This document shows positions 1 through 64,000 of a stretch of 64,000 bases of DNA, one piece after another. A model generated the notes under the pieces. It had not been told where the DNA came from, did no database searches, and saw only the letters and a program-made list of their open reading frames with translations. The DNA is taken from contig NZ_AP028934.1 in assembly GCF_036323475.1 (NCBI RefSeq), positions 2,108,001-2,172,000 of the forward strand, read 5' to 3'. The stretch comes from Solobacterium moorei (GTDB lineage: Bacteria > Bacillota_I > Bacilli_A > Erysipelotrichales > Erysipelotrichaceae). A program made the position numbers and the translations under genes. Each line of letters opens with the position of its first letter. Positions within the stretch are counted from its first letter, which is position 1.

Positions 1-1
1 T

Positions 2-406
2 GTTGGATCAGATACAAATACTAAGCGAATGATCATCCCTGTAAAGACAGAGTTCTCTAATGCTACGGTTCCGATTTCCAGTACATTAAAGCCTATACTC
101 GAAAAATTATTATCCTGGTCACAAAGTCCTGATCTACTGTTTCTCGATGTTGACGGATTACCTTTTGAAATCAGTGCGGTGAGCACATATGTCATTAATG
201 TCTCAAAGAAGTGTAAAGCAAAATATGGTTTTACGTTCAATCAGTACATGTTACGCCACCTATTCAGTAGCGATCTGTTTGCAGCCAACGTTAATCCTAA
301 GGTCATCCAATCTTTGATGAGACACGCCACAGAAAATATGAGCTTGTATTATGCATATGCTACAGAAGAAGATAAGCTAAAAGCGATTGAAGATAGAGAA
401 CTATAA
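2..406 (+). CDS. Tyrosine recombinase, C-terminal catalytic part (5' end outside window)
   Basis: The reading frame is already open at the left edge, so this is the C-terminal 134 or so residues of a longer protein. It shows the tyrosine-recombinase box II: an LRHLFSSDLF segment (Arg with His two residues on), then LMRHATENMSLYYAYA, which carries the second conserved His/Arg region and the nucleophilic Tyr (one of the adjacent YY). This family cuts and rejoins DNA through a 3'-phosphotyrosine and integrates or excises ICEs and prophages. Spacing from box to Tyr is normal, so the C-terminus looks intact. The downstream neighbours (DUF3847-like and sigma-like small genes on the other strand) are typical of Firmicute conjugative elements. 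Whether it is an element integrase or a XerC-like host enzyme cannot be decided without the N-terminus. Confidence 0.85.
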   Translation, partial: VGSDTNTKRMIIPVKTEFSNATVPISSTLKPILEKLLSWSQSPDLLFLDVDGLPFEISAVSTYVINVSKKCKAKYGFTFNQYMLRHLFSSDLFAANVNPKVIQSLMRHATENMSLYYAYATEEDKLKAIEDREL

Positions 407-409
407 TTT

Positions 410-428
410 GGAGAACTTTCGGAGAACT
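410..428 (+). repeat. Tandem GGAGAACT octamer, 11-bp period
   Basis: GGAGAACT occurs at 410-417 and again at 421-428, immediately after the recombinase stop codon. Direct repeats beside an integrase gene can be arm-type or core attachment sites. That role is inference; the repeat itself is plain. Confidence 0.4.
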
Positions 429-635
429 ATTACCGAATTTATTCAATATATTTTGAATACTTAGTTAATACATAGAATGTAAAAACATTCGATAAATACA
501 GTCGTTTGACATCTTTCTAACATGCATGCAATAGTTTTTCTTAAGTGGTAATTTATGTCATCGAGCACACCATTCAAATCAAAGTCGAACCCTTCATAAT
601 GTTGGGTTTTTATTAAATAAATTGGCTTAATTAAC

Positions 636-824
636 TTAACGTGGACTTGTAATTTCTCTTTCAAAGGCTTCAAATACTCCACCTTTTTGTACCTTTCTTT
701 TTGTTTCAGCATTCCTTTTAAGTTTACTTTTTTTCTGTTTTAATAGCTTAATCTTGTTTTCCGCCTGTTCTTTTTTCTTGGTTTCTCTTTCCAACTGGCT
801 CATTACATTCTCTAACTCTTTCAT
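636..824 (-). CDS. Small coiled-coil protein, DUF3847-like, of conjugative elements
   Basis: This 62-residue, very basic, Lys/Glu-rich protein has a good GGAGG ribosome site 8 bases before ATG at 824. Residues 1-40 are a predicted coiled coil (KKKEQAENKIKLLKQKKSKL). Residues 40-56 (AETKRKVQKGGVFEAFE) resemble the conserved end of DUF3847, a family carried by Firmicute ICEs and mobilisable transposons with no known biochemical role. The family usually runs longer after this point, so the C-terminus may be shortened. It reads the same way as the sigma-like gene upstream (911-1333). Family assignment is from memory of the motif and moderately sure. Confidence 0.55.
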   Translation of the reverse strand: MKELENVMSQLERETKKKEQAENKIKLLKQKKSKLKRNAETKRKVQKGGVFEAFEREITSPR

Positions 825-910
825 TTTTCATTCCTCCGTTTCAATATTGTTGCGTTCCAAATAAAGAAAGGCTAAGCACCTTTTTTAGATACTTAACCTT
901 TCCCATCTCT

Positions 911-1333
911 TTAGAATTTATCTTCTAAAAGTTTTCTTAGTTTTTCTAAAATCTTATCCCTCCTTTTTCCGATTGCTTGATAACTTACTTTTTCCTTTTT
1001 ACCGATTGCCCTTAGACTTTCTTCTTTGTAGAAAATGGCTTCTATCAGCTCTCTTTCTTTTTTTGTGAGTGTTGCCAACGCCTTGTTTAATTCTTCAATC
1101 TGCATTTTGACTTCTACAATTTTTTCTATGTCTATTCTTTCATCTGTGATGTTGTCTACAAAGTGTCCGTCATAATCCATTGCTGAAAATGGAATTACGT
1201 CATACTTCCAATCCTTTCTCTGAAGATATTTTTCATGCTCCGTTATCTTCCAGTAGGCTTTGTATACTTCTTCACTGACAGGTACAGCTTTTCCTTTGAC
1301 ATAAATGAAATATTCTCTTTTATCTTTATCCAC
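911..1333 (-). CDS. Sigma-70 region-4-like DNA-binding protein of a mobile element
   Basis: The protein has 140 residues and starts at GTG 1333 behind GGAGG. The C-terminal 65 residues form a helix-turn-helix like sigma region 4: LTKKERELIEAIFYKEESLRAIGKK is the first part, followed by VSYQAIGKRRDKILEKLRKLL as recognition and trailing helices. The N-terminal half is a short charged domain (VKGKAVPVSEEVYKAYWKI) seen in the RNA-polymerase-sigma-like regulators of Tn916-type and related conjugative elements. It has no region 2, so it is probably an accessory regulator rather than a full sigma factor. It lies in the same strand and block as the DUF3847-like gene and next to the recombinase, consistent with a decayed ICE. 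Confidence 0.75.
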   Translation of the reverse strand: MDKDKREYFIYVKGKAVPVSEEVYKAYWKITEHEKYLQRKDWKYDVIPFSAMDYDGHFVDNITDERIDIEKIVEVKMQIEELNKALATLTKKERELIEAIFYKEESLRAIGKKEKVSYQAIGKRRDKILEKLRKLLEDKF

Positions 1334-1356
1334 CCAGTATTCCTCCTTTTCTATTA

Positions 1357-1387
1357 TGAAATCAGGAATAATCTAGTCCTGATTTCA
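1357..1387. terminator. 11-bp perfect inverted repeat
   Basis: The arms TGAAATCAGGA and TCCTGATTTCA are separated by 9 bases. It sits upstream of the sigma-like gene and just before the IS110 element. It could be the terminator of a gene displaced by the IS insertion or a folded insertion target. No clear T-tract follows. Confidence 0.4.
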
Positions 1388-1409
1388 GAGAAAAAACTTC
1401 AGAAGAAGA

Positions 1410-2945
1410 ATATGATATAGAGGTCAGGGACACTAGAATGTTTCTGGCCTTTCTCGTACAGGCATGTATGGGAATTGGTCTGGGTAAAGTGAGAACGTAC
1501 CTTCTTTTAGACCAGTGATATCATTGAGTCCGTCATAAAAAGCGTTCTGCTTCCCTCCTATATTCTTAGGCTGCTTTATCAAGATGACAATCCAGGAAAC
1601 AGCTAGATATGTCGTATATAAACCAGAAAAATAGTCGGATGTGGGGATGGGGAAGTTTACCAAGACATTATGCATATCAGAAAGAAAGGAGTATTCCATC
1701 ATGGAAGGACCAATCATTACAGTGGATGTATCAAAGGGTTCCTGTCACTACCAGCCCTTCATAGAGAATGGACATCCAATGCGAAAACCAAAGCAGCTTT
1801 CAGCTACGATCGATGGTTTCCAGAAATTAGGGCAAACTATCAAAGACCTTGAAGCTAAGACAGAACGAGAAGATATACCAGTTATCTTTGAGGCTACAGG
1901 TGTCTATCATCGACCACTACAAAAATATCTTGAAGACCACAAGATAAGGTACTACATCATTTCTCCATTATTATCTGCGACCTATCGCAAGACCTCCCTA
2001 CATAGTAATAAGACAGACGCATTAGACTGTGCACATATCGCAAAAGCGTACTATTGTGAGAAGGAACTAAGACAATATCAAGCACAACCACAAGAGTACA
2101 AAAGACTCTATCAATTGAGCCGTATATATGAAAGTGAGTTGGTTCATCTTCGGAAACGCAAAGTGAGTTTGAGATCCATGCTGGATATCATATATCCAAG
2201 GATTGATAAGACCTTTAAAGGGAATCAAAATCTGTATGATCCAATCCCAATGGAGATATTAAAAAGATATCCTCATCCATCCTTACTATTGGGCCATAGA
2301 GAGGATACCATCGTTAAGACCGTTGGGCATCGTACAGGTCATTTAAAAGGATATACAGAAAGAATCGTACATAAGATCTACGAGAAGGCAAAGGAGTGCT
2401 ATTCAGGATGTGATATCGATGATATAGAAGTAGTCAAGTTGCCAAGCTTGATAGAGAACGTGCAGGAACAGAAGAAAAAATGCGATTCACTATTGAAGGA
2501 AATGATAGAGATAGCACGAACATGTCCTTATTTTGCATCTGTTGTTAGTATTGTTGGAATCGGAGAGAATCTGGCAGCCCGTATCATAGCAGAGCTTGGA
2601 GATGTAAGCCGATTTGATAACAGAGCGGCTATCGTGGCATATGCAGGCTTGAATCCAAAGATACAACAATCCGGAGATATTGATGGACTGCATCTCAAGA
2701 TATCAAAGAAAGGCAATAAGCATTTGCGATGCCTTTTATACCTTGGTGCACAATGTAATTATCGATTGCGCAAAGAAGATCCACTATATGAATTCACCAA
2801 AAAGAAAAGACAGCAGACCCAATGCCCATTGTCGTCTAAAGCTGCCTATACTGCTAGTGCTCATAAATTACTGGTCATAATCTATAGCCTATGTAAGAAT
2901 GGTACTCTATATCATTCTTAGCAACAGTATAAACCTAATCTAGCA
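1410..2945 (+). mobile_element. IS110-family insertion sequence, single copy (ends approximate)
   Basis: The element holds one DEDD transposase gene and about 280 bases of non-coding left end. It has no terminal inverted repeats, as usual for IS110. A stem AGGTCAG/CTGGCCT at 1421-1450 and a stem TGGTCT/AGACCA around 1477-1516 suggest a bridge RNA upstream of the gene. With a single copy in the window the exact ends cannot be set. The coordinates are an estimate that covers the structured left end and the coding region. Confidence 0.6.
1701..2921 (+). CDS. IS110-family transposase (DEDD recombinase)
   Basis: The protein has 406 residues. An upstream in-frame ATG at 1641 exists, but the AAAGGAG site at 1684-1690 points to ATG 1701. 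The N-terminal RuvC-like DEDD domain is visible: VDVSKG (first Asp), FEATGVYHRPL (Glu), then DALDCAHIAK (last two Asp). The C-terminal transposase_20 domain has SIVGIGENLAARIIAELGD and the tail NAAIVAYAGLNP-like segment, including the catalytic-Ser region of the family. Such enzymes use an element-encoded bridge RNA to pair donor and target DNA. The protein differs clearly from the other two IS110 transposases here, so it is a separate element. The reading frame is intact and the element may be active. Confidence 0.92.
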   Translation: MEGPIITVDVSKGSCHYQPFIENGHPMRKPKQLSATIDGFQKLGQTIKDLEAKTEREDIPVIFEATGVYHRPLQKYLEDHKIRYYIISPLLSATYRKTSLHSNKTDALDCAHIAKAYYCEKELRQYQAQPQEYKRLYQLSRIYESELVHLRKRKVSLRSMLDIIYPRIDKTFKGNQNLYDPIPMEILKRYPHPSLLLGHREDTIVKTVGHRTGHLKGYTERIVHKIYEKAKECYSGCDIDDIEVVKLPSLIENVQEQKKKCDSLLKEMIEIARTCPYFASVVSIVGIGENLAARIIAELGDVSRFDNRAAIVAYAGLNPKIQQSGDIDGLHLKISKKGNKHLRCLLYLGAQCNYRLRKEDPLYEFTKKKRQQTQCPLSSKAAYTASAHKLLVIIYSLCKNGTLYHS

Positions 2946-2992
2946 AAATGGGAGATATAATTTCTCTTGTTTTAATAATGCACAAAACGAAA

Positions 2993-3027
2993 AAGAAGAA
3001 ATCACTAAAGATTAGAAATTTCTTCTT
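2993..3027. terminator. 10-bp stem hairpin downstream of IS110 transposase
   Basis: The arms AAGAAGAAAT and ATTTCTTCTT flank a 15-base loop. It may terminate readthrough from the transposase or mark the right part of the element. From 3028 to 3315 I see only AT-rich sequence with a GAGGAC/GTCCTC hairpin near 3084-3120 and no gene. Confidence 0.4.
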
Positions 3028-3315
3028 GACTTAAGTTATCAAGTTTTTATGCTCTCTGTTTTTGCTTTTTGAGAATAAAAAAAGGAGGACTTCTACACTT
3101 TGGCGTAAAATGTCCTCTTAGGTTAAAAACTAATACTTTATATGATTTTCTACTTTATTGGTTTTGATAAAATGATATTGCTATGTGTAAGCAATTACAA
3201 ACATAAAAAAGGATAAATATATCTTATGTGAATAACAGAATTTAGTGTTTCCATTATTTATCCCTCCATTAATTAGCTACATATTTTTTCCTCCTGAATA
3301 AATCTTTTATAAACT

Positions 3316-4692
3316 TTAAATGCCATCTTTTTTGCATTTATCATTAGCAAATTTTATTTTCCTAACTACGATAACAGCTAAACCAAATGATAAAACATCT
3401 GCCACTGGTTGAAGCAAATATATTCCAAATTGCCCCAAGATATTTGATAAAATATATAATAACGGAATATAAAATATTCCTTGTCGTGAAATTGAAATTA
3501 TTGATGCCCAAAAATATTGTCCAATATTTTGCATTAGCATACTACTAATCGCAAAGTATCCTAAAAGTGGCATTGTAATACATTGCATACGCAGTATCTC
3601 TGCACCGACTAAAATAACTTCATTATCATTTGACATTGTTTTAATAAGTGGTTCAGAAAAAACATATAACAAAATAGCCGCTATAATTAAAAATAAAGTA
3701 CCTCCTATTACTGCAAATTTAAAAGCCTTTTTGACTCTATCATATTGCTTTGCCCCGTAATTCATCGCACAGATAGGTTGAAAACCCTGACCCCAGCCTA
3801 TCATTATCATATATGCTAATGCTAATATCCTTGAGCTTATTGTTAATGCTGCTATAACACCATCACCGTATTTTGCGGCTACAACATTCAGTAAAATTAA
3901 AGCGATACTTGTAATAGATTGTCTTGAAAAATTAGGCATTCCTCCTGCCAAAATATGATATACTCTATCTTTATTTATCCTTGCTTTTTTTAAGTCAACA
4001 GCAATATTTCCATTTTTTTCTGATAAATTCGTTAATACGATGCAGCCTGTAATTTGTCCTATCAATGTTGCATATCCGGCTCCAATAAAGCCGAATTTAA
4101 ACCCAAACATCAATACAGGATCCAGAACCATATTGACAACCATTCCTATCAATAATCCTATCATTCCATCTTTCACATTCCCACAAAGTCTTAATTGATT
4201 GTAAAGCGTAATAGAATAAAGCCCAAACGGAATGCTGATAATAATTACCTTTAGATACTCTACTGTGAAATTCAACAAGTTTTCAGAAGCACTTCCACCT
4301 ATAAATTTTGACAGCGGTAAAACAAAAAACCATGATAAAATAGCTATTAAAATACCAATGACAATAGCAAAGAGAATTCCAATAGACGATATAATTTCTG
4401 CTTCCTTTTCTTCATTTTCTCCAATCTTTTTTGACATTATGTTTCCACTTCCATACCCAAACCAAAAGCCAATAGCTTGAATAAAACTCATAAAGCTAAA
4501 CACAATACCGATAGCAGCTATCATGGATTTATTATTTAAAATACCGACAAAAAATGTATCAGTCAGATTATAAATTACCATGACGAGCATACCTATAATG
4601 GTAGGAATAGAAGTTTTCACTAATAATGGTAGAAGAGCATCGTTTAAAATAGCTTTTCTTCTAAATTCTTTTTTATTATTACTTGAGTTCAT
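3316..4692 (-). CDS. MATE-family multidrug efflux transporter
   Basis: The protein has 458 residues and about 12 membrane segments in two MatE halves. The first half begins LLVKTSIPTIIGMLVMVIYN and contains the family-typical LTDTFFVG. The second half begins near residue 230 with GGMPNFSRQSITSIALILLN and includes GWGQGFQPICAMNYGAK. MATE proteins export cationic drugs in exchange for Na+ or H+. Its start is one base after the stop of the rifampin-phosphotransferase-like gene, so the two are translationally coupled, and a TetR gene heads the same operon. The context suggests a drug-inactivation plus drug-export cassette. The substrate is unknown. Confidence 0.9.
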   Translation of the reverse strand: MNSSNNKKEFRRKAILNDALLPLLVKTSIPTIIGMLVMVIYNLTDTFFVGILNNKSMIAAIGIVFSFMSFIQAIGFWFGYGSGNIMSKKIGENEEKEAEIISSIGILFAIVIGILIAILSWFFVLPLSKFIGGSASENLLNFTVEYLKVIIISIPFGLYSITLYNQLRLCGNVKDGMIGLLIGMVVNMVLDPVLMFGFKFGFIGAGYATLIGQITGCIVLTNLSEKNGNIAVDLKKARINKDRVYHILAGGMPNFSRQSITSIALILLNVVAAKYGDGVIAALTISSRILALAYMIMIGWGQGFQPICAMNYGAKQYDRVKKAFKFAVIGGTLFLIIAAILLYVFSEPLIKTMSNDNEVILVGAEILRMQCITMPLLGYFAISSMLMQNIGQYFWASIISISRQGIFYIPLLYILSNILGQFGIYLLQPVADVLSFGLAVIVVRKIKFANDKCKKDGI

Positions 4693-4693
4693 G

Positions 4694-7174
4694 CTACAAA
4701 CCTCTAACTACACCTTTATTACCGTCTACTTGAATCATATCCCCATCTTTATATTTTGTAGTTGCAAAGCCCACACCAAGCACTGCCGGAATATTAAACT
4801 CCCTTGCAACAATTGCAGCATGGCTTAATGCCGCTCCCGTATCAGCCACAACTGCACTTGCCAGCTTAAATAACGGTGTCCACTCCGGATCAGTGAGATG
4901 GCAAACTAAAATATCGCCTTTTTGCATCTTATAAAATTCTTTCGGACTATTTATTATGCACACTTTTCCGGCTGCAATACCGGCACTTCCACTTACCCCC
5001 TTTAGGACATCACCATTTGTTTCAAAAATTAACAATTTTGATGCATCCCATACTTTTATTGCTAAAGGAAATTTTTCATTTCTCCTATTTATTTTTTCCT
5101 TATCTGATTCATTTAAGCTGCCCCTATTCATCACCTCCAGAAGTTCTTTATGAAACAGATTTGCAATCCCAACTTCATAATCTTCACTGCCAAGAAGAAT
5201 GTAGTTTATTCTTTTGACACATTGTCTTACATAATAAAATAAGGTTTCCCAGATATATTGGCTTTCTTCACGAACCACATGAAAATATCTGAAATATTCT
5301 ATTTGTTTTTCTATATCTTGATACTTGTTTCCATAAATTTCTTTTAGCCTTATCATTAACTTGGAAAAATCTTTCCCTTGCTTAATCTCATCACTATTTT
5401 CATCCGTATTTAATATAGGTCTTAATATATTTATTAGCCTATCAGGATCTTCAATAAATGTTTTTGCAGATAAACAATAGCAATTATAATCAGATTTAAA
5501 TCCGTTATCTCGCATAAACTTATCTGTTATATCTCTAAAGTCATCATAATTTTCATATAATTCTTTATAACTTTCTCCGGATATAATAGCTCTTTTTAAA
5601 GATTCATTTTTTCTTATCTCACAAGCCATTTTATAAATATCATTTGTAACTGCTGATGTTTTGTTATCCAAATTCCAATAAAAATCAAATGATGAATAAT
5701 TAGCATTTGCTTTTTTGATTATTTTAGTGAATTTTTTATCGTTTAAAACAGATGGGAATAAAGCGTATTTGAATCTGTCATAAGCCAATTTTTGCAAAAG
5801 AATGTAGCTATCTTCCATAAAATTTTTGTATTCTTCTAATGTCATGTTTTCAAAATTTAAATGCTTAATTTTTTCTATTTTAGACTCATATATTTTCATA
5901 AAATCTTTGCACTTATGATAGCAACCATTAAAATCTTTCATATTTTTTAAAATCTTAAAAAACTTAAATATATTTTTATTGATGCGCTTACCTGCGTCAG
6001 AAAAAGTTTGTATTCCATCATCATCTATAATTGGATTTCTTGGTAAAACAATTCCGCCTTCTAATAAAATATTAACTTTCTGATCATTTATTGCTGCCAG
6101 ATAGTCGAAGTCAAGCGCTCTATGTGCAAAAGGCATTTTTTCTAAAAAAAATGACATCACTTCTCGTGTACTTCTATTGATTTTTTTACCCTTTGTATAT
6201 TTTTGTACTAAATTATCTTCAGATATGTGATTGATAGAACTTTTCAAAGTAGTAATAGCTCTTGCCTGTAAAATATATACTTCATCATCTTTAATTGCCC
6301 ACTCAATATCCATTGGCATTTTATAATGCTTTTCAATTTTCAAACCAGACTTTATTAGCTCTGATATTTCCGTATCATTTAATGCTCGTTTTTTTCGATC
6401 ATTGTCATCTACCTTCACCTCTACCGTGTTTTTCTCTCCATATATAATCTGTGTTTCCTTGCTTCCAATAGCTACTTCAATAATTTCTCCATTTTTGTCA
6501 ACAATATAGCTGTCTGCTGTAACTCTTCCGCTTACAACACTCTCTCCTAAACCATAACTCGCATTGATTTGCATCTCATTTTCTTTTTTGCTTACCGGAT
6601 TCACAGTAAACAAAACACCTGCTTTTTCGCTTTCTACCATTTCCTGAATAATAACAGCAATCGAAACAGAGCTTTGGCCATAACCTTGATGTAATCTATA
6701 GCTCACAGCTCTGTTACCCCATAAAGAAGCGTAACAACTACGCACCTTTTCTAATACATCATCTAAGCCTCGTACATTTAAATAAGTTTCCTGTTGTCCT
6801 GCAAAACTTGCATCCGGCAAATCTTCTGCTGTTGCAGATGAACGCACAGCAACTCTTACATTATCTCCAAGATTAAAATATTTTTCTCTTATTGCATTCT
6901 CAAGTAGTGTAGGAAATTTACCGGACTTTATCTTTGTTCTAAAATCATCAGCTGCATTTAATAGAGCTTTTTCATCATTCCTTGATTTTTTAATTTCATT
7001 TTCAATAAAAATATCAATGCTATTTTCCTTTAAAAAATCTCTATAAGCATCTGCTGTAATTACAAATCCTCTTGGAACATTTATTTTTGCAGAGGTCATT
7101 TCTCCAAGATTAGCACCTTTCCCTCCAGCAATTAACACATCTTCCTTTTTTATCTCATCAAAATTCAGTATCAT
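4694..7174 (-). CDS. Rifampin phosphotransferase-like / PEP-utilising dikinase family enzyme
   Basis: The protein has 826 residues in the domain order of rifampin phosphotransferase. Residues 1-310 are an ATP-grasp PPDK-N domain (AGGKGANLGEM near the start, VRVAVRSSATAEDLPDASFAG, then IEWAIKDDEVYILQARAIT). Residues 330-720 are a large helical middle domain in the place of the drug-binding domain. The C-terminus is a swivelling phosphohistidine domain with DTGAALSHAAIVAREFNIPA; the His after LS is the catalytic residue. It lacks the PEP/pyruvate TIM barrel of real PEP synthase or PPDK, which excludes those enzymes. Known relatives move the ATP beta-phosphate onto rifamycins, but many homologues have untested substrates, so rifampin resistance is only a hypothesis. 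It lies 18 bases after tetR and 1 base before the MATE gene. Confidence 0.8.
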   Translation of the reverse strand: MILNFDEIKKEDVLIAGGKGANLGEMTSAKINVPRGFVITADAYRDFLKENSIDIFIENEIKKSRNDEKALLNAADDFRTKIKSGKFPTLLENAIREKYFNLGDNVRVAVRSSATAEDLPDASFAGQQETYLNVRGLDDVLEKVRSCYASLWGNRAVSYRLHQGYGQSSVSIAVIIQEMVESEKAGVLFTVNPVSKKENEMQINASYGLGESVVSGRVTADSYIVDKNGEIIEVAIGSKETQIIYGEKNTVEVKVDDNDRKKRALNDTEISELIKSGLKIEKHYKMPMDIEWAIKDDEVYILQARAITTLKSSINHISEDNLVQKYTKGKKINRSTREVMSFFLEKMPFAHRALDFDYLAAINDQKVNILLEGGIVLPRNPIIDDDGIQTFSDAGKRINKNIFKFFKILKNMKDFNGCYHKCKDFMKIYESKIEKIKHLNFENMTLEEYKNFMEDSYILLQKLAYDRFKYALFPSVLNDKKFTKIIKKANANYSSFDFYWNLDNKTSAVTNDIYKMACEIRKNESLKRAIISGESYKELYENYDDFRDITDKFMRDNGFKSDYNCYCLSAKTFIEDPDRLINILRPILNTDENSDEIKQGKDFSKLMIRLKEIYGNKYQDIEKQIEYFRYFHVVREESQYIWETLFYYVRQCVKRINYILLGSEDYEVGIANLFHKELLEVMNRGSLNESDKEKINRRNEKFPLAIKVWDASKLLIFETNGDVLKGVSGSAGIAAGKVCIINSPKEFYKMQKGDILVCHLTDPEWTPLFKLASAVVADTGAALSHAAIVAREFNIPAVLGVGFATTKYKDGDMIQVDGNKGVVRGL

Positions 7175-7192
7175 AATGTTCTCCCTTTTTTA

Positions 7193-7789
7193 CTATATTT
7201 CTACATACCTGCTAACAATACTCTCTATGTAGATATGTAGTACTTCCTCAAATGTATCTTCATTGAAATGAATATAATTTGAACATAGAACAAAACTACC
7301 AACAAAAGCATTGGATAATCCTTGCTTGTCCACAGTTTTTACTGCATTATTTTTGTACCAATACTCTATTAACCTGTCTACAAAATCTCCATAAAGATTT
7401 TCTACTCTGTTTACTTTCTTTGAATCTTGACTTGCAAATATTTTAAATGCCTCTTGATAAATAGGCTGCGTTTTAATCTTCAGGATAATATCTATGGCAT
7501 ACTTATAAATCACATCTGAAAGAAATTTTTTAGGATTTGTTAATGAATTTGAGAATTCTTTTTCTATGTCATTCAATTTCTGTATGGATCTATATGCCAT
7601 TAAATCAATAATGAGAGATTCTTTGTCCTTCCAAAAATTATAGAAGCTTCCTTGAGCTATCCCTACTCTTTTTGTCAGTTCTGAAATACTAAGGGATTTT
7701 TTCCCTTTTTCATGAAACAAATCAAGAGCTGTTTCCATAATATCTTCTTTTATTTTAATCTTCTCTTCTTCTGTAAATGCTTTTGCCAT
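7193..7789 (-). CDS. TetR-family regulator of the phosphotransferase/MATE operon
   Basis: The protein has 198 residues. Residues 10-55 are a typical TetR helix-turn-helix: IKEDIMETALDLFHEKG, SISELTKRVGIAQGSFYNFW, then KDKESLI. The rest is a helical ligand/dimer domain. It is the first gene of the minus-strand operon with the phosphotransferase-like enzyme and the MATE pump. Two large inverted repeats lie just upstream at 7817-7903, giving an obvious place for autoregulation. A drug or metabolite handled by the two downstream proteins is the natural guess for its ligand. Confidence 0.92.
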   Translation of the reverse strand: MAKAFTEEEKIKIKEDIMETALDLFHEKGKKSLSISELTKRVGIAQGSFYNFWKDKESLIIDLMAYRSIQKLNDIEKEFSNSLTNPKKFLSDVIYKYAIDIILKIKTQPIYQEAFKIFASQDSKKVNRVENLYGDFVDRLIEYWYKNNAVKTVDKQGLSNAFVGSFVLCSNYIHFNEDTFEEVLHIYIESIVSRYVEI

Positions 7790-7816
7790 TTTAAGCCTCC
7801 AAATATTATAAACGCA

Positions 7817-7846
7817 TCTATGAATTTTTCATTTTTTATTCATAGA
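7817..7846. promoter_or_regulatory. Inverted repeat 1 upstream of tetR operon (putative operator)
   Basis: Perfect 9-bp arms TCTATGAAT and ATTCATAGA are separated by 12 bases, 28 bases upstream of the tetR start. The core ATGAAT...ATTCAT is shared with the second repeat. The spacing is long for a TetR site, so it might instead hold overlapping half-sites. Confidence 0.5.
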
Positions 7847-7871
7847 TATCATAGCACCAGCAAACATAAAA

Positions 7872-7903
7872 GTCAATGAATATTTTATTTTTTATTCATT
7901 GAC
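7872..7903. promoter_or_regulatory. Inverted repeat 2 upstream of tetR operon (putative operator)
   Basis: Perfect 10-bp arms GTCAATGAAT and ATTCATTGAC are separated by 12 bases. It has the same inner ATGAAT/ATTCAT and a T-rich spacer like repeat 1. It sits exactly at the break point of the serine recombinase relic, so it may alternatively mark the end of the inserted cassette. Confidence 0.5.
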
Positions 7904-8206
<303 letters not shown>

Positions 8207-8214
8207 ATAACTCC

Positions 8215-8637
8215 TTGGATCAAATTATATATAATCATAAACATTCAACTATCACTCATACTGAATTAACAGAAAAATCGGAAAATAACAGTTTTTTATA
8301 TAGACTGTTAAAGAAGTTCATTGAACCTACATTAATATTTTTAAATAGCGAAAAAGCAATCGATTGTTTGATGATTTCATTTTCGGAAATCTTAAAAAAT
8401 TTAAATTTAGAGTATTCTAATGAATTAGCAACCAAATTTCTCTGTCATTCTGTAAATATGATTGAACGTGTTATAAAAAATGATACTTTCAAATATCAAA
8501 AAGTCAGAGAATTCATTGAAGAAAATAACCACTTATATAGAATAATAGAAAATTCTGTTTCTAATGTGAATGAAGTATTTGGTATTACTGTTCCAAAAGA
8601 TGAATTAGCATATATTGCAGAAATATTTTTACTTTAA
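8215..8637 (+). pseudogene. PRD-domain fragment (BglG/LevR-type regulator C-terminus)
   Basis: The frame gives 140 residues from TTG 8215 with no credible ribosome site, and a stop lies in frame at 8200, so the 5' part is missing. Residues 75-138 match a PTS regulation domain: FLCHSVNMIERVI, YRIIENSVSNVNEVFGI and PKDELAYIAEIFL, with the conserved His after the first helix and the E-AYIAE end. PRDs are phosphorylated by HPr and EIIB and sit in sugar-operon antiterminators and activators. Only the last PRD survives, with no RNA-binding or AAA domain, so the piece is probably non-functional debris at the edge of the accessory block. From 8640 to 8830 I find no convincing gene. Confidence 0.55.
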
Positions 8638-8831
8638 AAATTTCTGAGAATACTTGCAACTATAAATCCTATGCTTTAATAACTTAATTATTTCCAATAT
8701 ATAAAAAGACAGATTAACATGATTGATAACACCAAGATTATCTATCCACTGTTTTCTGCCTTTTTGTTATATATTGTTTTGTTCTATCTGATTTTCAAAA
8801 TACTACGTTATTCTGCTCTATATATTACTGA

Positions 8832-11132
8832 TCAGTTATCAGAATTTTTGATGAATACAAACTTTACAGTTCCTTTCATGTCAGGATGAATACCCGAAAA
8901 GTTATTATATGATTGCGCGTCTTTCATCAAATCTTTTGCTTTCTCAATGATTGGAATCAGATCATCTTCCAACTTACTTATAAGCGGTTCGATTGCTTCT
9001 TGTTGATATGCATCTAAACCATTGCTCAAAGATACAGATCCGTCATTCAACTTTGCAATACCATCCGTCAAAGTCGGTATTTTTTGTTGTAAGGCAGATA
9101 ATCCTCCATACAATGTCATTGTACCGTCTGCCAGATGTGAACTTCCATTTACCACTTGTACTGTATTGTTTCCCAAAATATTCAATCCGGAATTCAACTG
9201 TACACTACCATCGGACAATTGAGATAGGCCCGGCAATAACTGTTGTTCTATACCTGCATGTAACTGCATCGCACCTGCACTCAACCGGTTTAAACCGTTT
9301 CCTGATTGCTGTGCGAAGTCATTCAATCCTTGCGAAAGTTGATTCATACCGTTTGTTAAAGCGGGATTTATCTGAGTGTTTAATGCTGTAAGTGATTGAA
9401 CTGTTGTATCCATTTGCAAACTGAAGGCATTAAATGCCGGGGCAATACTTTGTGCCCCATTATTATTTAATGCTGTGTTCAATGCAGATGCTTCTTGTGA
9501 CATACCATCTGCAAGTGCATCCAAGTTATTCACCAATTCTGCTAACTGTGCACTTAGCGTCGCAGTTTGGGCAATAGTAACGTTTGCATTATGCATTGTT
9601 ACAGTATCCGTTAATGATACGCTTTCACTTGTTTTTCCCTGTAAGGAAGTGATTACATTCTGTATGCTTGCATACTCCGCTGATGATGAATTTAATGTAC
9701 CTAGAACATTCTGTAATTCATTGATTTCCATTTGATTCATTGCCGTTACATCGATTGTCCCTGATACCGTTGCCGTTCCGGTCGCATCACCGATTGCAGA
9801 AATAGTTCCTGTCGACATCGTTGATGCAATCTGTCTTAGGCCTGTACTGAGTTGTTTCAATGTCTGTGCTTGTGTATCCATTGCCTGCATCGTTGTCGCG
9901 ATCGTCTGAATGCCTTGATTCATTTCCTGAATATGATCGTGATTCGCAGATGATCCGTTTACCAATTGCTCAATCGCATTCGTTGTTTGTGCAACTCCTT
10001 GATTTAACTGCTGTACGGATTGTAACATCATCGGCAAATTACTTGCCAGTTGTGTATTCATCTGATTTAAACCGTCACTGAGTTGTCGACTGCCGGGTTC
10101 AAGTTGTGATGCAGTACTTGTATATGCAATATTCATACCGTCTTGCAGTTGTTGAGCACCGTTTAATAATGCATGTGTTCCATCACTTATTTTCACCAGA
10201 CCGTCTTGCAATTGCGTCTGTCCATCTGCCAACTGTTGGCTGCCGTCAACCAGTTGCGTAATTCCGGAAGCAAGTTCAGGTGTCTTGTCATTCAATTGAT
10301 CTAAGCCGTCTTTTAATTGATGTCCACCATCGACCAGTTGGCTCGTTGCATAACGAAGACTGTTTAATTTATCATGCAAACCGGTAAGATTATCCATGCT
10401 TGCAGGTAATTCCTTTGCAAATACTTCATTTGTTGCAATTACCGCAATCTGGCTTTCTTTGTAATTTTCAACATCAAATTGCACTGTTGCACTCTCCGGC
10501 AGACTAATATCATCCTCCTGCAACTTTAATGCCTGTTTAATGCCCGGTAAGCCATACGCAATCACTGCCTGTTTATCACCATCCGATAATGTCTTACCAT
10601 GATTAATCGTCAAGCCATTAATTTTATCCGCTTTAATATACATGCCTGCAAGCATCAGAAACGGAATAAACTTATCCTTGGTCTTATTTTCAAAATCAAA
10701 TTCAACCTGAACATGCCCACTTTTCTCCGCCAAGTCACTCTCTTTTATTTCTTTACCATCAAGAAAATACCTTACATGATATCCGACCGGCAGTTCTTTA
10801 TTACTTGTACCCTGGTAAACGATATTTTCATCATCACCATTCCATGTCAGATGATTTCCGTCTTGTTTAAACGACTCATCACCCTTGACATTAACAATAT
10901 TGCTGAGATTAGAAATATCCGCGATACTGTTTAAACCATGCAGGTTTTTTAATTCATCATTTACTGTTATCGATTTGGTTGTGCCATCAGCATCTGTTGA
11001 AATATACACCGTTTCATCTTTCATCGTATCTTCATTGAAACTTATATCATCGCCATAAACTGCCGGTACGACCATCATTCCCATTGCAAATGATATACTT
11101 ACTGCCAATGTTCTTCTGAGTATGTGTTTCAT
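8832..11132 (-). CDS. Secreted YhgE/Pip-like protein with L-x-DG repeats, partner of MMPL exporter
   Basis: The protein has 766 residues. A Sec signal peptide is clear (KHILRRTLAVSISFAMGMMV, cleavage near AVYG). Residues 30-240 form an extracellular beta-type domain. Residues 250-720 carry many repeats of the form QLxDGxxQL and LNxG (for example LVDGSQQLADGQTQLQDGL), expected to form a long coiled coil as in YhgE/Pip proteins. Unlike YhgE it has no obvious C-terminal membrane helices and ends soon after the repeats. It starts one base after the MMPL gene stops, so the two form one unit. Such pairs are thought to form a cell-envelope export complex; the cargo is unknown. The start is supported by a ribosome site overlapping the MMPL 3' end. 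Confidence 0.8.
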   Translation of the reverse strand: MKHILRRTLAVSISFAMGMMVVPAVYGDDISFNEDTMKDETVYISTDADGTTKSITVNDELKNLHGLNSIADISNLSNIVNVKGDESFKQDGNHLTWNGDDENIVYQGTSNKELPVGYHVRYFLDGKEIKESDLAEKSGHVQVEFDFENKTKDKFIPFLMLAGMYIKADKINGLTINHGKTLSDGDKQAVIAYGLPGIKQALKLQEDDISLPESATVQFDVENYKESQIAVIATNEVFAKELPASMDNLTGLHDKLNSLRYATSQLVDGGHQLKDGLDQLNDKTPELASGITQLVDGSQQLADGQTQLQDGLVKISDGTHALLNGAQQLQDGMNIAYTSTASQLEPGSRQLSDGLNQMNTQLASNLPMMLQSVQQLNQGVAQTTNAIEQLVNGSSANHDHIQEMNQGIQTIATTMQAMDTQAQTLKQLSTGLRQIASTMSTGTISAIGDATGTATVSGTIDVTAMNQMEINELQNVLGTLNSSSAEYASIQNVITSLQGKTSESVSLTDTVTMHNANVTIAQTATLSAQLAELVNNLDALADGMSQEASALNTALNNNGAQSIAPAFNAFSLQMDTTVQSLTALNTQINPALTNGMNQLSQGLNDFAQQSGNGLNRLSAGAMQLHAGIEQQLLPGLSQLSDGSVQLNSGLNILGNNTVQVVNGSSHLADGTMTLYGGLSALQQKIPTLTDGIAKLNDGSVSLSNGLDAYQQEAIEPLISKLEDDLIPIIEKAKDLMKDAQSYNNFSGIHPDMKGTVKFVFIKNSDN

Positions 11133-11133
11133 T

Positions 11134-13212
11134 TTATTTACCTTCTTTCAATATTTTTCGCATTGCTATCGTTGTATGAATGATCCATTTATCAAATACC
11201 ATCAACATCGACGGCAAAATGAGCAGAACCGTAATCATGCTGACGATGGCACCTCTTGCCATCAATGAGCAAAGAGATGAAATCATATCAATATTTGAAT
11301 AAAGTCCTACACCGAATGTTGCCGCAAAGAAACCTAATGCAGAAACAATGACGGAATTTGTGCTGGTGGCTAATGCAATTTGCACCGCTTCTTTTTTTGT
11401 ATGCCCGCCAATGCGTTCACTCTTATACCGATTTGTCATCAAAATCGCATAATCGACGGTAGCACCCAATTGAATCGTTCCGATGACGATTGAAGCGATA
11501 AACGGCAATGAAGTTTGTGTGTAGAACGGAATGCCTAAGTTAATGAAGATGGCAAATTCAATGACTGCCACCAATAAAACAGGAATCAATGCACTCTTAA
11601 ATACAAACAGAATAATCAAGAATATCACTGCAATCGATAAGTAATTGACTACTTTAAAATCATTATCGGTAATCGAAATCAAATCTTTCGTACACGGTGC
11701 TTCGCCAATCACCATTGCGGTTGAATCATATTTCTTCGCGATACTGTTGATTTCATCAATCTGTTGATTTACTTCGTCAGAAGCCGTCTTATACGCAGAT
11801 TGTACAATCAGTAACTGATAACCATGGCTTTCAAATGTATCCTCTAATTTTTGCGGTAACATATCTTGTGGAATATCCGGACCGATGACACTATCTTTTC
11901 CAATTACAAACTTCACACCCTGTAATTGTTCCAACTGTTGAAGCATCTCTTTGTTATCGCGATAGGATAAATCAGAACTTGTTAAAATCATATGCGTTGC
12001 GTTCATATCGAACTTATCCTTCAACTCTTGATTTGCCTGCATTGACGGCAAATCCGACGGCAAGGAATTTGTTAAATCATAATACACCGGTGTACGTCGA
12101 TAACCATAAGTTGCCGGCATTAGTACAATCAAGAATATAAGAACAAATACTTTATAGTGTTTTACAACAAAATCTGCAAAATGGTCCATCTTCGGTAAGA
12201 CAACACGATGCTTGGTTTTCTTAATTACTTTATCAAACACCAAAATAATCGACGGTAAGATTGTCACGCAAGCAATCACACCAAGCACAACACCTTTTGC
12301 CATCACGATTCCCAAGTCTTTGCCTAATGTAAAACTCATAAAACATAGTGCAAGAAATCCGGCAACTGTTGTTGTAGAACTTCCTACAACAGAAGATAAT
12401 GTACTGTTAATTGCCTGTGCCATTGCTTCATCTCTTGCAAGCCCTTTTTCCTGTTGTTCTTCATAACTGTGCCACAAGAATATCGAATAGTCCAAAGTTA
12501 CACCTAACTGCAATACTGCAGCCAATGCTTTCGTTATGTAACTGATTTGTCCCAAGAAAATATTGGATCCGAGGTTATATAGGACAGCCATCCCGATATT
12601 AAGCATAAAGAAGATCGGTAAAATCCATGCGTCCATAAATATCGCGATGACAATACATGTTAATATCACCGCTAATATTACGTAAATCGGTGCTTCGCTC
12701 TCAGATAATTTCTGAATATCCAATACAACCGCAGACATTCCGCTTACATGAACTTGTTTATCCGACAGTTTGCGAATCTGTTCTACTGCATGAATCGTTG
12801 CGTCACTGGAAGTACCTTCCTTAAAGAAAATTGCCATCAGTGATGAATCATCTTCGCTGAAATTCTCCGTAATCTTTTTCGGTAAAGCATTTATCGGAAT
12901 CGATGGATCCGCAAGTTTTCCATACCAGATAACATCATCTACACCATCAATCTTTTCGATTTCTTCTTGCAGATGAGTAATATCCTTCATTGACATACCG
13001 TCCATCACTTCGATTGCAAAGCCGCCTTTACCAAAGTTCTCTTTTAATATGTCCTGCCCCTTCATTGTTTCAATGTCACTTGGCAAATACGAAAGAATAT
13101 CATAATTCACTCGTGTATGCAGGTAACCGAACATGGAAGGAATGAAGAGTATCAAAGAAATAATCAATATCAGTACTCTATGCTTTACAATTCCTTTCCC
13201 AAAATTCTTCAT
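11134..13212 (-). CDS. MMPL/RND-family membrane exporter
   Basis: The protein has 692 residues with two repeated halves. Each half has one N-terminal helix, an outside loop domain and five clustered helices, which is the MMPL fold. Half 1 shows VNYDILSYLPSDIETMKGQ and later LGVTLDYSIFLWHSYEEQ; half 2 shows YYDLTNSLPSDLPSMQANQ and GATVDYAILMTNRYKSE. The GxTxDY motifs carry the proton-relay Asp-Tyr pairs. MMPL proteins use the proton gradient to export lipids, siderophores or drugs. It is co-transcribed with the YhgE-like gene and faces a divergent TetR gene across two palindromes, so it is probably repressed by that regulator. Confidence 0.9.
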   Translation of the reverse strand: MKNFGKGIVKHRVLILIISLILFIPSMFGYLHTRVNYDILSYLPSDIETMKGQDILKENFGKGGFAIEVMDGMSMKDITHLQEEIEKIDGVDDVIWYGKLADPSIPINALPKKITENFSEDDSSLMAIFFKEGTSSDATIHAVEQIRKLSDKQVHVSGMSAVVLDIQKLSESEAPIYVILAVILTCIVIAIFMDAWILPIFFMLNIGMAVLYNLGSNIFLGQISYITKALAAVLQLGVTLDYSIFLWHSYEEQQEKGLARDEAMAQAINSTLSSVVGSSTTTVAGFLALCFMSFTLGKDLGIVMAKGVVLGVIACVTILPSIILVFDKVIKKTKHRVVLPKMDHFADFVVKHYKVFVLIFLIVLMPATYGYRRTPVYYDLTNSLPSDLPSMQANQELKDKFDMNATHMILTSSDLSYRDNKEMLQQLEQLQGVKFVIGKDSVIGPDIPQDMLPQKLEDTFESHGYQLLIVQSAYKTASDEVNQQIDEINSIAKKYDSTAMVIGEAPCTKDLISITDNDFKVVNYLSIAVIFLIILFVFKSALIPVLLVAVIEFAIFINLGIPFYTQTSLPFIASIVIGTIQLGATVDYAILMTNRYKSERIGGHTKKEAVQIALATSTNSVIVSALGFFAATFGVGLYSNIDMISSLCSLMARGAIVSMITVLLILPSMLMVFDKWIIHTTIAMRKILKEGK

Positions 13213-13229
13213 AAATACCTTCTTTCAAA

Positions 13230-13284
13230 AATGACTATTGGTCATTCGACTCGATTAATGTAGTACAAAAATGACTTTTAGTCA
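13230..13284. promoter_or_regulatory. Twin palindromes between MMPL and tetR (putative TetR operators)
   Basis: Site 1 at 13230-13246 is AATGAC-TATTG-GTCATT. Site 2 at 13272-13284 is TGACT-TTT-AGTCA. Both share TGAC...GTCA with a short centre and lie in the divergent promoter region, the usual position of TetR operators. Binding is inferred from position and symmetry. Confidence 0.65.
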
Positions 13285-13326
13285 ATCTTTTTAATAAATA
13301 AATTGAAAATATGTTAAAATAATGTC

Positions 13327-13929
13327 ATGGGAAAATTGGCAGATAACAAAGAAAAAAAACAGCGCTCTCTTTTAGAAAGTGCATATGATCTATTTTTGAA
13401 CAAAGGATTCGAAAATACTGTTGTTTCGGATATCGTCATGAAAGCCGGTGTCGCAAAAGGTACGTTCTATCTGTATTTCAAAGATAAACATCAGGTACGT
13501 GATGTCCTGATTGCACGTACCGCCGAAAAGTTTTTTTTAGAGGCACTGTATGCATTGCAAAAGAAAAACATCTCCGACTTTACGGAACAAATCATTTTTA
13601 TCGTCGATTATGTTTTGAACATCATGCAGAAAAACCCGTTATTGCTGAGGTTTATTGCCAAAAATCTCAGTTGGGGAATTTATCAAAAGGCAATTGCGAA
13701 TGATAATACAAGTGAAAAAACAGCATATTCCTTGTTTATGGAGTTGGTACATTCGCATACGGAACTGCAAATCGACGCAATTGATACAATGTTATTTTTA
13801 ATCATTGAACTTGCCAGTTCAACATCTTATCGAGCAATTCTTGATCATGATCCCATGTCCTTTGATGCACTTAAACCTTACTTAAATCGCAGCATACGAG
13901 CAATCATCAAACTACATATTCAAAATTAA
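13327..13929 (+). CDS. TetR-family regulator, divergent from MMPL exporter
   Basis: The protein has 200 residues. Residues 12-58 are the TetR HTH (LLESAYDLFLNKGFENTVV, VMKAGVAKGTFYLYFKDKHQ). The remainder is an all-helical sensor domain with LLRFIAKNLSWGIYQK. It is transcribed away from the MMPL/YhgE-like operon and the 115-base gap contains two palindromes, so it most likely represses both directions. A TTAAAATAAT segment just before the start could be its -10 region. It is distinct from the other TetR protein of this window in sequence and in operator symmetry. Confidence 0.92.
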   Translation: MGKLADNKEKKQRSLLESAYDLFLNKGFENTVVSDIVMKAGVAKGTFYLYFKDKHQVRDVLIARTAEKFFLEALYALQKKNISDFTEQIIFIVDYVLNIMQKNPLLLRFIAKNLSWGIYQKAIANDNTSEKTAYSLFMELVHSHTELQIDAIDTMLFLIIELASSTSYRAILDHDPMSFDALKPYLNRSIRAIIKLHIQN

Positions 13930-13930
13930 A

Positions 13931-13972
13931 AGGATGATCATATAACATGCATTCATGCAATAGGATCATCCT
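13931..13972 (+). terminator. Terminator hairpin after tetR
   Basis: Perfect arms AGGATGATC and GATCATCCT surround a 24-base loop, starting 2 bases after the tetR stop. Only a weak T-run follows. It can also serve the converging diacylglycerol-kinase-family gene. Confidence 0.6.
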
Positions 13973-14000
13973 GTATCTTTATTATATCAACACATTTCAA

Positions 14001-14960
14001 CTACCAACCAAGAAAATGCATTTTCTCCGGCATCACTTCATAGGAAACTGAACTTGTTTGGTATTCAATCTCCCCGTCTGTATGAACCCAGACGGGTTTT
14101 TCTGTCTGAATATGAATGACTTTCCCGGATTTCAGATGAATGCCGGAAAACCGATCATGTGTTCCTTTCATTGCATACGGGAAGATGCGGAAGAAATCAA
14201 TTCTCCCTAATCCATCAGCCACACAGATATCCAACTTTCCGTCACACGGATCTGCCGCAGGGCAAAAATTGAAGCCACCACCCTCATATGCTTCATTCAT
14301 CGTTGCGATAAACAATAATTTTTTATATGTATAACTTTCGTTATCTATCTGTATCGTTGTTTTAAAATGATTATGTAAAAATATCAGATGCGCCCCGACA
14401 AACAGATAGATCAATCTTCCGATATGCAATGCATTGAGAATTTTTTTCCATGGAGATTGTTGAACCTGTACGCAGATTGCCGCATCATACCCGATACCGG
14501 AACTGATATTATAACGCCGCGTATAATCTTCATCAGATATTTTATTACCGTTTGCATCATAGCGATTATGGTATGTTAATACACCGACATCTAAATTTCG
14601 TCCAGCGTGATCATTTAAAATACGATGCAGGCAATCTATCGCACTCCCATGAATCCCCAATGATTTTGCCAGATCATTTCCTGATCCGCACGGAATCAAA
14701 CCTAAGTATGTATTTTGAAAATTGACGATACCGTTTACCGCTAAATTCATTGAACCGTCTCCACCGATCAGAATAATATTTACTCTTTCTTGACTCGAAG
14801 TAAGTTCGCGCATAATATCCTTGATTCCATGTGCAAGACTGGATAAATGAACAGCATACTCTATCCCCAACGTATCCATTTCTTTCTTCACTACAGTCCA
14901 ACACTCATTCGTCCTGCCACCTGCACCGGCAGGATTAATTACAATATGATAGCCATTCAT
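14001..14960 (-). CDS. Diacylglycerol/sphingosine kinase-family lipid kinase (DgkB/YegS type)
   Basis: The protein has 319 residues. A longer in-frame start exists upstream, but AAGGGGA before ATG 14960 and the natural beginning YHIVINPAGAGG point to this one. The NAD-kinase-like fold is recognised by NPAGAGGR, the nucleotide loop IILIGGDGSMNLAVNGI and GLIPCGSGNDLAKSLG. The C-terminal half has the beta-sandwich with FNFCPAADPCDGKLDICVAD. The family phosphorylates diacylglycerol or related lipids, recycling lipid left by lipoteichoic acid synthesis. It follows rnz by one base and is surely co-transcribed. The exact lipid substrate is not shown by sequence. Confidence 0.85.
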   Translation of the reverse strand: MNGYHIVINPAGAGGRTNECWTVVKKEMDTLGIEYAVHLSSLAHGIKDIMRELTSSQERVNIILIGGDGSMNLAVNGIVNFQNTYLGLIPCGSGNDLAKSLGIHGSAIDCLHRILNDHAGRNLDVGVLTYHNRYDANGNKISDEDYTRRYNISSGIGYDAAICVQVQQSPWKKILNALHIGRLIYLFVGAHLIFLHNHFKTTIQIDNESYTYKKLLFIATMNEAYEGGGFNFCPAADPCDGKLDICVADGLGRIDFFRIFPYAMKGTHDRFSGIHLKSGKVIHIQTEKPVWVHTDGEIEYQTSSVSYEVMPEKMHFLGW

Positions 14961-14961
14961 T

Positions 14962-15879
14962 CTATTCCCCTTCATCAATGAAACGTAATATTTTTTGTTG
15001 TCCGTCTTTGGCAATGACTGCCTGTGCAAAAATTTGATGTATGACATCTTCATATACAGACGGATCTTTGATTGATGGAGAATAATGTGTAAACCACAAC
15101 TCCTTCACCATCATTTTCTTTGCAAGAATTGCTGTTTCCTGCATTGTACTGTGTTTGTTCAGGCTTGCTTTTTCAATTTTTTCGGGATCGCCATACATTC
15201 CTTCACCAATATAAAGATCAGCATTACCCGCAAGTGTAATCAATTCATCGAGTGGTCTTGTATCCGTTGCATAGACCATCTTAAGACCTTGACGACTTTC
15301 ACCCAATACATCATCAGGTGTATATATCTTACCATCAAACTCGATTGTATTTCCTTTTTGAAGCTTTCCCCATAGCTGCATTGGAACACCCTTTGCAATT
15401 GCCTTGTCCTTATCAAACTTACGAGTACGATCTAGTTCAAAGATATACGCATAACAAGGCACACTATGTTTGGCATGTAATGCCTTAATTTTTAGACCCT
15501 TTATTTCAAAATCTATTTGTGGTCCATCAATTTCTACAAGTTTAATTTCAAAAGGAATATAGCGAGCAACTTTATAGATACCCTCAAATAATTCCGTTAA
15601 CCCTTTTGGTCCATAGATTGTTACAGCTTCTGTACGCTCAGACTTTGCCATTGTTAGTAATAAACCAGGTAGGCCTGCTGTATGGTCTGTATGGAAATGC
15701 GTTAAAAGAATTGTATCAATTGCTTTGCAAGAATATCCATGTTGATGTATGGCTATCTGTGTACCCTCTCCACAATCCACTAGTAATGTATTTCCATTCC
15801 ATCTTACCAATAAGGATGTTAACCATCGGTTTGGTAAGGGAACTGTTCCACCTGTACCTAGTAAACAAATATCTAGCAT
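14962..15879 (-). CDS. rnz: Ribonuclease Z (tRNA 3' processing)
   Basis: The protein has 305 residues, the normal length for the short form. It is a metallo-beta-lactamase fold enzyme: GTGGTVPLPNR at the N-terminus, the zinc motif LTHFHTDHTAGLPGL (HxHxDH), the AKHSVPCYAY segment, and YATDTRPL with LNKHSTMQETAILA toward the end. It cuts 3' trailers from pre-tRNAs lacking an encoded CCA. It overlaps the transcription unit of the lipid kinase downstream, and the pyrophosphatase terminator separates it from the genes upstream. Confidence 0.92.
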   Translation of the reverse strand: MLDICLLGTGGTVPLPNRWLTSLLVRWNGNTLLVDCGEGTQIAIHQHGYSCKAIDTILLTHFHTDHTAGLPGLLLTMAKSERTEAVTIYGPKGLTELFEGIYKVARYIPFEIKLVEIDGPQIDFEIKGLKIKALHAKHSVPCYAYIFELDRTRKFDKDKAIAKGVPMQLWGKLQKGNTIEFDGKIYTPDDVLGESRQGLKMVYATDTRPLDELITLAGNADLYIGEGMYGDPEKIEKASLNKHSTMQETAILAKKMMVKELWFTHYSPSIKDPSVYEDVIHQIFAQAVIAKDGQQKILRFIDEGE

Positions 15880-15910
15880 AAAACCTCTTTCTACTCATCT
15901 ATGGTAACAC

Positions 15911-15934
15911 AAAAAGCCCTGCAAAGCAGGACTT
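15911..15934 (-). terminator. Rho-independent terminator of the dut-map-pyrophosphatase unit
   Basis: On the minus strand AAGTCCTGC-TTT-GCAGGGCTT is followed by a T-run. It overlaps the last codons of the pyrophosphatase gene. Confidence 0.85.
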
Positions 15935-17570
15935 AGAGTTCTTTGATAATCGCAGATAGTTTTGGTAATAACTGTTGCTTTCTGGAAATGATATTTGGAT
16001 CATATCCAGAATGTTCATCAATCTGTGTTTCAATCATCTCTGATAATACATAAGACATCGGCCCATAGAAGACGAAGTAAGAACCATTACCCATTACATC
16101 CGTAAATAACATCAGTAATAGATCTAAATGACGATCCTTTTGTTCCTTCTCCATATTCTCCTTGAATGCAGGTAGTAACTTCTGTACTTCTTCGGTATGA
16201 CTGTAGTTTGTCTGACCAATAGAAATCTTATACTTACCGATATCGTAGTTCTTAAGGTCACGATTGAGGATTTCATGTGGTGTAGAATCCTTCAAGGCAA
16301 CAGAAGCACCCAGCATCTCTCTTGCGTATGCATCGATATCGTCAATACCCGCAAGTTCAGCTAATTTCTTGGCCACATTGATATCTTCAAGGGTTGTTGT
16401 GGCAGACTTGAAGTTTAATGTATCAGAAAGAATTGCACTCATCATTAAGCCAGCCATTGTAGGATCAGGAACGATATTCTTTTCGCAATATAAGCCATAC
16501 ACAATTGTACTTGTACAACCACAACGGTGGTTACGGTATTCAACTGGATGATCAGTCTGAATATCACCAATATGGTGATGGTCAATAATCGCAACGATAT
16601 CTGCCTTATCGATGTGCTTCATTGTTTGGTTTGTTGCGCTATGGTCAACGAGCGCAATACGTAGTTTCTTATAGTTACGTGTATGGTAGCGCGATACGCC
16701 ACCTACAACTTTACCGTTTTCATCGAGTACTGGATAACTACGTACACGTGATGCATTCATCTTTGTCGCAACATCTTCTACATACTCTGTATTCTTAAAG
16801 CAGATTAAATTTGTAGTCATAATCTGAGAAACAGAATAGCTCTCTGTAATAACAGTCGCTGTGTGCATGGTGCGATCAGCTGTCTCAACGATAGCACAAC
16901 CATATTCCATCGCAAGTTCCTTCACATCATCTGCCGCATGTTCACCACAAGTTAGAACCAAGCACTTTACACCTAGACGAATTAGGTTTAATTGCTTTTC
17001 GTGTCCTTCTGACATGATGATAATACTGCCAGCGATAAAACTTTCTACTATCTTTAAATCATCTAGTGTAACAATATGTACTTCACCATTTGTACTAAAT
17101 TCCTTTGGTCGCAGTGCAACTTTGCCACCAATAGTACGTGCGATATTATCTAATGTCGCAGTTGCCATTAAATCCCTTAAATCTGTGTCTTCATGAATGC
17201 GATAACGAGAAAGATCACTAGTGGAGCAGATACCACATAGATTCTCATTCTCATCTAGAACATATAAAGAACGATTCTGTGTTCTTAACATTAAATGCCA
17301 TGCATGATGAACTGTTTCATCATAACGAATGGTTGTTGGAGTATCGAGATTGATATCTGCTAGACGTGCACGCGCATCCGTCATCAATAGCGGATTATCC
17401 AAATGAAATCTACGTAAGATAAATTTTGTTTCTTCATTCAAAGGTCCTTGACGACAAGCAATTGCCGTACTACCAGTCTTATTCAATAAATTCGCAAACG
17501 CAATTGCCGAGCAGATTGAATCACTGTCTGGATGTTTATGACCTGTTACATAAATATTGTGATTACTCAT
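15933..17570 (-). CDS. ppaC: Manganese-dependent inorganic pyrophosphatase with CBS and DRTGG domains
   Basis: The protein has 545 residues, much longer than the 310-residue family II enzyme because a regulatory insert splits it. Residues 1-60 start the DHH domain (VTGHKHPDSDSICSAIAFA). Residues 70-130 and 250-305 are a CBS pair (MLRTQNRSLYVLDENENLCG; MNASRVRSYPVLDENGKVVGG) flanking a DRTGG domain at about 130-245. The DHH domain resumes with IALVDHSATNQ and AIIDHHHIGD, and DHHA2 closes with the substrate-binding SRKQQ near the end. It hydrolyses pyrophosphate; CBS-containing relatives are regulated by adenine nucleotides. It follows map by 37 bases and ends in a terminator. Confidence 0.92.
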   Translation of the reverse strand: MSNHNIYVTGHKHPDSDSICSAIAFANLLNKTGSTAIACRQGPLNEETKFILRRFHLDNPLLMTDARARLADINLDTPTTIRYDETVHHAWHLMLRTQNRSLYVLDENENLCGICSTSDLSRYRIHEDTDLRDLMATATLDNIARTIGGKVALRPKEFSTNGEVHIVTLDDLKIVESFIAGSIIIMSEGHEKQLNLIRLGVKCLVLTCGEHAADDVKELAMEYGCAIVETADRTMHTATVITESYSVSQIMTTNLICFKNTEYVEDVATKMNASRVRSYPVLDENGKVVGGVSRYHTRNYKKLRIALVDHSATNQTMKHIDKADIVAIIDHHHIGDIQTDHPVEYRNHRCGCTSTIVYGLYCEKNIVPDPTMAGLMMSAILSDTLNFKSATTTLEDINVAKKLAELAGIDDIDAYAREMLGASVALKDSTPHEILNRDLKNYDIGKYKISIGQTNYSHTEEVQKLLPAFKENMEKEQKDRHLDLLLMLFTDVMGNGSYFVFYGPMSYVLSEMIETQIDEHSGYDPNIISRKQQLLPKLSAIIKEL

Positions 17571-17607
17571 GTCCTTTCAACTAACCCTCCACAAATTATT
17601 TAATATA

Positions 17608-18462
17608 CTAATAACTTAACACTTCATTACCGTTTTCTGTAATCAAAATTGTATATTCCCATTGTGCACTATCCTTGCCATCTCTTGTACTAATTGTCCA
17701 ATTGTCATATGGGTCGATTACAACTGCAGCTTTACCTAAGTTAATCATTGGTTCAATGGTAAGAATCATACCTGGCACAAGCACCATTCCTGTGCCCTTC
17801 TTACCAACATGTGCCACAAATGGATCTTCATGGAATTCAATACCTACTCCATGACCGCCCAATTCTCTTACAACACTATATCCCTTGGATGTCGCATACT
17901 TCTGTATTGCATAACCAATATCCCCAACTGTACTCCATGGTTGTGCAGCTGCTAGTCCAATTTCAAGACATTTCTTTGTTTCTTCGACAAGCTTACGACG
18001 CTCTTCGCTTATATTCCCAATGCAGAACATACGGGACGCATCACCATAATAGCCATCCACAATTGTTGTACAGTCAACGTTGACAATATCACCATCCTGC
18101 AGTTTCTGAATATGCTTTGGAATTCCATGACATACAACACTGTTTATCGATGTACATACATGTTTTGGGAAACCCTCATAATGATATGGCGCACAAATAC
18201 CACCATTTTTTTCAGTGAAGTCTTTAACGATATCATCGATTGCCTGCGTCGACATACCAACGTGAATATGTTTCGCCACTTCGTCTAATACCTGTTTATT
18301 TAATAATGAAGCCTTACGAATTCCCTCAATCATCGTTGGACGCTTGATATATTTTTCCTCAGGTAAAATCGCACCCTTTTGTCTTAATTCCTCCATACGT
18401 TTCAAAATATGTTCTGGAATTGGTTCATTCTGATCTATTTCTTGCCAAAGTTTTAAATCCAT
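17608..18462 (-). CDS. map: Type I methionine aminopeptidase
   Basis: The protein has 284 residues from ATG 18462 (AGGTAG upstream). The metal ligands of the pita-bread fold are in place: VNVDCTTIVDGYYGDAS gives two Asp, ELGGHGVGIEFHEDPFV gives His, and TIEPM plus QWEYTILIT give the two Glu. It removes the initiator Met from new proteins. There is an N-terminal extension of about 38 residues relative to the E. coli enzyme (DLKLWQEIDQNEPIPEHI), with no Cys pairs, so it is not the SEC-type zinc extension. It starts 16 bases after dut ends, in one operon with dut and the pyrophosphatase. Confidence 0.93.
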   Translation of the reverse strand: MDLKLWQEIDQNEPIPEHILKRMEELRQKGAILPEEKYIKRPTMIEGIRKASLLNKQVLDEVAKHIHVGMSTQAIDDIVKDFTEKNGGICAPYHYEGFPKHVCTSINSVVCHGIPKHIQKLQDGDIVNVDCTTIVDGYYGDASRMFCIGNISEERRKLVEETKKCLEIGLAAAQPWSTVGDIGYAIQKYATSKGYSVVRELGGHGVGIEFHEDPFVAHVGKKGTGMVLVPGMILTIEPMINLGKAAVVIDPYDNWTISTRDGKDSAQWEYTILITENGNEVLSY

Positions 18463-18478
18463 TTTACTACCTGTCTTT

Positions 18479-18988
18479 CTATTTTGTTGTACTGCCAAAG
18501 CCACCAGTTCTTACAGCACCCACTTCATCATCCACCGTAATACCAAAGGATACGAAAATACCCTGTAACATTCCCTGGCCACTTGCAATCTCAACTGTCT
18601 TATTTTCATTTGTATCATTTGTTAGTTTGCAGAAGATATGCCCTTCATTATCTGCGTGATAGTAGTCACTATCAATAATGCCCACTGTGTTATTCATCTG
18701 TAGACGGTACTTGAATCCTAGTCCACTACGTGGAAATAACATCAGTACATAATCTTCTTCCATCTTGACTCTGATACCAGTAGGTATTAATACCGTTTCT
18801 TGTGGGGCAATCTTCAAATCAATTGGTGTATAAAAATCATACCCCGCAGAACCTTTCGTTGCACGTCGTGGAAGCTTAATTGCGTTGTATATTTCTGCAA
18901 TATCTCTTGTTCCATTTGGAAAAGTCTTGTGCCAATCCTTATAAAACTCTTCATAACTAACTTTTTCAAACTGTGCAATTTTATTCAT
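18479..18988 (-). CDS. dut: dUTP diphosphatase (trimeric dUTPase)
   Basis: The protein has 169 residues. All five trimeric dUTPase motifs can be read: GSAGYDFYTP (I), PRSGLGFKYRL (II, Ser), NNTVGIIDSDY (III, catalytic Asp), GQGMLQGIF (IV, degenerate) and RTGGFGSTTK (V). It hydrolyses dUTP to dUMP, keeping uracil out of DNA. There is a 35-residue N-terminal extension (VSYEEFYKDWHKTF) seen in some Firmicute homologues. It is first in the operon with map and the pyrophosphatase; the latter clears the pyrophosphate that dUTPase releases. ung, which removes uracil from DNA, is encoded far away at 61.2 kb. Confidence 0.92.
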   Translation of the reverse strand: MNKIAQFEKVSYEEFYKDWHKTFPNGTRDIAEIYNAIKLPRRATKGSAGYDFYTPIDLKIAPQETVLIPTGIRVKMEEDYVLMLFPRSGLGFKYRLQMNNTVGIIDSDYYHADNEGHIFCKLTNDTNENKTVEIASGQGMLQGIFVSFGITVDDEVGAVRTGGFGSTTK

Positions 18989-19102
18989 TTTGTATTCCTA
19001 CCTCTTCTTCCTTGATATTTTACCACGTTTATGCGATTTCTCTACATTTTCAGCCACTTTAATTAGTGATGATTAACTTATCTTAAGTTATAAAAAATCG
19101 TT

Positions 19103-19131
19103 TTCGCTTCGAATGGAGTTTAGAGTATAAT
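19103..19131 (+). promoter_or_regulatory. Probable ddl promoter
   Basis: A consensus TATAAT lies at 19126-19131, 22 bases before the ddl start. The -35 region at 17-bp spacing (TTCGCT) is weak. Confidence 0.5.
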
Positions 19132-19153
19132 AAGGAGTGTTAACGGAGGTCTT

Positions 19154-20359
19154 ATGAAATTAAATATCGCAGTATTTTTCGGTGGTGAATCCGTCGAACA
19201 TGAAGTAAGTATTATCTCTGCACATCAAGCAATTGAAGCACTTGATAAAAATAAATACAATGTCATTCCTGTATATGTCTCTAAGGAACGTAAACTATAT
19301 GTCTCTGATTTACTAAAAGATATAAGTAACTATAAGGATCTCAAGCATTTGATTTCCCAGTGTACACAAGTTTCCATTACATCAGAGGATAATCGTGTTG
19401 TAATCCGTCCTGTTAAGCCATCCCTATTTGGTCCAAAGGAATTAGGCACAATTGACGTGGCTATTCCTGTGATGCATGGTACAAACGGTGAAGATGGCAC
19501 AATCCAAGGCTTCTTTGAAATGTTAAGGGTTCCATACGCTGGTTGCGACCTCTATGGTGCAGCGATTGGACAGGATAAAGTTTTACAAAAGAATGTTCTA
19601 AATGATAACAACCTACCAATCACCAACTGGTTCTGGGTATATGGTTCAGAAATGGATACACATCAAAGTGAAATCCTCGATAAAGTACATCGCTTAATCT
19701 ATCCCGTTATTATCAAACCTGCCCGTACAGGTTCATCTGTTGGTATCTCTATCGCTCATAACGATGAGGAATATCTAGCATGTTTTGATGAAGCACGTCA
19801 GTATGACGAAAAGATCATCACAGAAAAAGTTGTAAAACCAATGCGTGAAATCAACTGCTCCGTTGTTGGAGATTCCTATTCCTGTGTAGCCAGTGTACTA
19901 GAAGAAGTAAGCTCAGTCTCCCAAGATGAATTGCTCAGCTTCTCTGACAAATATCTTGGCGGTAGTAAGAGTGCAAAGAGTGAAGGCTCTAAAGGTATGG
20001 CAAGTACAGCACGTATCGTACCTGCATCACTTACAGATGAACAGACAAGACTCATCCAGCAATTAGCGAAGGAAACTTTCCGTGTACTTGGCACATCTGG
20101 TGTATGTCGTATCGACTTCTTGATGGACGCCGACACAAAGAAGGTTTATGTGAATGAAATTAACACAATTCCAGGCTCCCTTGCCTTCTATTTATGGAAA
20201 GCAGCTGGTGTATCTTTCTCTGAGTTAATGGATAAACTTGTAGAACTTGCGTTAGATAGAGAAAGAAGAAGATCAAAGATGACCTTCTCCTATGAAACAA
20301 ATATCCTCAGTAACTTCTCTGCTTCAAGTGCAAAGGGTTCCAAAGGATCAAAGATGTAA
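19154..20359 (+). CDS. ddl: D-alanine--D-alanine ligase
   Basis: The protein has 401 residues with a GGAGG site before ATG. It is an ATP-grasp enzyme: VFFGGESVEHEVSIISAHQA (substrate-binding Glu and Ser), GTNGEDGTIQGFFEMLRVPY, AGCDLYGAAIGQDKVLQK, PARTGSSVGIS, and the Mg/ATP end VNEINTIPGS. It makes D-Ala-D-Ala for peptidoglycan. At 401 residues it is longer than E. coli DdlB, with a Ser/Lys-rich insert (GGSKSAKSEGSKG) around residue 277 and a Ser/Lys-rich C-terminal tail, both probably surface loops. A terminator follows directly. Confidence 0.93.
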   Translation: MKLNIAVFFGGESVEHEVSIISAHQAIEALDKNKYNVIPVYVSKERKLYVSDLLKDISNYKDLKHLISQCTQVSITSEDNRVVIRPVKPSLFGPKELGTIDVAIPVMHGTNGEDGTIQGFFEMLRVPYAGCDLYGAAIGQDKVLQKNVLNDNNLPITNWFWVYGSEMDTHQSEILDKVHRLIYPVIIKPARTGSSVGISIAHNDEEYLACFDEARQYDEKIITEKVVKPMREINCSVVGDSYSCVASVLEEVSSVSQDELLSFSDKYLGGSKSAKSEGSKGMASTARIVPASLTDEQTRLIQQLAKETFRVLGTSGVCRIDFLMDADTKKVYVNEINTIPGSLAFYLWKAAGVSFSELMDKLVELALDRERRRSKMTFSYETNILSNFSASSAKGSKGSKM

Positions 20360-20362
20360 GAT

Positions 20363-20387
20363 AAGCCCACGTGTAATGGGCTTTTTA
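20363..20387 (+). terminator. Rho-independent terminator of ddl
   Basis: AAGCCCA and TGGGCTT arms around a CGTGTAA loop are followed by TTT, starting 4 bases after the ddl stop. Confidence 0.85.
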
Positions 20388-20409
20388 AATGTACAATAGT
20401 AAGAATAAC

Positions 20410-20419
20410 TGGTGGAGCT
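20410..20419 (+). repeat. Putative attL: copy of the ssrA 3' end
   Basis: TGGTGGAGCT is identical and in the same orientation as 39680-39689, which is the 3'-terminal ten bases of ssrA including CCA. Everything between is accessory and both outer flanks are core genes. From here to 20599 I see hairpins (CTATGT/ACATAG at 20425-20440; CACTTCA/TGAAGTG near 20578-20594) but no gene I can name. Confidence 0.5.
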
Positions 20420-20599
20420 CCCTACTATGTCTAAACATAGCCATTCCACATGCAAGGGCGGCGAAGGAGATTTTCCGTCTTCAGCTATCCTTGCACTGAA
20501 CTTTATCACCTCATCGAAAAAATCACAATCCTACAGAATTATAAAACATATTTATGCATGTAATATCATATAAAAGCACTTCATAATGAAGTGTTAGCC

Positions 20600-22258
20600 T
20601 GTTGACAAACAAATAAGGAAAAAAAGCAAAAAATAAAGTATAATAAAGAAGCAGAAGATCTCCAATTCCCAAAATCGGTAATTCTTCTGCTTTTTATTTT
20701 GCAAAAAGTAATCATGGTATAATAATAACGGGAATTGGAGAGTGATTATCATGACAATGACATGCAGGAATAATATAAAACACGACAGTATAATATTTGA
20801 TACTATTGATAACTTAGTACCACCAGATCACATGGTCAGAAAGCTTGAAGAAGCTGTTGACTGGAACTTTATATATCCTCTGGTAAAGGATCTGTATAGT
20901 TCTGAAGGAAGGCCATCCATTGATCCGGTGGTTTTATTTAAGATGATATTCATTAACTTCTGTTTTGGCATCAACAGTATGAGAAAAACCTGTAAGGAAA
21001 TAGAAGTAAATCTGGCATACAGATAGTTTATAGGATATGAAATGTTTGAGAGTATTCCAAATTATTCTACCTGGAGCCAGAACTATATACGTAGATATGG
21101 AGATTCTGATATATTTGAACAAATATTCAATAGAATACTTAAGGAAGCTATGGATGCAGGATTTGTTGATCTCGAAACAGTGTTTGGAGACGGAACACAC
21201 GTTAAAGCCAATGCAAATAAAAGAAAACATACAGATGCAGAAATAGAAATCACAAAAAAATGTTTTGAAGATTCCCTGCTTGAGGAAATAAACCAAGAAA
21301 GAGCATTAGATGGTAAAAAAGAATTTCACTCATTAAACAGAACAGAACTGGATTTTGATTCTGAAACAGGAGAAGAAATAGAGATAGTAAAAACAAAAAG
21401 AGTAAAGCAAAGTACTACTGATCCTGAATCCGGGAATTATCATAAAGGAGAACATGAAGAATGTTTTGCGTATGAACAGCAGACATTCTGTGATAAACAT
21501 GGATTCGTATTGAGCTTTGATACAGTCCCTGGAAATATACATGACAGTGTTTCATTCTTTGGTGCATACAGACATCTTCAGGGAAAATTTGGAGATCAAA
21601 TTAAAAATGTATGTTTAGATGCAGGATATAAAACACCAGCCATTGCCAAAGAGATAATAGATAATCATCAGCAGCCAATACTTCCATATAAAAGACCTCA
21701 GACGAAGAAAGGCTTTTTCCCAAAAAGAGAATATGTGTATGACGAACACTATGACTGGTATATATGTCCAAACAATCAAACATTGACATATACAACAGTG
21801 AACCGACAAGGGTACAGGCAATACAAGAGTAATCCATTAATATGTGCCAGCTGTCCGTTGAAAGATAAATGCACCAAAAGCAAGAATACTACAAAAGTGA
21901 TAACCAGACATGTATGGGCACCCTATCTTGAAGCAGCAGAAGAGATAAGGTATACCCCATTATGGAAGGAAATATATCCATTACGCAAACAGACAATCGA
22001 GAGAGTATTTGCGGAGGATAAGGAGAATCATTGCTTGAGATTCACACGAGAAAGAGGGTTAAAGAAAAATCGACATAGAGCGTCGATGATTTTTGCATGC
22101 CATAATCTAGAAAGAATGGCACGATGGAAATGGGAAGCAAATCCATTTTTAAGCTTAATACCTCAAAATCAGTACTTTGTCTTATTGGAAAGTCAATATT
22201 ATTGAAGTTTACAGACAAAATAAAAAGTGACATCGTTTAAAATGTCACTTTGTCAACA
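20600..22258 (+). mobile_element. IS1182-family element with defective transposase
   Basis: Short ends TGTTGACAAA (20600) and its inverse TTTGTCAACA (ending 22258) bracket one transposase gene. A strong hairpin AGCAGAA/TTCTGCT with a T-run at about 20649-20697 precedes the gene and would block incoming transcription. AAGTGACAT/ATGTCACTT at about 22225-22250 terminates it. No clear target duplication is visible. Confidence 0.7.
20751..22205 (+). pseudogene. IS1182-family transposase interrupted by one in-frame TAG
   Basis: Codons upstream and downstream of TAG at 21024-21026 are in the same frame. The junction reads ...VNLAYR-stop-FIGYEMFESIP, where IS1182 transposases have Trp (TGG), so one G-to-A change explains the break. 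Apart from that the protein of about 485 codons is complete: an N-terminal DUF772-type domain (PSIDPVVLFKMIFINFCFG), a DDE core (FGDGTHVKANANKRKH, LDAGYKTPA) and a C-terminal Cys cluster (CASCPLKDKC) with TIERVFAEDKENHCLRF. The start at ATG 20751 follows TTGGAGAG. Suppression or reinitiation at Met 21042 could give a 387-residue piece, but that lacks the N-terminal domain. Confidence 0.9.
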
Positions 22259-22358
22259 CTCTGAGACCGTCTGAAGACGGTTGAGATTGCTTGTGAATGA
22301 CTGTTCCTCTTCTGGACTGACATATACAGCCTTGCCAAAGATGGTCACCTATAGCAAA

Positions 22359-24168
22359 AAGAGGCTGTAACGTTTAAGTAAATTTTATAGATTTACTTGA
22401 GGCGTACAGCTTCTTTTCTTGTGCTATTTTCATATGTTGATGTAAAACAGTATTAAAGTAGATGTTTTATATCTATTTTGGGCACACTAAAAACAACCTG
22501 TCCCATATAAAGCTATCTTAGGATAGTATCATCCTCATCTTCTTTTGGTGATATTTCATCAGATTGAATCCCATACAGATCAAATAGAGCTCGTTTTCCA
22601 CATTCTCCATTCCTCTTCTATGGATTCTGTTATATTGCCAATCATTCTTGATGACTCCAAATGTTCCTTCGGCTTGTATACATCTCTGTTGTCTTAGTTG
22701 TACTCCTGCTTCACTGTCCAACAGTTTTCTCGCATGTGCCTTCAGTTCATCAAGGATTGGATTGATATGAACTTCTCGTTTCTTGGCTTTTGTACAGTCC
22801 TTTTTGAGTGGACATCTATTACATGTCTTGCATTCCCAAACTTGTGTAATGCATGGATAGTCAGTCTTTGTATTTTCACTATCACGTTTGTATACGAACT
22901 CTCTACCTTGTGGGCATATCAATTTCCCGTTTTCTTCTCTCAACAGGTTCTCTTTTCGATAGATGTCTTTCTTGAACTTGGCTGTCTTTTCATATCGATA
23001 GTTTTGATATTTGAGATAACCTTCGATATCTTTTTCTAAACAGTACATGTAGTTGTCATAACTTCCGTATCCCGCATCTGCTACGACGATACCTGGATAT
23101 TCTTGATATCTTTTCTCATATCCGTCCATGAATGGAATGAATGTCTTCGTATCACTTCTGGCATTGCTTACCATGACATGCGTGATGAATTCATCTGATT
23201 CTGCCAGTTGTACGTTATATCCAGGCTTGAATACTCCTGTATTGTTGTAGTAGTCATACTTCATATGCATAAATGTCGCATCATGGTCTGTCTTACTATA
23301 ACTGTTTCTATCACTTCCACAAGTATCGATACGCTCTTGGCATTCCTTCAATTTTTCATTGAGCTTTTTGAGTTCCTCATAGGCCTTCTGTACTGGTGTC
23401 TTGTGGTGTCCTTTCCCTAGTGCGAATTGGACTTTATTCTTTGAACACCACAGGTATATTGAAACAATATATCCTCCAATAGCCTGTGTATCTTCATAGC
23501 TTTCTGTATAAAAGACACCTGTTAGTTTTGTAAGCTGTCCAATTGTCTCTGCTATTCTTGTGAGAGTCTTATCTTTTGTCTTTACAGCTGTCTTCTTCCA
23601 TACGAAGCTGAACTTATTGGCATTAGCTTCCATGGAAGTTCCGTCGATGTATAAGATACGTGTATTTACCTTCATCTTCTTACAGATGACCAACATGACC
23701 TCTGTAAATATATCTGAAGCGTTGCCTTTGATTTGATTCGATATGAATCTTTGAAAGGCCATGAAAGATGGTCTTTCATCTTGGCAAAGATACATAAAGC
23801 GGATATCTGTCTTACATTTTTCTTCTATGGCTCGTAGACTATAGACATGATTCATATACGCAAATAAGATGACTCTCATCATCATGATAGGATCATACCC
23901 TTGGTTACCTTTATGAGATCGGATAAACCTCCTCAAGTTGATACTATTTACGATCTCTAGGAAAGACCACATTGGATCAAGTTTATCAATGACCAATGAT
24001 AAATCTATTGGTAAACGTAATTGATATGGGGTATAATCTATTACGTGGGTTAGATTATAATTTATTGTGTTTTCCATACATAAATTATAACTAAAAATAA
24101 AATGTCCTTCCTCTTAATTTAGAGGTTGGACATTTTATTTTCTAGGCTGTTATGCGTTACAGCCTCTT
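22359..24168 (-). mobile_element. Second IS1182-family element, apparently intact
   Basis: Inverted ends AAGAGGCTGTAACG (22359) and CGTTACAGCCTCTT (ending 24168) match over 14 bases and enclose an intact transposase. A hairpin AATGTCC...GGACATT before the gene (about 24099-24136) shields it from outside transcription. It is a different element from the 20.6-22.3 kb one in ends and protein. Confidence 0.82.
22518..24077 (-). CDS. IS1182-family transposase
   Basis: The intact protein of 519 residues has the full family layout. Residues 30-110 are the DUF772 domain (NQGYDPIMMMRVILFAYMN, SLRAIEEKCKTDIRFMYL). The DDE core has YIDGTSMEANANKFSFVWKK (first Asp), VVADAGYGSYDN (second Asp) and AEGTFGVIKNDW (Glu). 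Before the last part is a CxxCxxxxxC cluster (CKTCNRCPLKKDC). It catalyses cut-and-paste movement of the element. The protein begins 90 bases inside the right inverted end. I see no frameshift or missing catalytic residue, so it may be active. Confidence 0.92.
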   Translation of the reverse strand: MENTINYNLTHVIDYTPYQLRLPIDLSLVIDKLDPMWSFLEIVNSINLRRFIRSHKGNQGYDPIMMMRVILFAYMNHVYSLRAIEEKCKTDIRFMYLCQDERPSFMAFQRFISNQIKGNASDIFTEVMLVICKKMKVNTRILYIDGTSMEANANKFSFVWKKTAVKTKDKTLTRIAETIGQLTKLTGVFYTESYEDTQAIGGYIVSIYLWCSKNKVQFALGKGHHKTPVQKAYEELKKLNEKLKECQERIDTCGSDRNSYSKTDHDATFMHMKYDYYNNTGVFKPGYNVQLAESDEFITHVMVSNARSDTKTFIPFMDGYEKRYQEYPGIVVADAGYGSYDNYMYCLEKDIEGYLKYQNYRYEKTAKFKKDIYRKENLLREENGKLICPQGREFVYKRDSENTKTDYPCITQVWECKTCNRCPLKKDCTKAKKREVHINPILDELKAHARKLLDSEAGVQLRQQRCIQAEGTFGVIKNDWQYNRIHRRGMENVENELYLICMGFNLMKYHQKKMRMILS

Positions 24169-24187
24169 ATCTCTATGATACAAAAAT

Positions 24188-24418
24188 TCATTGTTTATAT
24201 TTGCGAAGCGACGTCTTCAGTGCTCGAACCATATCCAGCACAACCGATAACTCTTGGCTCGAACAAGATTGCAAGACTTCCAAGACTTCGTCATCGGTTT
24301 CTGTTCTGCTTATATACGGCCTCTCATAGAGAAGTGCATCCACATGCACCGAAAGGGACTTTGCGATGTCAGCCGCCACAGGCAAGCTCATCTTCGTGTT
24401 GCCAGTCTCAATGTGGCT
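24188..24418 (-). pseudogene. C-terminal fragment of an XRE-family regulator
   Basis: The minus strand reads SHIETGNTKMSLPVAADIA and KSLSVHVDALLYERP, the end of an HTH_3 domain (the IETG turn plus the last helix), then a short C-terminal domain ending LRKYKQ. A stop in frame two codons before SHIETG and the switch to transposase sequence show that the first HTH helices are missing. The fragment is fused tail-to-tail to the IS1595 remnant. It is probably a relic of a regulator from a Clostridia-type ICE. Confidence 0.7.
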
Positions 24419-24974
24419 CTGTTAATTCTCGTTTTACAAAAGGCGGAAAGGCAAATAGTGGTAAACCAATGCTTCAATGCAGTAGCTGTCATAAACGCTT
24501 TACTATTGATTATGGCCAGCTTACACATTATTCACATCAGGATGAATCTAAATGGGATCTGTTAATCACAGATACATTTGCACAGGTTCCTATAGAAAAA
24601 ACAGCAGCTACGCTGGATATCAGTACATATACTGTATGGCGTACGAGAATGAAACTACTTCACATGTTTGAAGAACTTCTGAATACTACAGTAGTATCCG
24701 GAGAGATTGAGTTAGATGAAAAGTATCTTCTCAATTCTCATAAAGGCGAAAAGATAGCAGGTGTTGAACCTAGAAAACGTGGCGGCTCAGCTTCAAAGCG
24801 TGGAGTATCTAATGAACAAATATGTTTACCAACAGCAGTGCAGAGAAACGGCACTGCTGTTTTAAAAGCTACGAATACTGCTACTCCAACCAGTAGAGAC
24901 ATAATGAAGCTTGCAGACAATATTGGGGAGCACAGTATGGCGTGGCTTGATGGCAAAGCAGCATATAGTTGTCT
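24412..24974 (+). pseudogene. Truncated IS1595/ISXO2-type transposase
   Basis: The frame reads CGSVNSRFTKGGKANSGKP and LQCSSCHKRFTIDYGQ, the zinc ribbon of ISXO2-like transposases, then a helical domain (KTAATLDISTYTVWRTRMK), then the start of the DDE core (GEIELDEKYL) and the later GEHSMAWLDGKAAYSCL. The 5' end is fused to the XRE fragment near 24411, which turned CxxC into CxxxC, and the 3' part is cut by the IS110 left end at 24974. The final catalytic Glu region is missing, so it is dead. In-frame sequence upstream of 24412 is only an antisense reading of the XRE gene. Confidence 0.8.
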
Positions 24975-25020
24975 GGTATATTCAATTTGACTCATATAGC
25001 TGACTAAATTGAATATACGT

Positions 25021-25215
25021 TTTCTTTCTACCTGACCTCGTATCCGTCAGGACTGTTTTTGATAGAATTGAAATCGTGAATGTGTACTTTGACAACCTCC
25101 TTGAAGCTTTGACTTCATTTTTTAGAATCTTGCCACTTCTTAATATTCAGAATCGAGATCAGTTGTATGGGTCTTTGAACTCTTATCTTTTACCAGGATC
25201 TATGCGGATACTTTG
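25021..25215 (+). ncRNA. Predicted IS110 bridge RNA, copy 1
   Basis: Three structures occur in the order known for the IS621 bridge RNA. A 5' hairpin CCTGAC/GTCAGG lies at 25031-25051. A target loop has a left guide AACCTCCT (25094-25101), an apical hairpin TGAAG/CTTCA (25102-25117) and a right guide ATTTTTTAG (25117-25125). A donor loop closed by AGATC/GATCT (25156-25160 with 25197-25201) has AGTTGT (25161-25166), which matches the element's right end AGTTGT-CT, and TACCAG (25191-25196), which is the complement of the left junction CTGGTA. The ends of the RNA are estimated. Confidence 0.7.
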
Positions 25216-25259
25216 TAAGTGGAATACATATTCATATTTTACAGAAAGGATATATTTTT

Positions 25260-26432
25260 ATGCGTTACTTTATCGGTATTGATGTAGCTAAATTCAAACA
25301 CACCGCTTGTGTCATAGACACGTATGGCACCGTCCTTGTAGAATCCTTTGATTTCACTAATGATATCATCGGCTTCCAATCCTTATTGAAAAATATCAAA
25401 CCATTCTTTAAAAAGAAACACCTCGTTGGTATGGAAGATACGGGACATTACGGAGACAATCTTCGCAACTTCTTATTGGAAAAACAGTATAAGGTCGTTA
25501 TGTTAAACCCCATCGTTACATCTCATATCCGTAAGGCTTCCAACAAAGTCAAAAACGATAGAATCGATTGTTTCGTCATTGCCAACACGATGATGAATCC
25601 TAATTTCTACAGAGACCAACATGCACAATCTATTGATTACGCTACGGTACGTCAACTGACACGTATGCACCATACACATACGGAAGAAATCAACCGCTAT
25701 AAGTATCAGTTACAGAAATCAATTGATATTGTCTTTCCAGAATTCAATTCTCTTCTCAACACCAAATATTCAAAAACCTATCTCGAGATACTAGATACCT
25801 ACCATAGTGCTCATACAATCGCCAATACCGATATCCGCCTGTTACGGAATACATTGAAAAATGTTGGCGTAGGTCGTTCCGTATCAATCTCTGCAGAACA
25901 ACTTAAGAAAGCTGCTAAGGAATCTATCGGTCAACACAACCTTGCGATTGAAATGGATATTCCATTTTTGATTTCTCTTATCAGAAGATTAACTTCAATA
26001 TTAGGTGAAATCGATAAAAAAATAGAAGAATTCAGTCATCAACTAAACTCTCCTATCTTGGACATATCTGGAATTTCCCACTTTTCAGCTATGTCGATCA
26101 TCTCCGAACTTGGTGACATTACTTATTTCTCTAGCGAAAAGAAACTCATCAAGTTCGCCGGTGTAAACCCATGCGTTTATGAATCCGGCACCTATAGTAT
26201 GACACATACGCGGTTAGAAAAGAAAGGGTCAAAATACTTGCGCAAGACACTATATCAAATCATTGATGTTGTCATACGCTTCAACCCTATATTCCAAGCA
26301 TTCTATCAAAAGAAGATTTCACAGGGTAAGAGTTACCGCTGTGCACAAGGTCACTGTATACGTAAACTCTTACGCGTTATATACAAGATACTTTCCACAG
26401 GTGAAAGATTCAATCCTGAAAAATTGAAATAG
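25260..26432 (+). CDS. IS110-family transposase, copy 1
   Basis: The 390-residue protein is identical to the one encoded by 47422-48594. The DEDD domain is at the N-terminus: IGIDVAKFKHTACVID (Asp), GMEDTGHYGDNLRNFL (Glu), then NDRIDCFVIANTMM (two Asp). Residues 270-330 are the transposase_20 domain with DISGISHFSAMSIISELGD and FAGVNPCVYESGTYSMTHTR, whose Ser is the likely nucleophile. An AAAGGA site precedes ATG. The 285-base left end upstream is where the bridge RNA is predicted. Identity between copies means recent movement or duplication. Confidence 0.93.
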   Translation: MRYFIGIDVAKFKHTACVIDTYGTVLVESFDFTNDIIGFQSLLKNIKPFFKKKHLVGMEDTGHYGDNLRNFLLEKQYKVVMLNPIVTSHIRKASNKVKNDRIDCFVIANTMMNPNFYRDQHAQSIDYATVRQLTRMHHTHTEEINRYKYQLQKSIDIVFPEFNSLLNTKYSKTYLEILDTYHSAHTIANTDIRLLRNTLKNVGVGRSVSISAEQLKKAAKESIGQHNLAIEMDIPFLISLIRRLTSILGEIDKKIEEFSHQLNSPILDISGISHFSAMSIISELGDITYFSSEKKLIKFAGVNPCVYESGTYSMTHTRLEKKGSKYLRKTLYQIIDVVIRFNPIFQAFYQKKISQGKSYRCAQGHCIRKLLRVIYKILSTGERFNPEKLK

Positions 26433-26560
26433 TCTTAATCCCATAATTCCAGTTGAAAGCCAAACTATGTAAAGATAGTTGTTTTTATTGTACACAATTC
26501 ACTTTTCAAAGAACTATCGACACGTATATTTATCAAGTTATCTATTTTCAAACTTTTTCA

Positions 26561-26839
26561 TCACTTTACTCTTGATTTACATATAGTTGTCTGTAAACGC
26601 AAAATGAGCTGCGCCAGCTTTTCTTGCTTTTCCGGCGACAGCTCATCAAATACTGTATAGAGTTCATTGAGAAGATTCCAGAATTCATCCGGTGGCTTCT
26701 CTTTCGGCGGGTGTGCTTTACAGCACCGTAGAACGTATTCCGCGACGGATATGCCGCTGCGCTTTGCGGCTTTTATTATTTTTGCTTTATCGCCCGGACG
26801 GATGCGCATTTCCAAACGGGCTGTCTTGTTATCTTTCAA
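26561..26839 (-). CDS. MobC-like mobilisation protein, 3' end replaced by IS110
   Basis: The protein has 92 residues from TTG 26839 behind GGAGG. Residues 5-45 form a ribbon-helix-helix (RLEMRIRPGDKAKIIKAAKR, SGISVAEYVLRCCKAH), as in plasmid/ICE MobC accessory proteins that bind oriT and help the relaxase. The rest is a helical domain (LSPEKQEKLAQLILRLQ). The last nine residues (TICKSRVK and neighbours) are encoded by the IS110 right end from 26592 leftward, so the native C-terminus is lost. The codons are far richer in G and C than the flanking IS DNA, marking transfer from another host group. The relaxase expected downstream is missing. Confidence 0.72.
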   Translation of the reverse strand: MKDNKTARLEMRIRPGDKAKIIKAAKRSGISVAEYVLRCCKAHPPKEKPPDEFWNLLNELYTVFDELSPEKQEKLAQLILRLQTTICKSRVK

Positions 26840-26872
26840 TATTCAGTCCTCCTTCATAGATAACGGGGTATT

Positions 26873-26944
26873 CAGGGGTGCCCCTGGGAATAGTCCACAC
26901 CCGGTAGCGGTGTGGATTCGAGTGGATTTTGTACGGCAAAATCC
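26873..26944. other. Hairpin cluster upstream of mobC (oriT-like)
   Basis: Three perfect hairpins occur within 72 bases: CAGGGG-TG-CCCCTG at 26873-26886, CCACACC-CGGTAGC-GGTGTGG at 26895-26915 and GGATTTTG-TACGG-CAAAATCC at 26924-26944. Position directly upstream of mobC is where transfer origins of mobilisable elements lie. From 26945 to 27125 come more short hairpins (GCTCCG/CGGAGC, GGCATTA/TAATGCC) and no gene. Confidence 0.5.
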
Positions 26945-27125
26945 GATGCTCGTTATACCTGTGGACGTGAGCCCGCAGGCATAAACAGGCGTATTTCAGG
27001 CGGTATCCTTTCAGCGGGTATAAAAACAGCTCCGACCGTAAAAGGCGGAGCGCGTTCCAATACCGGCATTAAAGTAATGCCAACCATATTTCATTACGGA
27101 TAAACGCGGCATCACTTTCATGCCG

Positions 27126-27203
27126 TTAGTTCCCCATAAAGTCATCCATTGCGTCGAGAAGCGCCGCCTCATCTTCGGAAACCTCCGGTTCTTCCGTCTG
27201 AAA
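27126..27203 (-). pseudogene. C-terminal piece of parR-like gene, cut off by IS200
   Basis: The minus strand reads FQTEEPEVSEDEAALLDAMD then DFMGN and stop. This acidic tail has no start of its own and lies across the IS200 from the parR-like N-terminal part at 27916-28137, on the same strand and in similar GC-rich codons. The two pieces are read here as one disrupted gene. Confidence 0.5.
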
Positions 27204-27204
27204 T

Positions 27205-27915
27205 AACAATCCGCACGTATAACGTGCGGTTTTTAGGCTACCCTATAAGGGCCTTTACCACACTTCGACCCTTAAGGGTCTTGTGTAAAAGACCGACAAC
27301 CGTGTTTGCACACTATGGCCTACCCTTTAAAAGGGTCTACATATTCTTTTTTACTTAGATTATCCTGTATCATATCTTCTTTTTCTTGATTTCGGATATA
27401 CTCTTCTACTACCTTCGTATTCAGACCTACTGTACTTACATAATAACCCTTCGCCCAAAAGTTTCGATTGCCATATTTATATTTTAAATTTGCATGTTTC
27501 TCAAATATCATCAACGATGATTTGCCTTTCAAGTATCCCATGAAACTTGATACTGCTATCTTCGGTGGTATCTTTACCAACATATGTATATGATCTCTCA
27601 TTGCATGTGCTTCTATAATTTCTACATCTTTATATGCACACAACTGTCTCAATATCCCTCCTATATCTGCTCTTAATTTTCCGTAAATTGCCTTTCTTCT
27701 ATACTTTGGTATGAACACAATATGATACTTACAGTTCCATCTCGTGTGTGATAAACTTGAATCGTCATTTGGCTTTGTTGCCATTGATATCTCCTCCTTA
27801 TATTTTGAATTTCGGTTGTCAGCCTTATTCAATTATATACGGAGGCTTTTTTCATCGCTTAAGCTTTTCCATTCTCATACGCATAGCGTATGGTTTTTAT
27901 AGGAAACTTCGTTTC
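27205..27915 (-). mobile_element. IS200-type element (TnpA only)
   Basis: One HUH transposase gene is flanked by subterminal hairpins instead of inverted ends, as in IS200/IS605. On the left are CCGCACG/CGTGCGG (27211-27229) and the palindrome GACCCTTAAGGGTC. On the right are ATACGC/GCGTAT and ATAGGAAAC/GTTTCCTAT close to 27915. Exact ends are uncertain. It interrupts the parR-like gene. Confidence 0.65.
27320..27784 (-). CDS. tnpA: IS200/IS605-family TnpA transposase
   Basis: The protein has 154 residues from ATG 27784 behind GGAGGAG; an in-frame ATG further upstream lacks a site. This is the Y1 HUH single-strand transposase: KYHIVFIPKYRRKAIYG near the start, the metal-binding HUH as DHIHMLVKIPP, and the catalytic Tyr in FWAKGYYVSTVG. 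Length is normal. It moves single-stranded element DNA during replication. No tnpB is next to it, so this is the IS200 arrangement. Confidence 0.92.
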   Translation of the reverse strand: MATKPNDDSSLSHTRWNCKYHIVFIPKYRRKAIYGKLRADIGGILRQLCAYKDVEIIEAHAMRDHIHMLVKIPPKIAVSSFMGYLKGKSSLMIFEKHANLKYKYGNRNFWAKGYYVSTVGLNTKVVEEYIRNQEKEDMIQDNLSKKEYVDPFKG

Positions 27916-28137
27916 CTATAATGAAATATCCGCAGGAACGAACGTCCCTGCGGATAAACATTCCCGGATCGTCTGCCGTATCAGATCGGCAAGAGCATTT
28001 GCCTGCTCAAAGGAAGCATTGAGAGCGTCGATGACAGCCTTGTTCTTGGAGTCAGGGACGCTCTGTAAATGCTCCCACGCCTTGCGGTCTGATTCGTTAT
28101 CCAGATTGAAGCGCAGACTCATTCGCTTGATATTCAT
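27916..28137 (-). pseudogene. ParR-like partition adaptor, N-terminal part, disrupted by IS200
   Basis: The frame gives 73 residues. Residues 5-45 look like a ribbon-helix-helix (MSLRFNLDNESDRKAWEHLQ, SKNKAVIDALNASF), as in ParR/StbB proteins that bind a centromere site and cap ParM filaments. The start overlaps the parM stop by 4 bases (ATGA), so they were one operon. The frame ends in the IS200 end (ISL then stop), and the acidic C-terminal piece lies at 27126-27203. The N-terminal DNA-binding part may still be made. Confidence 0.65.
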
Positions 28138-28799
28138 TTCCCATCACCGGCCCTCAGAAGCTTTGCCTCTGCCATGCGTTCATAGCCCTTTACCGTGGCA
28201 CAGATATCCTCGTTGATCGTGACTCTGTTTTCGTCGTAATCGGCAAAGTTCTTGATGAGACAACCACCGCCGCCCACCACATAGAGCTTCATCAGACGGG
28301 GATCGTATCCGTGTTCACGCAGACGGCGGAAGATGCCGTCCACATATTCTCTGGCGGTATCGGTGATTGTTTTGAGATATTCCGGATCAATATCCGCCTC
28401 TCCGAAACGGAGCACACGGGTCACGGTTTCCTCCGGCGGCTCGGTGTGGTAAAGACGCATCAGATTTTCTTTCACCTGAAGCATACACTGGTGGGTACCG
28501 AATTTCTCGGTAAAGCACTTTCGTGGATCCGGCTTTTTATCATTGATGAACATCAGATTCATCGTGCCGTTTCCGATATCGCAAAGCATATTCACGCCGG
28601 TGAATTCCTTGATATTCACATATGCCGCTGCAAAGCCCTGTGCGAAAAGTTCAATACCGACGAAACGGATATGATACTCCTTCTCACGGAAGACGAAATC
28701 AACCGTTTCGTTCTGCATCAGATAATCCCGGAAAGCCGCTTTCTGCCATAAGTTGATACATCGAGAAATACTCTTGCCGTCCAAATAGACGGGTATCAT
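28134..28799 (-). pseudogene. ParM-like actin ATPase lacking its N-terminal subdomain
   Basis: The open frame gives 221 residues. It contains the phosphate-2 loop LCDIGNGTMNLMFIN and the adenosine motif LYVVGGGGCLIKNF of the ParM/actin fold. The first 100 or so residues with phosphate-1 are missing: directly upstream the sequence changes to the unrelated SAP-domain gene near 28805. ParM polymerises to push plasmid copies apart. Without phosphate-1 it cannot bind ATP normally, so it is scored as broken. The codons are GC-rich like those of mobC and parR and unlike those upstream, which supports a recombination joint. Confidence 0.72.
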
Positions 28800-29742
28800 T
28801 TGCCGCGCGTTTGTTTAGAATTGAGACAATCGTGTCTTCAAAACTTTCTCCGATAGTGTGGTTGGAATCGTAGTCCTTCCAGCTAATTCCCCACACATTA
28901 TGTCTATGAAGCTGAACATATGCATCATGCTCTGCCAAAAAACTCTTTCCCTTATCTGAAAGAGAGAAAGTAAACGGCCTGTGATTTGCAATAAATTCTT
29001 GATCCGCAGACGAAACGATACGTGAAATTAAATCTGCCTTTTTCCCCGTACTTGACGCACCTAACTGAGCAGTTAAAGCCTTTAATTCCGGCACCTTAAG
29101 GTACATAAACGCTTTTTCTACCGAATCTTCCTCGAGATAACCTTGCCGAATCATTTCCTCGTGATAGTATTGCGGATGTTGAATTCCACATTCATAAGTA
29201 ATGTATCGTGAATACTCATTATCTTCTTTTACAGGTCCGGACGAAGATACTGCCCACAAAAATACAGCCTTTGCATAGTCTCCCTGCAATTCCGGAATTT
29301 CGCCATCACTGGTTATAACAGAAAAAGTAGGAGTAAACGATTCAATGGGATTATCAAAATGATTTACCGGCTGATTTATTGGGCCCGAAGACGTGTTACC
29401 GCGTATATGGGTCGATGGCTCTACTTTGCTGGCTTTGGGGGAATCAGAAAGAGGAATTGTATTTGCTGATACCTTTTGGGGGCCAAGAAAGCGGTATGTC
29501 AACACTGTAGCTAAAATAGAAATACCAAGCAAAAAAAGCGCATACCAATCCGGCGCCTGTAAAACGTTGTTTTCGTCAACTCCCCATATATTCGAAGCAC
29601 AGATATGAACGGCTAAGAACACAACGAAAAACGCCAGAATGCTTAACGGCACCCGTCCTCTTCGCTTTTTTATTTGCCCCCCGCAAGACGAGCAGAATGA
29701 CACTTTATTAGATATTTTTGTATGGCAATAAGGGCAACGCAT
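28699..29742 (-). CDS. Zinc-ribbon, two-helix membrane protein with SAP domain; 3' end chimeric
   Basis: The open frame gives 347 residues. Residues 3-22 are a zinc ribbon (CPYCHTKISNKVSFCSSCG). Two membrane helices follow at about 30-50 and 67-86 (VPLSILAFFVVFLAVHICAS; WYALFLLGISILATVLTYRF). A linker leads to a helical domain with a SAP-like motif at about residues 215-250 (LKVPELKALTAQLGASSTGK, KADLISRIV), a DNA- or protein-binding fold. The last 30 or so residues after VSILNKRAANDTR are parM DNA read in another frame, so the native C-terminus is lost. It starts 17 bases after the FtsK-like gene stops and is the last gene of the four-gene cluster. The function is unknown. Confidence 0.6.
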   Translation of the reverse strand: MRCPYCHTKISNKVSFCSSCGGQIKKRRGRVPLSILAFFVVFLAVHICASNIWGVDENNVLQAPDWYALFLLGISILATVLTYRFLGPQKVSANTIPLSDSPKASKVEPSTHIRGNTSSGPINQPVNHFDNPIESFTPTFSVITSDGEIPELQGDYAKAVFLWAVSSSGPVKEDNEYSRYITYECGIQHPQYYHEEMIRQGYLEEDSVEKAFMYLKVPELKALTAQLGASSTGKKADLISRIVSSADQEFIANHRPFTFSLSDKGKSFLAEHDAYVQLHRHNVWGISWKDYDSNHTIGESFEDTIVSILNKRAANDTRLFGRQEYFSMYQLMAESGFPGLSDAERNG

Positions 29743-29759
29743 ATTTCTGCCTCTTTCTA

Positions 29760-31373
29760 TTATAACTCGTTTAATGGAACACCAATGTCTTGAGAGATTT
29801 GAGTCATAAATGTCTTCATTGTATGTGAAACGTTATTGTCAAATTCTATTTTCAAGATATCCGAAAGATTTTCTCTTGTAATAGTAATCAAATGTGAACT
29901 GTTATTGATGATTTTTACATCGGGTTTCATAATAAACTCAATATAGCCACGAGAAAACATACGAGGTTTTTTATATGTTAGACCGGCAACACTTTTTCCG
30001 TTGAACGACGCAGTGGTTGTACCCGGGCCGTATTTTGTCATAATCTTGTTTGAAATCTTGATTTGATTGTCGGTTATGCACAATCCAATATCACTAAAGT
30101 TAAATTGTGCAAAATCACGCATAATAATATCCGGGCCTTCATCATCGTTTGCCTCTGTGTGCGGCGTTGTATTACTTGTAAATGCAGATCGATTACTTGA
30201 TATGGCAGCATTATCAAAAGACTTGCTGGTTCCACTATTAATTGTTTGCCATTGGGATTTTGTAATTAGAATTTGACGCGGTTTCGCCCCTTCAAAAGGT
30301 CCAACGATACCACGTTCTTCCATCATATCAACAAGTCTCGCGGTTCTTGAATAGCCAAGTTTTAATCGCCGTTGAAGCATAGATACTGATGCCTGTCCTG
30401 TTTCAAAAACAACATCAACGGCGGTGGAGAAAAGCTCATCTTCATCCGACGCTGTATCCGTAGCTTTTGCGCTTTGCTCAACACTGGGATTATCAAAGAT
30501 CTGAGCCGCCATGCTCCCAAGAGCATTGATACTATTTTTATTCTGACGTTGAATCTTTTTTATTGCTTTCTGTGTATCCTCATCGGGAATATATATACCT
30601 TGGCATTTTACCAAATTATTTTGCCACCTGAAAATCAGTTCGCCCGGAACGCTGAGATTTTCAGCACCGTTTTGCTCGATTGCAACCCGGGAATCTGCTC
30701 TTGCTGAAACACAAAACGAAATCCTGCACGGTACATTTGACAGAATATCTTTTTGAAGAATTTTTGATGAAGTTAATGAAGTTACAAAAATAAAGTGAAT
30801 TCCAACTGGCCTACCATTTTTTAGGACATTCATCAAAGAAGCGGCGGTTTCGTTATCTAACTGAACGGAAGAAAAATCATCCAAAATCACAAACATATGC
30901 GGCAATTTTTCATTGCATGATGCTGCGAATTGCTTATTATATGTAACGATATCTTTAGCTGAAGACTCTGTTAACAGTTTTAGCCGCTTTTTAAGCTCTT
31001 TTGACAACCATGAAATCGCTCCTGCCGCTTTTCTGTCATCTGTTATGACAGGTATAATCAGATGAGGCATTGCATTAAAGACGGTATAATCTACATTCTT
31101 GGAGTCGTAGATAATAAACCTTACCTCTTCAGGAGGGTAATGTGTTGCTATATATGTGGTTACTGTTTGAACAAAAGATGTTTTGCCGGCACCCGAAAAA
31201 CCGCATATCAAAAAATGCGGTATTTGGCTTATATCCTGAAAGAATGATTCTCCATCCGCCTTTGTACCAATAGGAGTGATGATTTCTCCTGCTTGTGACA
31301 TATTTGATTGTTGTGTATTGTCTTCGTAAGCGCAATTCTGCGCCGCGCCGCCGGTGAGAAAATCATTATCCAT
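29760..31373 (-). CDS. FtsK/SpoIIIE-like ATPase with FtsK-gamma winged helix and PH-like C-terminus
   Basis: The protein has 537 residues. Residues 45-260 are an FtsK-type P-loop domain: HFLICGFSGAGKTSFVQTV (Walker A), MFVILDDFSSVQ (Walker B), FIFVTSL (sensor). Residues 310-370 match the FtsK gamma winged helix (DELFSTAVDVVFETGQASVS, YSRTARLVDMMEERGIVGP), the part that reads KOPS DNA in real FtsK. Residues 430-537 look like a bacterial PH-type beta domain. There are no membrane helices, unlike FtsK, SpoIIIE or EssC. It is tightly packed between the AAA+ gene (5 bases) and the SAP gene (17 bases). It is probably a soluble DNA- or protein-pumping ATPase; the cargo is unknown. Confidence 0.75.
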   Translation of the reverse strand: MDNDFLTGGAAQNCAYEDNTQQSNMSQAGEIITPIGTKADGESFFQDISQIPHFLICGFSGAGKTSFVQTVTTYIATHYPPEEVRFIIYDSKNVDYTVFNAMPHLIIPVITDDRKAAGAISWLSKELKKRLKLLTESSAKDIVTYNKQFAASCNEKLPHMFVILDDFSSVQLDNETAASLMNVLKNGRPVGIHFIFVTSLTSSKILQKDILSNVPCRISFCVSARADSRVAIEQNGAENLSVPGELIFRWQNNLVKCQGIYIPDEDTQKAIKKIQRQNKNSINALGSMAAQIFDNPSVEQSAKATDTASDEDELFSTAVDVVFETGQASVSMLQRRLKLGYSRTARLVDMMEERGIVGPFEGAKPRQILITKSQWQTINSGTSKSFDNAAISSNRSAFTSNTTPHTEANDDEGPDIIMRDFAQFNFSDIGLCITDNQIKISNKIMTKYGPGTTTASFNGKSVAGLTYKKPRMFSRGYIEFIMKPDVKIINNSSHLITITRENLSDILKIEFDNNVSHTMKTFMTQISQDIGVPLNEL

Positions 31374-31378
31374 AAGAT

Positions 31379-33643
31379 TCAGCCTTTCTTTATAGCTTTG
31401 AAAACATCCGTTTCAGTTATAACACTTAATTCTTGGCTTGAACTTTCACTATTTTTTGAAATGCGCTTGGCTTGCTGAGTAACAACCCTTTCAAACAAGT
31501 TCCTTGCACCACGACCGTTTCCAATATCTGCAATAGAAACAGAAGAAAAATAGTCTTTTACTGCCGTTGTTGCATCCTCTGATAGTTCGTACTGATTTTT
31601 TTGGCAAAGAGAACCGAAAATATTATACATTTCTTCTGTGGAATAATCTGAAAAATGTATGTAACGATTAAATCTGGACTCCAATCCGGGATTTGAGTGA
31701 ACGAAATCGTCCATCAGTTCATCATATCCGGCAACGATAACCACGAGATCATCGCGTTTGTCCTCCATCGCTTTTAGAAGAGTATCAATCGCTTCTTGAC
31801 CAAAGTCATTTGCTCCGCCATTCGAAAGTGTATATGCTTCATCGATGAAAAGGACTCCGCCAAGAGCGCTATTTATCACTTCTTGTGTCTTTATTGCCGT
31901 TTGCCCTACGTATCCAGCAACAAGACCGCTTCTGTCAGTTTCCACGAGATGTCCTTTTGATAACAAGCCTAATGATTTATATAGTTTTGCTACGTAACGA
32001 GCAACTGTAGTTTTTCCCGTGCCCGGATTACCCATAAAAACAAGATGAAGAGATAATGACGGAACTTTTAGCCCTTGCGCTTTCCTACGTTGCTGATGCT
32101 GCACTACATAAATAAGATCAGATATTTCTTCTTTAACTAATTCAAGCCCAGTAAGCTCGTTAAATGTTGCAAGGATATCTTCAAGAGTCTCTTCTTCGTG
32201 TTCAGTGTCTTGACACCATGAAACATCATCTGCAGTGATTGTAGAAAGGATTTCTTCCGTCTTTTCCCTTTTAGAAGCAATTCGGGATGCTTGTTTCGAT
32301 ATTACATTCTCAAAGAAATTTCTTGCAGTACGGGCATTAGCAAAGCTTTCGTCATGCGATTCGCAAATTGCCACAAAATACTGCTTTATGATCTCGCTGG
32401 CATCGTCTGTAACGGTATAGGCGTTTTTGGCACAAAGAGAGTTGAAAATCCCCATCATTTCCTCGGATGTATAGTCTTCAAAATGAATAAACTTATTAAA
32501 GCGAGATTTTAATCCGGGATTTGACTCAATGAATTGTTTCATAAGGTCATCATAACCGGCAACAATAACTGCAAAATCGCCTCGGTGATCTTCCATTTCT
32601 TTGAGTAACGTATCAATGGCTTCTTGCCCATAACCTTGGCCTGTCTTATCTAAAAGGGTATAAGCCTCATCAATAAACAGCACACCGCCAAGCGCTTTTT
32701 CGATGATCTCTCCGGTTTTTATTGCCGTTTGTCCAACATAACCGGCTACCAAATCCTTTGCGGTTGCCTCAACAAGATGCCCCTTTGATAGGATGCCAAG
32801 TTCTTTATATATTTGAGCGACTAAACGTGCCACCGTCGTTTTTCCTGTTCCAGGATTGCCTGTGAAAACCAAATGGTAGGACATTTCAGATATGGGCAGG
32901 CCCCGTGTCTTACGGGCTTTCTGAACTTTGGCAAAATCGCTGATTTCCTTGACTTCCATCTTTGCCGCAGACAATCCGATAAGCTGACTCAATTCATCAA
33001 ACGGGGACTTTTTGCTTGAAGACGGTTGGGTGCTTTTTTCTGATTTTTGCTTGCTTTCGGAATTAGTACGCGTGGTTGTTGCATTCGGTGCAGCAGAAAT
33101 AATTGGTGAGATAACATCATCAGTATCATCCACGAAATCAAAAGGATCAATGCTATCATCATAAGCAATAATATGATGCTCGTCACAGGCCTTAACCAAA
33201 TCGCCGTGAAGTTTCGTAATCATTTTTGCTTCTTCATATTCAACTGTCCCGTCAATCAAAGCAAAGGAAATAAAGACTAAGCCGAAGCATGATGCCAGTT
33301 TTCTACTATAATTTGTTCCGTCTTTCAAATCATTCTCAATGATTTTCTTGAAAAACGCTGGGACCGGCATAGAATACTGGCGTTCTGACAACTTTGACAT
33401 TGCGGCTTTTACTTGATTGACAGTGAAAACTCTCTTTTTGTAATCTTCGGCAAATATGACGTTTAGGCACTCTTTGCAAGTGTTAATATCTATTGAGAAA
33501 GAGTTCCATAGATACATAGCACATGTACGGCAATAATTATCAATCAGCGTTATTGTGTCAGGCAAGATATGGGGGTACACGCGTATAAACGCTTGTACTG
33601 ATTTTTGATAATTGGAATGTAATTCCTCTTTATACGTTCCCAT
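31379..33643 (-). CDS. Tandem CbxX/SpoVK-type AAA+ ATPase with N-terminal TerB-like region
   Basis: The protein has 754 residues from ATG 33643, which sits 6 bases after GAGG; an upstream in-frame start lacks a site. Residues 30-170 are helical and contain a TerB-like stretch (ALIDGTVEYEEAKMITKLHG). After a Ser-rich linker come two nearly parallel AAA modules at about 230-470 and 500-754. Each has GNPGTGKTTVAR (Walker A), LVAGYVGQTAIKT (pore loop region), GGVLFIDEAYTL (Walker B) and an Arg-finger helix (NPGLKSRFNKFIHF; NPGLESRFNRYIHF). Tandem CbxX modules with intact motifs suggest an active hexameric remodeller. EccA of type VII secretion has a single module of this kind. It overlaps the DUF4236 gene by 14 bases. 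Confidence 0.82.
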   Translation of the reverse strand: MGTYKEELHSNYQKSVQAFIRVYPHILPDTITLIDNYCRTCAMYLWNSFSIDINTCKECLNVIFAEDYKKRVFTVNQVKAAMSKLSERQYSMPVPAFFKKIIENDLKDGTNYSRKLASCFGLVFISFALIDGTVEYEEAKMITKLHGDLVKACDEHHIIAYDDSIDPFDFVDDTDDVISPIISAAPNATTTRTNSESKQKSEKSTQPSSSKKSPFDELSQLIGLSAAKMEVKEISDFAKVQKARKTRGLPISEMSYHLVFTGNPGTGKTTVARLVAQIYKELGILSKGHLVEATAKDLVAGYVGQTAIKTGEIIEKALGGVLFIDEAYTLLDKTGQGYGQEAIDTLLKEMEDHRGDFAVIVAGYDDLMKQFIESNPGLKSRFNKFIHFEDYTSEEMMGIFNSLCAKNAYTVTDDASEIIKQYFVAICESHDESFANARTARNFFENVISKQASRIASKREKTEEILSTITADDVSWCQDTEHEEETLEDILATFNELTGLELVKEEISDLIYVVQHQQRRKAQGLKVPSLSLHLVFMGNPGTGKTTVARYVAKLYKSLGLLSKGHLVETDRSGLVAGYVGQTAIKTQEVINSALGGVLFIDEAYTLSNGGANDFGQEAIDTLLKAMEDKRDDLVVIVAGYDELMDDFVHSNPGLESRFNRYIHFSDYSTEEMYNIFGSLCQKNQYELSEDATTAVKDYFSSVSIADIGNGRGARNLFERVVTQQAKRISKNSESSSQELSVITETDVFKAIKKG

Positions 33644-34979
33644 TTTCATCCTCTTCCAAGAACATAGACATATCATCTATGAGGCTGTTATCGTTATTTG
33701 AATCGCCATCTACGCTCTCCGTCTCAAACAAATCCGAGTAAATGTCTTTCTCGATGTTATCTGCCGGAGCAGCTTCTTCATTGTCAAAAAGGCCGACACC
33801 TGCGGCGGCAACTGACGCTAAGCTACTGTCATTTTCAGGCTTGATAGAACTTATGCCATCATCACCCGCCATTGGCTGAATATCATTCACTTCATATTCT
33901 TCTACAGCATTGGGTGGCATCAACCCTATTGTATTTACATACGATTTGTAGAGCTTATAGGCGTTACCAACATTTTCGGCAATGAGTTTATTAGAAGTAT
34001 GTAATTCTATGCTTAAATCTTGTTCAACCATAAAATGGACAAGTCCGTAACTGCATACAGGTATCTGGCGATTGTTGTTGAAACGCTTATCGGCAGTTCC
34101 GTTTTTATTAACATACTGCCAAGTATATCTAATAATCTCCGCATCACGAGGTACGGGATCAGTCTCTATGAAATTCGTAGTAGAGGAATACACTGTCAAC
34201 TGATCATAGGAATAAGCAACATATTTTGCGCCTTTTTTAATAATTACATCGCTGGGGAGAAACAGCAGAGAGCATTTCCGACTTTTCACCAAAACCGAAA
34301 GAGCATCCGTCTTAACTTTGAAGCTGGTTCTATGCTTGGGCTTGATCTTTTTTACAGTCGCTCCGCTACGAGAAATATTACGTGAGGCACCGGCATGATA
34401 TTTAGTATTTGAGTTAAGCTTTGCCGTTTCAATGATCCAGAGCTTTTTGCTGGATTTTAGCAGGTTTATTATTTCAGAATACTTATCCCATTCCAAAGAA
34501 GCGCTGCTGTCAAGATCGTATTTTATAACAGCGTTAAACAGCTTCGGGAAAACAAGTCTAACCAAAATTATTGGAATTAACGCCCACCAGGAAATTAACG
34601 CAAACAAAACAACAGACAGAATAATCCAGCACCACGTAAATGCCTTTGCGCGTTTAATGTCTTTAATAATGTTTCCGCTCAATTCAGAGGTATTTCCGGA
34701 AGAGGGGGATACTCTTATTGCGTCTGTAAAAGAATATGTGTTCTCGTAATTAAAAGTGGGAGAATATGCCTGCTTAATGCTTGCGGTATTCTTTTTAGAA
34801 GATGAACCGCCGATCTTTTTGCGATAATATATGCCGTTTCTGCCGACATTAACATAGGTTCCATTTGGCCCCATTGATAAACGAGCACCTTTAACTCCGG
34901 TGGAAACACCTACGCCGGATTTTGAAAAATTCACTCTAAACGGTCCAAAAGACTTGCTTTTCCTGAAATACAATCCCAT
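33630..34979 (-). CDS. DUF4236 membrane protein
   Basis: The protein has 449 residues. Residues 1-55 are a DUF4236 domain: LYFRKSKSFGPFRVNFSKSG, VGVSTGVKGARLSMGPNGTY and NVGRNGIYYRKK, a repeat-like beta segment of unknown role. Two membrane helices lie at about 115-145 (WCWIILSVVLFALISWWALI; PIILVRLVF). A soluble domain of about 200 residues follows (LLFLPSDVIIKKGAKYVAYS, TWQYVNKNG), then an acidic Glu/Asp-rich tail (FLEEDENGNV). It heads the four-gene cluster after a frameshifted XRE gene and overlaps the AAA+ gene. DUF4236 proteins often occur beside AAA or phage-like genes, but no function is established. Confidence 0.75.
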   Translation of the reverse strand: MGLYFRKSKSFGPFRVNFSKSGVGVSTGVKGARLSMGPNGTYVNVGRNGIYYRKKIGGSSSKKNTASIKQAYSPTFNYENTYSFTDAIRVSPSSGNTSELSGNIIKDIKRAKAFTWCWIILSVVLFALISWWALIPIILVRLVFPKLFNAVIKYDLDSSASLEWDKYSEIINLLKSSKKLWIIETAKLNSNTKYHAGASRNISRSGATVKKIKPKHRTSFKVKTDALSVLVKSRKCSLLFLPSDVIIKKGAKYVAYSYDQLTVYSSTTNFIETDPVPRDAEIIRYTWQYVNKNGTADKRFNNNRQIPVCSYGLVHFMVEQDLSIELHTSNKLIAENVGNAYKLYKSYVNTIGLMPPNAVEEYEVNDIQPMAGDDGISSIKPENDSSLASVAAAGVGLFDNEEAAPADNIEKDIYSDLFETESVDGDSNNDNSLIDDMSMFLEEDENGNV

Positions 34980-34988
34980 ATCGACACC

Positions 34989-35200
34989 TCAATTATTATC
35001 ATCAATGGTAAAGTCCATAATTTCATCAACGCTGCAATTAAGTGCTACACAGATTTTGTAAAGACTTTCCATCGATATAAACTCATTTTTTCCCAGCTTG
35101 GCAAGAATGTTAAAACTGATTCCAGACGCATCTTTCAAATCTGTCCGAGTCATTTTTTATCGATTAGTTTTTTCCAAAGCTTGTCATATGAAACAGGCAT
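34989..35200 (-). pseudogene. XRE-family (HTH_26-like) regulator with a one-base deletion
   Basis: From ATG 35200 (GGGAG upstream) the frame reads MPVSYDKLWKKLIDKK and then TGA. One base over, it continues TRTDLKDASGISFNILAKLG, KNEFISMESLYKICVALNCS and VDEIMDFTIDDNN. This is a typical 70-residue Cro-like HTH protein. The shift lies in a run of six A (T on the plus strand, near 35153-35158) where seven would restore the frame. An internal ATG at the slip could make a 54-residue protein without helix 1. It lies directly upstream of the DUF4236 gene and was probably its regulator. Confidence 0.78.
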
Positions 35201-35284
35201 TTTGATGCTCCCTTCGGATACAGGGTATAATATTACTTCTACAGTATATCATAAGTCACACGAAAAATCAAGATATTCTCATAA

Positions 35285-35296
35285 AATCGTGAGGGA
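35285..35296 (+). repeat. Left 12-bp direct repeat around the IS30 pair
   Basis: AATCGTGAGGGA here recurs at 38530-38541, on the far side of both IS30 elements. It is read as the target duplication of the outer insertion. Confidence 0.7.
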
Positions 35297-35297
35297 C

Positions 35298-37000
35298 CTC
35301 AAGTGAAAAGTTAAATTCCACTTCTAAGGTACGAAAGTTGAATTTAGTTATTCACCAAGCTCTAGTTGAATTTACTCTTACACTTCTAGTTCAATATAAG
35401 TGCCGATTCTTCGTGTTTTAGGAGGAAAACATTATGTTAACGAAGAATTCACACATGTCTTATTCAGATAGACAGATCATTGAAACTGGTATCGAAAATG
35501 GTTCTACCAAACAAGCTATCGCTACTACCCTTGGTAAAGACAAATCAACCATAGGAAAAGAAATCAAATTCCATCGTGTCCTTGCATACAAATGTAATCT
35601 GCCTCTAGAGTGTGCTAACTACAAACGCTGTAAACATGAACGCCATTGTACTCTGGATTGTATCGATTATGTCCCTTTCAAATGTACTCGCAGGGACAAG
35701 TCACCAGGAGCTTGTAATGGATGTGGAAACTATCGCTCTTGTCGCTATGACAAATATCGATACTCTGCCCTCGATGCACAGCACGACTACCAGATGACAC
35801 TTACATCTTCACGACAAGGTGTCAATGCGACAGTAAATGATATCAAGCAGCTCGGTGAACTCTTATTACCATTGATTAAGAAAGGTCAGTCCATCTACTC
35901 TATTCTTCAAAGCCACAAAGAGATCAAGCTATCCGAAAAGACGATATACAACTATATCGAAAATGGTGTCTTCCAAGATGTGGGTGTATCGATCGGTGCC
36001 ATCGATTTGAAACGTGTCGTAAGACGAAAGATGTCCAAACAAAAGCGCAATACATACAAGCCACGTAAAGACAATCGATACCTGACAGGAAGAAAGTACT
36101 CCGACTTCTTGATATACATGGAAAAGAATCCAAATGCCAAGGTCGTAGAGATGGATACGGTATACAACGACGTGTCCAACGGACCTTTCCTACAGACCTT
36201 CAAATTCAGAGAGTATGACCTGTTGATATGTATCTATCAAACCGTAAAGGACTCCTTACATATGTTGGATGGGATCCTATTATTGGAAAAGATATTAGGA
36301 AAAGAAATGTTCGAAAAAGAAGCCGAGGTCATATTAACCGACAGAGGAAGTGAATTCGTCCTAGCTGAAGAAGCGGAGATACGTGAAGATGGAACTCGCA
36401 GGACACGTATGTTCTACTGTGATTCAATGGCCTCTTGGCAGAAAGGTAGTCTAGAGAACCTACACCTATTGGTAAGAGAGATATGCCCAAAGGGATGTGA
36501 TCTCCATGCATTGGGACTTACATCACAAGAAAAGGCAAATCTCATCAGTATCCATATTAATTCATATCCAAAAGAAAAGCTGCACGGAAGATCATCCATA
36601 CAGCTGCTCCATTTCTACAACGAAGAAATGGCCAAGAAACTCTATGATTTTGGAATTACCGAAATCCCACCAGACGAAGTAATTCTAAAACCATATCTTC
36701 TAAAGTAAGAAGATAACCAAGAAGTTTCAAAATCAATTACACACGAAGGATCGGCATATAACTTTCACCAAACAACGAAGTAGAATCAACTCTTACAAAT
36801 TTTTTGAACAGTAGATTCTGCCTACCTTTCATGCGCTCATTTTTCTGTTACTTCACCTTCATTCTAACTAAAATAAAATCATTTTCAACTTAAAAATAGT
36901 ACCATCTTGGATTATCAATCCTTGCCAGTACTATTTCTGAATGACTTACTTCCACTTTATTGTTTATTCTTTAGAAGTGGAATTTAACTTTTCACTTGAG
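35298..37000 (+). mobile_element. IS30-family element, type 1
   Basis: A 30-bp perfect terminal inverted repeat begins CTCAAGTGAAAAGTTAAATT at 35298 and its inverse ends at 37000. The element is 1703 bp with one intact transposase. About 290 non-coding bases follow the gene. It abuts the second IS30 element with one base between them. Confidence 0.9.
35434..36708 (+). CDS. IS30-family transposase, type 1
   Basis: The protein has 424 residues with a TAGGAGG site. The N-terminal HTH_38 domain reads SYSDRQIIETGIENGSTKQA then IATTLGKDKSTIGKEIKFHR. A Cys-rich segment follows (ECANYKRCKHERHCTLDC, GCGNYRSC). The DDE core has VVEMDTVYND (Asp), ILTDRGSEFV (Asp) and SWQKGSLENLH (Glu). All catalytic residues are present. 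It shares the layout but not the sequence of the IS30 copies at 37.1 and 59.8 kb. Confidence 0.93.
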   Translation: MLTKNSHMSYSDRQIIETGIENGSTKQAIATTLGKDKSTIGKEIKFHRVLAYKCNLPLECANYKRCKHERHCTLDCIDYVPFKCTRRDKSPGACNGCGNYRSCRYDKYRYSALDAQHDYQMTLTSSRQGVNATVNDIKQLGELLLPLIKKGQSIYSILQSHKEIKLSEKTIYNYIENGVFQDVGVSIGAIDLKRVVRRKMSKQKRNTYKPRKDNRYLTGRKYSDFLIYMEKNPNAKVVEMDTVYNDVSNGPFLQTFKFREYDLLICIYQTVKDSLHMLDGILLLEKILGKEMFEKEAEVILTDRGSEFVLAEEAEIREDGTRRTRMFYCDSMASWQKGSLENLHLLVREICPKGCDLHALGLTSQEKANLISIHINSYPKEKLHGRSSIQLLHFYNEEMAKKLYDFGITEIPPDEVILKPYLLK

Positions 37001-37001
37001 C

Positions 37002-38529
37002 AGTTTCAACATAAACGCAACACTCTGTTGCGTTAACATGTGACATGTTATCTTTATTCCTGTGTATCCGTTGGACTCCTATTTTAGATACCAGGAGAAA
37101 ACATTTATGTCAGGTAAACATTTCACACTCGAAGACCGTATCAATATCCTTATGCATGTCAGACAAAATCATTCCATGCGTATGATAGCTGCCGCTTTGA
37201 ATGCCTCTGCTTCTACTGTTTCCAGAGAACTTGAAAAGCATAGGATCCTTGATGAATACTCTGTCTTTCATCCTCTCGCTCCTACCTGCAGCCGAATCAT
37301 GAAGGCCCCTTGGGTATGCAATGGCTGTCCTCGTTTCTCTGCATGTAAAAAAAGAAAGTATCGCTACATCCCTGCACAGGCACATAGTGCTTATGAATCT
37401 ACTCTTCATCTGTCTAGAGAGAAGATCCGTACTGGGGAAAAAGGTCTGAGATTTCTCGATAATCTCGTCACACCTTTGATTCGTGACCAAAGGCAAACCG
37501 TCGCCCACGTATTCTCCACTCATGGTGAACAGATGGGAATATCCCGTTCTACTTTTTACCGCTATGTCAATGACAATAAGCTCACCATCCGCAATATAGA
37601 TCTTCCCAAGCGAGTTCGCTATCCGCTCCTCAAAAAGAATATCAAACGTGGCGATAACACAATGATAGACAATCAATCGTGCCGTGTGGGACGCGATTAT
37701 ACTGCCTTTCAGGAATTCATTGCCCAACATCCGAAAGCTAATATCGCTGAGATGGATTCCGTCATCGGTAAGAAAGGTGTCGGCGAAAAGGTGCTTCTAA
37801 CTCTACTATTACGTAAGAGTAAATTTATGTTTGCCTTCCTAAGGAATAGAAATACACAAGCTTCTGTAACAGAAGTATTCGACTACATCCAAAGGAAAAT
37901 CGGCTTTGCAAGGTTCGCTACTATGTTCCATGTGGTGCTTACAGACAACGGTCCTGAATTCAAGGACCCCATTTCCTTGGAACATGGTACACGCAACGTA
38001 CAGCGCTGTCGTATATTTTATTGTGATTCCCGTGCTTCCCAACAAAAGGGGCGTATTGAAAAGAATCATGAATATATTCGAAAATATCTGCCCCAAGGAA
38101 CTTCCTTTAACGACCTTACACAAGAAAAGGTAAATCTAATGATGAGCCATATCAATTCCGTCAAGCGTGACTCATTGGATGGTCGTTCACCATTTGAATG
38201 TCTCACTAGAGCAGAACTCAAAACAATAAAAAAGCTTGGATTAACACCAATCGATCCAGATGAAGTCAATCTAAGCCTAGACCTAATTCAATAGGTCCCC
38301 GAAGTCCAACGGATACTCGACTTACACAAACTGAACTGTTGCGTTTAGTTGACACCTAAACCCTTCAGTTGTTTTCATTGCGCCCAAAAAGCAAGTATCC
38401 CTACATAGAAGATACCATATTACCATTAAAAAGAGTCATTATAGATTAAAAAATCATCTGATAATGACTACATTAGTTCGTTATCTGTTGCCTTTGCTTA
38501 TCGTGTTGCGTTTACTTTGAAACTTAAGC
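37002..38529 (+). mobile_element. IS30-family element, type 2, copy A
   Basis: It is nearly identical to 59676-61208. Ends are AGTTTCAACATAAACGC on the left and GTTTACTTTGAAACTTAAGC on the right. Copy B starts five bases earlier (AGTTA), so the type 1 element next door seems to have replaced the first bases of this copy. The right end is followed by the 12-bp direct repeat at 38530. Confidence 0.88.
37107..38294 (+). CDS. IS30-family transposase, type 2, copy A
   Basis: The protein has 395 residues from ATG 37107 with CAGGAGAA upstream; the in-frame sequence before it (MYPLDSYFRYQEKTF) lacks a site. HTH_38 is at the N-terminus (FTLEDRINILMHVRQNHSMR, ALNASASTVSRELEKH), then a CxxCxxxxxC cluster (CNGCPRFSACKK). 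The catalytic triad is in IAEMDSVIGKK, VVLTDNGPEFKDP and SQQKGRIEKNHEY. It differs from copy B by only a few residues (LMHVRQ/LIHVKQ, FHPLAP/FHHLAP, TIRNID/TTRNID). Confidence 0.93.
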   Translation: MSGKHFTLEDRINILMHVRQNHSMRMIAAALNASASTVSRELEKHRILDEYSVFHPLAPTCSRIMKAPWVCNGCPRFSACKKRKYRYIPAQAHSAYESTLHLSREKIRTGEKGLRFLDNLVTPLIRDQRQTVAHVFSTHGEQMGISRSTFYRYVNDNKLTIRNIDLPKRVRYPLLKKNIKRGDNTMIDNQSCRVGRDYTAFQEFIAQHPKANIAEMDSVIGKKGVGEKVLLTLLLRKSKFMFAFLRNRNTQASVTEVFDYIQRKIGFARFATMFHVVLTDNGPEFKDPISLEHGTRNVQRCRIFYCDSRASQQKGRIEKNHEYIRKYLPQGTSFNDLTQEKVNLMMSHINSVKRDSLDGRSPFECLTRAELKTIKKLGLTPIDPDEVNLSLDLIQ

Positions 38530-38541
38530 AATCGTGAGGGA
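38530..38541 (+). repeat. Right 12-bp direct repeat around the IS30 pair
   Basis: AATCGTGAGGGA repeats 35285-35296. Removing everything between restores one continuous sequence from the XRE promoter region to 38542. Confidence 0.7.
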
Positions 38542-38596
38542 TTCTGTGGTGGATATTGGGAATAATACGGTCGGAATGGACGATTTTTATAGAAAA

Positions 38597-38624
38597 CGGA
38601 GGGTGAGAATACTCTCTCCCTCCG
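38597..38624 (-). terminator. Terminator after tnpV
   Basis: On the minus strand CGGAGGG-AGAGA...CCCTCCG is followed by TTTTCTATAAAAAT. It lies 7 bases after the tnpV stop. Confidence 0.8.
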
Positions 38625-38630
38625 CAATGT

Positions 38631-39005
38631 CTACGCAAATATTAGATTGTCGTTTACTGCATCTATTGCTGACTGCCTTACTGAATTCATCCGCCGTACC
38701 CATTCCATTTGGTCGGATGTCTTGAACTTTTCCGTGATACCTGCCTTTTCGGCAAGTTCATTTACCAGTCGAAAGAACATATCCTCAGCCTGCTCGTTTA
38801 GATCGGCGAGGTAGTCATTCAACTTTCCGCTCGTCAGTAGATCGGCGTAAACAGTTTTGCGATGCTGTTTCAGATACCGCAGATGCCTTTGCCCCCATAT
38901 CCCGATAGGACGTTCCTCCGGTTCATCGTCACCGGCAATGAGGTAATAATCGCCGACAAGCTCATATTTCAGCCCGGTGCGTTCATCCGTAATGTACTTC
39001 TCCAT
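38631..39005 (-). CDS. tnpV: TnpV-type transposon protein
   Basis: The protein has 124 residues. It matches the TnpV family of Tn4451-like mobilisable transposons and related ICEs: PIGIWGQRHLRYLKQHRKTV, LLTSGKLNDYLADLNEQAED and the end MEWVRRMNSVRQSAIDAVND. The role in transposition is not established. Its ATG overlaps the stop of the upstream 63-residue gene by one base, and both belong to a three-gene unit starting at 39501. The GC-rich codons agree with mobC and parM, so this block and the 26.6-28.8 kb block probably came from one element now split by IS insertions and the four-gene cluster. Confidence 0.8.
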   Translation of the reverse strand: MEKYITDERTGLKYELVGDYYLIAGDDEPEERPIGIWGQRHLRYLKQHRKTVYADLLTSGKLNDYLADLNEQAEDMFFRLVNELAEKAGITEKFKTSDQMEWVRRMNSVRQSAIDAVNDNLIFA

Positions 39006-39196
39006 TATGCTCCCTCCTTTGTGATTACACGCAATTTCTTTGACGGAGCATCAATGATTTTGAGAATCAGTTCATTGACATCCTCTATTGGCTTATCCTC
39101 GTGAATATACTCATTACGAGCCGTCATTAGGCATCCAACAAGCAACCTGTGTTCAAAGTCATCCAAGTAAAAATATTTTCGCTTTGATTTGCGCAT
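39005..39196 (-). CDS. Small basic protein of a conjugative element
   Basis: The protein has 63 residues (KSKRKYFYLDDFEHRLLVGC at the start, NELILKIIDAPSKKLRV later). I do not recognise a named domain. It is placed 2 bases after the upstream gene and overlaps tnpV by one base, so it is co-translated. Proteins of this kind, with a DDFEHRLL-like core, are common small hypotheticals in Clostridia ICEs. Confidence 0.65.
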   Translation of the reverse strand: MRKSKRKYFYLDDFEHRLLVGCLMTARNEYIHEDKPIEDVNELILKIIDAPSKKLRVITKEGA

Positions 39197-39198
39197 TG

Positions 39199-39501
39199 TT
39201 ATTCCTCCCTCAAAAAATCTGTGTACGGAGCGTTGTCCGAAAGAAACGTGTCATGCATAAAAGCTGCTCCGAGGCGAAATCCGATGATAAAACTGTCGAG
39301 ATTTCCTTCGCCGTTGACTACGCCCCAAGCGTTGACATAGGCAAGAAACTTTCTCTTTTCCTCACCTATGAGCTGATTTGTCATTTCTTCTTCGTAATCA
39401 CTCAGTCTCCGCATTTCTTTTTGGGCTGCCGAATTTTGCGTTGAACTTCGTGCCTGCGGATCGATATTTCCGTAGAAGAACTCTTCAATAAATCCTTCCA
39501 T
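39199..39501 (-). CDS. DUF6809-like protein of a conjugative element
   Basis: The protein has 100 residues from ATG 39501 with an AAGGAGG site; a longer frame upstream has none. The recognisable parts are EGFIEEFFYGNIDPQARS at the N-terminus and NGEGNLDSFIIGFRLGAAFM with HDTFLSDN at the C-terminus, which resemble the small family named DUF6809 in ICEs. The function is unknown. It is first of the unit with the 63-residue gene and tnpV, and lies 180 bases from ssrA, near the presumed island end. Confidence 0.65.
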   Translation of the reverse strand: MEGFIEEFFYGNIDPQARSSTQNSAAQKEMRRLSDYEEEMTNQLIGEEKRKFLAYVNAWGVVNGEGNLDSFIIGFRLGAAFMHDTFLSDNAPYTDFLREE

Positions 39502-39569
39502 TCTGATTACCTCCTTGTGCCTATATTGTAGGTGATAGCGGATGATAAATCGAATGTGCGGATATAGCA

Positions 39570-39607
39570 AAAGCACCATCCTGGAATTAACCAAGATGGT
39601 GCTTTTG
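39570..39607 (-). terminator. Hairpin terminator downstream of ssrA
   Basis: AAAAGCACCAT and ATGGTGCTTTT arms (11 bp) flank a 16-base loop. On the minus strand it ends in CTTTTGC and would stop transcription coming from ssrA. Confidence 0.7.
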
Positions 39608-39616
39608 TAATTTGTA

Positions 39617-39679
39617 TCAGAAGGACACTTTCACGGCAAAACCGCCGTTGAAGAAATTGGTGTTCGTCCAATATACATT
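39617..39679 (-). pseudogene. C-terminal gene scrap abutting ssrA
   Basis: Directly after the last base of ssrA the minus strand reads NVYWTNTNFFNGGFAVKVSF and a stop. It has no start and looks like the tail of a longer surface- or repeat-type protein whose body is absent. A gene cut exactly at the tmRNA end is what integration or excision at an att site would leave. Confidence 0.4.
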
Positions 39680-39689
39680 TGGTGGAGCT
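39680..39689 (+). repeat. Putative attR: ssrA 3' terminus
   Basis: TGGTGGAGCT (minus strand AGCTCCACCA) is the end of ssrA and is repeated directly at 20410-20419. The stretch between the copies is 19.3 kb of accessory DNA. Confidence 0.5.
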
Positions 39690-40035
39690 GAGGAGAGTCG
39701 AACTCCTGTCCAAGAATAGTCCCACATTTGTGCATCTACAGTTTATCTCACTGCAAAGTAAGACAATAACCACGACAGTGAGCGAACAAGTTATTGAATT
39801 TACCTGTAAATTGTCGGGTTCGCCCTACAGGCATTAGGTTCACCGTATCCATTTATTTACGCAATCAATACAGAATGGCTAAAGCATTGACCGGGTTGCT
39901 GCAACGCATCTAGCGTTCTTAGGCAGCAAAAGCGAAACTATTTGTTCTATTTGCGTTTAAATTTATTTAGTGATTAGGTCACAACTCCACTGCCGCACAA
40001 ATCAAACATAAACCTGTCGAAACCATGACAGCCCC
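39680..40035 (-). ncRNA. ssrA: tmRNA (ssrA)
   Basis: The RNA is 356 nt. The 5' end GGGGCTGTCATGGTTTCGAC and the 3' end GGAGTTCGACTCTCCTCAGC followed by TCCACCA pair as the tRNA-like domain with T-loop GTTCGACTC and an encoded CCA. The tag frame at 39919-39954 (minus strand) reads A-N-R-T-N-S-F-A-F-A-A and TAA, followed by the pseudoknot region. It rescues stalled ribosomes together with SmpB, encoded 148 bases upstream on the same strand. The tag ends FAFAA instead of the common LALAA or VALAA. Confidence 0.95.
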
Positions 40036-40182
40036 ATAGTTTGTAACGCAATTGGAATATAACACGCTAAGCGTTTCATTGCAAGTATATCGCAGTACCA
40101 TTTTAGCACCAACGAAATACATGTTTTTCATTAAAAGCATCGAAACCACCATGTAATGATTTCGATACTTTTAGATTTATAT

Positions 40183-40644
40183 TTAATGAAACTTTAGTGC
40201 CTTCTCCATTGCACGTTTCGCATCGCGTAACTTCTCTGTTTCACGCTTGTCATAGAGATCTTTACCCTTTGCCAGTGCAATTTCAAGTTTGGCTCTTCCA
40301 TCCTTCAAGTACATGCGCACAGGAATCAATGTATAGCCCTTTAACTTTACTTTCTGATGTAAACGGAATATCTCTAGTTTATGTAACAGCAGCTTTCGAT
40401 CACGTGTTTCATCTACGTTGAAGATATTCCCGTACTTATATGGAGAGATGTGCATTCCTTTAATCCAAGCTTCTCCACGATAAATGGAGATATAGGAATC
40501 TTGAAATTGAATCTTTCCTTGTCTAACTGATTTAATTTCAGTGCCTGTCAAAACAATGCCACACTCAAACTTCTCCTTAAGGAAGTAGTCATGTGAAGCA
40601 CGTCTATTTAGAGCTACTGTTTTTTCATGCGTCTTTTCTACCAT
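40183..40644 (-). CDS. smpB: SsrA-binding protein SmpB
   Basis: The protein has 153 residues. It shows the OB-fold core with GIVLTGTEIKSVRQGKIQFQ, DSYISIYRGEAWIKGMHISP and RKLLLHKLEIFRLHQKVK, then the basic tail DLYDKRETEKLRDAKRAMEK that becomes helical in the ribosomal A site. It binds tmRNA and places it in stalled ribosomes. The start overlaps the end of rnr by 20 bases, so the two are one transcript, and ssrA follows. RNase R, the enzyme that degrades the stalled mRNAs, is thus made with its partner. Confidence 0.95.
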   Translation of the reverse strand: MVEKTHEKTVALNRRASHDYFLKEKFECGIVLTGTEIKSVRQGKIQFQDSYISIYRGEAWIKGMHISPYKYGNIFNVDETRDRKLLLHKLEIFRLHQKVKLKGYTLIPVRMYLKDGRAKLEIALAKGKDLYDKRETEKLRDAKRAMEKALKFH

Positions 40645-42958
40645 GCGTCATCTTCCTTCCGGTTGATTTTCCTTTAAAGAATGATTTCTTATCACTCTGT
40701 TTTATATGCGATGGTTTTGAACCATCAAATTTACCACGTTTTTTGGGTGAGAATGGTTTTTTATCCTTCTTGTCACCGAATTTCCTATCTTCTCTTGGCA
40801 TACGTGTTTGTGAAGAACGACGATCATTTGAGAAACGATCACGTCCTAAAGAGAATCTTGATGGCTTCTTTGCAATCGCAAAGTCTACAGTACCTGCATC
40901 TTTATTCGCATCAATAACTGTTATCTTAATAGGCATGCCAATACGATATGTCTTCTTACGTCTTTGACCTACAAGTTCAAAACGATCTTTATTAAACTCA
41001 TAATAGTCATCATCTAAGTCCGCAACACGAATCATACCTTCTACTGTGTTTTCAAGTTTCACATACATGCCAAAGCTTGTAATACTTGAAATAATACCAG
41101 AATAAGTCTTGCCAATTCTTTCATGCATGTATTCCGCAATCTTCATATCTTCACATGCATATTCAGCATCTTGACTATTTCTTTCGCGAATGCTTGCATG
41201 TTCAGCTTGTGCCTTGCATTTCTCTAGATAAATTGTGCGTTGTTCTAAGTTATCGTTCGCTTGGAAACAATACTTACGTAACATACGATGTACGACCAAA
41301 TCTGGATAACGACGAATCGGAGAAGTAAAGTGTAAATATTCATCTTCTGCTAGGCCAAAGTGTCCAATACAAGAAGCATCATATCGCGCTTTCTGCATAC
41401 ATCTCAATAACATTGTACTTAGTACTGGATATTCTGGAATATCATGTACAGATGCTAAATATCTCTGCAATTCATTTGGATAAATCGCTGTTTTACCTAA
41501 AACCAACTTGTGCCCCATACCCTCGGAGATACGTACAAATTCTTTCATCTTCTTTGCGGTTGGTGACTCATGAATACGATAAATGGATGGTACATCCAAC
41601 CACTTCATATAGTTGGCTACAGATACATTAGCCGCAATCATGCAGTCTTCAATCATTCTTTCCGCATGACCACTCATACGTGCATGTACATCAATTGGAT
41701 GCCCATTCTCATCCACTTCCACTACTGTCTCTGTGCCATCAAAGTCGATAGCACCCTTCGCTGTACGATTTACACGAATTGCATCAGCACAATCTCTTAA
41801 ATCAAAAAAGAGATTGCCTAAATGCTTATACGCTTCTTGTAGTTTTTCATCACCATCTAGAATCTTATTTACATTTGCATATGTCATACGTTCTGTAGAA
41901 CGGATAACACTTGGATAAATGGAGTATTCCTCAATCTTACCACTGTGATTGACATTCATCTGGCATGTGATTGTTAATCTTTCTACATATGGATTTAAAG
42001 AACAGATACCATTACTTAACTCATGTGGTAACATTGGTACAACCCTGTCTGTCACGTATGTAGAACAACCACGTGCAAGAGCTTCCTGATCCAAAGCACT
42101 ATCTTCTGTTACGTAATGCGATACATCTGCAATGGAAACCTTTAACACCCAACCATTTTCAACGGGTGTAACACCCACTGCATCATCAAAGTCTTTCGAG
42201 TCATCGCCATCAATGGTAACGATTGTTTCACTAGTTAAATCAACGCGGTCTTTCTTATCACTTTCCTGAATTTCCTGGGGAATTGTTTTAACCTCTTCCA
42301 TAACAGCTTCAGGGAATTGTGGATCAATATCATGGTCAAGAAGTATCGCAAGAATATCTACTCCTGGATCATCCTTGTAACCAATTACACGTTCAACATA
42401 TACAACAATTGCTGTTCCATACTTCTGTATACGACAAAGAACCTTCATTCCCTCAACAGGAAGAAAATCTTGGTCATATTTTACTGTGATTAATTTATCC
42501 TGTAGCTTTTCATCATCAGGAATAAACTTTAGTCTTTTCCCACGTGGCAAAAACGTACCAATCATAAAATCCTTTGCACGTGTAATTACTCGTAATACTT
42601 CACCATAGGTTTCCCAAGGCTTGCAGCGAACAAGAACAGTATCTCCATCTAGTGCAGTATTTTGATCAGTAGGATCAATCTTAATTGACTCCTTATCTTC
42701 ACGGTCTACAAAACCAAGACCAGAACGATTGATAGAAATTCTACCCGTCATGACTCCAGCCTGCTTTTGTGTTAAATATTGGTTATCATCTGCTCTAAAT
42801 AATAGTAATTCACGTTCTAATTCAGATAATGCTTGGCTTACTTTCACGAAATCCGATGAGGAAGTCATCCCAAGTGCACTTAAAATATCGTCCACTCTAC
42901 GATTCTTTTTTGGATGATTTTCAATATATTCTAATATTCTCTCTTTTAAATTCTCCAT
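40625..42958 (-). CDS. rnr: Ribonuclease R
   Basis: The protein has 777 residues in the RNase II/R order. An N-terminal winged helix (PKKNRRVDDILSALGMTSSS) is followed by two cold-shock domains, then the RNB catalytic domain with TIDGDDSKDFDDAVGV (four Asp that bind Mg) and FTSPIRRYPDLVVHRML. An S1 domain lies at about 630-715 (YSGIISSITSFGMYVKLENT), and a Lys/Arg-rich tail at 720-777 is typical of RNase R, not RNase II. It degrades structured RNA 3' to 5' and takes part in trans-translation. It overlaps smpB. A terminator after secG shows that it has its own promoter. Confidence 0.94.
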   Translation of the reverse strand: MENLKERILEYIENHPKKNRRVDDILSALGMTSSSDFVKVSQALSELERELLLFRADDNQYLTQKQAGVMTGRISINRSGLGFVDREDKESIKIDPTDQNTALDGDTVLVRCKPWETYGEVLRVITRAKDFMIGTFLPRGKRLKFIPDDEKLQDKLITVKYDQDFLPVEGMKVLCRIQKYGTAIVVYVERVIGYKDDPGVDILAILLDHDIDPQFPEAVMEEVKTIPQEIQESDKKDRVDLTSETIVTIDGDDSKDFDDAVGVTPVENGWVLKVSIADVSHYVTEDSALDQEALARGCSTYVTDRVVPMLPHELSNGICSLNPYVERLTITCQMNVNHSGKIEEYSIYPSVIRSTERMTYANVNKILDGDEKLQEAYKHLGNLFFDLRDCADAIRVNRTAKGAIDFDGTETVVEVDENGHPIDVHARMSGHAERMIEDCMIAANVSVANYMKWLDVPSIYRIHESPTAKKMKEFVRISEGMGHKLVLGKTAIYPNELQRYLASVHDIPEYPVLSTMLLRCMQKARYDASCIGHFGLAEDEYLHFTSPIRRYPDLVVHRMLRKYCFQANDNLEQRTIYLEKCKAQAEHASIRERNSQDAEYACEDMKIAEYMHERIGKTYSGIISSITSFGMYVKLENTVEGMIRVADLDDDYYEFNKDRFELVGQRRKKTYRIGMPIKITVIDANKDAGTVDFAIAKKPSRFSLGRDRFSNDRRSSQTRMPREDRKFGDKKDKKPFSPKKRGKFDGSKPSHIKQSDKKSFFKGKSTGRKMTHGRKDA

Positions 42959-43056
42959 AATTCTTCTTTCTGTTACAGCCTGTCTTTAGCTGTATCTATT
43001 CTGTATCTTTGTAATAAGCAATATCCGATAATATTCAATGTTTCTTCGTAAGAAAA

Positions 43057-43074
43057 AACCGGCTTTCACCGGTT
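43057..43074 (-). terminator. Terminator of secG
   Basis: On the minus strand AACCGG-TGAAAG-CCGGTT is followed by TTTTT, overlapping the last bases of the secG stop codon. Confidence 0.85.
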
Positions 43075-43297
43075 ACTTAATCACTCTTATCGCGATAACT
43101 AAAGCAAAAAATGCAATTCCAAGTACCAACGTTAGATTAGAAATGACCTTTTCAGATCCTCTCTCCTTTGTGTTGGCAAATAGATTTAATCCGCCATTTC
43201 CAGTAAATGCACTAGAAATACCGTCAGATTTTCCACCCTGTAATAGTGATAAAATAATCAGCAAAGCCGATACAACCATTAATATAGCGTTAAGCAT
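43073..43297 (-). CDS. secG: Protein translocase subunit SecG
   Basis: The protein has 74 residues with two membrane helices (NAILMVVSALLIILSLLQ; VISNLTLVLGIAFFALVIAI) joined by the conserved loop GGKSDGISSAFTGNGGLNLF. It is the small helper subunit of the SecYEG channel. Position upstream of rnr-smpB-ssrA is the classical Firmicute order, though a terminator separates it from rnr here. Confidence 0.93.
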   Translation of the reverse strand: MLNAILMVVSALLIILSLLQGGKSDGISSAFTGNGGLNLFANTKERGSEKVISNLTLVLGIAFFALVIAIRVIK

Positions 43298-43362
43298 CTA
43301 AAAAGCTCCTTTCGCTTGCCACAGTATTATAACATCGGTTTATATTGATGTCCAATATCACT

Positions 43363-43745
43363 TTATTCCTTCTCGAAATTCTCGCCTTCTGGCACTGTAG
43401 GTTGTGGTTTAGCAACAACTCTCCTTACCCCTTGTTTCTTTTATATAAATGATGCCAAGTGTAATATCATCCGCTAGACATAGGATATATCCTAAACCAA
43501 AGCGTCCCTGACGCATTACATAGAATGGATTCCAAAGTATAAAGTAATACGTGTTGCAAGAATTGATTTTCCTAATACCTTTGCGTCCTTTGACAACACC
43601 CCGCGAATAACAACTACTACAAGAGCTACAGTTGCTAACGCAAAGAATAATTTTCTACCAAATACAGTTACCACAACAGAACTATTGATCCTAAAGTGTG
43701 ATAACTGTGACGCAATTAGTGCAATACTTACATTGTTGATTATAC
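43363..43745 (-). pseudogene. Decayed membrane-protein gene
   Basis: Translated pieces appear in different frames of the minus strand: NVSIALIASQLSHFRINSSV, then FALATVALVVVVIRGVLSKD, then FYVMRQGRFGLGYILCLADD with ITLGIIYIKETRG, then VVAKPQPTVPEGENFEKE and a stop at 43363. They read like one small protein with two or three membrane helices, broken by at least two frameshifts. I cannot name the family (RDD-like is a guess). It fills the gap between secG and the phosphodiesterase gene. Confidence 0.5.
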
Positions 43746-43804
43746 AAAATTAATACATTCTAAATTATTCATACTAGTTTTCTACTCGAAACATGCATGC
43801 ATAA

Positions 43805-45598
43805 TTAAATCTGTGGAAAGAAAATTCGTAGTAATCTTGTGAAATCAGGTGAATCACTCTTTCCATCCTTGATACTCATTGCTAGTTGTACACTGTCTGT
43901 AATAATACCATCTACATTCGAAACCATAAATCGTATGATCGATCCAAAGGAATTTGCAGTCCATACATCTACCTTTTTACCTGCATCATGTAAATCATCA
44001 ATTCTCTTTGTGGTTGCTAGTTCCTCTTCTAAGCCTATCGCATCCACTTCCATTGATTCAATCTGACCATAAGCGATATAGCAAAGATACTCCGTCTCAA
44101 CATCAGGATAGGTTTTCTCAACTTGTGTAATTAGATTCGCATTTAAGCTGATAATGCGTGCTTGATTCACCATATTTCTTTCCACAAGCATTTGGTATAC
44201 ATCATTTGCCATCTGCATACCTGCTCTTTTACCCTTTAATTCGATATAGAGTTTGATTTCATCTTTAGCGGTATTTAGTATCTCTTCTAATGTTGCGATT
44301 CTCACCCGATGACCATCAGGTGCAGTGATTCTGAGTTTCTTGATTTCTTCTAGTGTTAGTTCTTGTATTGTACGTGGATCATTGCATAAACGTTTCAACG
44401 TATTATCGTGGAATATAACATAATGACCATCTGCAGTTCTTTGTACATCAATTTCAGATGCTGTCGCACCAGCCTCTATCGCTGCACGAATGGATTCCAC
44501 TGTATTCTCTGTGGATAAGTCTCCACCACCACGGTGTGCAATCACCTCTGTTGTATATCCCTTGGAAAATAAATCATCAAAAATCATCGCACCACCATAG
44601 CCAAATATTAGTGAAGCCAAAAGACTAATGGATACGACAAAGCGGAAACTCTTTTGGAAAAGAACAGGTGTTTTAAACTGTGCTTCTTGATATCCTGCAA
44701 ATGTGCATTCATCATACACACGTGTCAGGCACATCGCTTGTGCCTGAATAAATATCATTGTAAATAAGAAGATGAATATCAATCCCATAATCACTACCAT
44801 GATGATCAGATAGTGATACCAGAATCTTGCTTGCATAATCAAACGTGACACATAGTACGGTATAACAACGATACTTATAACACCTACTCCAAGTATCAAT
44901 ACGAACATAGCGAAGAACTTTAGGTATGCCCAAACAATTTTCTTCCAGTTCTTAAAAAATAGACTCCTTGATTCATGCATGGATGTTGCCAGTGAATAGT
45001 TGTCAAATAATACTCCATGGAAAGTGAATACATGTATGATTCCAATAAAGTCTAAAACTAGTACAAGCACTGCATATGCAAGCATATATAAATGATTCGA
45101 ACGTATTACAGAATAAATAAACTGTGGCACAGTATGCTTTGTTAAACGCAAGCCAATCATTGCGGTATTCAGTGGAATGATCACCGCAAAATACATTCCA
45201 ATCAGACATCCTCTAAAGTTAATAAATTTTCGTGATATACGAATTGCAGTAGAGATGATTTCCTTCATCTTTTTCTTTTGATTGTATAGGATATTACGAC
45301 TCAATAAAATCAGGATGATAATATCAAATGCCATATATATCGTAAATAAGATTGTGATTGTAATTAATACAGCCCAACCATACCAACTACGTAATAAGGA
45401 CGGTAATTCTCCACTACTGACAGAGTAGATCCCTGTTAAGTTCATAATGGATCCTAGGATGCCCTCCGCAAAAGAAAACATCATAAACAAAATGATTTTT
45501 GCAGGAATTTGATAATACAAAATTTCTGGTAAACCATGCCAATAATAGCGAAATGAGAATACTCTATCTTGTGCTGGTGACTTCTTGGTTGTTTTCAT
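43805..45598 (-). CDS. Membrane glycerophosphodiester phosphodiesterase
   Basis: The protein has 597 residues. Residues 15-340 contain about eight membrane helices, a domain found before GDPD in many Firmicutes. Residues 350-585 are the GDPD TIM barrel: VIAHRGGGDLSTENTVESI (His and Glu ligands), ASEIDVQRTADGHYVIFHDN (Glu, Asp, His), IKLYIELKGKRAG, and the end VWTANSFGSIIRFM with VDGIITDS. It hydrolyses glycerophosphodiesters or trims lipoteichoic acid glycerophosphate at the outer face. Catalytic residues are complete. It converges on nothing; pepV lies 102 bases upstream with a terminator between. Confidence 0.9.
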   Translation of the reverse strand: MKTTKKSPAQDRVFSFRYYWHGLPEILYYQIPAKIILFMMFSFAEGILGSIMNLTGIYSVSSGELPSLLRSWYGWAVLITITILFTIYMAFDIIILILLSRNILYNQKKKMKEIISTAIRISRKFINFRGCLIGMYFAVIIPLNTAMIGLRLTKHTVPQFIYSVIRSNHLYMLAYAVLVLVLDFIGIIHVFTFHGVLFDNYSLATSMHESRSLFFKNWKKIVWAYLKFFAMFVLILGVGVISIVVIPYYVSRLIMQARFWYHYLIIMVVIMGLIFIFLFTMIFIQAQAMCLTRVYDECTFAGYQEAQFKTPVLFQKSFRFVVSISLLASLIFGYGGAMIFDDLFSKGYTTEVIAHRGGGDLSTENTVESIRAAIEAGATASEIDVQRTADGHYVIFHDNTLKRLCNDPRTIQELTLEEIKKLRITAPDGHRVRIATLEEILNTAKDEIKLYIELKGKRAGMQMANDVYQMLVERNMVNQARIISLNANLITQVEKTYPDVETEYLCYIAYGQIESMEVDAIGLEEELATTKRIDDLHDAGKKVDVWTANSFGSIIRFMVSNVDGIITDSVQLAMSIKDGKSDSPDFTRLLRIFFPQI

Positions 45599-45654
45599 AC
45601 CTACTATTTAACCACACTATTACACCCTACGCACATGAATTATCTTTCACAAAA

Positions 45655-45680
45655 AGGAAGTACCCAGATGGATACTTCCT
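45655..45680 (-). terminator. Terminator of pepV
   Basis: On the minus strand AGGAAGTA...TACTTCCT is followed by TTTTTGTG, 20 bases after the pepV stop. Confidence 0.85.
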
Positions 45681-45699
45681 GACTTAGGCTATTTACTGC

Positions 45700-47082
45700 T
45701 TATTGTTCACAAGCCAAATCAAACAGAACATTTGCGTAAATTGCACAGGCAAGAATCATTGTTTCGATTTCAAAACCCTCATCTGCTTCATGTTCAGCAC
45801 CAACCCATGATGCATATTCACGTGTTGGGAAGATTGGTCCAAATGCCGCAAAATTTTCAAAACTACGAGCATATGTACCGCCACCAATACGTAGAGGAGG
45901 TGTATAAGTATCTCCACTAAATGCACGATAGTGCTTCAGACATGTCTGAATAAGTTCACTATTAGGATCATTTAATAACCACTTAGAATCATCTACTAGC
46001 TCTGTATCAATATGTAATACTTCCTTGATGATATCTGCACTTCTCTTTAGTAAATCACTACCTTCACATTCATTTGGATAACGATAATCTAATGCGAAGT
46101 ATACCTGTCCATCTTCAATATTTGCTTTACCCATATTGAATGTTAAAGGTCCCATGTATGCACCATCATAAGCAACCTTCAATCCAACACCATATGGATC
46201 CTTGAATAACTTCACAGCGTTTAAACTGAATTCATCGTTATAGCAACTGCCGACAAATTCAAACATCTTCACAGCCGCATTTACACCCATATAAGGACGA
46301 GATGCGTGGAATGGCTTACCATCAATATGATAATGTGCCCCAGCTTCATCCTCGTGACATTCACCAGTTAATTCATTGGCAAGTAAGAACTTCTCAAAGT
46401 ATTCCTTCTCAAGTGGCTTGTCAACGATAGCATCAGCCTTACCGATAACTACATTAAACGCAGTACCGGACTTCATATACTTGATACAGGAATCAATCTT
46501 TCCCTGTGTAGCAAAATCTAAGATACCCTTTTCTGCATAGATACATGGGAAGTCCGCATCTGGTACGATACCCATAATTGGATTCTTACGTACTTTCTTA
46601 TAGTAAAGAATACCTGCAGAAGTATTTTCTTCATCTGTACCTAAAATCATTTGAATATTATGTTTTAACTTATAACCCTTGTCCTTTAAAATCTTCATTG
46701 CGTAATATGCTGCAATTGCAGGACCCTTGTCATCACAAGTACCTCTACCCATGATATAGCCATCTTTGATTTCTCCACCGAGTGGATCAAATGTCCAGCC
46801 ATCACCGATAGGCACAACATCCAAGTGACCTAGTACACCAACAGATTCTTCTAAATCACCATACTGAATCACACCAGCATAACCATCTACATTCTCTACT
46901 TTAAAACCATCGCGTTTACCAATCTCTAACGCTTTGTCTAAGCACTTTGCAATGTTTGGTCCAAAAGGTGCTTCTTTTGTCGCAGCAGCATCATCACGTA
47001 CAGATTCAATTTTTACAAGCTGTCGTAAATCTTCAATCATATTATCTTGATACGCACGTGCTTCATCAATAAATTTCATCAT
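45700..47082 (-). CDS. pepV: Dipeptidase PepV (M20 family)
   Basis: The protein has 460 residues with AGGAGG before ATG. It is a zinc peptidase: VGVLGHLDVVPIGDGW (His, Asp), YIMGRGTCDDKGPAIAAYYA (bridging Asp), ILGTDEENTSAG (catalytic Glu and metal Glu), VPDADFPCIYAEKG (Asp), and RIGGGTYARSF with VGAEHEADEGFEI (final His). The long lid domain typical of PepV occupies about residues 190-350. It cleaves dipeptides, including N-terminal beta-Ala or D-Ala forms. It is monocistronic and closed by a terminator. Confidence 0.93.
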   Translation of the reverse strand: MMKFIDEARAYQDNMIEDLRQLVKIESVRDDAAATKEAPFGPNIAKCLDKALEIGKRDGFKVENVDGYAGVIQYGDLEESVGVLGHLDVVPIGDGWTFDPLGGEIKDGYIMGRGTCDDKGPAIAAYYAMKILKDKGYKLKHNIQMILGTDEENTSAGILYYKKVRKNPIMGIVPDADFPCIYAEKGILDFATQGKIDSCIKYMKSGTAFNVVIGKADAIVDKPLEKEYFEKFLLANELTGECHEDEAGAHYHIDGKPFHASRPYMGVNAAVKMFEFVGSCYNDEFSLNAVKLFKDPYGVGLKVAYDGAYMGPLTFNMGKANIEDGQVYFALDYRYPNECEGSDLLKRSADIIKEVLHIDTELVDDSKWLLNDPNSELIQTCLKHYRAFSGDTYTPPLRIGGGTYARSFENFAAFGPIFPTREYASWVGAEHEADEGFEIETMILACAIYANVLFDLACEQ

Positions 47083-47421
47083 TGAAATCCTCCTACACTA
47101 ATAGTATCATTCAATTCTTTTTTTAAGGGAATTCACACGATAAATTGTTTGTATTTTTTCATAATTCCAAGAATGTTCTTGAAAACTATATACAATCTTT
47201 GATCTATCAAGCTTAGCTTGACAATTGATTCCATGCAGTATTACTATTTTTTATATTTTTTAGACAACTATATGTAAATCAAGAGTAAAGTGATGAAAAA
47301 GTTTGAAAATAGATAACTTGATAAATATACGTGTCGATAGTTCTTTGAAAAGTGAATTGTGTACAATAAAAACAACTATCTTTACATAGTTTGGCTTTCA
47401 ACTGGAATTATGGGATTAAGA

Positions 47422-48594
47422 CTATTTCAATTTTTCAGGATTGAATCTTTCACCTGTGGAAAGTATCTTGTATATAACGCGTAAGAGTTTACGTATACAG
47501 TGACCTTGTGCACAGCGGTAACTCTTACCCTGTGAAATCTTCTTTTGATAGAATGCTTGGAATATAGGGTTGAAGCGTATGACAACATCAATGATTTGAT
47601 ATAGTGTCTTGCGCAAGTATTTTGACCCTTTCTTTTCTAACCGCGTATGTGTCATACTATAGGTGCCGGATTCATAAACGCATGGGTTTACACCGGCGAA
47701 CTTGATGAGTTTCTTTTCGCTAGAGAAATAAGTAATGTCACCAAGTTCGGAGATGATCGACATAGCTGAAAAGTGGGAAATTCCAGATATGTCCAAGATA
47801 GGAGAGTTTAGTTGATGACTGAATTCTTCTATTTTTTTATCGATTTCACCTAATATTGAAGTTAATCTTCTGATAAGAGAAATCAAAAATGGAATATCCA
47901 TTTCAATCGCAAGGTTGTGTTGACCGATAGATTCCTTAGCAGCTTTCTTAAGTTGTTCTGCAGAGATTGATACGGAACGACCTACGCCAACATTTTTCAA
48001 TGTATTCCGTAACAGGCGGATATCGGTATTGGCGATTGTATGAGCACTATGGTAGGTATCTAGTATCTCGAGATAGGTTTTTGAATATTTGGTGTTGAGA
48101 AGAGAATTGAATTCTGGAAAGACAATATCAATTGATTTCTGTAACTGATACTTATAGCGGTTGATTTCTTCCGTATGTGTATGGTGCATACGTGTCAGTT
48201 GACGTACCGTAGCGTAATCAATAGATTGTGCATGTTGGTCTCTGTAGAAATTAGGATTCATCATCGTGTTGGCAATGACGAAACAATCGATTCTATCGTT
48301 TTTGACTTTGTTGGAAGCCTTACGGATATGAGATGTAACGATGGGGTTTAACATAACGACCTTATACTGTTTTTCCAATAAGAAGTTGCGAAGATTGTCT
48401 CCGTAATGTCCCGTATCTTCCATACCAACGAGGTGTTTCTTTTTAAAGAATGGTTTGATATTTTTCAATAAGGATTGGAAGCCGATGATATCATTAGTGA
48501 AATCAAAGGATTCTACAAGGACGGTGCCATACGTGTCTATGACACAAGCGGTGTGTTTGAATTTAGCTACATCAATACCGATAAAGTAACGCAT
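47422..48594 (-). CDS. IS110-family transposase, copy 2
   Basis: The protein has 390 residues, identical to copy 1 at every position. It has the DEDD catalytic domain (IGIDVAKFKHTACV, GMEDTGHYGD, NDRIDCFVIAN) and the transposase_20 domain (DISGISHFSAMSIISELGD). It sits between pepV and a small membrane-protein gene, both core. Because copy 1 lies in the island and this one in core DNA, the element has moved within this genome recently. Confidence 0.93.
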   Translation of the reverse strand: MRYFIGIDVAKFKHTACVIDTYGTVLVESFDFTNDIIGFQSLLKNIKPFFKKKHLVGMEDTGHYGDNLRNFLLEKQYKVVMLNPIVTSHIRKASNKVKNDRIDCFVIANTMMNPNFYRDQHAQSIDYATVRQLTRMHHTHTEEINRYKYQLQKSIDIVFPEFNSLLNTKYSKTYLEILDTYHSAHTIANTDIRLLRNTLKNVGVGRSVSISAEQLKKAAKESIGQHNLAIEMDIPFLISLIRRLTSILGEIDKKIEEFSHQLNSPILDISGISHFSAMSIISELGDITYFSSEKKLIKFAGVNPCVYESGTYSMTHTRLEKKGSKYLRKTLYQIIDVVIRFNPIFQAFYQKKISQGKSYRCAQGHCIRKLLRVIYKILSTGERFNPEKLK

Positions 48595-48638
48595 AAAAAT
48601 ATATCCTTTCTGTAAAATATGAATATGTATTCCACTTA

Positions 48639-48833
48639 CAAAGTATCCGCATAGATCCTGGTAAAAGATAAGAGTTCAAAGACCCATACAACTGATCTCG
48701 ATTCTGAATATTAAGAAGTGGCAAGATTCTAAAAAATGAAGTCAAAGCTTCAAGGAGGTTGTCAAAGTACACATTCACGATTTCAATTCTATCAAAAACA
48801 GTCCTGACGGATACGAGGTCAGGTAGAAAGAAA
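48639..48833 (-). ncRNA. Predicted IS110 bridge RNA, copy 2
   Basis: The structure matches copy 1: 5' hairpin at 48803-48823, target guides at 48753-48760 and 48729-48737, donor loop at 48653-48698. Here the target guides fit the site: left guide AACCTCCT equals the left flank AACCTC-CT, and right guide ATTTTTTAG is the exact complement of CT-AAAAAAT on the right. Together they specify 15 contiguous bases of the empty site. Confidence 0.72.
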
Positions 48834-48894
48834 ACGTATATTCAATTTAGTCAGCTATATGAGTCAAATTGAATATACCAGGAGGTTTTACAAC

Positions 48895-49296
48895 ATGAAA
48901 CAACAGCGAATGAATCTTCTCTTACGTATATTATTTATTCTCTTGATGATTGCGATATCTGGTGCTGCAGTTCTTCAAATCTGCGCACCAGAATATATGG
49001 GTAGTCATGCGGCATATGGTATCTCAACAGGATGGCAAAGAGAAATTGGTTTCTGGAATATAGCAGTACTTGTAATATTAATTACTGCCTATCGTCATTA
49101 TAATTGGATCTATTTACAATCCAATCTACTCGCTTTGATTCTTGGTGGTATTGGGATTGGTACAAATCACTTTATCCATTACTTACAGATGCACGAAACT
49201 GTTAATCTAGTAGGAGCTATCGAAAATTATCTACTTGTGATTGGTTGGATGATTGGATGGACTATTGAAAAAACAACTATAATAAAACGCTATTAA
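48895..49296 (+). CDS. Small four-helix membrane protein of unknown function
   Basis: The protein has 133 residues from ATG 48895. A frame opening further upstream inside the IS (48859) is an artefact; AGGAGG at 48880-48885 fixes the start. Four membrane helices are visible: LLLRILFILLMIAISGAAVL, IAVLVILITAYRHYNWIYL, LLALILGGIGIGTNHFIHYL and ENYLLVIGWMIGWTI. I recognise no family. The IS110 insertion separated its 5' leader and promoter from the ribosome site but kept AGGAGG whole, so expression would depend on the IS end. A hairpin TCAAGC/GCTTGA near 47209-47223 belonged to the old leader. Confidence 0.75.
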   Translation: MKQQRMNLLLRILFILLMIAISGAAVLQICAPEYMGSHAAYGISTGWQREIGFWNIAVLVILITAYRHYNWIYLQSNLLALILGGIGIGTNHFIHYLQMHETVNLVGAIENYLLVIGWMIGWTIEKTTIIKRY

Positions 49297-49471
49297 TTAC
49301 TTGGGGTTAGGCTACCTTCAAAAATAAAAACCTCTCAGTTTTTAACTTTTTGCTAAGAAAGAAACAAACTAGAGAGGAAGCCATAAATGGCTATTGATTA
49401 TATTCTCATATTTACTGTGAATTTATACCAATATTAAGTTCATAGTCTATACAAAAAATCTATATTCATGA

Positions 49472-49499
49472 AAAAAGTTCACATATGAGTGAACTTTTT
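49472..49499. terminator. Bidirectional terminator at the eno 3' side
   Basis: AAAAAGTTCAC-ATATGA-GTGAACTTTTT is symmetric and has T-runs on both strands. It ends the enolase transcript and any readthrough from the left. Confidence 0.88.
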
Positions 49500-49509
49500 C
49501 AAATCATTC

Positions 49510-50859
<1,350 letters not shown>

Positions 50860-50918
50860 CTAAATTTTCCTCCTATGATAACCTAAAACATATTCTCTCA
50901 GCTAAGCTGAGTAAGAAC

Positions 50919-51671
50919 CTATTTTGTAGCGTCAATAATTTCCTTGAAGGATTCAACCTTTAAGGATGCACCACCGATTAACGCACCATCGATGTCTTCG
51001 CAAGCCATATATTCCTTGATGTTTGTTGGCTTAACAGATCCGCCGTATTGGATACGAACTGCTTGAGCGGTTGTTTCATCATATAAGCTCTTCACTGTTT
51101 CGCGAACTAGCTTGCAGCAAGCTTCAGCTGTATTTACATCAGCACTCTTACCTGTTCCGATAGCCCAGATTGGTTCATAAGCGATAACCATCTTGGATAC
51201 TTCTTCAGCTGTTAAACCAGCTAAAGAACCAGCCAACTGAGACTTAACAACTTCTTCAGTCTTGCCAGCATCGTATTCAGCTTCTGTTTCACCCACACAT
51301 AAGATAGGTGTGATGTTATCAGTGAATAATCTCTTGCACTTAGCAGCACAAGCAGCATCTGTTTCGTTGTAGTATGTACGTCTTTCGGAGTGACCGATAA
51401 TGCAGTATGTAATACCGATTTCCTTTAACATTGGAACAGATACTTCGCCTGTATAAGCGCCAGAATCCTTTTCATGGCAGTTTTCAGCAGCGATTAATAA
51501 ATTCTTAGCAGCCTTAACGCAAACATTTAAGTCAACGTATGGAGCACCAATACCATAATCAGCAGCTTCTGTGCCTGTCAATACTTCTTCAATACCCTTC
51601 ATAAACTCTGCAGCTTCTGAAGGTGTCTTATTCATTTTCCAGTTACCGAAAATTACTGGTTTTCTTGTCAT
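50919..51671 (-). CDS. tpiA: Triosephosphate isomerase
   Basis: The protein has 250 residues. Catalytic parts are FGNWKMNKT (Lys), CIIGHSERRTYY (His) and VIAYEPIWAIGTGKSA (Glu, then the phosphate lid). The end holds YGGSVKPTNIKEYM and ALIGGASLKVESF. It interconverts dihydroxyacetone phosphate and glyceraldehyde 3-phosphate. It starts 11 bases after pgk stops, so the two are co-transcribed. Confidence 0.97.
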   Translation of the reverse strand: MTRKPVIFGNWKMNKTPSEAAEFMKGIEEVLTGTEAADYGIGAPYVDLNVCVKAAKNLLIAAENCHEKDSGAYTGEVSVPMLKEIGITYCIIGHSERRTYYNETDAACAAKCKRLFTDNITPILCVGETEAEYDAGKTEEVVKSQLAGSLAGLTAEEVSKMVIAYEPIWAIGTGKSADVNTAEACCKLVRETVKSLYDETTAQAVRIQYGGSVKPTNIKEYMACEDIDGALIGGASLKVESFKEIIDATK

Positions 51672-51682
51672 GTTTCTTTTCC

Positions 51683-52861
51683 TTACTTCTCAGGAATAAT
51701 AGCGATTCCTGGGAGTTCCTTTCCTTCCATATATTCTAGAGATGCTCCACCACCTGTAGAGATGTGGCTGAACTTCTCTGCGAAACCTAAGTTCTTAGCA
51801 GCAGAAGCAGAATCACCACCACCGATAATTGTTGTAGCACCTTCAAGGTTAGCTAATGTTTCGCAGATAGCGATTGTACCCTTAGCAAATCTTTCATCTT
51901 CAAATACACCCATTGGTCCGTTCCAGAATACTGTCTTAGCACCAACTAATTCACCCTGGAACTTCTTAACAGATTCAGGACCGATATCTAAGCCCATAAA
52001 GCCATCTGGGATTTCTCCAGCAACGACAGTCTTGATTTCTGTTGGGTTAGAGAAGTCATTTGCTACAACTGTATCTACAGGTAAGAATAACTTACCTTCG
52101 CCCTTGTTCATGAATTCATTCGCTAATTCCATTTTGTCAGCTTCTAATAGAGATGTACCAATCTTGCCACCCTTAGCAGCTGAGAATGTATAAGCCATTC
52201 CTCCACCGATTAATACCTTATCAGCAATCTTCAATAAGTTTTCGATAACGCCGATCTTATCAGAAACCTTCGCACCACCTAAGATAGCAACGAATGGTCT
52301 TTGTGGATCATTAACTGCCTTACCTAAAACACTAACTTCCTTTTCAACTAAGAAACCTAAAGCTGAAGGAATATGTGTTGGAATACCAACTGTTGACGCA
52401 TGAGCTCTGTGTACAGAACCAAATGCATCTTCTACAAATAAATCTCCTAATGAAGCCCAGTATTTGCCTAACTCTTCATCATTCTTTGTTTCGCCCTTCT
52501 CATAACGAGTGTTCTGCATCAGTACGATAGAACCCTCTTCCTGAGCAGCAACTGCTTCTTCAAGTTCAGCACCACGAGTAGCATTTACAAACTTTACAGG
52601 TGCACTCTGCAATGAAGCTAAGCAATCTGCAACGATAGACATATCATTCTTTGCATAGTCCTCTTCAGTCTTAATCTTACCTAAGTGGCTCAAAAGTAAT
52701 ACTTTTGCTCCATGCTCTGTAAGATAATTAATTGTTGGCAATGCTGCACGAACACGATTATCATCTGTGATTACATTTCCCTTGTGTGGAACGTTGAAGT
52801 CAACACGAACAATGACGTGTTTTCCTTTAACATCTAGGTCTTTTACAGTAACTTTAGACAT
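51683..52861 (-). CDS. pgk: Phosphoglycerate kinase
   Basis: The protein has 392 residues from ATG 52861, which follows AGGAGG; a frame extending 33 codons further upstream lacks a site. The N-domain has [20 protein letters not shown] and VLLLSHLGK, the hinge has [20 protein letters not shown], and the nucleotide domain has [18 protein letters not shown] and [17 protein letters not shown]. It makes ATP from 1,3-bisphosphoglycerate. It is the first gene of the pgk-tpiA-eno run, with about 195 AT-rich bases upstream holding its promoter. Confidence 0.97.
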
Positions 52862-53055
52862 TTGAATTATCCTCCTATGTACTGCAAAAATTATAACACT
52901 TGCGAGCCAAACTTGAAAATGAAGAAACGTAAATAATGAGTATTTTAAGACAATTTTCAAAGATTTTTAAGAAGTAAGCGTTTCCAAAAATTGTATCAAA
53001 ATTATTTTGTGTAAAAAATAACAAGTGGTCTAATCAATCCTTCTGACTAGACTAC

Positions 53056-53370
53056 TTATTTCTTTTGAAATATCTTACCAACTACCATTCCAAGACCCAT
53101 CAAAATGCTATAAATTCCCGGATAAATCATACAGTCCCACTGCCCATCCATGCGGAAATAAATAACTGGAATAAACAAAAACGCAACAAACCACAAAATC
53201 AACCAATCAAAGCCTTGCAGCTTTCCATAAATTAGTCCACTGACAATAGAAAGAATCGGATTGATCAAAAGTAGTAGATAGATTGCTGATCCAGTATCCA
53301 CTAGCATAAAAGGAAACACAATATACCAAATAACCAATAGAACAATCATGGTCACTCTACTTTTCAACAT
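53056..53370 (-). CDS. Small membrane protein of unknown function
   Basis: The protein has 104 residues with about four helices (TMIVLLVIWYIVFPFMLV, SAIYLLLLINPILSIVSGL, WLILWFVAFLFIPVIYF, GIYSILMGLGMVVGKIF). I recognise no family. It starts 15 bases after the HAD phosphatase gene and is probably co-transcribed with it. Confidence 0.65.
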   Translation of the reverse strand: MLKSRVTMIVLLVIWYIVFPFMLVDTGSAIYLLLLINPILSIVSGLIYGKLQGFDWLILWFVAFLFIPVIYFRMDGQWDCMIYPGIYSILMGLGMVVGKIFQKK

Positions 53371-53385
53371 GAATCATACCTCCGA

Positions 53386-54093
53386 TTAAGCCCTTCGAAT
53401 ATACTCCTTCAAATCCTCAAAATTTCCATGTAATTCATGCTCAATGTCAATCCCATTCGGATTGATCAAACAGTCCGTGATATAAAAGATATCCATACCT
53501 AATTGCTTCACCACACCATCTTCACCAACATCATTACTAACCATCAAGCATTCACTAGCCTCTAAACCTAAAGTATCTAGTATCTCTTGATAATATAAAA
53601 GATTAGGCTTGCATGCATGACTATTTTCATAAGTAGTAACCAGCTCAAAATCACTTGGCATTAGCCCTGTCCAACGAATTCTTTCCTCTGTTGCAATTCT
53701 AGGAAACAAAGGATTCGTTGCAAGCACAACTCTATATCCCTGCTGCTTTGCATATTGAATCATTTCTTTGGCAAACGGTTGAAAACCGCAAGTATTCTGT
53801 ACCTTAGGGAAATCTTCACGATAGAAATCGTCAAATTTCGTACGGTCATTCTTTGTCTGCTCATCACCATACACTTCAGAAAAGCACTTCCAGAACACAT
53901 CTTCGTTTGTTAGCGCTCCATCATTTTTAATGACTGCACTAATACCCTTCCAAATTGTATGAATCAACTCCTCCGGCTTATACCCAAGCCTAGCCATCCT
54001 CTTAGCTATTAGTCCAAAATACGTCTGTATAAATATATCCTGATCCATTGGTAGTAATGTACCATCTAGATCAAAGAGTATTGCTTTCTTCAT
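53386..54093 (-). CDS. HAD-family phosphatase
   Basis: The protein has 235 residues. HAD motif I is ILFDLDGTLLPMD (nucleophile Asp), motif II is VVLATN, motif III a Lys in the KPNLLYYQEI stretch, and motif IV SNDVGEDGVVKQLGMD. The helical cap lies after motif I (residues 18-90), the phosphoglycolate-phosphatase-like type. It dephosphorylates small metabolites; the substrate is not predictable. It pairs with the small membrane protein downstream. Confidence 0.88.
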   Translation of the reverse strand: MKKAILFDLDGTLLPMDQDIFIQTYFGLIAKRMARLGYKPEELIHTIWKGISAVIKNDGALTNEDVFWKCFSEVYGDEQTKNDRTKFDDFYREDFPKVQNTCGFQPFAKEMIQYAKQQGYRVVLATNPLFPRIATEERIRWTGLMPSDFELVTTYENSHACKPNLLYYQEILDTLGLEASECLMVSNDVGEDGVVKQLGMDIFYITDCLINPNGIDIEHELHGNFEDLKEYIRRA

Positions 54094-54221
54094 ATAGATA
54101 TCTCCACTTCTTCTTACACAATGTTAAAAGTCAGTGCATAAATAATAAGAAAATCTTATCACTTTCAATGATACAATGTTCTTAAATCATATTCTATATT
54201 TGCTAATGGAGAGGTTACTTT

Positions 54222-55802
54222 ATGAAGATAATTGTTTCACATTTTATAGAAGCCACAGAGAAGTTCAAATTGTCATTCTGCAAATCTTTTCTAATGACAG
54301 TGCTAGTATCCCTTGCAAATCTAGCAACCATCATCTACTTTAGACTCATTTTAAATCATATCTCCACAAGCTCAACCGAGATAATTAAATACTTAATTAT
54401 TTTATGTCTATTGTTAGTATTCACTTCATTCATCAATGTTTTATGGTCAATCTCTTTAGATAAATTTGGTGGAGAGTATATTGCCTATTTGGTCCATCAA
54501 TGTCAAACGTCGATTTATAACACAAAATTTGAAAATGTTGATTCATCAAAAATTAGTCATGCTTTGTACAATGATATTCTGAATATTTTCCGCGTTGTAG
54601 GGAATTTTATTCCATCATTGCTTTGCTCTGTTATGCTTATCATTTTGCTTCTAATTTTATCTATTACCATTGATCTTTTTATATCCTTATTTCTACTCTT
54701 CTCCATCATTGTAGGAATTATGATTTCGTATATCTCTAGAAAAATCATTGTAGAATCATCAACATCTACAAACCAAAAATTAAAAGAATACTATAACACC
54801 CTACATGAATATACTGATAAAGTTGAATACATAAAAACAAATAATCTATTATCCTACTTTGTAAACCTTACTCAAACTAAAATAACCAATTTCATATCTT
54901 CTTCCGTAAAAGAAGACAAGAAGATTTATTTCTTCAGTACATTCACGCAAAACTATAATTCATTGATGCAATTTATTTTATCAATGTTTCTGTCACTACC
55001 CGTTTACCAAAACTCATTACCAAATCTAGCGTTCTATATTATTCTATTTAACTTCCTAATGTCACAAGGCCAAAGAATGGAACTGCTATTCCAGCAAATT
55101 AATAGAAACAAAGTATGCTTTACCAATATTTCAGAAATCCGAAATCTTCCAGTACACAAGGGAGATAAACTTATTACTGATATTACTGCAATTGAATTAA
55201 AAGATATTTCATTTTCGTATCCAAATAAGTCAAAAAATATTCTTGATCACTTTTCTCTTCAATTAATGAAAGGAGATTTCGCACTAGTCAAGGGAACTAA
55301 TGGTGTTGGTAAAACAACCCTGTTTCGAATTCTACTTAATCAATACTCTCCTACATTAGGAGAAGTATTGATTAACAATGAAAAACTTGATTCTTATAGT
55401 ATGTCTTCTTATTACGATAGTATCGCTTATATCAGCCAACATGAGCCCGTATTGAATACATCAATCAAAAAATACTTAGAGGAAATTTCACATTCTACCG
55501 TCAAACCCGATACAGTAGATCAAATTATCTCTAGATTGCAAATGTCCAATCTACATCACATTAATGAAAGCGAACTTTCCGGTGGTGAGAAGAAAAAAGT
55601 ATTACTGTCAAAATTAATGTCCTTAGAAGATAAAGTATCTTTAATTTTGATAGATGAAGTGGATGCTGAACTAGATGCAGAAACAAAAGATAAATTCTAT
55701 TCGCACTTAAATGATCTAGCATCTAACCAAGATAAGATAATTCTTGTAATCCAGCATAATGACACAAGTCTACTGAATTATAATAAAACGATATCATTCT
55801 AA
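54222..55802 (+). CDS. ABC exporter (fused permease and ATPase)
   Basis: The protein has 526 residues. Residues 15-300 are a six-helix ABC membrane domain (FLMTVLVSLANLATIIYF, LILSITIDLFISLFLLFS). The ATPase domain follows: KGTNGVGKTTLFRILLNQYS (Walker A, about residue 360), ISQHEP (Q-loop), LSGGEKKKVLLSKLM (signature), LILIDEVDAELDAE (Walker B) and IQHND (switch His). It is a half-transporter that would form a homodimer, since no second half is adjacent. Walker B has EVD rather than EPT, as in many peptide exporters. The gene stands alone between convergent terminators. The cargo is unknown. Confidence 0.88.
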   Translation: MKIIVSHFIEATEKFKLSFCKSFLMTVLVSLANLATIIYFRLILNHISTSSTEIIKYLIILCLLLVFTSFINVLWSISLDKFGGEYIAYLVHQCQTSIYNTKFENVDSSKISHALYNDILNIFRVVGNFIPSLLCSVMLIILLLILSITIDLFISLFLLFSIIVGIMISYISRKIIVESSTSTNQKLKEYYNTLHEYTDKVEYIKTNNLLSYFVNLTQTKITNFISSSVKEDKKIYFFSTFTQNYNSLMQFILSMFLSLPVYQNSLPNLAFYIILFNFLMSQGQRMELLFQQINRNKVCFTNISEIRNLPVHKGDKLITDITAIELKDISFSYPNKSKNILDHFSLQLMKGDFALVKGTNGVGKTTLFRILLNQYSPTLGEVLINNEKLDSYSMSSYYDSIAYISQHEPVLNTSIKKYLEEISHSTVKPDTVDQIISRLQMSNLHHINESELSGGEKKKVLLSKLMSLEDKVSLILIDEVDAELDAETKDKFYSHLNDLASNQDKIILVIQHNDTSLLNYNKTISF

Positions 55803-55810
55803 GACAGTAA

Positions 55811-55836
55811 AGAGGCAGGTTCTAAATCCTGCCTCT
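55811..55836. terminator. Terminator between ABC exporter and glgA
   Basis: AGAGGCAGG-TTCTAAAT-CCTGCCTCT lies between the two convergent genes and can serve both strands. Confidence 0.8.
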
Positions 55837-55860
55837 ACGATTTTGTATATAAGTAAATAC

Positions 55861-57309
55861 CTAGTCCCAGTTACAAATTGAGTAATACAACTGTTCATAC
55901 TGATTCGCACTTTGTTCCCAGCTTACATCAGTATTCATTGCACTCTTCACTAAGCCCTTCCATCCGGTCTTATTGTTGTAATACTGTTCCAATGCATAAC
56001 GTAGTGTGTACATCATGTCATTTGGATTCGCGGCCCAAAAACTAAAGCCATTACCTTCACCTGTATATTGATTATATGGATGAACCGTATCCTTTAGACC
56101 ACCTGTTTCACGTACGATTGGAAGTGTGCCATAATGCATGGCAATTAACTGACCAATTCCACATGGTTCATAGATGGAAGGCATGAAGAACATATCACAA
56201 CCCGCATAGATAAGGTGTGCAAGATCTTCGTTATAGCCACAGTAGTATACTGCTCTACCTTTATATTCAGACTCTAACCACTTAAATGCATTCTCTGCAT
56301 TTGCTTCACCTGTACCAAGAATAACAAATTGAACATTTTGATCCATAATCTCACGTAACTTCTCTGTGATCATATACATTCCCTTTTGTTCTGTTAGTCG
56401 AGATACGATACCGATAAGTGCAACATCACTCTTCACTTCTAAGCCAAGTGTTTCCTGTAGAGCCTTCTTGTTCTCCTTCTTGCCAGAAACATAGTTTCTA
56501 ATATCAAAGTTCTTTGCAAGATGCTTATCCGTCTTTGGATTCCAATCTACAGTATCAATACCATTTACGATACCCCAAAGGTCTCCACGACGGTAGCGTA
56601 GTACAGAATCCATACGTTCGCCATAGGTTTGTGTCAAAATCTCTTCAGCGTATGTTGGAGATACTGTTGTAATCTTGTCTGCATATACAATCGCAGCCTT
56701 CATAAAACTGATACCTGTATCAAACTTGATGGAACCATTATCGAAATAACTGTAATCCAGTCCCAGACAACTCTCCATCATTTCAACGCCAAAGTTACCT
56801 TGGAATGCCATGTTGTGAATTGTGTAGACATGCTTGATTTGTTGATAACGATAGTCATCCGCATAACATGCATGCGCAATTAATGGCATCATACCCGTCT
56901 GCCAGTCATTTTCATGAATGATATTCGGCCACCAGTTAATGAAATAAATCATATCTAATACAGCACGTTGGAAGAAAGCAAATCTTTCGCCATCATCCTC
57001 ATAGCCATATAAACCATCTCTTTCGAAATATCCTTGATGTTCAACAAAGTAATATACAACCCCATCTACATCACAACGATAGAAAGTTGCTGGTTGGTCA
57101 ATCCATCCAGAACGAACTTGGATTGTGCCAAGTCTTTCTAGCTTATCGTAATGTTTCTCAATAATTTTTTTGTATAAAGGCAAGGCAACACGTACATCAT
57201 GTCCACGCTTTGCTAATGTTCTTGGTAAACTACCAATAACATCTGCTAAACCTCCCGTTTTGATAAATGGTAAGCCCTCTCCTGCCACAAACAATACAGA
57301 TCTACTCAT
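55861..57309 (-). CDS. glgA: Glycogen synthase (ADP-glucose)
   Basis: The protein has 482 residues from ATG 57309, which has GAGGAG upstream; the frame could extend nine codons more but without a site. It is a GT5 glycosyltransferase: FIKTGGLADVIGSLPRTLAK (KTGGL binds ADP-glucose), YTIHNMAFQGNFG, GIVSRLTEQKGMYMI, and PSIYEPCGIGQLIAMHYGTL with RETGGLKDTV. It adds glucose from ADP-glucose to glycogen. Last of glgC-glgD-glgA on one strand, its start lies within the last 20 bases of the glgD region, so it is co-translated. Branching enzyme and phosphorylase genes are not in the window. Confidence 0.95.
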   Translation of the reverse strand: MSRSVLFVAGEGLPFIKTGGLADVIGSLPRTLAKRGHDVRVALPLYKKIIEKHYDKLERLGTIQVRSGWIDQPATFYRCDVDGVVYYFVEHQGYFERDGLYGYEDDGERFAFFQRAVLDMIYFINWWPNIIHENDWQTGMMPLIAHACYADDYRYQQIKHVYTIHNMAFQGNFGVEMMESCLGLDYSYFDNGSIKFDTGISFMKAAIVYADKITTVSPTYAEEILTQTYGERMDSVLRYRRGDLWGIVNGIDTVDWNPKTDKHLAKNFDIRNYVSGKKENKKALQETLGLEVKSDVALIGIVSRLTEQKGMYMITEKLREIMDQNVQFVILGTGEANAENAFKWLESEYKGRAVYYCGYNEDLAHLIYAGCDMFFMPSIYEPCGIGQLIAMHYGTLPIVRETGGLKDTVHPYNQYTGEGNGFSFWAANPNDMMYTLRYALEQYYNNKTGWKGLVKSAMNTDVSWEQSANQYEQLYYSICNWD

Positions 57310-57326
57310 TGAATACTCCTCGCTTT

Positions 57327-58439
57327 CTAGATGCAATCTCTACGCTTTACGTAAATAAGACTATCTTCTGTTCCAACAAGTTCTTTTACTTTATGGATTG
57401 TTGCATACTTATCAACAATGACATGGTCAAGGTGAACACCCTCACCAATGATTGCCCCCGGTAAGACAATACTATTCTCAATCACAGCATCCTTACCAAC
57501 CTTAACATTTCTGCTGATGATGGAATTCTTGACTGTACCTTCCACTTCACAACCATTCGCAACAACACTAGCAGTAACATCCGAATCTTCTCCAAATATG
57601 GATGGGCTAGAATTATTTGTATGCGTATAGATTGGCCAATTTGACTTGAATAAGTTAAAGGCAACCTTGTAATCCTTCAACAACATGTTGATACGGTAGT
57701 ATTCATTTTGATTATTGATACATGCAACAAATCCCTTCACTGCATATCCACGGATATCTACTTCATTTACAACTTCACGTAATACATCCTTGAACCAGTA
57801 TAGTGAGGAAATCTCCGCACCTGTCTTTACTAATGTAATAAACAAGTCCTTTCTCATCACATATGCTTCTAAGGAAACAGAACGTGTCTTATATTTACCA
57901 CGATTCTTATCAATGGAAAGAACTCTCTTATCCTTATCCATTGTAAATGTATCACATTCGTGGAATGCTGTTTTAGCATCTGATGTATTTGTATAGAGTG
58001 CTGTAATATCTGCACCACTTTCGATATGTGCATCTAATACTTCACTAAAGTCGATATCATAGATGAAATAACTTGGTGCGATTACAACATATGGATTCTT
58101 ATCCTTCTCAATGTACTGCATATTCAAGATATAGTTTGCAATATCGTGATTATATACAGGTGATGAGAATGTCTTTTCACCAAATAAGATACGTAATTTA
58201 CCACGCTTAGAGTTGATGTTGTAATGACGTCCATCTCCTAAGTGCTCGATAAGATTGCGTGGCTTTTCTTTGCAATAAACCTGAACGCTATCAATACCTG
58301 AATTTGTCATGTTACTGAGAATAAAGTCAATAATACGATATCTTCCCATAAACGCTGTTGCCGGAACAGGTCGGAAATCACCAAGTCCCTCAATATTAAC
58401 GGAACTGTCTTCAAATGAAATAATACCCAAAGCTTTCAT
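57327..58439 (-). CDS. glgD: Glucose-1-phosphate adenylyltransferase, GlgD subunit
   Basis: The protein has 370 residues. It resembles GlgC but lacks the GG-RG-RL nucleotide loop: the N-terminus reads LGIISFEDSSVNIEGLGDFR instead. Later come GRYRIIDFILSNMTNSGIDS and the left-handed beta-helix CEVEGTVKNSIISRNVKVGK with VLPGAIIGEGV. In Firmicutes GlgD is a modulatory subunit that pairs with GlgC. It follows glgC by 11 bases and precedes glgA by 17. Confidence 0.93.
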   Translation of the reverse strand: MKALGIISFEDSSVNIEGLGDFRPVPATAFMGRYRIIDFILSNMTNSGIDSVQVYCKEKPRNLIEHLGDGRHYNINSKRGKLRILFGEKTFSSPVYNHDIANYILNMQYIEKDKNPYVVIAPSYFIYDIDFSEVLDAHIESGADITALYTNTSDAKTAFHECDTFTMDKDKRVLSIDKNRGKYKTRSVSLEAYVMRKDLFITLVKTGAEISSLYWFKDVLREVVNEVDIRGYAVKGFVACINNQNEYYRINMLLKDYKVAFNLFKSNWPIYTHTNNSSPSIFGEDSDVTASVVANGCEVEGTVKNSIISRNVKVGKDAVIENSIVLPGAIIGEGVHLDHVIVDKYATIHKVKELVGTEDSLIYVKRRDCI

Positions 58440-58450
58440 GATTTCTCCTC

Positions 58451-59584
58451 CTACTCCGTAACATTCTTAGCAATCAATTCAATATGATCACTATCCGCTG
58501 AACCTAATACAACGCCTGAACCAATCTCTACATTATCCGCAACGATACAACGTGTAATCTTTGCGCCTGAACCAATCTTAGCGCCTGTTAAGATAACAGA
58601 ATCCTGTACATCAGCACCTTCATCAATAAAGGAGTTTGTACCTAATACTGAATTGTTGACTTTACCTAACACCACGCTACCCTGCGTAATGTAACTATTA
58701 CGTACAACCGCATTTTCACCGATAAACTGTGGTAGTGCGTTGATATCTTCTGTATAGATCTTCCAATCAGGATCGCCTAAGTTTAAAGCGTTGTTATTCT
58801 TCAATAGATCCATATTGGACTCCCACAGTGAATCAATTGTTCCAACATCCTTCCAGTATCCCTTAAAGCGGTATGCCGTTAGAACTTTATTATCATCTAG
58901 ATATGCAGGGATGATATCCTTGCCAAAATCATGTGAGGACTGTTCATTCTTATCATCTTCAAGTAAGTACTTACGTAATGTCTTATATGTAAAGATATAA
59001 ATGCCCATTGAAGCTAAATTACTCTTTGGATGTGCAGGCTTCTCTTCGAATTCCTGAATCATGTCATTCTTATCACAATTCATGATACCGAATCTTGAAG
59101 CTTCCTTCATTGGAACCTGTAATACGGCGATTGTCGCATCAGCACCCTTTGCGATATGATGCTTTAACATCTTTTCATAGTTCATCTTATAGATATGGTC
59201 GCCAGATAAAATGAGTACATATTCTGGTTCAATACTATCTAAAAAGTCAATATTCTGTGTGATCGCATCTGCTGTTCCACGATACACTTCAAAACCTGTC
59301 TGATCTCTTTCACGTGGTGGAAGTACGAATACACCACCATCATTTGTATCTAGACCCCAGAACTGGTCCTTTGCGACATAAGCATTTAATAAAACGGATT
59401 CATATTGTGTTAATACGCCTACTGTGTTAATACCTGAATTTGCACAATTACTTAGTGGAAAATCGATAATTCTATACTTTCCTCCAAAATGCACTGCAGG
59501 CTTTGCGACCTTCTTCGTTAAGTCGTGCAGACGGCTTCCGCGGCCACCCGCAAGAATCATCGCAACCATTGCATTAGATCTCAT
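58451..59584 (-). CDS. glgC: Glucose-1-phosphate adenylyltransferase, GlgC catalytic subunit
   Basis: The protein has 377 residues from ATG 59584 behind AAGGAGG. The nucleotide loop is [20 protein letters not shown] followed by [15 protein letters not shown]; catalytic and sugar-binding parts are [33 protein letters not shown] and [14 protein letters not shown]. The C-terminus is a left-handed beta-helix ([20 protein letters not shown]). It makes ADP-glucose, the committed step of glycogen synthesis. It is first in the glgCDA operon. The IS30 copy B sits about 90 bases upstream of its start, in the promoter region, and may alter its transcription. Confidence 0.95.
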
Positions 59585-59662
59585 AACATCCTCCTTAATC
59601 AAAACTATGGATACGCTTACATTATAAACTAATATTGATAATCAGAACATTACCATATGCAA

Positions 59663-59675
59663 AATATCTCGCTTT
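59663..59675 (+). repeat. Left 13-bp target duplication of IS30 copy B
   Basis: AATATCTCGCTTT is repeated at 61209-61221 on the other side of the element. Confidence 0.85.
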
Positions 59676-61208
59676 AGTTAAGTTTCAACATAAACGCAAC
59701 ACTCTGTTGCGTTAACATGTGACATGTTATCTTTATTCCTGTGTATCCGTTGGACTCCTATTTTAGATACCAGGAGAAAACATTTATGTCAGGTAAACAT
59801 TTCACACTCGAAGACCGTATTAATATCCTTATACATGTCAAACAAAATCATTCCATGCGCATGATAGCTACCGCTTTGAATGCCTCCGCTTCTACTGTTT
59901 CCAGAGAACTTGAAAAGCATAGGATCCTTGATGAATACTCTGTCTTTCATCATCTCGCTCCTACCTGCAGCCGTATCATGAAGGCCCCTTGGATATGCAA
60001 TGGCTGTCCTCGTTTCTCTGCATGCAAAAAGAGAAAGTATCGCTACATCCCTGCACAGGCACATAGTGCTTATGAATCTACTCTTCATCTGTCTAGAGAG
60101 AAGATCCGTACTGGGGAAAAAGGTCTGAGATTTCTCGATAATCTCGTCACACCTTTGATTCGTGACCAAAGGCAAACTGTCGCTCACGTATTCTCCACTC
60201 ATGGTGAACAGATGGGAATATCCCGTTCTACTTTTTACCGCTATGTCAATGACAATAAACTCACCACCCGCAATATAGATCTTCCCAAGCGAGTTCGCTA
60301 TCCGCTCCTCAAAAAGAATATCAAACGTGGCGATAACACAATGATAGACAATCAATCGTGCCGTGTGGGACGCGATTATACTGCCTTTCAGGAATTCATT
60401 GCCCAACATCCGAAAGCTAATATCGCTGAGATGGATTCCGTCATCGGTAAGAAAGGTGTCGGCGAAAAGGTACTTCTAACCCTACTATTACGTAAGAGTA
60501 AATTTATGTTTGCCTTCCTAAGGAATAGAAATACACAAGCTTCTGTAACAGAAGTATTCGACTACATCCAAAGGAAAATCGGCTTTGCAAGGTTCGCTAC
60601 TATGTTCCGTGTAGTGCTTACGGACAACGGTCCTGAATTCAAGGACCCCATTTCCTTGGAACATGGTACACGCAACGTACAGCGCTGTCGTATATTTTAT
60701 TGTGATTCCCGTGCTTCCCAACAAAAGGGGCGTATTGAAAAGAATCATGAATATATTCGAAAATATCTGCCCCAAGGAACTTCCTTTAACGACCTTACAC
60801 AAGAAAAGGTAAATCTAATGATGAGCCATATCAATTCCGTCAAGCGTGACTCATTGGATGGTCGTTCACCATTTGAATGTCTCACTAGAGCAGAACTCAA
60901 AACAATAAAAAAGCTTGGATTAACACCAATCGATCCAGATGAAGTCAATCTAAGCCTAGACCTAATTCAATAGGTCCCCGAAGTCCAACGGATACTCGAC
61001 TTACACAAACTGAACTGTTGCGTTTAGTTGACACCTAAACCCTTCAGTTGTTTTCATTGCGCCCAAAAAGCAAGTATCCCTACATAGAAGATACCATATT
61101 ACCATTAAAAAGAGTCATTATAGATTAAAAAATCATCTGATAATGACTACATTAGTTCATTATCTGTTGCCTTTGCTTATCGTGTTGCATTTACTTTGAA
61201 ACTTAAGC
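59676..61208 (+). mobile_element. IS30-family element, type 2, copy B
   Basis: It is 1533 bp between the 13-bp direct repeats. Ends are AGTTAAGTTTCAAC and GAAACTTAAGC, imperfect inverted repeats sharing TTAAGTTTCAA. It is almost identical to copy A at 37002-38529, and lies between glgC and ung. Confidence 0.92.
59786..60973 (+). CDS. IS30-family transposase, type 2, copy B
   Basis: The protein has 395 residues from ATG 59786 (CAGGAGAA upstream). It has the same domains as copy A: HTH_38 at the start (FTLEDRINILIHVKQNHSMR), a Cys cluster (CNGCPRFSACKK), DDE residues in IAEMDSVIGKK, VVLTDNGPEFKDP and QQKGRIEKNHEY. It differs from copy A at a few residues, so the copies are not the product of the very same event. 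The frame is intact. Confidence 0.93.
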   Translation: MSGKHFTLEDRINILIHVKQNHSMRMIATALNASASTVSRELEKHRILDEYSVFHHLAPTCSRIMKAPWICNGCPRFSACKKRKYRYIPAQAHSAYESTLHLSREKIRTGEKGLRFLDNLVTPLIRDQRQTVAHVFSTHGEQMGISRSTFYRYVNDNKLTTRNIDLPKRVRYPLLKKNIKRGDNTMIDNQSCRVGRDYTAFQEFIAQHPKANIAEMDSVIGKKGVGEKVLLTLLLRKSKFMFAFLRNRNTQASVTEVFDYIQRKIGFARFATMFRVVLTDNGPEFKDPISLEHGTRNVQRCRIFYCDSRASQQKGRIEKNHEYIRKYLPQGTSFNDLTQEKVNLMMSHINSVKRDSLDGRSPFECLTRAELKTIKKLGLTPIDPDEVNLSLDLIQ

Positions 61209-61221
61209 AATATCTCGCTTT
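61209..61221 (+). repeat. Right 13-bp target duplication of IS30 copy B
   Basis: AATATCTCGCTTT repeats 59663-59675. The length is unusual, since most IS30 elements make 2-3 bp. Confidence 0.85.
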
Positions 61222-61243
61222 TATTCAATTTTTGATGAAAATC

Positions 61244-61909
61244 TCAAATATTTTTGATCTGCCAATCAATCCCCTCACGATTGTTTTTCTCTAGAAATTC
61301 ATTTGCTTTTTTGAAGTGATTACAGCCCAAAAATCCATTGTATGCAGACAAGGGTGATGGATGTGCTGCCTCTAAAATAAGATGCTTCGTTTTATCAATC
61401 ATGCATGCTTTATTTCTAGCTGCTCTTCCCCACAACAGGAAGACCACCGATTCCTTCTTTTCATTGATTTTTTGAATCACATGATCAGTAAATATTTCCC
61501 ATCCCATGCCAGCATGACTCTGCGGATGAGAATCTTCTACTGTCATCACCGTATTCAGCAGGAATACACCCTGCTTTGCCCACGGCACAAGATAACCATT
61601 ATTTGGAATTGGATAGCCATATTCTGCTTGTAATTCCTTGTACATATTCAAAAGGCTTGGTGGTATCTTAACCCCAGGGTTAACCGAGAAACACAAACCA
61701 TGTGCCTGCCCTTTTTGATGATATGGATCTTGACCAAGAATAACTACCTTGATATCTGAATAATCACAGTGATGAAATGCGGAGAAAACCTGCCTCTTTG
61801 GCGGATATATCTCCTTTGTCTCATAGGCATTCTTCAAAAATTCCGATAGCTTCAAGAAATATTCTTTTTTCCATTCTTGATGCAACCATTCTGTCCATTG
61901 ATTATCCAT
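61244..61909 (-). CDS. ung: Uracil-DNA glycosylase
   Basis: The protein has 221 residues from ATG 61909; the in-frame start at 61942 would add 11 residues with no homology to family N-termini. Family 1 UDG motifs are complete: VILGQDPYHQKGQAHGLCFS (water-activating Asp, uracil pocket Tyr and Phe), IPPSLLNMYKEL, GVFLLNTVMTVE, and ILEAAHPSPLSAYNGF (catalytic His and the minor-groove Leu loop). It removes uracil from DNA. The IS30 copy B ends 36 bases beyond its stop. Confidence 0.95.
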   Translation of the reverse strand: MDNQWTEWLHQEWKKEYFLKLSEFLKNAYETKEIYPPKRQVFSAFHHCDYSDIKVVILGQDPYHQKGQAHGLCFSVNPGVKIPPSLLNMYKELQAEYGYPIPNNGYLVPWAKQGVFLLNTVMTVEDSHPQSHAGMGWEIFTDHVIQKINEKKESVVFLLWGRAARNKACMIDKTKHLILEAAHPSPLSAYNGFLGCNHFKKANEFLEKNNREGIDWQIKNI

Positions 61910-61933
61910 TCCAGTACTTGCTCCTCTTATATA

Positions 61934-61962
61934 AAAAATCATACCACTTCGGTATGATTTTT
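61934..61962 (-). terminator. Terminator of the DUF885 gene
   Basis: On the minus strand AATCATACC-GAAGT-GGTATGATT is followed by TTTTA, starting 8 bases after the stop. Confidence 0.85.
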
Positions 61963-61969
61963 TACTATT

Positions 61970-63823
61970 TTATTGATAGTTATTTTCTTTTTTCTTACGA
62001 ATGAAAACAACAACTAAAATTAACACTGTAGCTGCTAACGATACCCAAAGACCAATCTTACCTAGATTGATAAATGGCTTGTTAGAAGTAGAAGTTGTAA
62101 CACTTGCACCACTAGCTTCAAGATACTTCTCTAAGTCCTTTTGCACGATATCGAATGGACGATCACCATGTGTTAATAACATACGGTTGAATTCTACTAC
62201 ATCATACTTCTTTCCCAGTGCGGACTGTGCCTGATCACGGAAGTGAAGATAGTATGTTAGACCAACACCATAAGGTACGATAGAACCCGGTTCTTGTGTT
62301 ACAGCCGCAATTACATTTGAAGCTGCGGAAGCATTCAATCCTAGTGATTCATAGTATTTTCCTAACTTCTTCTCATCCCAACCCATACCATTTACTAAGA
62401 AATCAGCCTGTGCAGGCAAGATGTAGTTTAAGTTTGTATTGATACGGTTTTCTTCCTTGGCACCATCATTTAAGTCAGAATATGCCCAAGAAACATCTTC
62501 ACAATACATTGCCCAGCCTTCTATATAACCGATATTGCTGAGCTGTGTACGTAATGGATTTGGATTTGTATTCAAGTACCAAGTAATCTGGAATAAGTGT
62601 CCAGGGAAACCTTCATGTGCTAAAGTACTATACATTTCATTTGTTGAATTTACATTATCGCCGCTAATCTTAATAACGTTGTTTACGATATCATCGATTG
62701 GTGGCTGCATGTAATACGCAACAATACCATCATTGGCAACAGAACTATCTAAGTAGCTTGCTGTAAATGTTACTTCAGGACCTTCAGGAAATTCCTGTAA
62801 ATGTCCTTGTAATGTATTTAGAATCTCTGTAGGATCTTTTTCTGGTAATGCTTCTTCTAAGTCATCATCCTTCTTAGCGTTCAAATACAAAGTTCTGGCT
62901 TCATCAATTAACTTCTTTAGCTGTTCATCTGTTAATTCAAATAATTCTTGTAAAGAAGCGGATGAACTTGACTTTGAACGTAATAATGCTGCGTAATATT
63001 CTTTCCCATCTGGTAAGTCATACAAGCTTAAAGATGTACGTGTACCACGGAATGTTTCAAGTTCCTGCGCAAGCTTCTGATATTCAGGAATGTATGTGTT
63101 TAAAATAAAGTCACGATTCTTTTCTTTATATGCTGTACGCTGTTCCTCTGTCAAGCCTTCAAACTTATCTACATTCTGATTAAAAATCTGAATGAGTGGG
63201 TTGTTGTCTGTCTTCGCAACAAACTTTTCAATACCATCTAGTGTGCTATCTAAAGCAGCATCTGTCATGAAGTATCCATTCTGTACCTGTGTACGTGTTA
63301 CTTCTAGTGCACCTTCAATATATGCTGGAACACTCTCTAATACAGATAGATAATCATCGATATCTTCCTGCTTGTAGAACACAAACTCCGTAAAGTTTGT
63401 AATTAAATCACTTTGAATACCATGGTTTGGCAAGAACTGAAAATCAAACATTGGGTAGTTCAAGAGTTCACGAGTACTTTCTAGGTAATACTTATATGTA
63501 TCGTAATCATGTTGTTGTGCATCTGACAACTCATCATAATTGAACTTCTCCAATGCCTTTAAAGACTCCTCAATCTTTGCGATACTCTCTGAGTTATCTA
63601 AAGTTGGAGGTTCACCAATCGTTGGCTTTGGTTTTGTAATACCATATTTTTCATAATCCTTTAATGCAAAATGTAATGATGTATAATCATTTCCCATCAT
63701 TTCGATGAACTCATTTCGCATAAACTGATCAAAATCAGCATTTGTTTCTTCTGCATGTACAGGTGAAATTACACAAAGAAGCGCCATAGCAATTAAGCCA
63801 AGTAAAAACTTTCTTATTTTCAT
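61970..63823 (-). CDS. DUF885-family secreted, membrane-anchored metallopeptidase-like protein
   Basis: The protein has 617 residues. It begins with a signal peptide (KIRKFLLGLIAMALLCVISP, cleavage near VHAEE) and ends in a membrane helix with a positive tail (KIGLWVSLAATVLILVVVFI then RKKKENN), so it is anchored at the outer surface. DUF885 covers about residues 30-575. The zinc-type motif is STLAHEGFPGHLFQITWY (HExxPGH), with a distal Glu in GYIEGWAMYCEDVSW. Relatives are predicted peptidases with no well-known substrate. A TSTSNKP linker joins catalytic domain and anchor. It is monocistronic. Confidence 0.85.
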   Translation of the reverse strand: MKIRKFLLGLIAMALLCVISPVHAEETNADFDQFMRNEFIEMMGNDYTSLHFALKDYEKYGITKPKPTIGEPPTLDNSESIAKIEESLKALEKFNYDELSDAQQHDYDTYKYYLESTRELLNYPMFDFQFLPNHGIQSDLITNFTEFVFYKQEDIDDYLSVLESVPAYIEGALEVTRTQVQNGYFMTDAALDSTLDGIEKFVAKTDNNPLIQIFNQNVDKFEGLTEEQRTAYKEKNRDFILNTYIPEYQKLAQELETFRGTRTSLSLYDLPDGKEYYAALLRSKSSSSASLQELFELTDEQLKKLIDEARTLYLNAKKDDDLEEALPEKDPTEILNTLQGHLQEFPEGPEVTFTASYLDSSVANDGIVAYYMQPPIDDIVNNVIKISGDNVNSTNEMYSTLAHEGFPGHLFQITWYLNTNPNPLRTQLSNIGYIEGWAMYCEDVSWAYSDLNDGAKEENRINTNLNYILPAQADFLVNGMGWDEKKLGKYYESLGLNASAASNVIAAVTQEPGSIVPYGVGLTYYLHFRDQAQSALGKKYDVVEFNRMLLTHGDRPFDIVQKDLEKYLEASGASVTTSTSNKPFINLGKIGLWVSLAATVLILVVVFIRKKKENNYQ

Positions 63824-63876
63824 CTATTCATTCTCCTTGGTTCTAAGTATAACAGAAGTAGTATTTTTGAGAAATA

Positions 63877-64000
63877 TTACGATGTATACTCTGCCCCTCC
63901 CCACTCAACTACTGTAAAACCTTTGCGCTCTAAACCATCTAATTCTTGCGGCTCGATATCAATAGATTCTTTTAATGCTCTCCATGCCATCATAACACGA
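63877..64000 (-). CDS. C-terminal end of an unidentified protein (5' end outside window)
   Basis: The minus strand is open from the window edge to TAA at 63877 and reads RVMMAWRALKESIDIEPQEL then DGLERKGFTVVEWGGAEYTS. The last 40 residues look like a real soluble protein end (LERKGFTVVEWGG), but I do not recognise the family from so little. It would be transcribed toward the DUF885 gene, 53 bases away. Confidence 0.6.
   Translation of the reverse strand, partial: RVMMAWRALKESIDIEPQELDGLERKGFTVVEWGGAEYTS

Follow-up and report, generated by a model that had tools for sequence, protein, structure and literature searches.

A DUF4236–CbxX–FtsK gene cassette on mobile DNA in Solobacterium moorei, with a possible role in defence

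The nearest described systems

Shango is a system that inhibits phages (PMC10250203) and comprises a TerB protein (SngA), a BrxC/D-like ATPase (SngB) and a helicase (SngC). Enzymes of the CbxX clade are dedicated chaperones, whose recruiting N-termini are variable (PMC10659427). In the extensions of type III-A CoCoNuT systems, restriction operons linked to Ter carry ATPases that are either FtsK/EssC-like or of the SpoVK family, as alternatives flanked by VWA genes (PMC11090510). Type VII secretion employs one CbxX-type ATPase (EccA) and one FtsK-type ATPase (EccC).

The locus described here lies in a 64,000-nucleotide stretch of the Solobacterium moorei genome (2.108–2.172 Mb; “the window”). 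It is like Shango in being a compact, multi-gene mobile cassette with ATPases, but its ATPases are of the CbxX and FtsK types, and it has no TerB_N/TerB_C protein, BrxC/D ATPase or SngC-type helicase. At the thresholds used, no window protein matched SngA or TerB, whereas the same libraries detected both in two Arthrobacter loci (L051 and L137); the PADLOC hits of the window ATPases were of the IetA, TRIP13, SspH and mad8 types instead of SngB or SngC. The likeness to CoCoNuT is a soluble FtsK-type or SpoVK-type ATPase in a restriction context, but the window has both types together with DUF4236, and its core lacks VWA, McrB and HEPN genes. The CbxX protein shares the AAA modules of the CbxX/SpoVK/EccA clade, differing in that each chain has two of them behind an N-terminal region of no assigned family, and in being co-encoded with DUF4236 and FtsK. 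The third protein has the motor fold and gamma domain of FtsK/SpoIIIE, but lacks their N-terminal membrane part, has a DD Walker B and ends in a PH-like C-terminal tail. As in type VII secretion, there is one CbxX-type and one FtsK-type ATPase; in contrast to EccA/EccC, there is a gamma domain, no WXG100 gene nearby and no membrane-anchored, multi-motor EccC. The cluster is undescribed, as the preliminary description of this DNA had supposed. PADLOC has no model for gene 1 and matches genes 2 and 3 solely as generic ATPases, which counts against a role in defence.

The locus and its proteins

The features of the locus, from its upstream side, are:
39680–40035, minus strand: tmRNA (ssrA; Rfam RF00023, 5.3e-43)
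35434–36708, plus strand: transposase upstream of the cluster, presumably IS30-type (open reading frame; Pfam HTH_38, 2.2e-9)
34989–35200, minus strand: remnant of an XRE/HTH_26 regulator (Pfam HTH_26, 1.7e-10, on the 3′ part; three-frame reading)
33630–34979, minus strand: core gene 1, DUF4236 protein, 449 amino acids (Pfam DUF4236, 7.9e-16)
31379–33643, minus strand: core gene 2, tandem CbxX AAA+ protein, 754 amino acids from the corrected start (NCBIfam)
29760–31373, minus strand: core gene 3, soluble FtsK-type motor (Pfam, motor 2.3e-25, FtsK-gamma 3.7e-28)
28699–29742, minus strand: gene 4, accessory protein with zinc ribbon, two transmembrane segments and SAP domain (Pfam SAP, 4.9e-8; zinc ribbon below threshold)
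28134–28745, minus strand: truncated ParM/StbA-type actin ATPase (phrog_691; homologue alignment)

The four genes of the preliminary description are all present as minus-strand open reading frames (34979–33630, 33676–31379, 31373–29760 and 29742–28699), with the domains assigned to them. Hydropathy places hydrophobic helices in the DUF4236 and zinc-ribbon proteins, in agreement with the two membrane proteins proposed.

The DUF4236 protein comprises a β-rich DUF4236 domain (residues 3–53), a predicted membrane hairpin (residues ~110–147), a PH-like domain (residues ~150–351) and, behind it, a disordered acidic C-terminal tail. The last 104 residues contain 26 D/E and 2 K/R, and the alignment reveals a conserved LID...F..E motif at the end of the tail. 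In an AlphaFold model built from 48 sequences, pLDDT exceeds 90 over most of residues 160–350. Residues 150–351 of this model have a VIA Z of 7.3 to the PH domains of Exo84 and Sin1, and nearly all of the top rows, none above Z 7.3, are folds of the PH or PTB/FERM type, so that a PH fold (β-sandwich plus C-terminal helix) may be predicted here with moderate confidence.

The start of the CbxX gene is more likely at 33643 than at 33676, from alignment with two relatives in other genomes (L074 and L075, see below). The protein has a variable helical N-terminal region (residues ~1–190), followed by two AAA modules, both intact: Walker A at residues 262 and 538, Walker B at residues 321 and 597, and the arginine finger. 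Three NCBIfam models score above their cut-offs (spore_V_K, 8.4e-173; EccA, 2.7e-143; CbbX, 3e-143), the match to CbbX in the PDB is 1.4e-58, and by sequence both modules belong to the CbxX/SpoVK/EccA clade. A TerB identity of the N-terminus is not supported by sequence comparison: the Pfam search of this region in the window gave no TerB match, hhalign returned a probability of 0.8% from thin alignments, and a single CbxX relative (L087) reaches TerB at an E-value of 0.038.

The FtsK-type protein consists of a motor (residues ~30–260), an FtsK-gamma winged helix (310–371), a linker and a PH-like tail (~429–537). Walker A (GFSGAGKT) is intact. Walker B reads ILDD, and because this conserved motif is DD rather than the usual DE, ATP hydrolysis is uncertain. 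FtsK-gamma domains ordinarily read DNA polarity motifs, and the recognition helix of this one keeps much of the sequence found in the host’s own FtsK. No hydrophobic or transmembrane segment was found by hydropathy, as had been claimed, and the gamma domain likewise proved to be present. For the tail, the AlphaFold model (pLDDT 79 from 3 sequences) and structure comparison confirm the predicted PH fold (β-sandwich plus C-terminal helix), with VIA Z of 9.1 to SSRP1 and 8.0 to the bacterial PH domain 3hsa, and PH-type domains (Z 9.1 to 7.0) filling most top rows.

The XRE frame opens at 35200 and has a one-base frameshift in an A run after codon 16 (GAT AAA AAA TGA), which could be a sequencing error. 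Neither L074 nor L075 has an XRE-type gene directly upstream of the cassette; thus, of the regulator proposed to head the cluster, an HTH_26 remnant is present, but comparison places it outside the conserved core. Gene 4 is a 3′-truncated chimera, whose last ~15 amino acids run out of frame into parM; its SAP-protein relatives (in the genome G221 and in Streptococcus phage Javan617) extend ~100 amino acids past its end. The junction is at about 28745, where parM homology begins. The encoded ParM lacks its N-terminal part: the partition protein profile phrog_691 is matched from position 119, and alignments with ParM homologues of the same genus do not start before residue 19 of the open reading frame. 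Gene 4 was rejected as a member of the system, being missing from both conserved copies, so that the cluster, first taken to have four genes, has three.

The tmRNA, beyond which lie smpB and rnr (SmpB and RNB domain matches), has on its 3′ side a stretch rich in mobile elements. Several transposases, a NikA-like mobilisation protein and the parM remnant bear out the location among mobile elements. A search for a duplicated attachment site turned up none, either at the tmRNA end of this stretch in the window or at the tRNA-Arg of L075.

Recurrence of the three-gene order

Two other gut-type bacteria, one of the Lachnospiraceae (L074) and one of the Oscillospiraceae (L075, a metagenome-assembled genome), have the DUF4236, CbxX and FtsK genes in the same order and on the same strand, with neighbouring genes that abut or overlap, which brings the complete copies found to three. 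Identities to the Lachnospiraceae and Oscillospiraceae proteins, respectively, are 48 and 46% for DUF4236, 51 and 67% for CbxX, and 32 and 51% for FtsK, and all three core reading frames are full length relative to both. As the order recurs at 30–67% identity in two genomes with unrelated flanks, it is more than chance. Rare co-occurrence had been set beforehand as the point on which the grouping could fail, but it does not refute it: the order is kept in these two genomes, and two more have reduced forms without the FtsK motor. One is a DUF4236–FtsK-gamma fusion adjoining a CbxX gene (L087); the other, which lies in a prophage (L145), pairs a DUF4236 gene with a CbxX gene encoding four AAA modules.

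DUF4236 is mostly a solitary gene. Among the best 80 of 348 DUF4236 hits, 76 loci have no CbxX or FtsK neighbour; in the 1.27 Mb around these 80 genes, every CbxX-like gene lies directly downstream of DUF4236, at four loci with gaps of at most 72 bp. In three overlapping samples of other genomes of the phylum, 0 of 391, 0 of 294 and 0 of 279 had the FtsK tail or a tandem CbxX like this one. The cassette relatives were reached only by the DUF4236 alignment search of genome contigs; a scan of these contigs with the FtsK tail as a single protein found nothing. Viral contigs gave no match to FtsK alone, to its tail or to the cluster-type DUF4236 alignment. Viral scans with gene 4 and DUF4236 gave only a phage-encoded Mrr-like protein (L062), with 44% identity to the gene 4 transmembrane segment, and a solitary DUF4236 inside a phage lysogeny module (L063). 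Two candidates were rejected: an FtsK gene beside DUF4236 (L054) is the chromosomal FtsK, and a 61% CbxX relative on a contig labelled as phage (L058) lies on a bacterial chromosome. The three genes are a real, rarely seen and horizontally moving module.

Possible functions of the cassette

The preliminary description had offered defence, element maintenance and secretion as roles. Gene context favours the first; the second is less probable, and the third is unlikely. The Lachnospiraceae copy adjoins AbiH and RhuM (PADLOC candidate PDC-S05), and the L087 form, whose fusion ties the gene 1 product to the gamma domain seen here in gene 3, adjoins a helicase with a restriction-nuclease domain. 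The L145 form lies between the lysis genes and the recombinase of its prophage, with an overlap between its DUF4236 gene and a gene for an ion channel, and further DUF4236 proteins occur in phage lysogeny modules. The DUF4236–hairpin–PH module is also found in several nuclease proteins and at the N-terminus of SngA in the two Arthrobacter Shango loci, where DUF4236 is fused to the TerB_N–TerB–TerB_C protein and followed by SngB (and, in L051, by SngC as well). Against defence speak the mostly solitary occurrence of DUF4236, the uncertain ATP hydrolysis by FtsK and the result that no nuclease or other killing domain was found in the three core genes.

Our preferred reading, held tentatively, is that the cassette serves in defence against phage or other incoming DNA, combining a membrane-anchored PH-like protein with a double-ring AAA+ chaperone of the CbxX clade and an FtsK motor that is soluble. 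The three proteins may form one complex, which the DUF4236 protein would hold at the inner membrane; FtsK would dock to this protein and engage DNA via its gamma domain. The CbxX motor would pull a tail, the simplest candidate substrate being the acidic, conserved end of the gene 1 product, and so activate or inactivate the membrane complex, with defence as the likeliest output. The full form of this proposal is more doubtful: a new defence system, built on the DUF4236–hairpin–PH module, in which CbxX pulling on the acidic tail licenses or releases FtsK on incoming DNA at the membrane.

A role in maintaining, transferring or segregating a mobile element, in which FtsK would act at the membrane to move DNA of the element or the chromosome while CbxX recycled the complex, is unlikely. 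The mobile genes of the window and the largely retained recognition helix of the gamma domain would suit it, but the adjoining parM is a junction artefact, the stretches of L074 and L075 that were read show no parM or relaxase next to the cassette, and the FtsK motor is dropped in both reduced forms.

Equally improbable is a dedicated chaperone or stress-response module that serves an envelope or membrane process, as SpoVK does for MurG or EccA for secretion, rather than acting against invaders. CbxX-clade members of known role act on single clients at specific sites (PMC10659427), and DUF4236, itself a membrane protein, is widespread in solitary form; against this stand the sporadic occurrence on mobile DNA (none in the overlapping samples of the phylum), the fusion of DUF4236 to a defence protein, and the FtsK-gamma DNA-binding domain, for which a module of this kind has no use.

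That the cassette of this genome is a decaying fragment without function is quite improbable: the frameshifted regulator, the truncation of gene 4 into parM and the abundant transposases speak for it, but the core reading frames are full length, Walker A and the CbxX AAA motifs are intact, and the frameshift may not be real.

A relative of type VII secretion, with CbxX as EccA and FtsK as EccC, is largely refuted and highly improbable: the resemblance first pointed out does exist (CbxX exceeds the EccA cut-off, and the FtsK protein matches EssC at 1e-30, although with 106 bits against a cut-off of 778), but true FtsK is a far better match (5.1e-70 in the PDB, where the ESX protein YukB reaches 1.3e-22), the protein is a single motor with no EccC/EssC-type anchor, and, as had been stated, there is no WXG100 gene in the window. 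WXG100 matches in the genome are confined to 0.498 and 1.363 Mb, and the two genes that exceed the cut-off lie together with an EssC-like gene at 1.363–1.368 Mb, 0.77 Mb away.

If the cassette does serve defence, immunity would here use a motor of the CbxX/Rubisco-activase type alongside a DNA motor of the true FtsK-gamma kind, a pairing of which we know no earlier example. The widespread DUF4236 domain would also gain a role, as a membrane-anchoring PH module common to unrelated defence proteins. The small size of the cassette and the intact copy with different flanks in the Oscillospiraceae genome make this idea directly testable.

Gene content and predicted folds

The source genome is a single contig of 2.6 Mb, in which the window lies at 2.108–2.172 Mb. 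The four minus-strand open reading frames of the preliminary description are present where it had placed them:

34979–33630, minus strand: gene 1, DUF4236 domain at the N-terminus
33676–31379, minus strand: gene 2, two AAA modules of CbxX type
31373–29760, minus strand: gene 3, FtsK motor and FtsK-gamma domain
29742–28699, minus strand: gene 4, SAP domain, with a zinc ribbon below threshold

The AlphaFold model of gene 1 (48 relatives) is confident across most of residues 100–350 and comprises a helical hairpin, coinciding with the hydrophobic stretch 110–147, followed by a PH-like domain, for which PH, PTB and FERM-type folds rank top in Foldseek and VIA-align (best VIA-align Z moderate, at 7.3 over 98 residues, 3.2 A). 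Beyond this domain lies a tail that is disordered and acidic (26 D/E versus 2 K/R), at the end of which L433, I434, D435, F440 and E443 are kept in all three copies. A model of the FtsK tail alone, built from three sequences (pLDDT 79), likewise shows a PH-like fold (Z 9.1 against SSRP1, 8.0 against a bacterial PH protein); the PH-like tail first proposed for this protein was therefore right. Thus, PH-like domains are predicted in two of the three cassette proteins, gene 1 and FtsK. A TerB assignment for the N-terminal region of CbxX, prompted by a motif seen by eye, found no support in profile tests.

Conservation of a three-gene unit

A DUF4236 alignment was scanned against the genomes of 84,980 species, and the best 80 of 348 matches were taken as the loci examined. 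The two best, in a Lachnospiraceae MAG (L074) and an Oscillospiraceae MAG from goat caecum (L075), align with gene 1 over its full length including the tail, and in both the CbxX and FtsK genes adjoin DUF4236 in the same order as in the window. Identities to the window in L074 and L075, respectively, are 48% and 46% for DUF4236, 51% and 67% for CbxX, and 32% and 51% for FtsK; in L074 the first gene overlaps the second, and in L075 the second overlaps the third. Gene 2 probably starts at 33643, matching the start in both relatives. Walker A, Walker B and the arginine finger are retained in both AAA modules of gene 2, and Walker A is retained in FtsK, whose Walker B has DD where DE is usual, as do both relatives.

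Since neither gene 4 nor an XRE gene directly adjoins the cassette in L074 or L075, and since the flanks differ between loci, the conserved unit is three genes, DUF4236–CbxX–FtsK. Of the four-gene, XRE-headed cluster originally proposed, genes 1–3 recur in order but gene 4 does not, and the XRE gene has left a remnant in the window but has no counterpart directly beside the cassette in the two relatives. These three genes do occur together in the two relatives, but 76 of the best 80 of 348 DUF4236 loci have no CbxX or FtsK at 1e-5, and so DUF4236 is mainly a solitary gene.

There are two reduced forms. In L087, DUF4236 is fused to an FtsK-gamma domain and followed by a single-AAA CbxX gene and a third gene, encoding a membrane protein with a zinc ribbon (by eye; no Pfam match). 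The second form, L145 (9244–16004), is prophage cargo flanked by phage lysis genes and a recombinase; here an ion-channel gene overlaps DUF4236, and the next gene encodes a 1483-aa protein carrying four CbxX AAA modules. Across the 1.27 Mb of sequence surrounding the 80 DUF4236 genes, CbxX-like genes were seen in four loci only (L074, L075, L087 and L145), in each of them directly downstream of DUF4236 on the same strand; a rough reckoning puts the chance of this pattern under random placement at about one in a million. Copies of the complete cassette are rare: searches by the FtsK tail found it in 0 of 391 and 0 of 279 other genomes of the phylum, weak matches (E 0.0003–0.008) not being counted as relatives, and tandem CbxX at 1e-95 was found in 0 of 294, these samples overlapping one another.

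Damaged edges and mobile surroundings

The XRE/HTH_26 gene (window 35150–35200) reads MPVSYDKLWKKLIDKK to a stop and then resumes one base out of frame, the shift falling within GATAAAAAATGA; this is either a frameshift mutation in the A run, a slippage site, or a homopolymer sequencing error. At the other edge (28699–28800), the SAP gene is joined at its 3′ end to a parM that lacks its 5′ part, both genes being broken. Gene 4 is a chimera, its final residues being parM out of frame and its original downstream sequence lost here, because relatives of the SAP half, in genome G221 and Streptococcus phage Javan617, extend about 100 residues further, and because ParM homology starts at about 28745, with ParM homologues from the same genus aligning from residue 19 of the reading frame onwards only. 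Gene 4 is best regarded as cargo separate from the cassette, since its membrane segment (44%) and the motif VDENNVLQAPDWY are common to a phage-encoded membrane protein whose end appears to be an Mrr-like nuclease (L062, 8013–9875). A relative of gene 4, and a solitary DUF4236 gene, were each found within a phage lysogeny module.

Within the window, a stretch rich in mobile elements lies on the 3′ side of a tmRNA gene, past which come smpB and rnr:

39680–40035: tmRNA (Rfam 5.3e-43)

Its tag peptide by ARAGORN, ALQQPGQCFSHSVLIA, is unusual, and no duplicated attachment site was found at the tmRNA end of this stretch. Two transposase-like reading frames of equal length (410 aa; 37062–38294 and 59741–60973) are apparently copies of one insertion sequence.

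Relation to known systems and putative role

Type VII secretion, which the preliminary description already doubted, is rejected: FtsK resembles genuine FtsK proteins much more closely than ESX proteins, and WXG100 genes are absent nearby; two stand with an EssC-like gene in a separate type VII secretion locus of the same genome (1363207–1368278). Shango, whose anti-phage activity was established by experiment (PMC10250203), is also ruled out because SngA, SngB and SngC are all absent, although the anchoring module of the cassette (DUF4236–hairpin–PH) is common to a subset of Shango systems. In Arthrobacter (L051, 8001–15707; L137, 4069–8819), this module is fused to the N-terminus of SngA (TerB), followed by SngB in both and also by SngC in L051; the annotated SngA start in L051 leaves the DUF4236–hairpin module out. 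In two mycobacterial loci (L088, 10001–12628; L107, 10001–12661), the DUF4236 protein carries a fused exonuclease domain, RNase_T of DEDDh type. The L074 cassette adjoins AbiH and RhuM genes, the latter matching PADLOC candidate PDC-S05, and L087 adjoins a superfamily-1 helicase that also bears a nuclease domain of restriction type. On a Pseudomonas aeruginosa plasmid (L048, 2232–12569), DUF4236 is flanked by a DUF3320 protein and a helicase of UvrD type (GajB-like). Type III-A CoCoNuT operons are extended by either an FtsK-like or a SpoVK-like ATPase, which shows that restriction systems have recruited motors of both kinds (PMC11090510). The DUF4236–CbxX–FtsK combination was found nowhere described in the literature searched, which covered few subscription journals.

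That FtsK-gamma and DUF4236 are fused in L087 points to joint action of these two components, and the two-gene form of L145 points to CbxX working on the DUF4236 protein or in partnership with it. CbbX engages the C-terminal tail of Rubisco to work on it. CbxX-clade enzymes serve as dedicated chaperones that do not degrade their substrates, and their recruiting N-termini vary (PMC10659427). In the simplest model, the cassette proteins would form a complex held at the membrane, within which FtsK would bind or move DNA, and CbxX would pull on the DUF4236 protein's acidic tail, thereby switching the complex. What the analysis shows is the order of the genes, their domains and the folds predicted for them; complex formation, CbxX substrate and biological output are inferred. 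The three-gene cassette, newly delimited here, is real, conserved and mobile; its role is most likely defence, by a putative mechanism.
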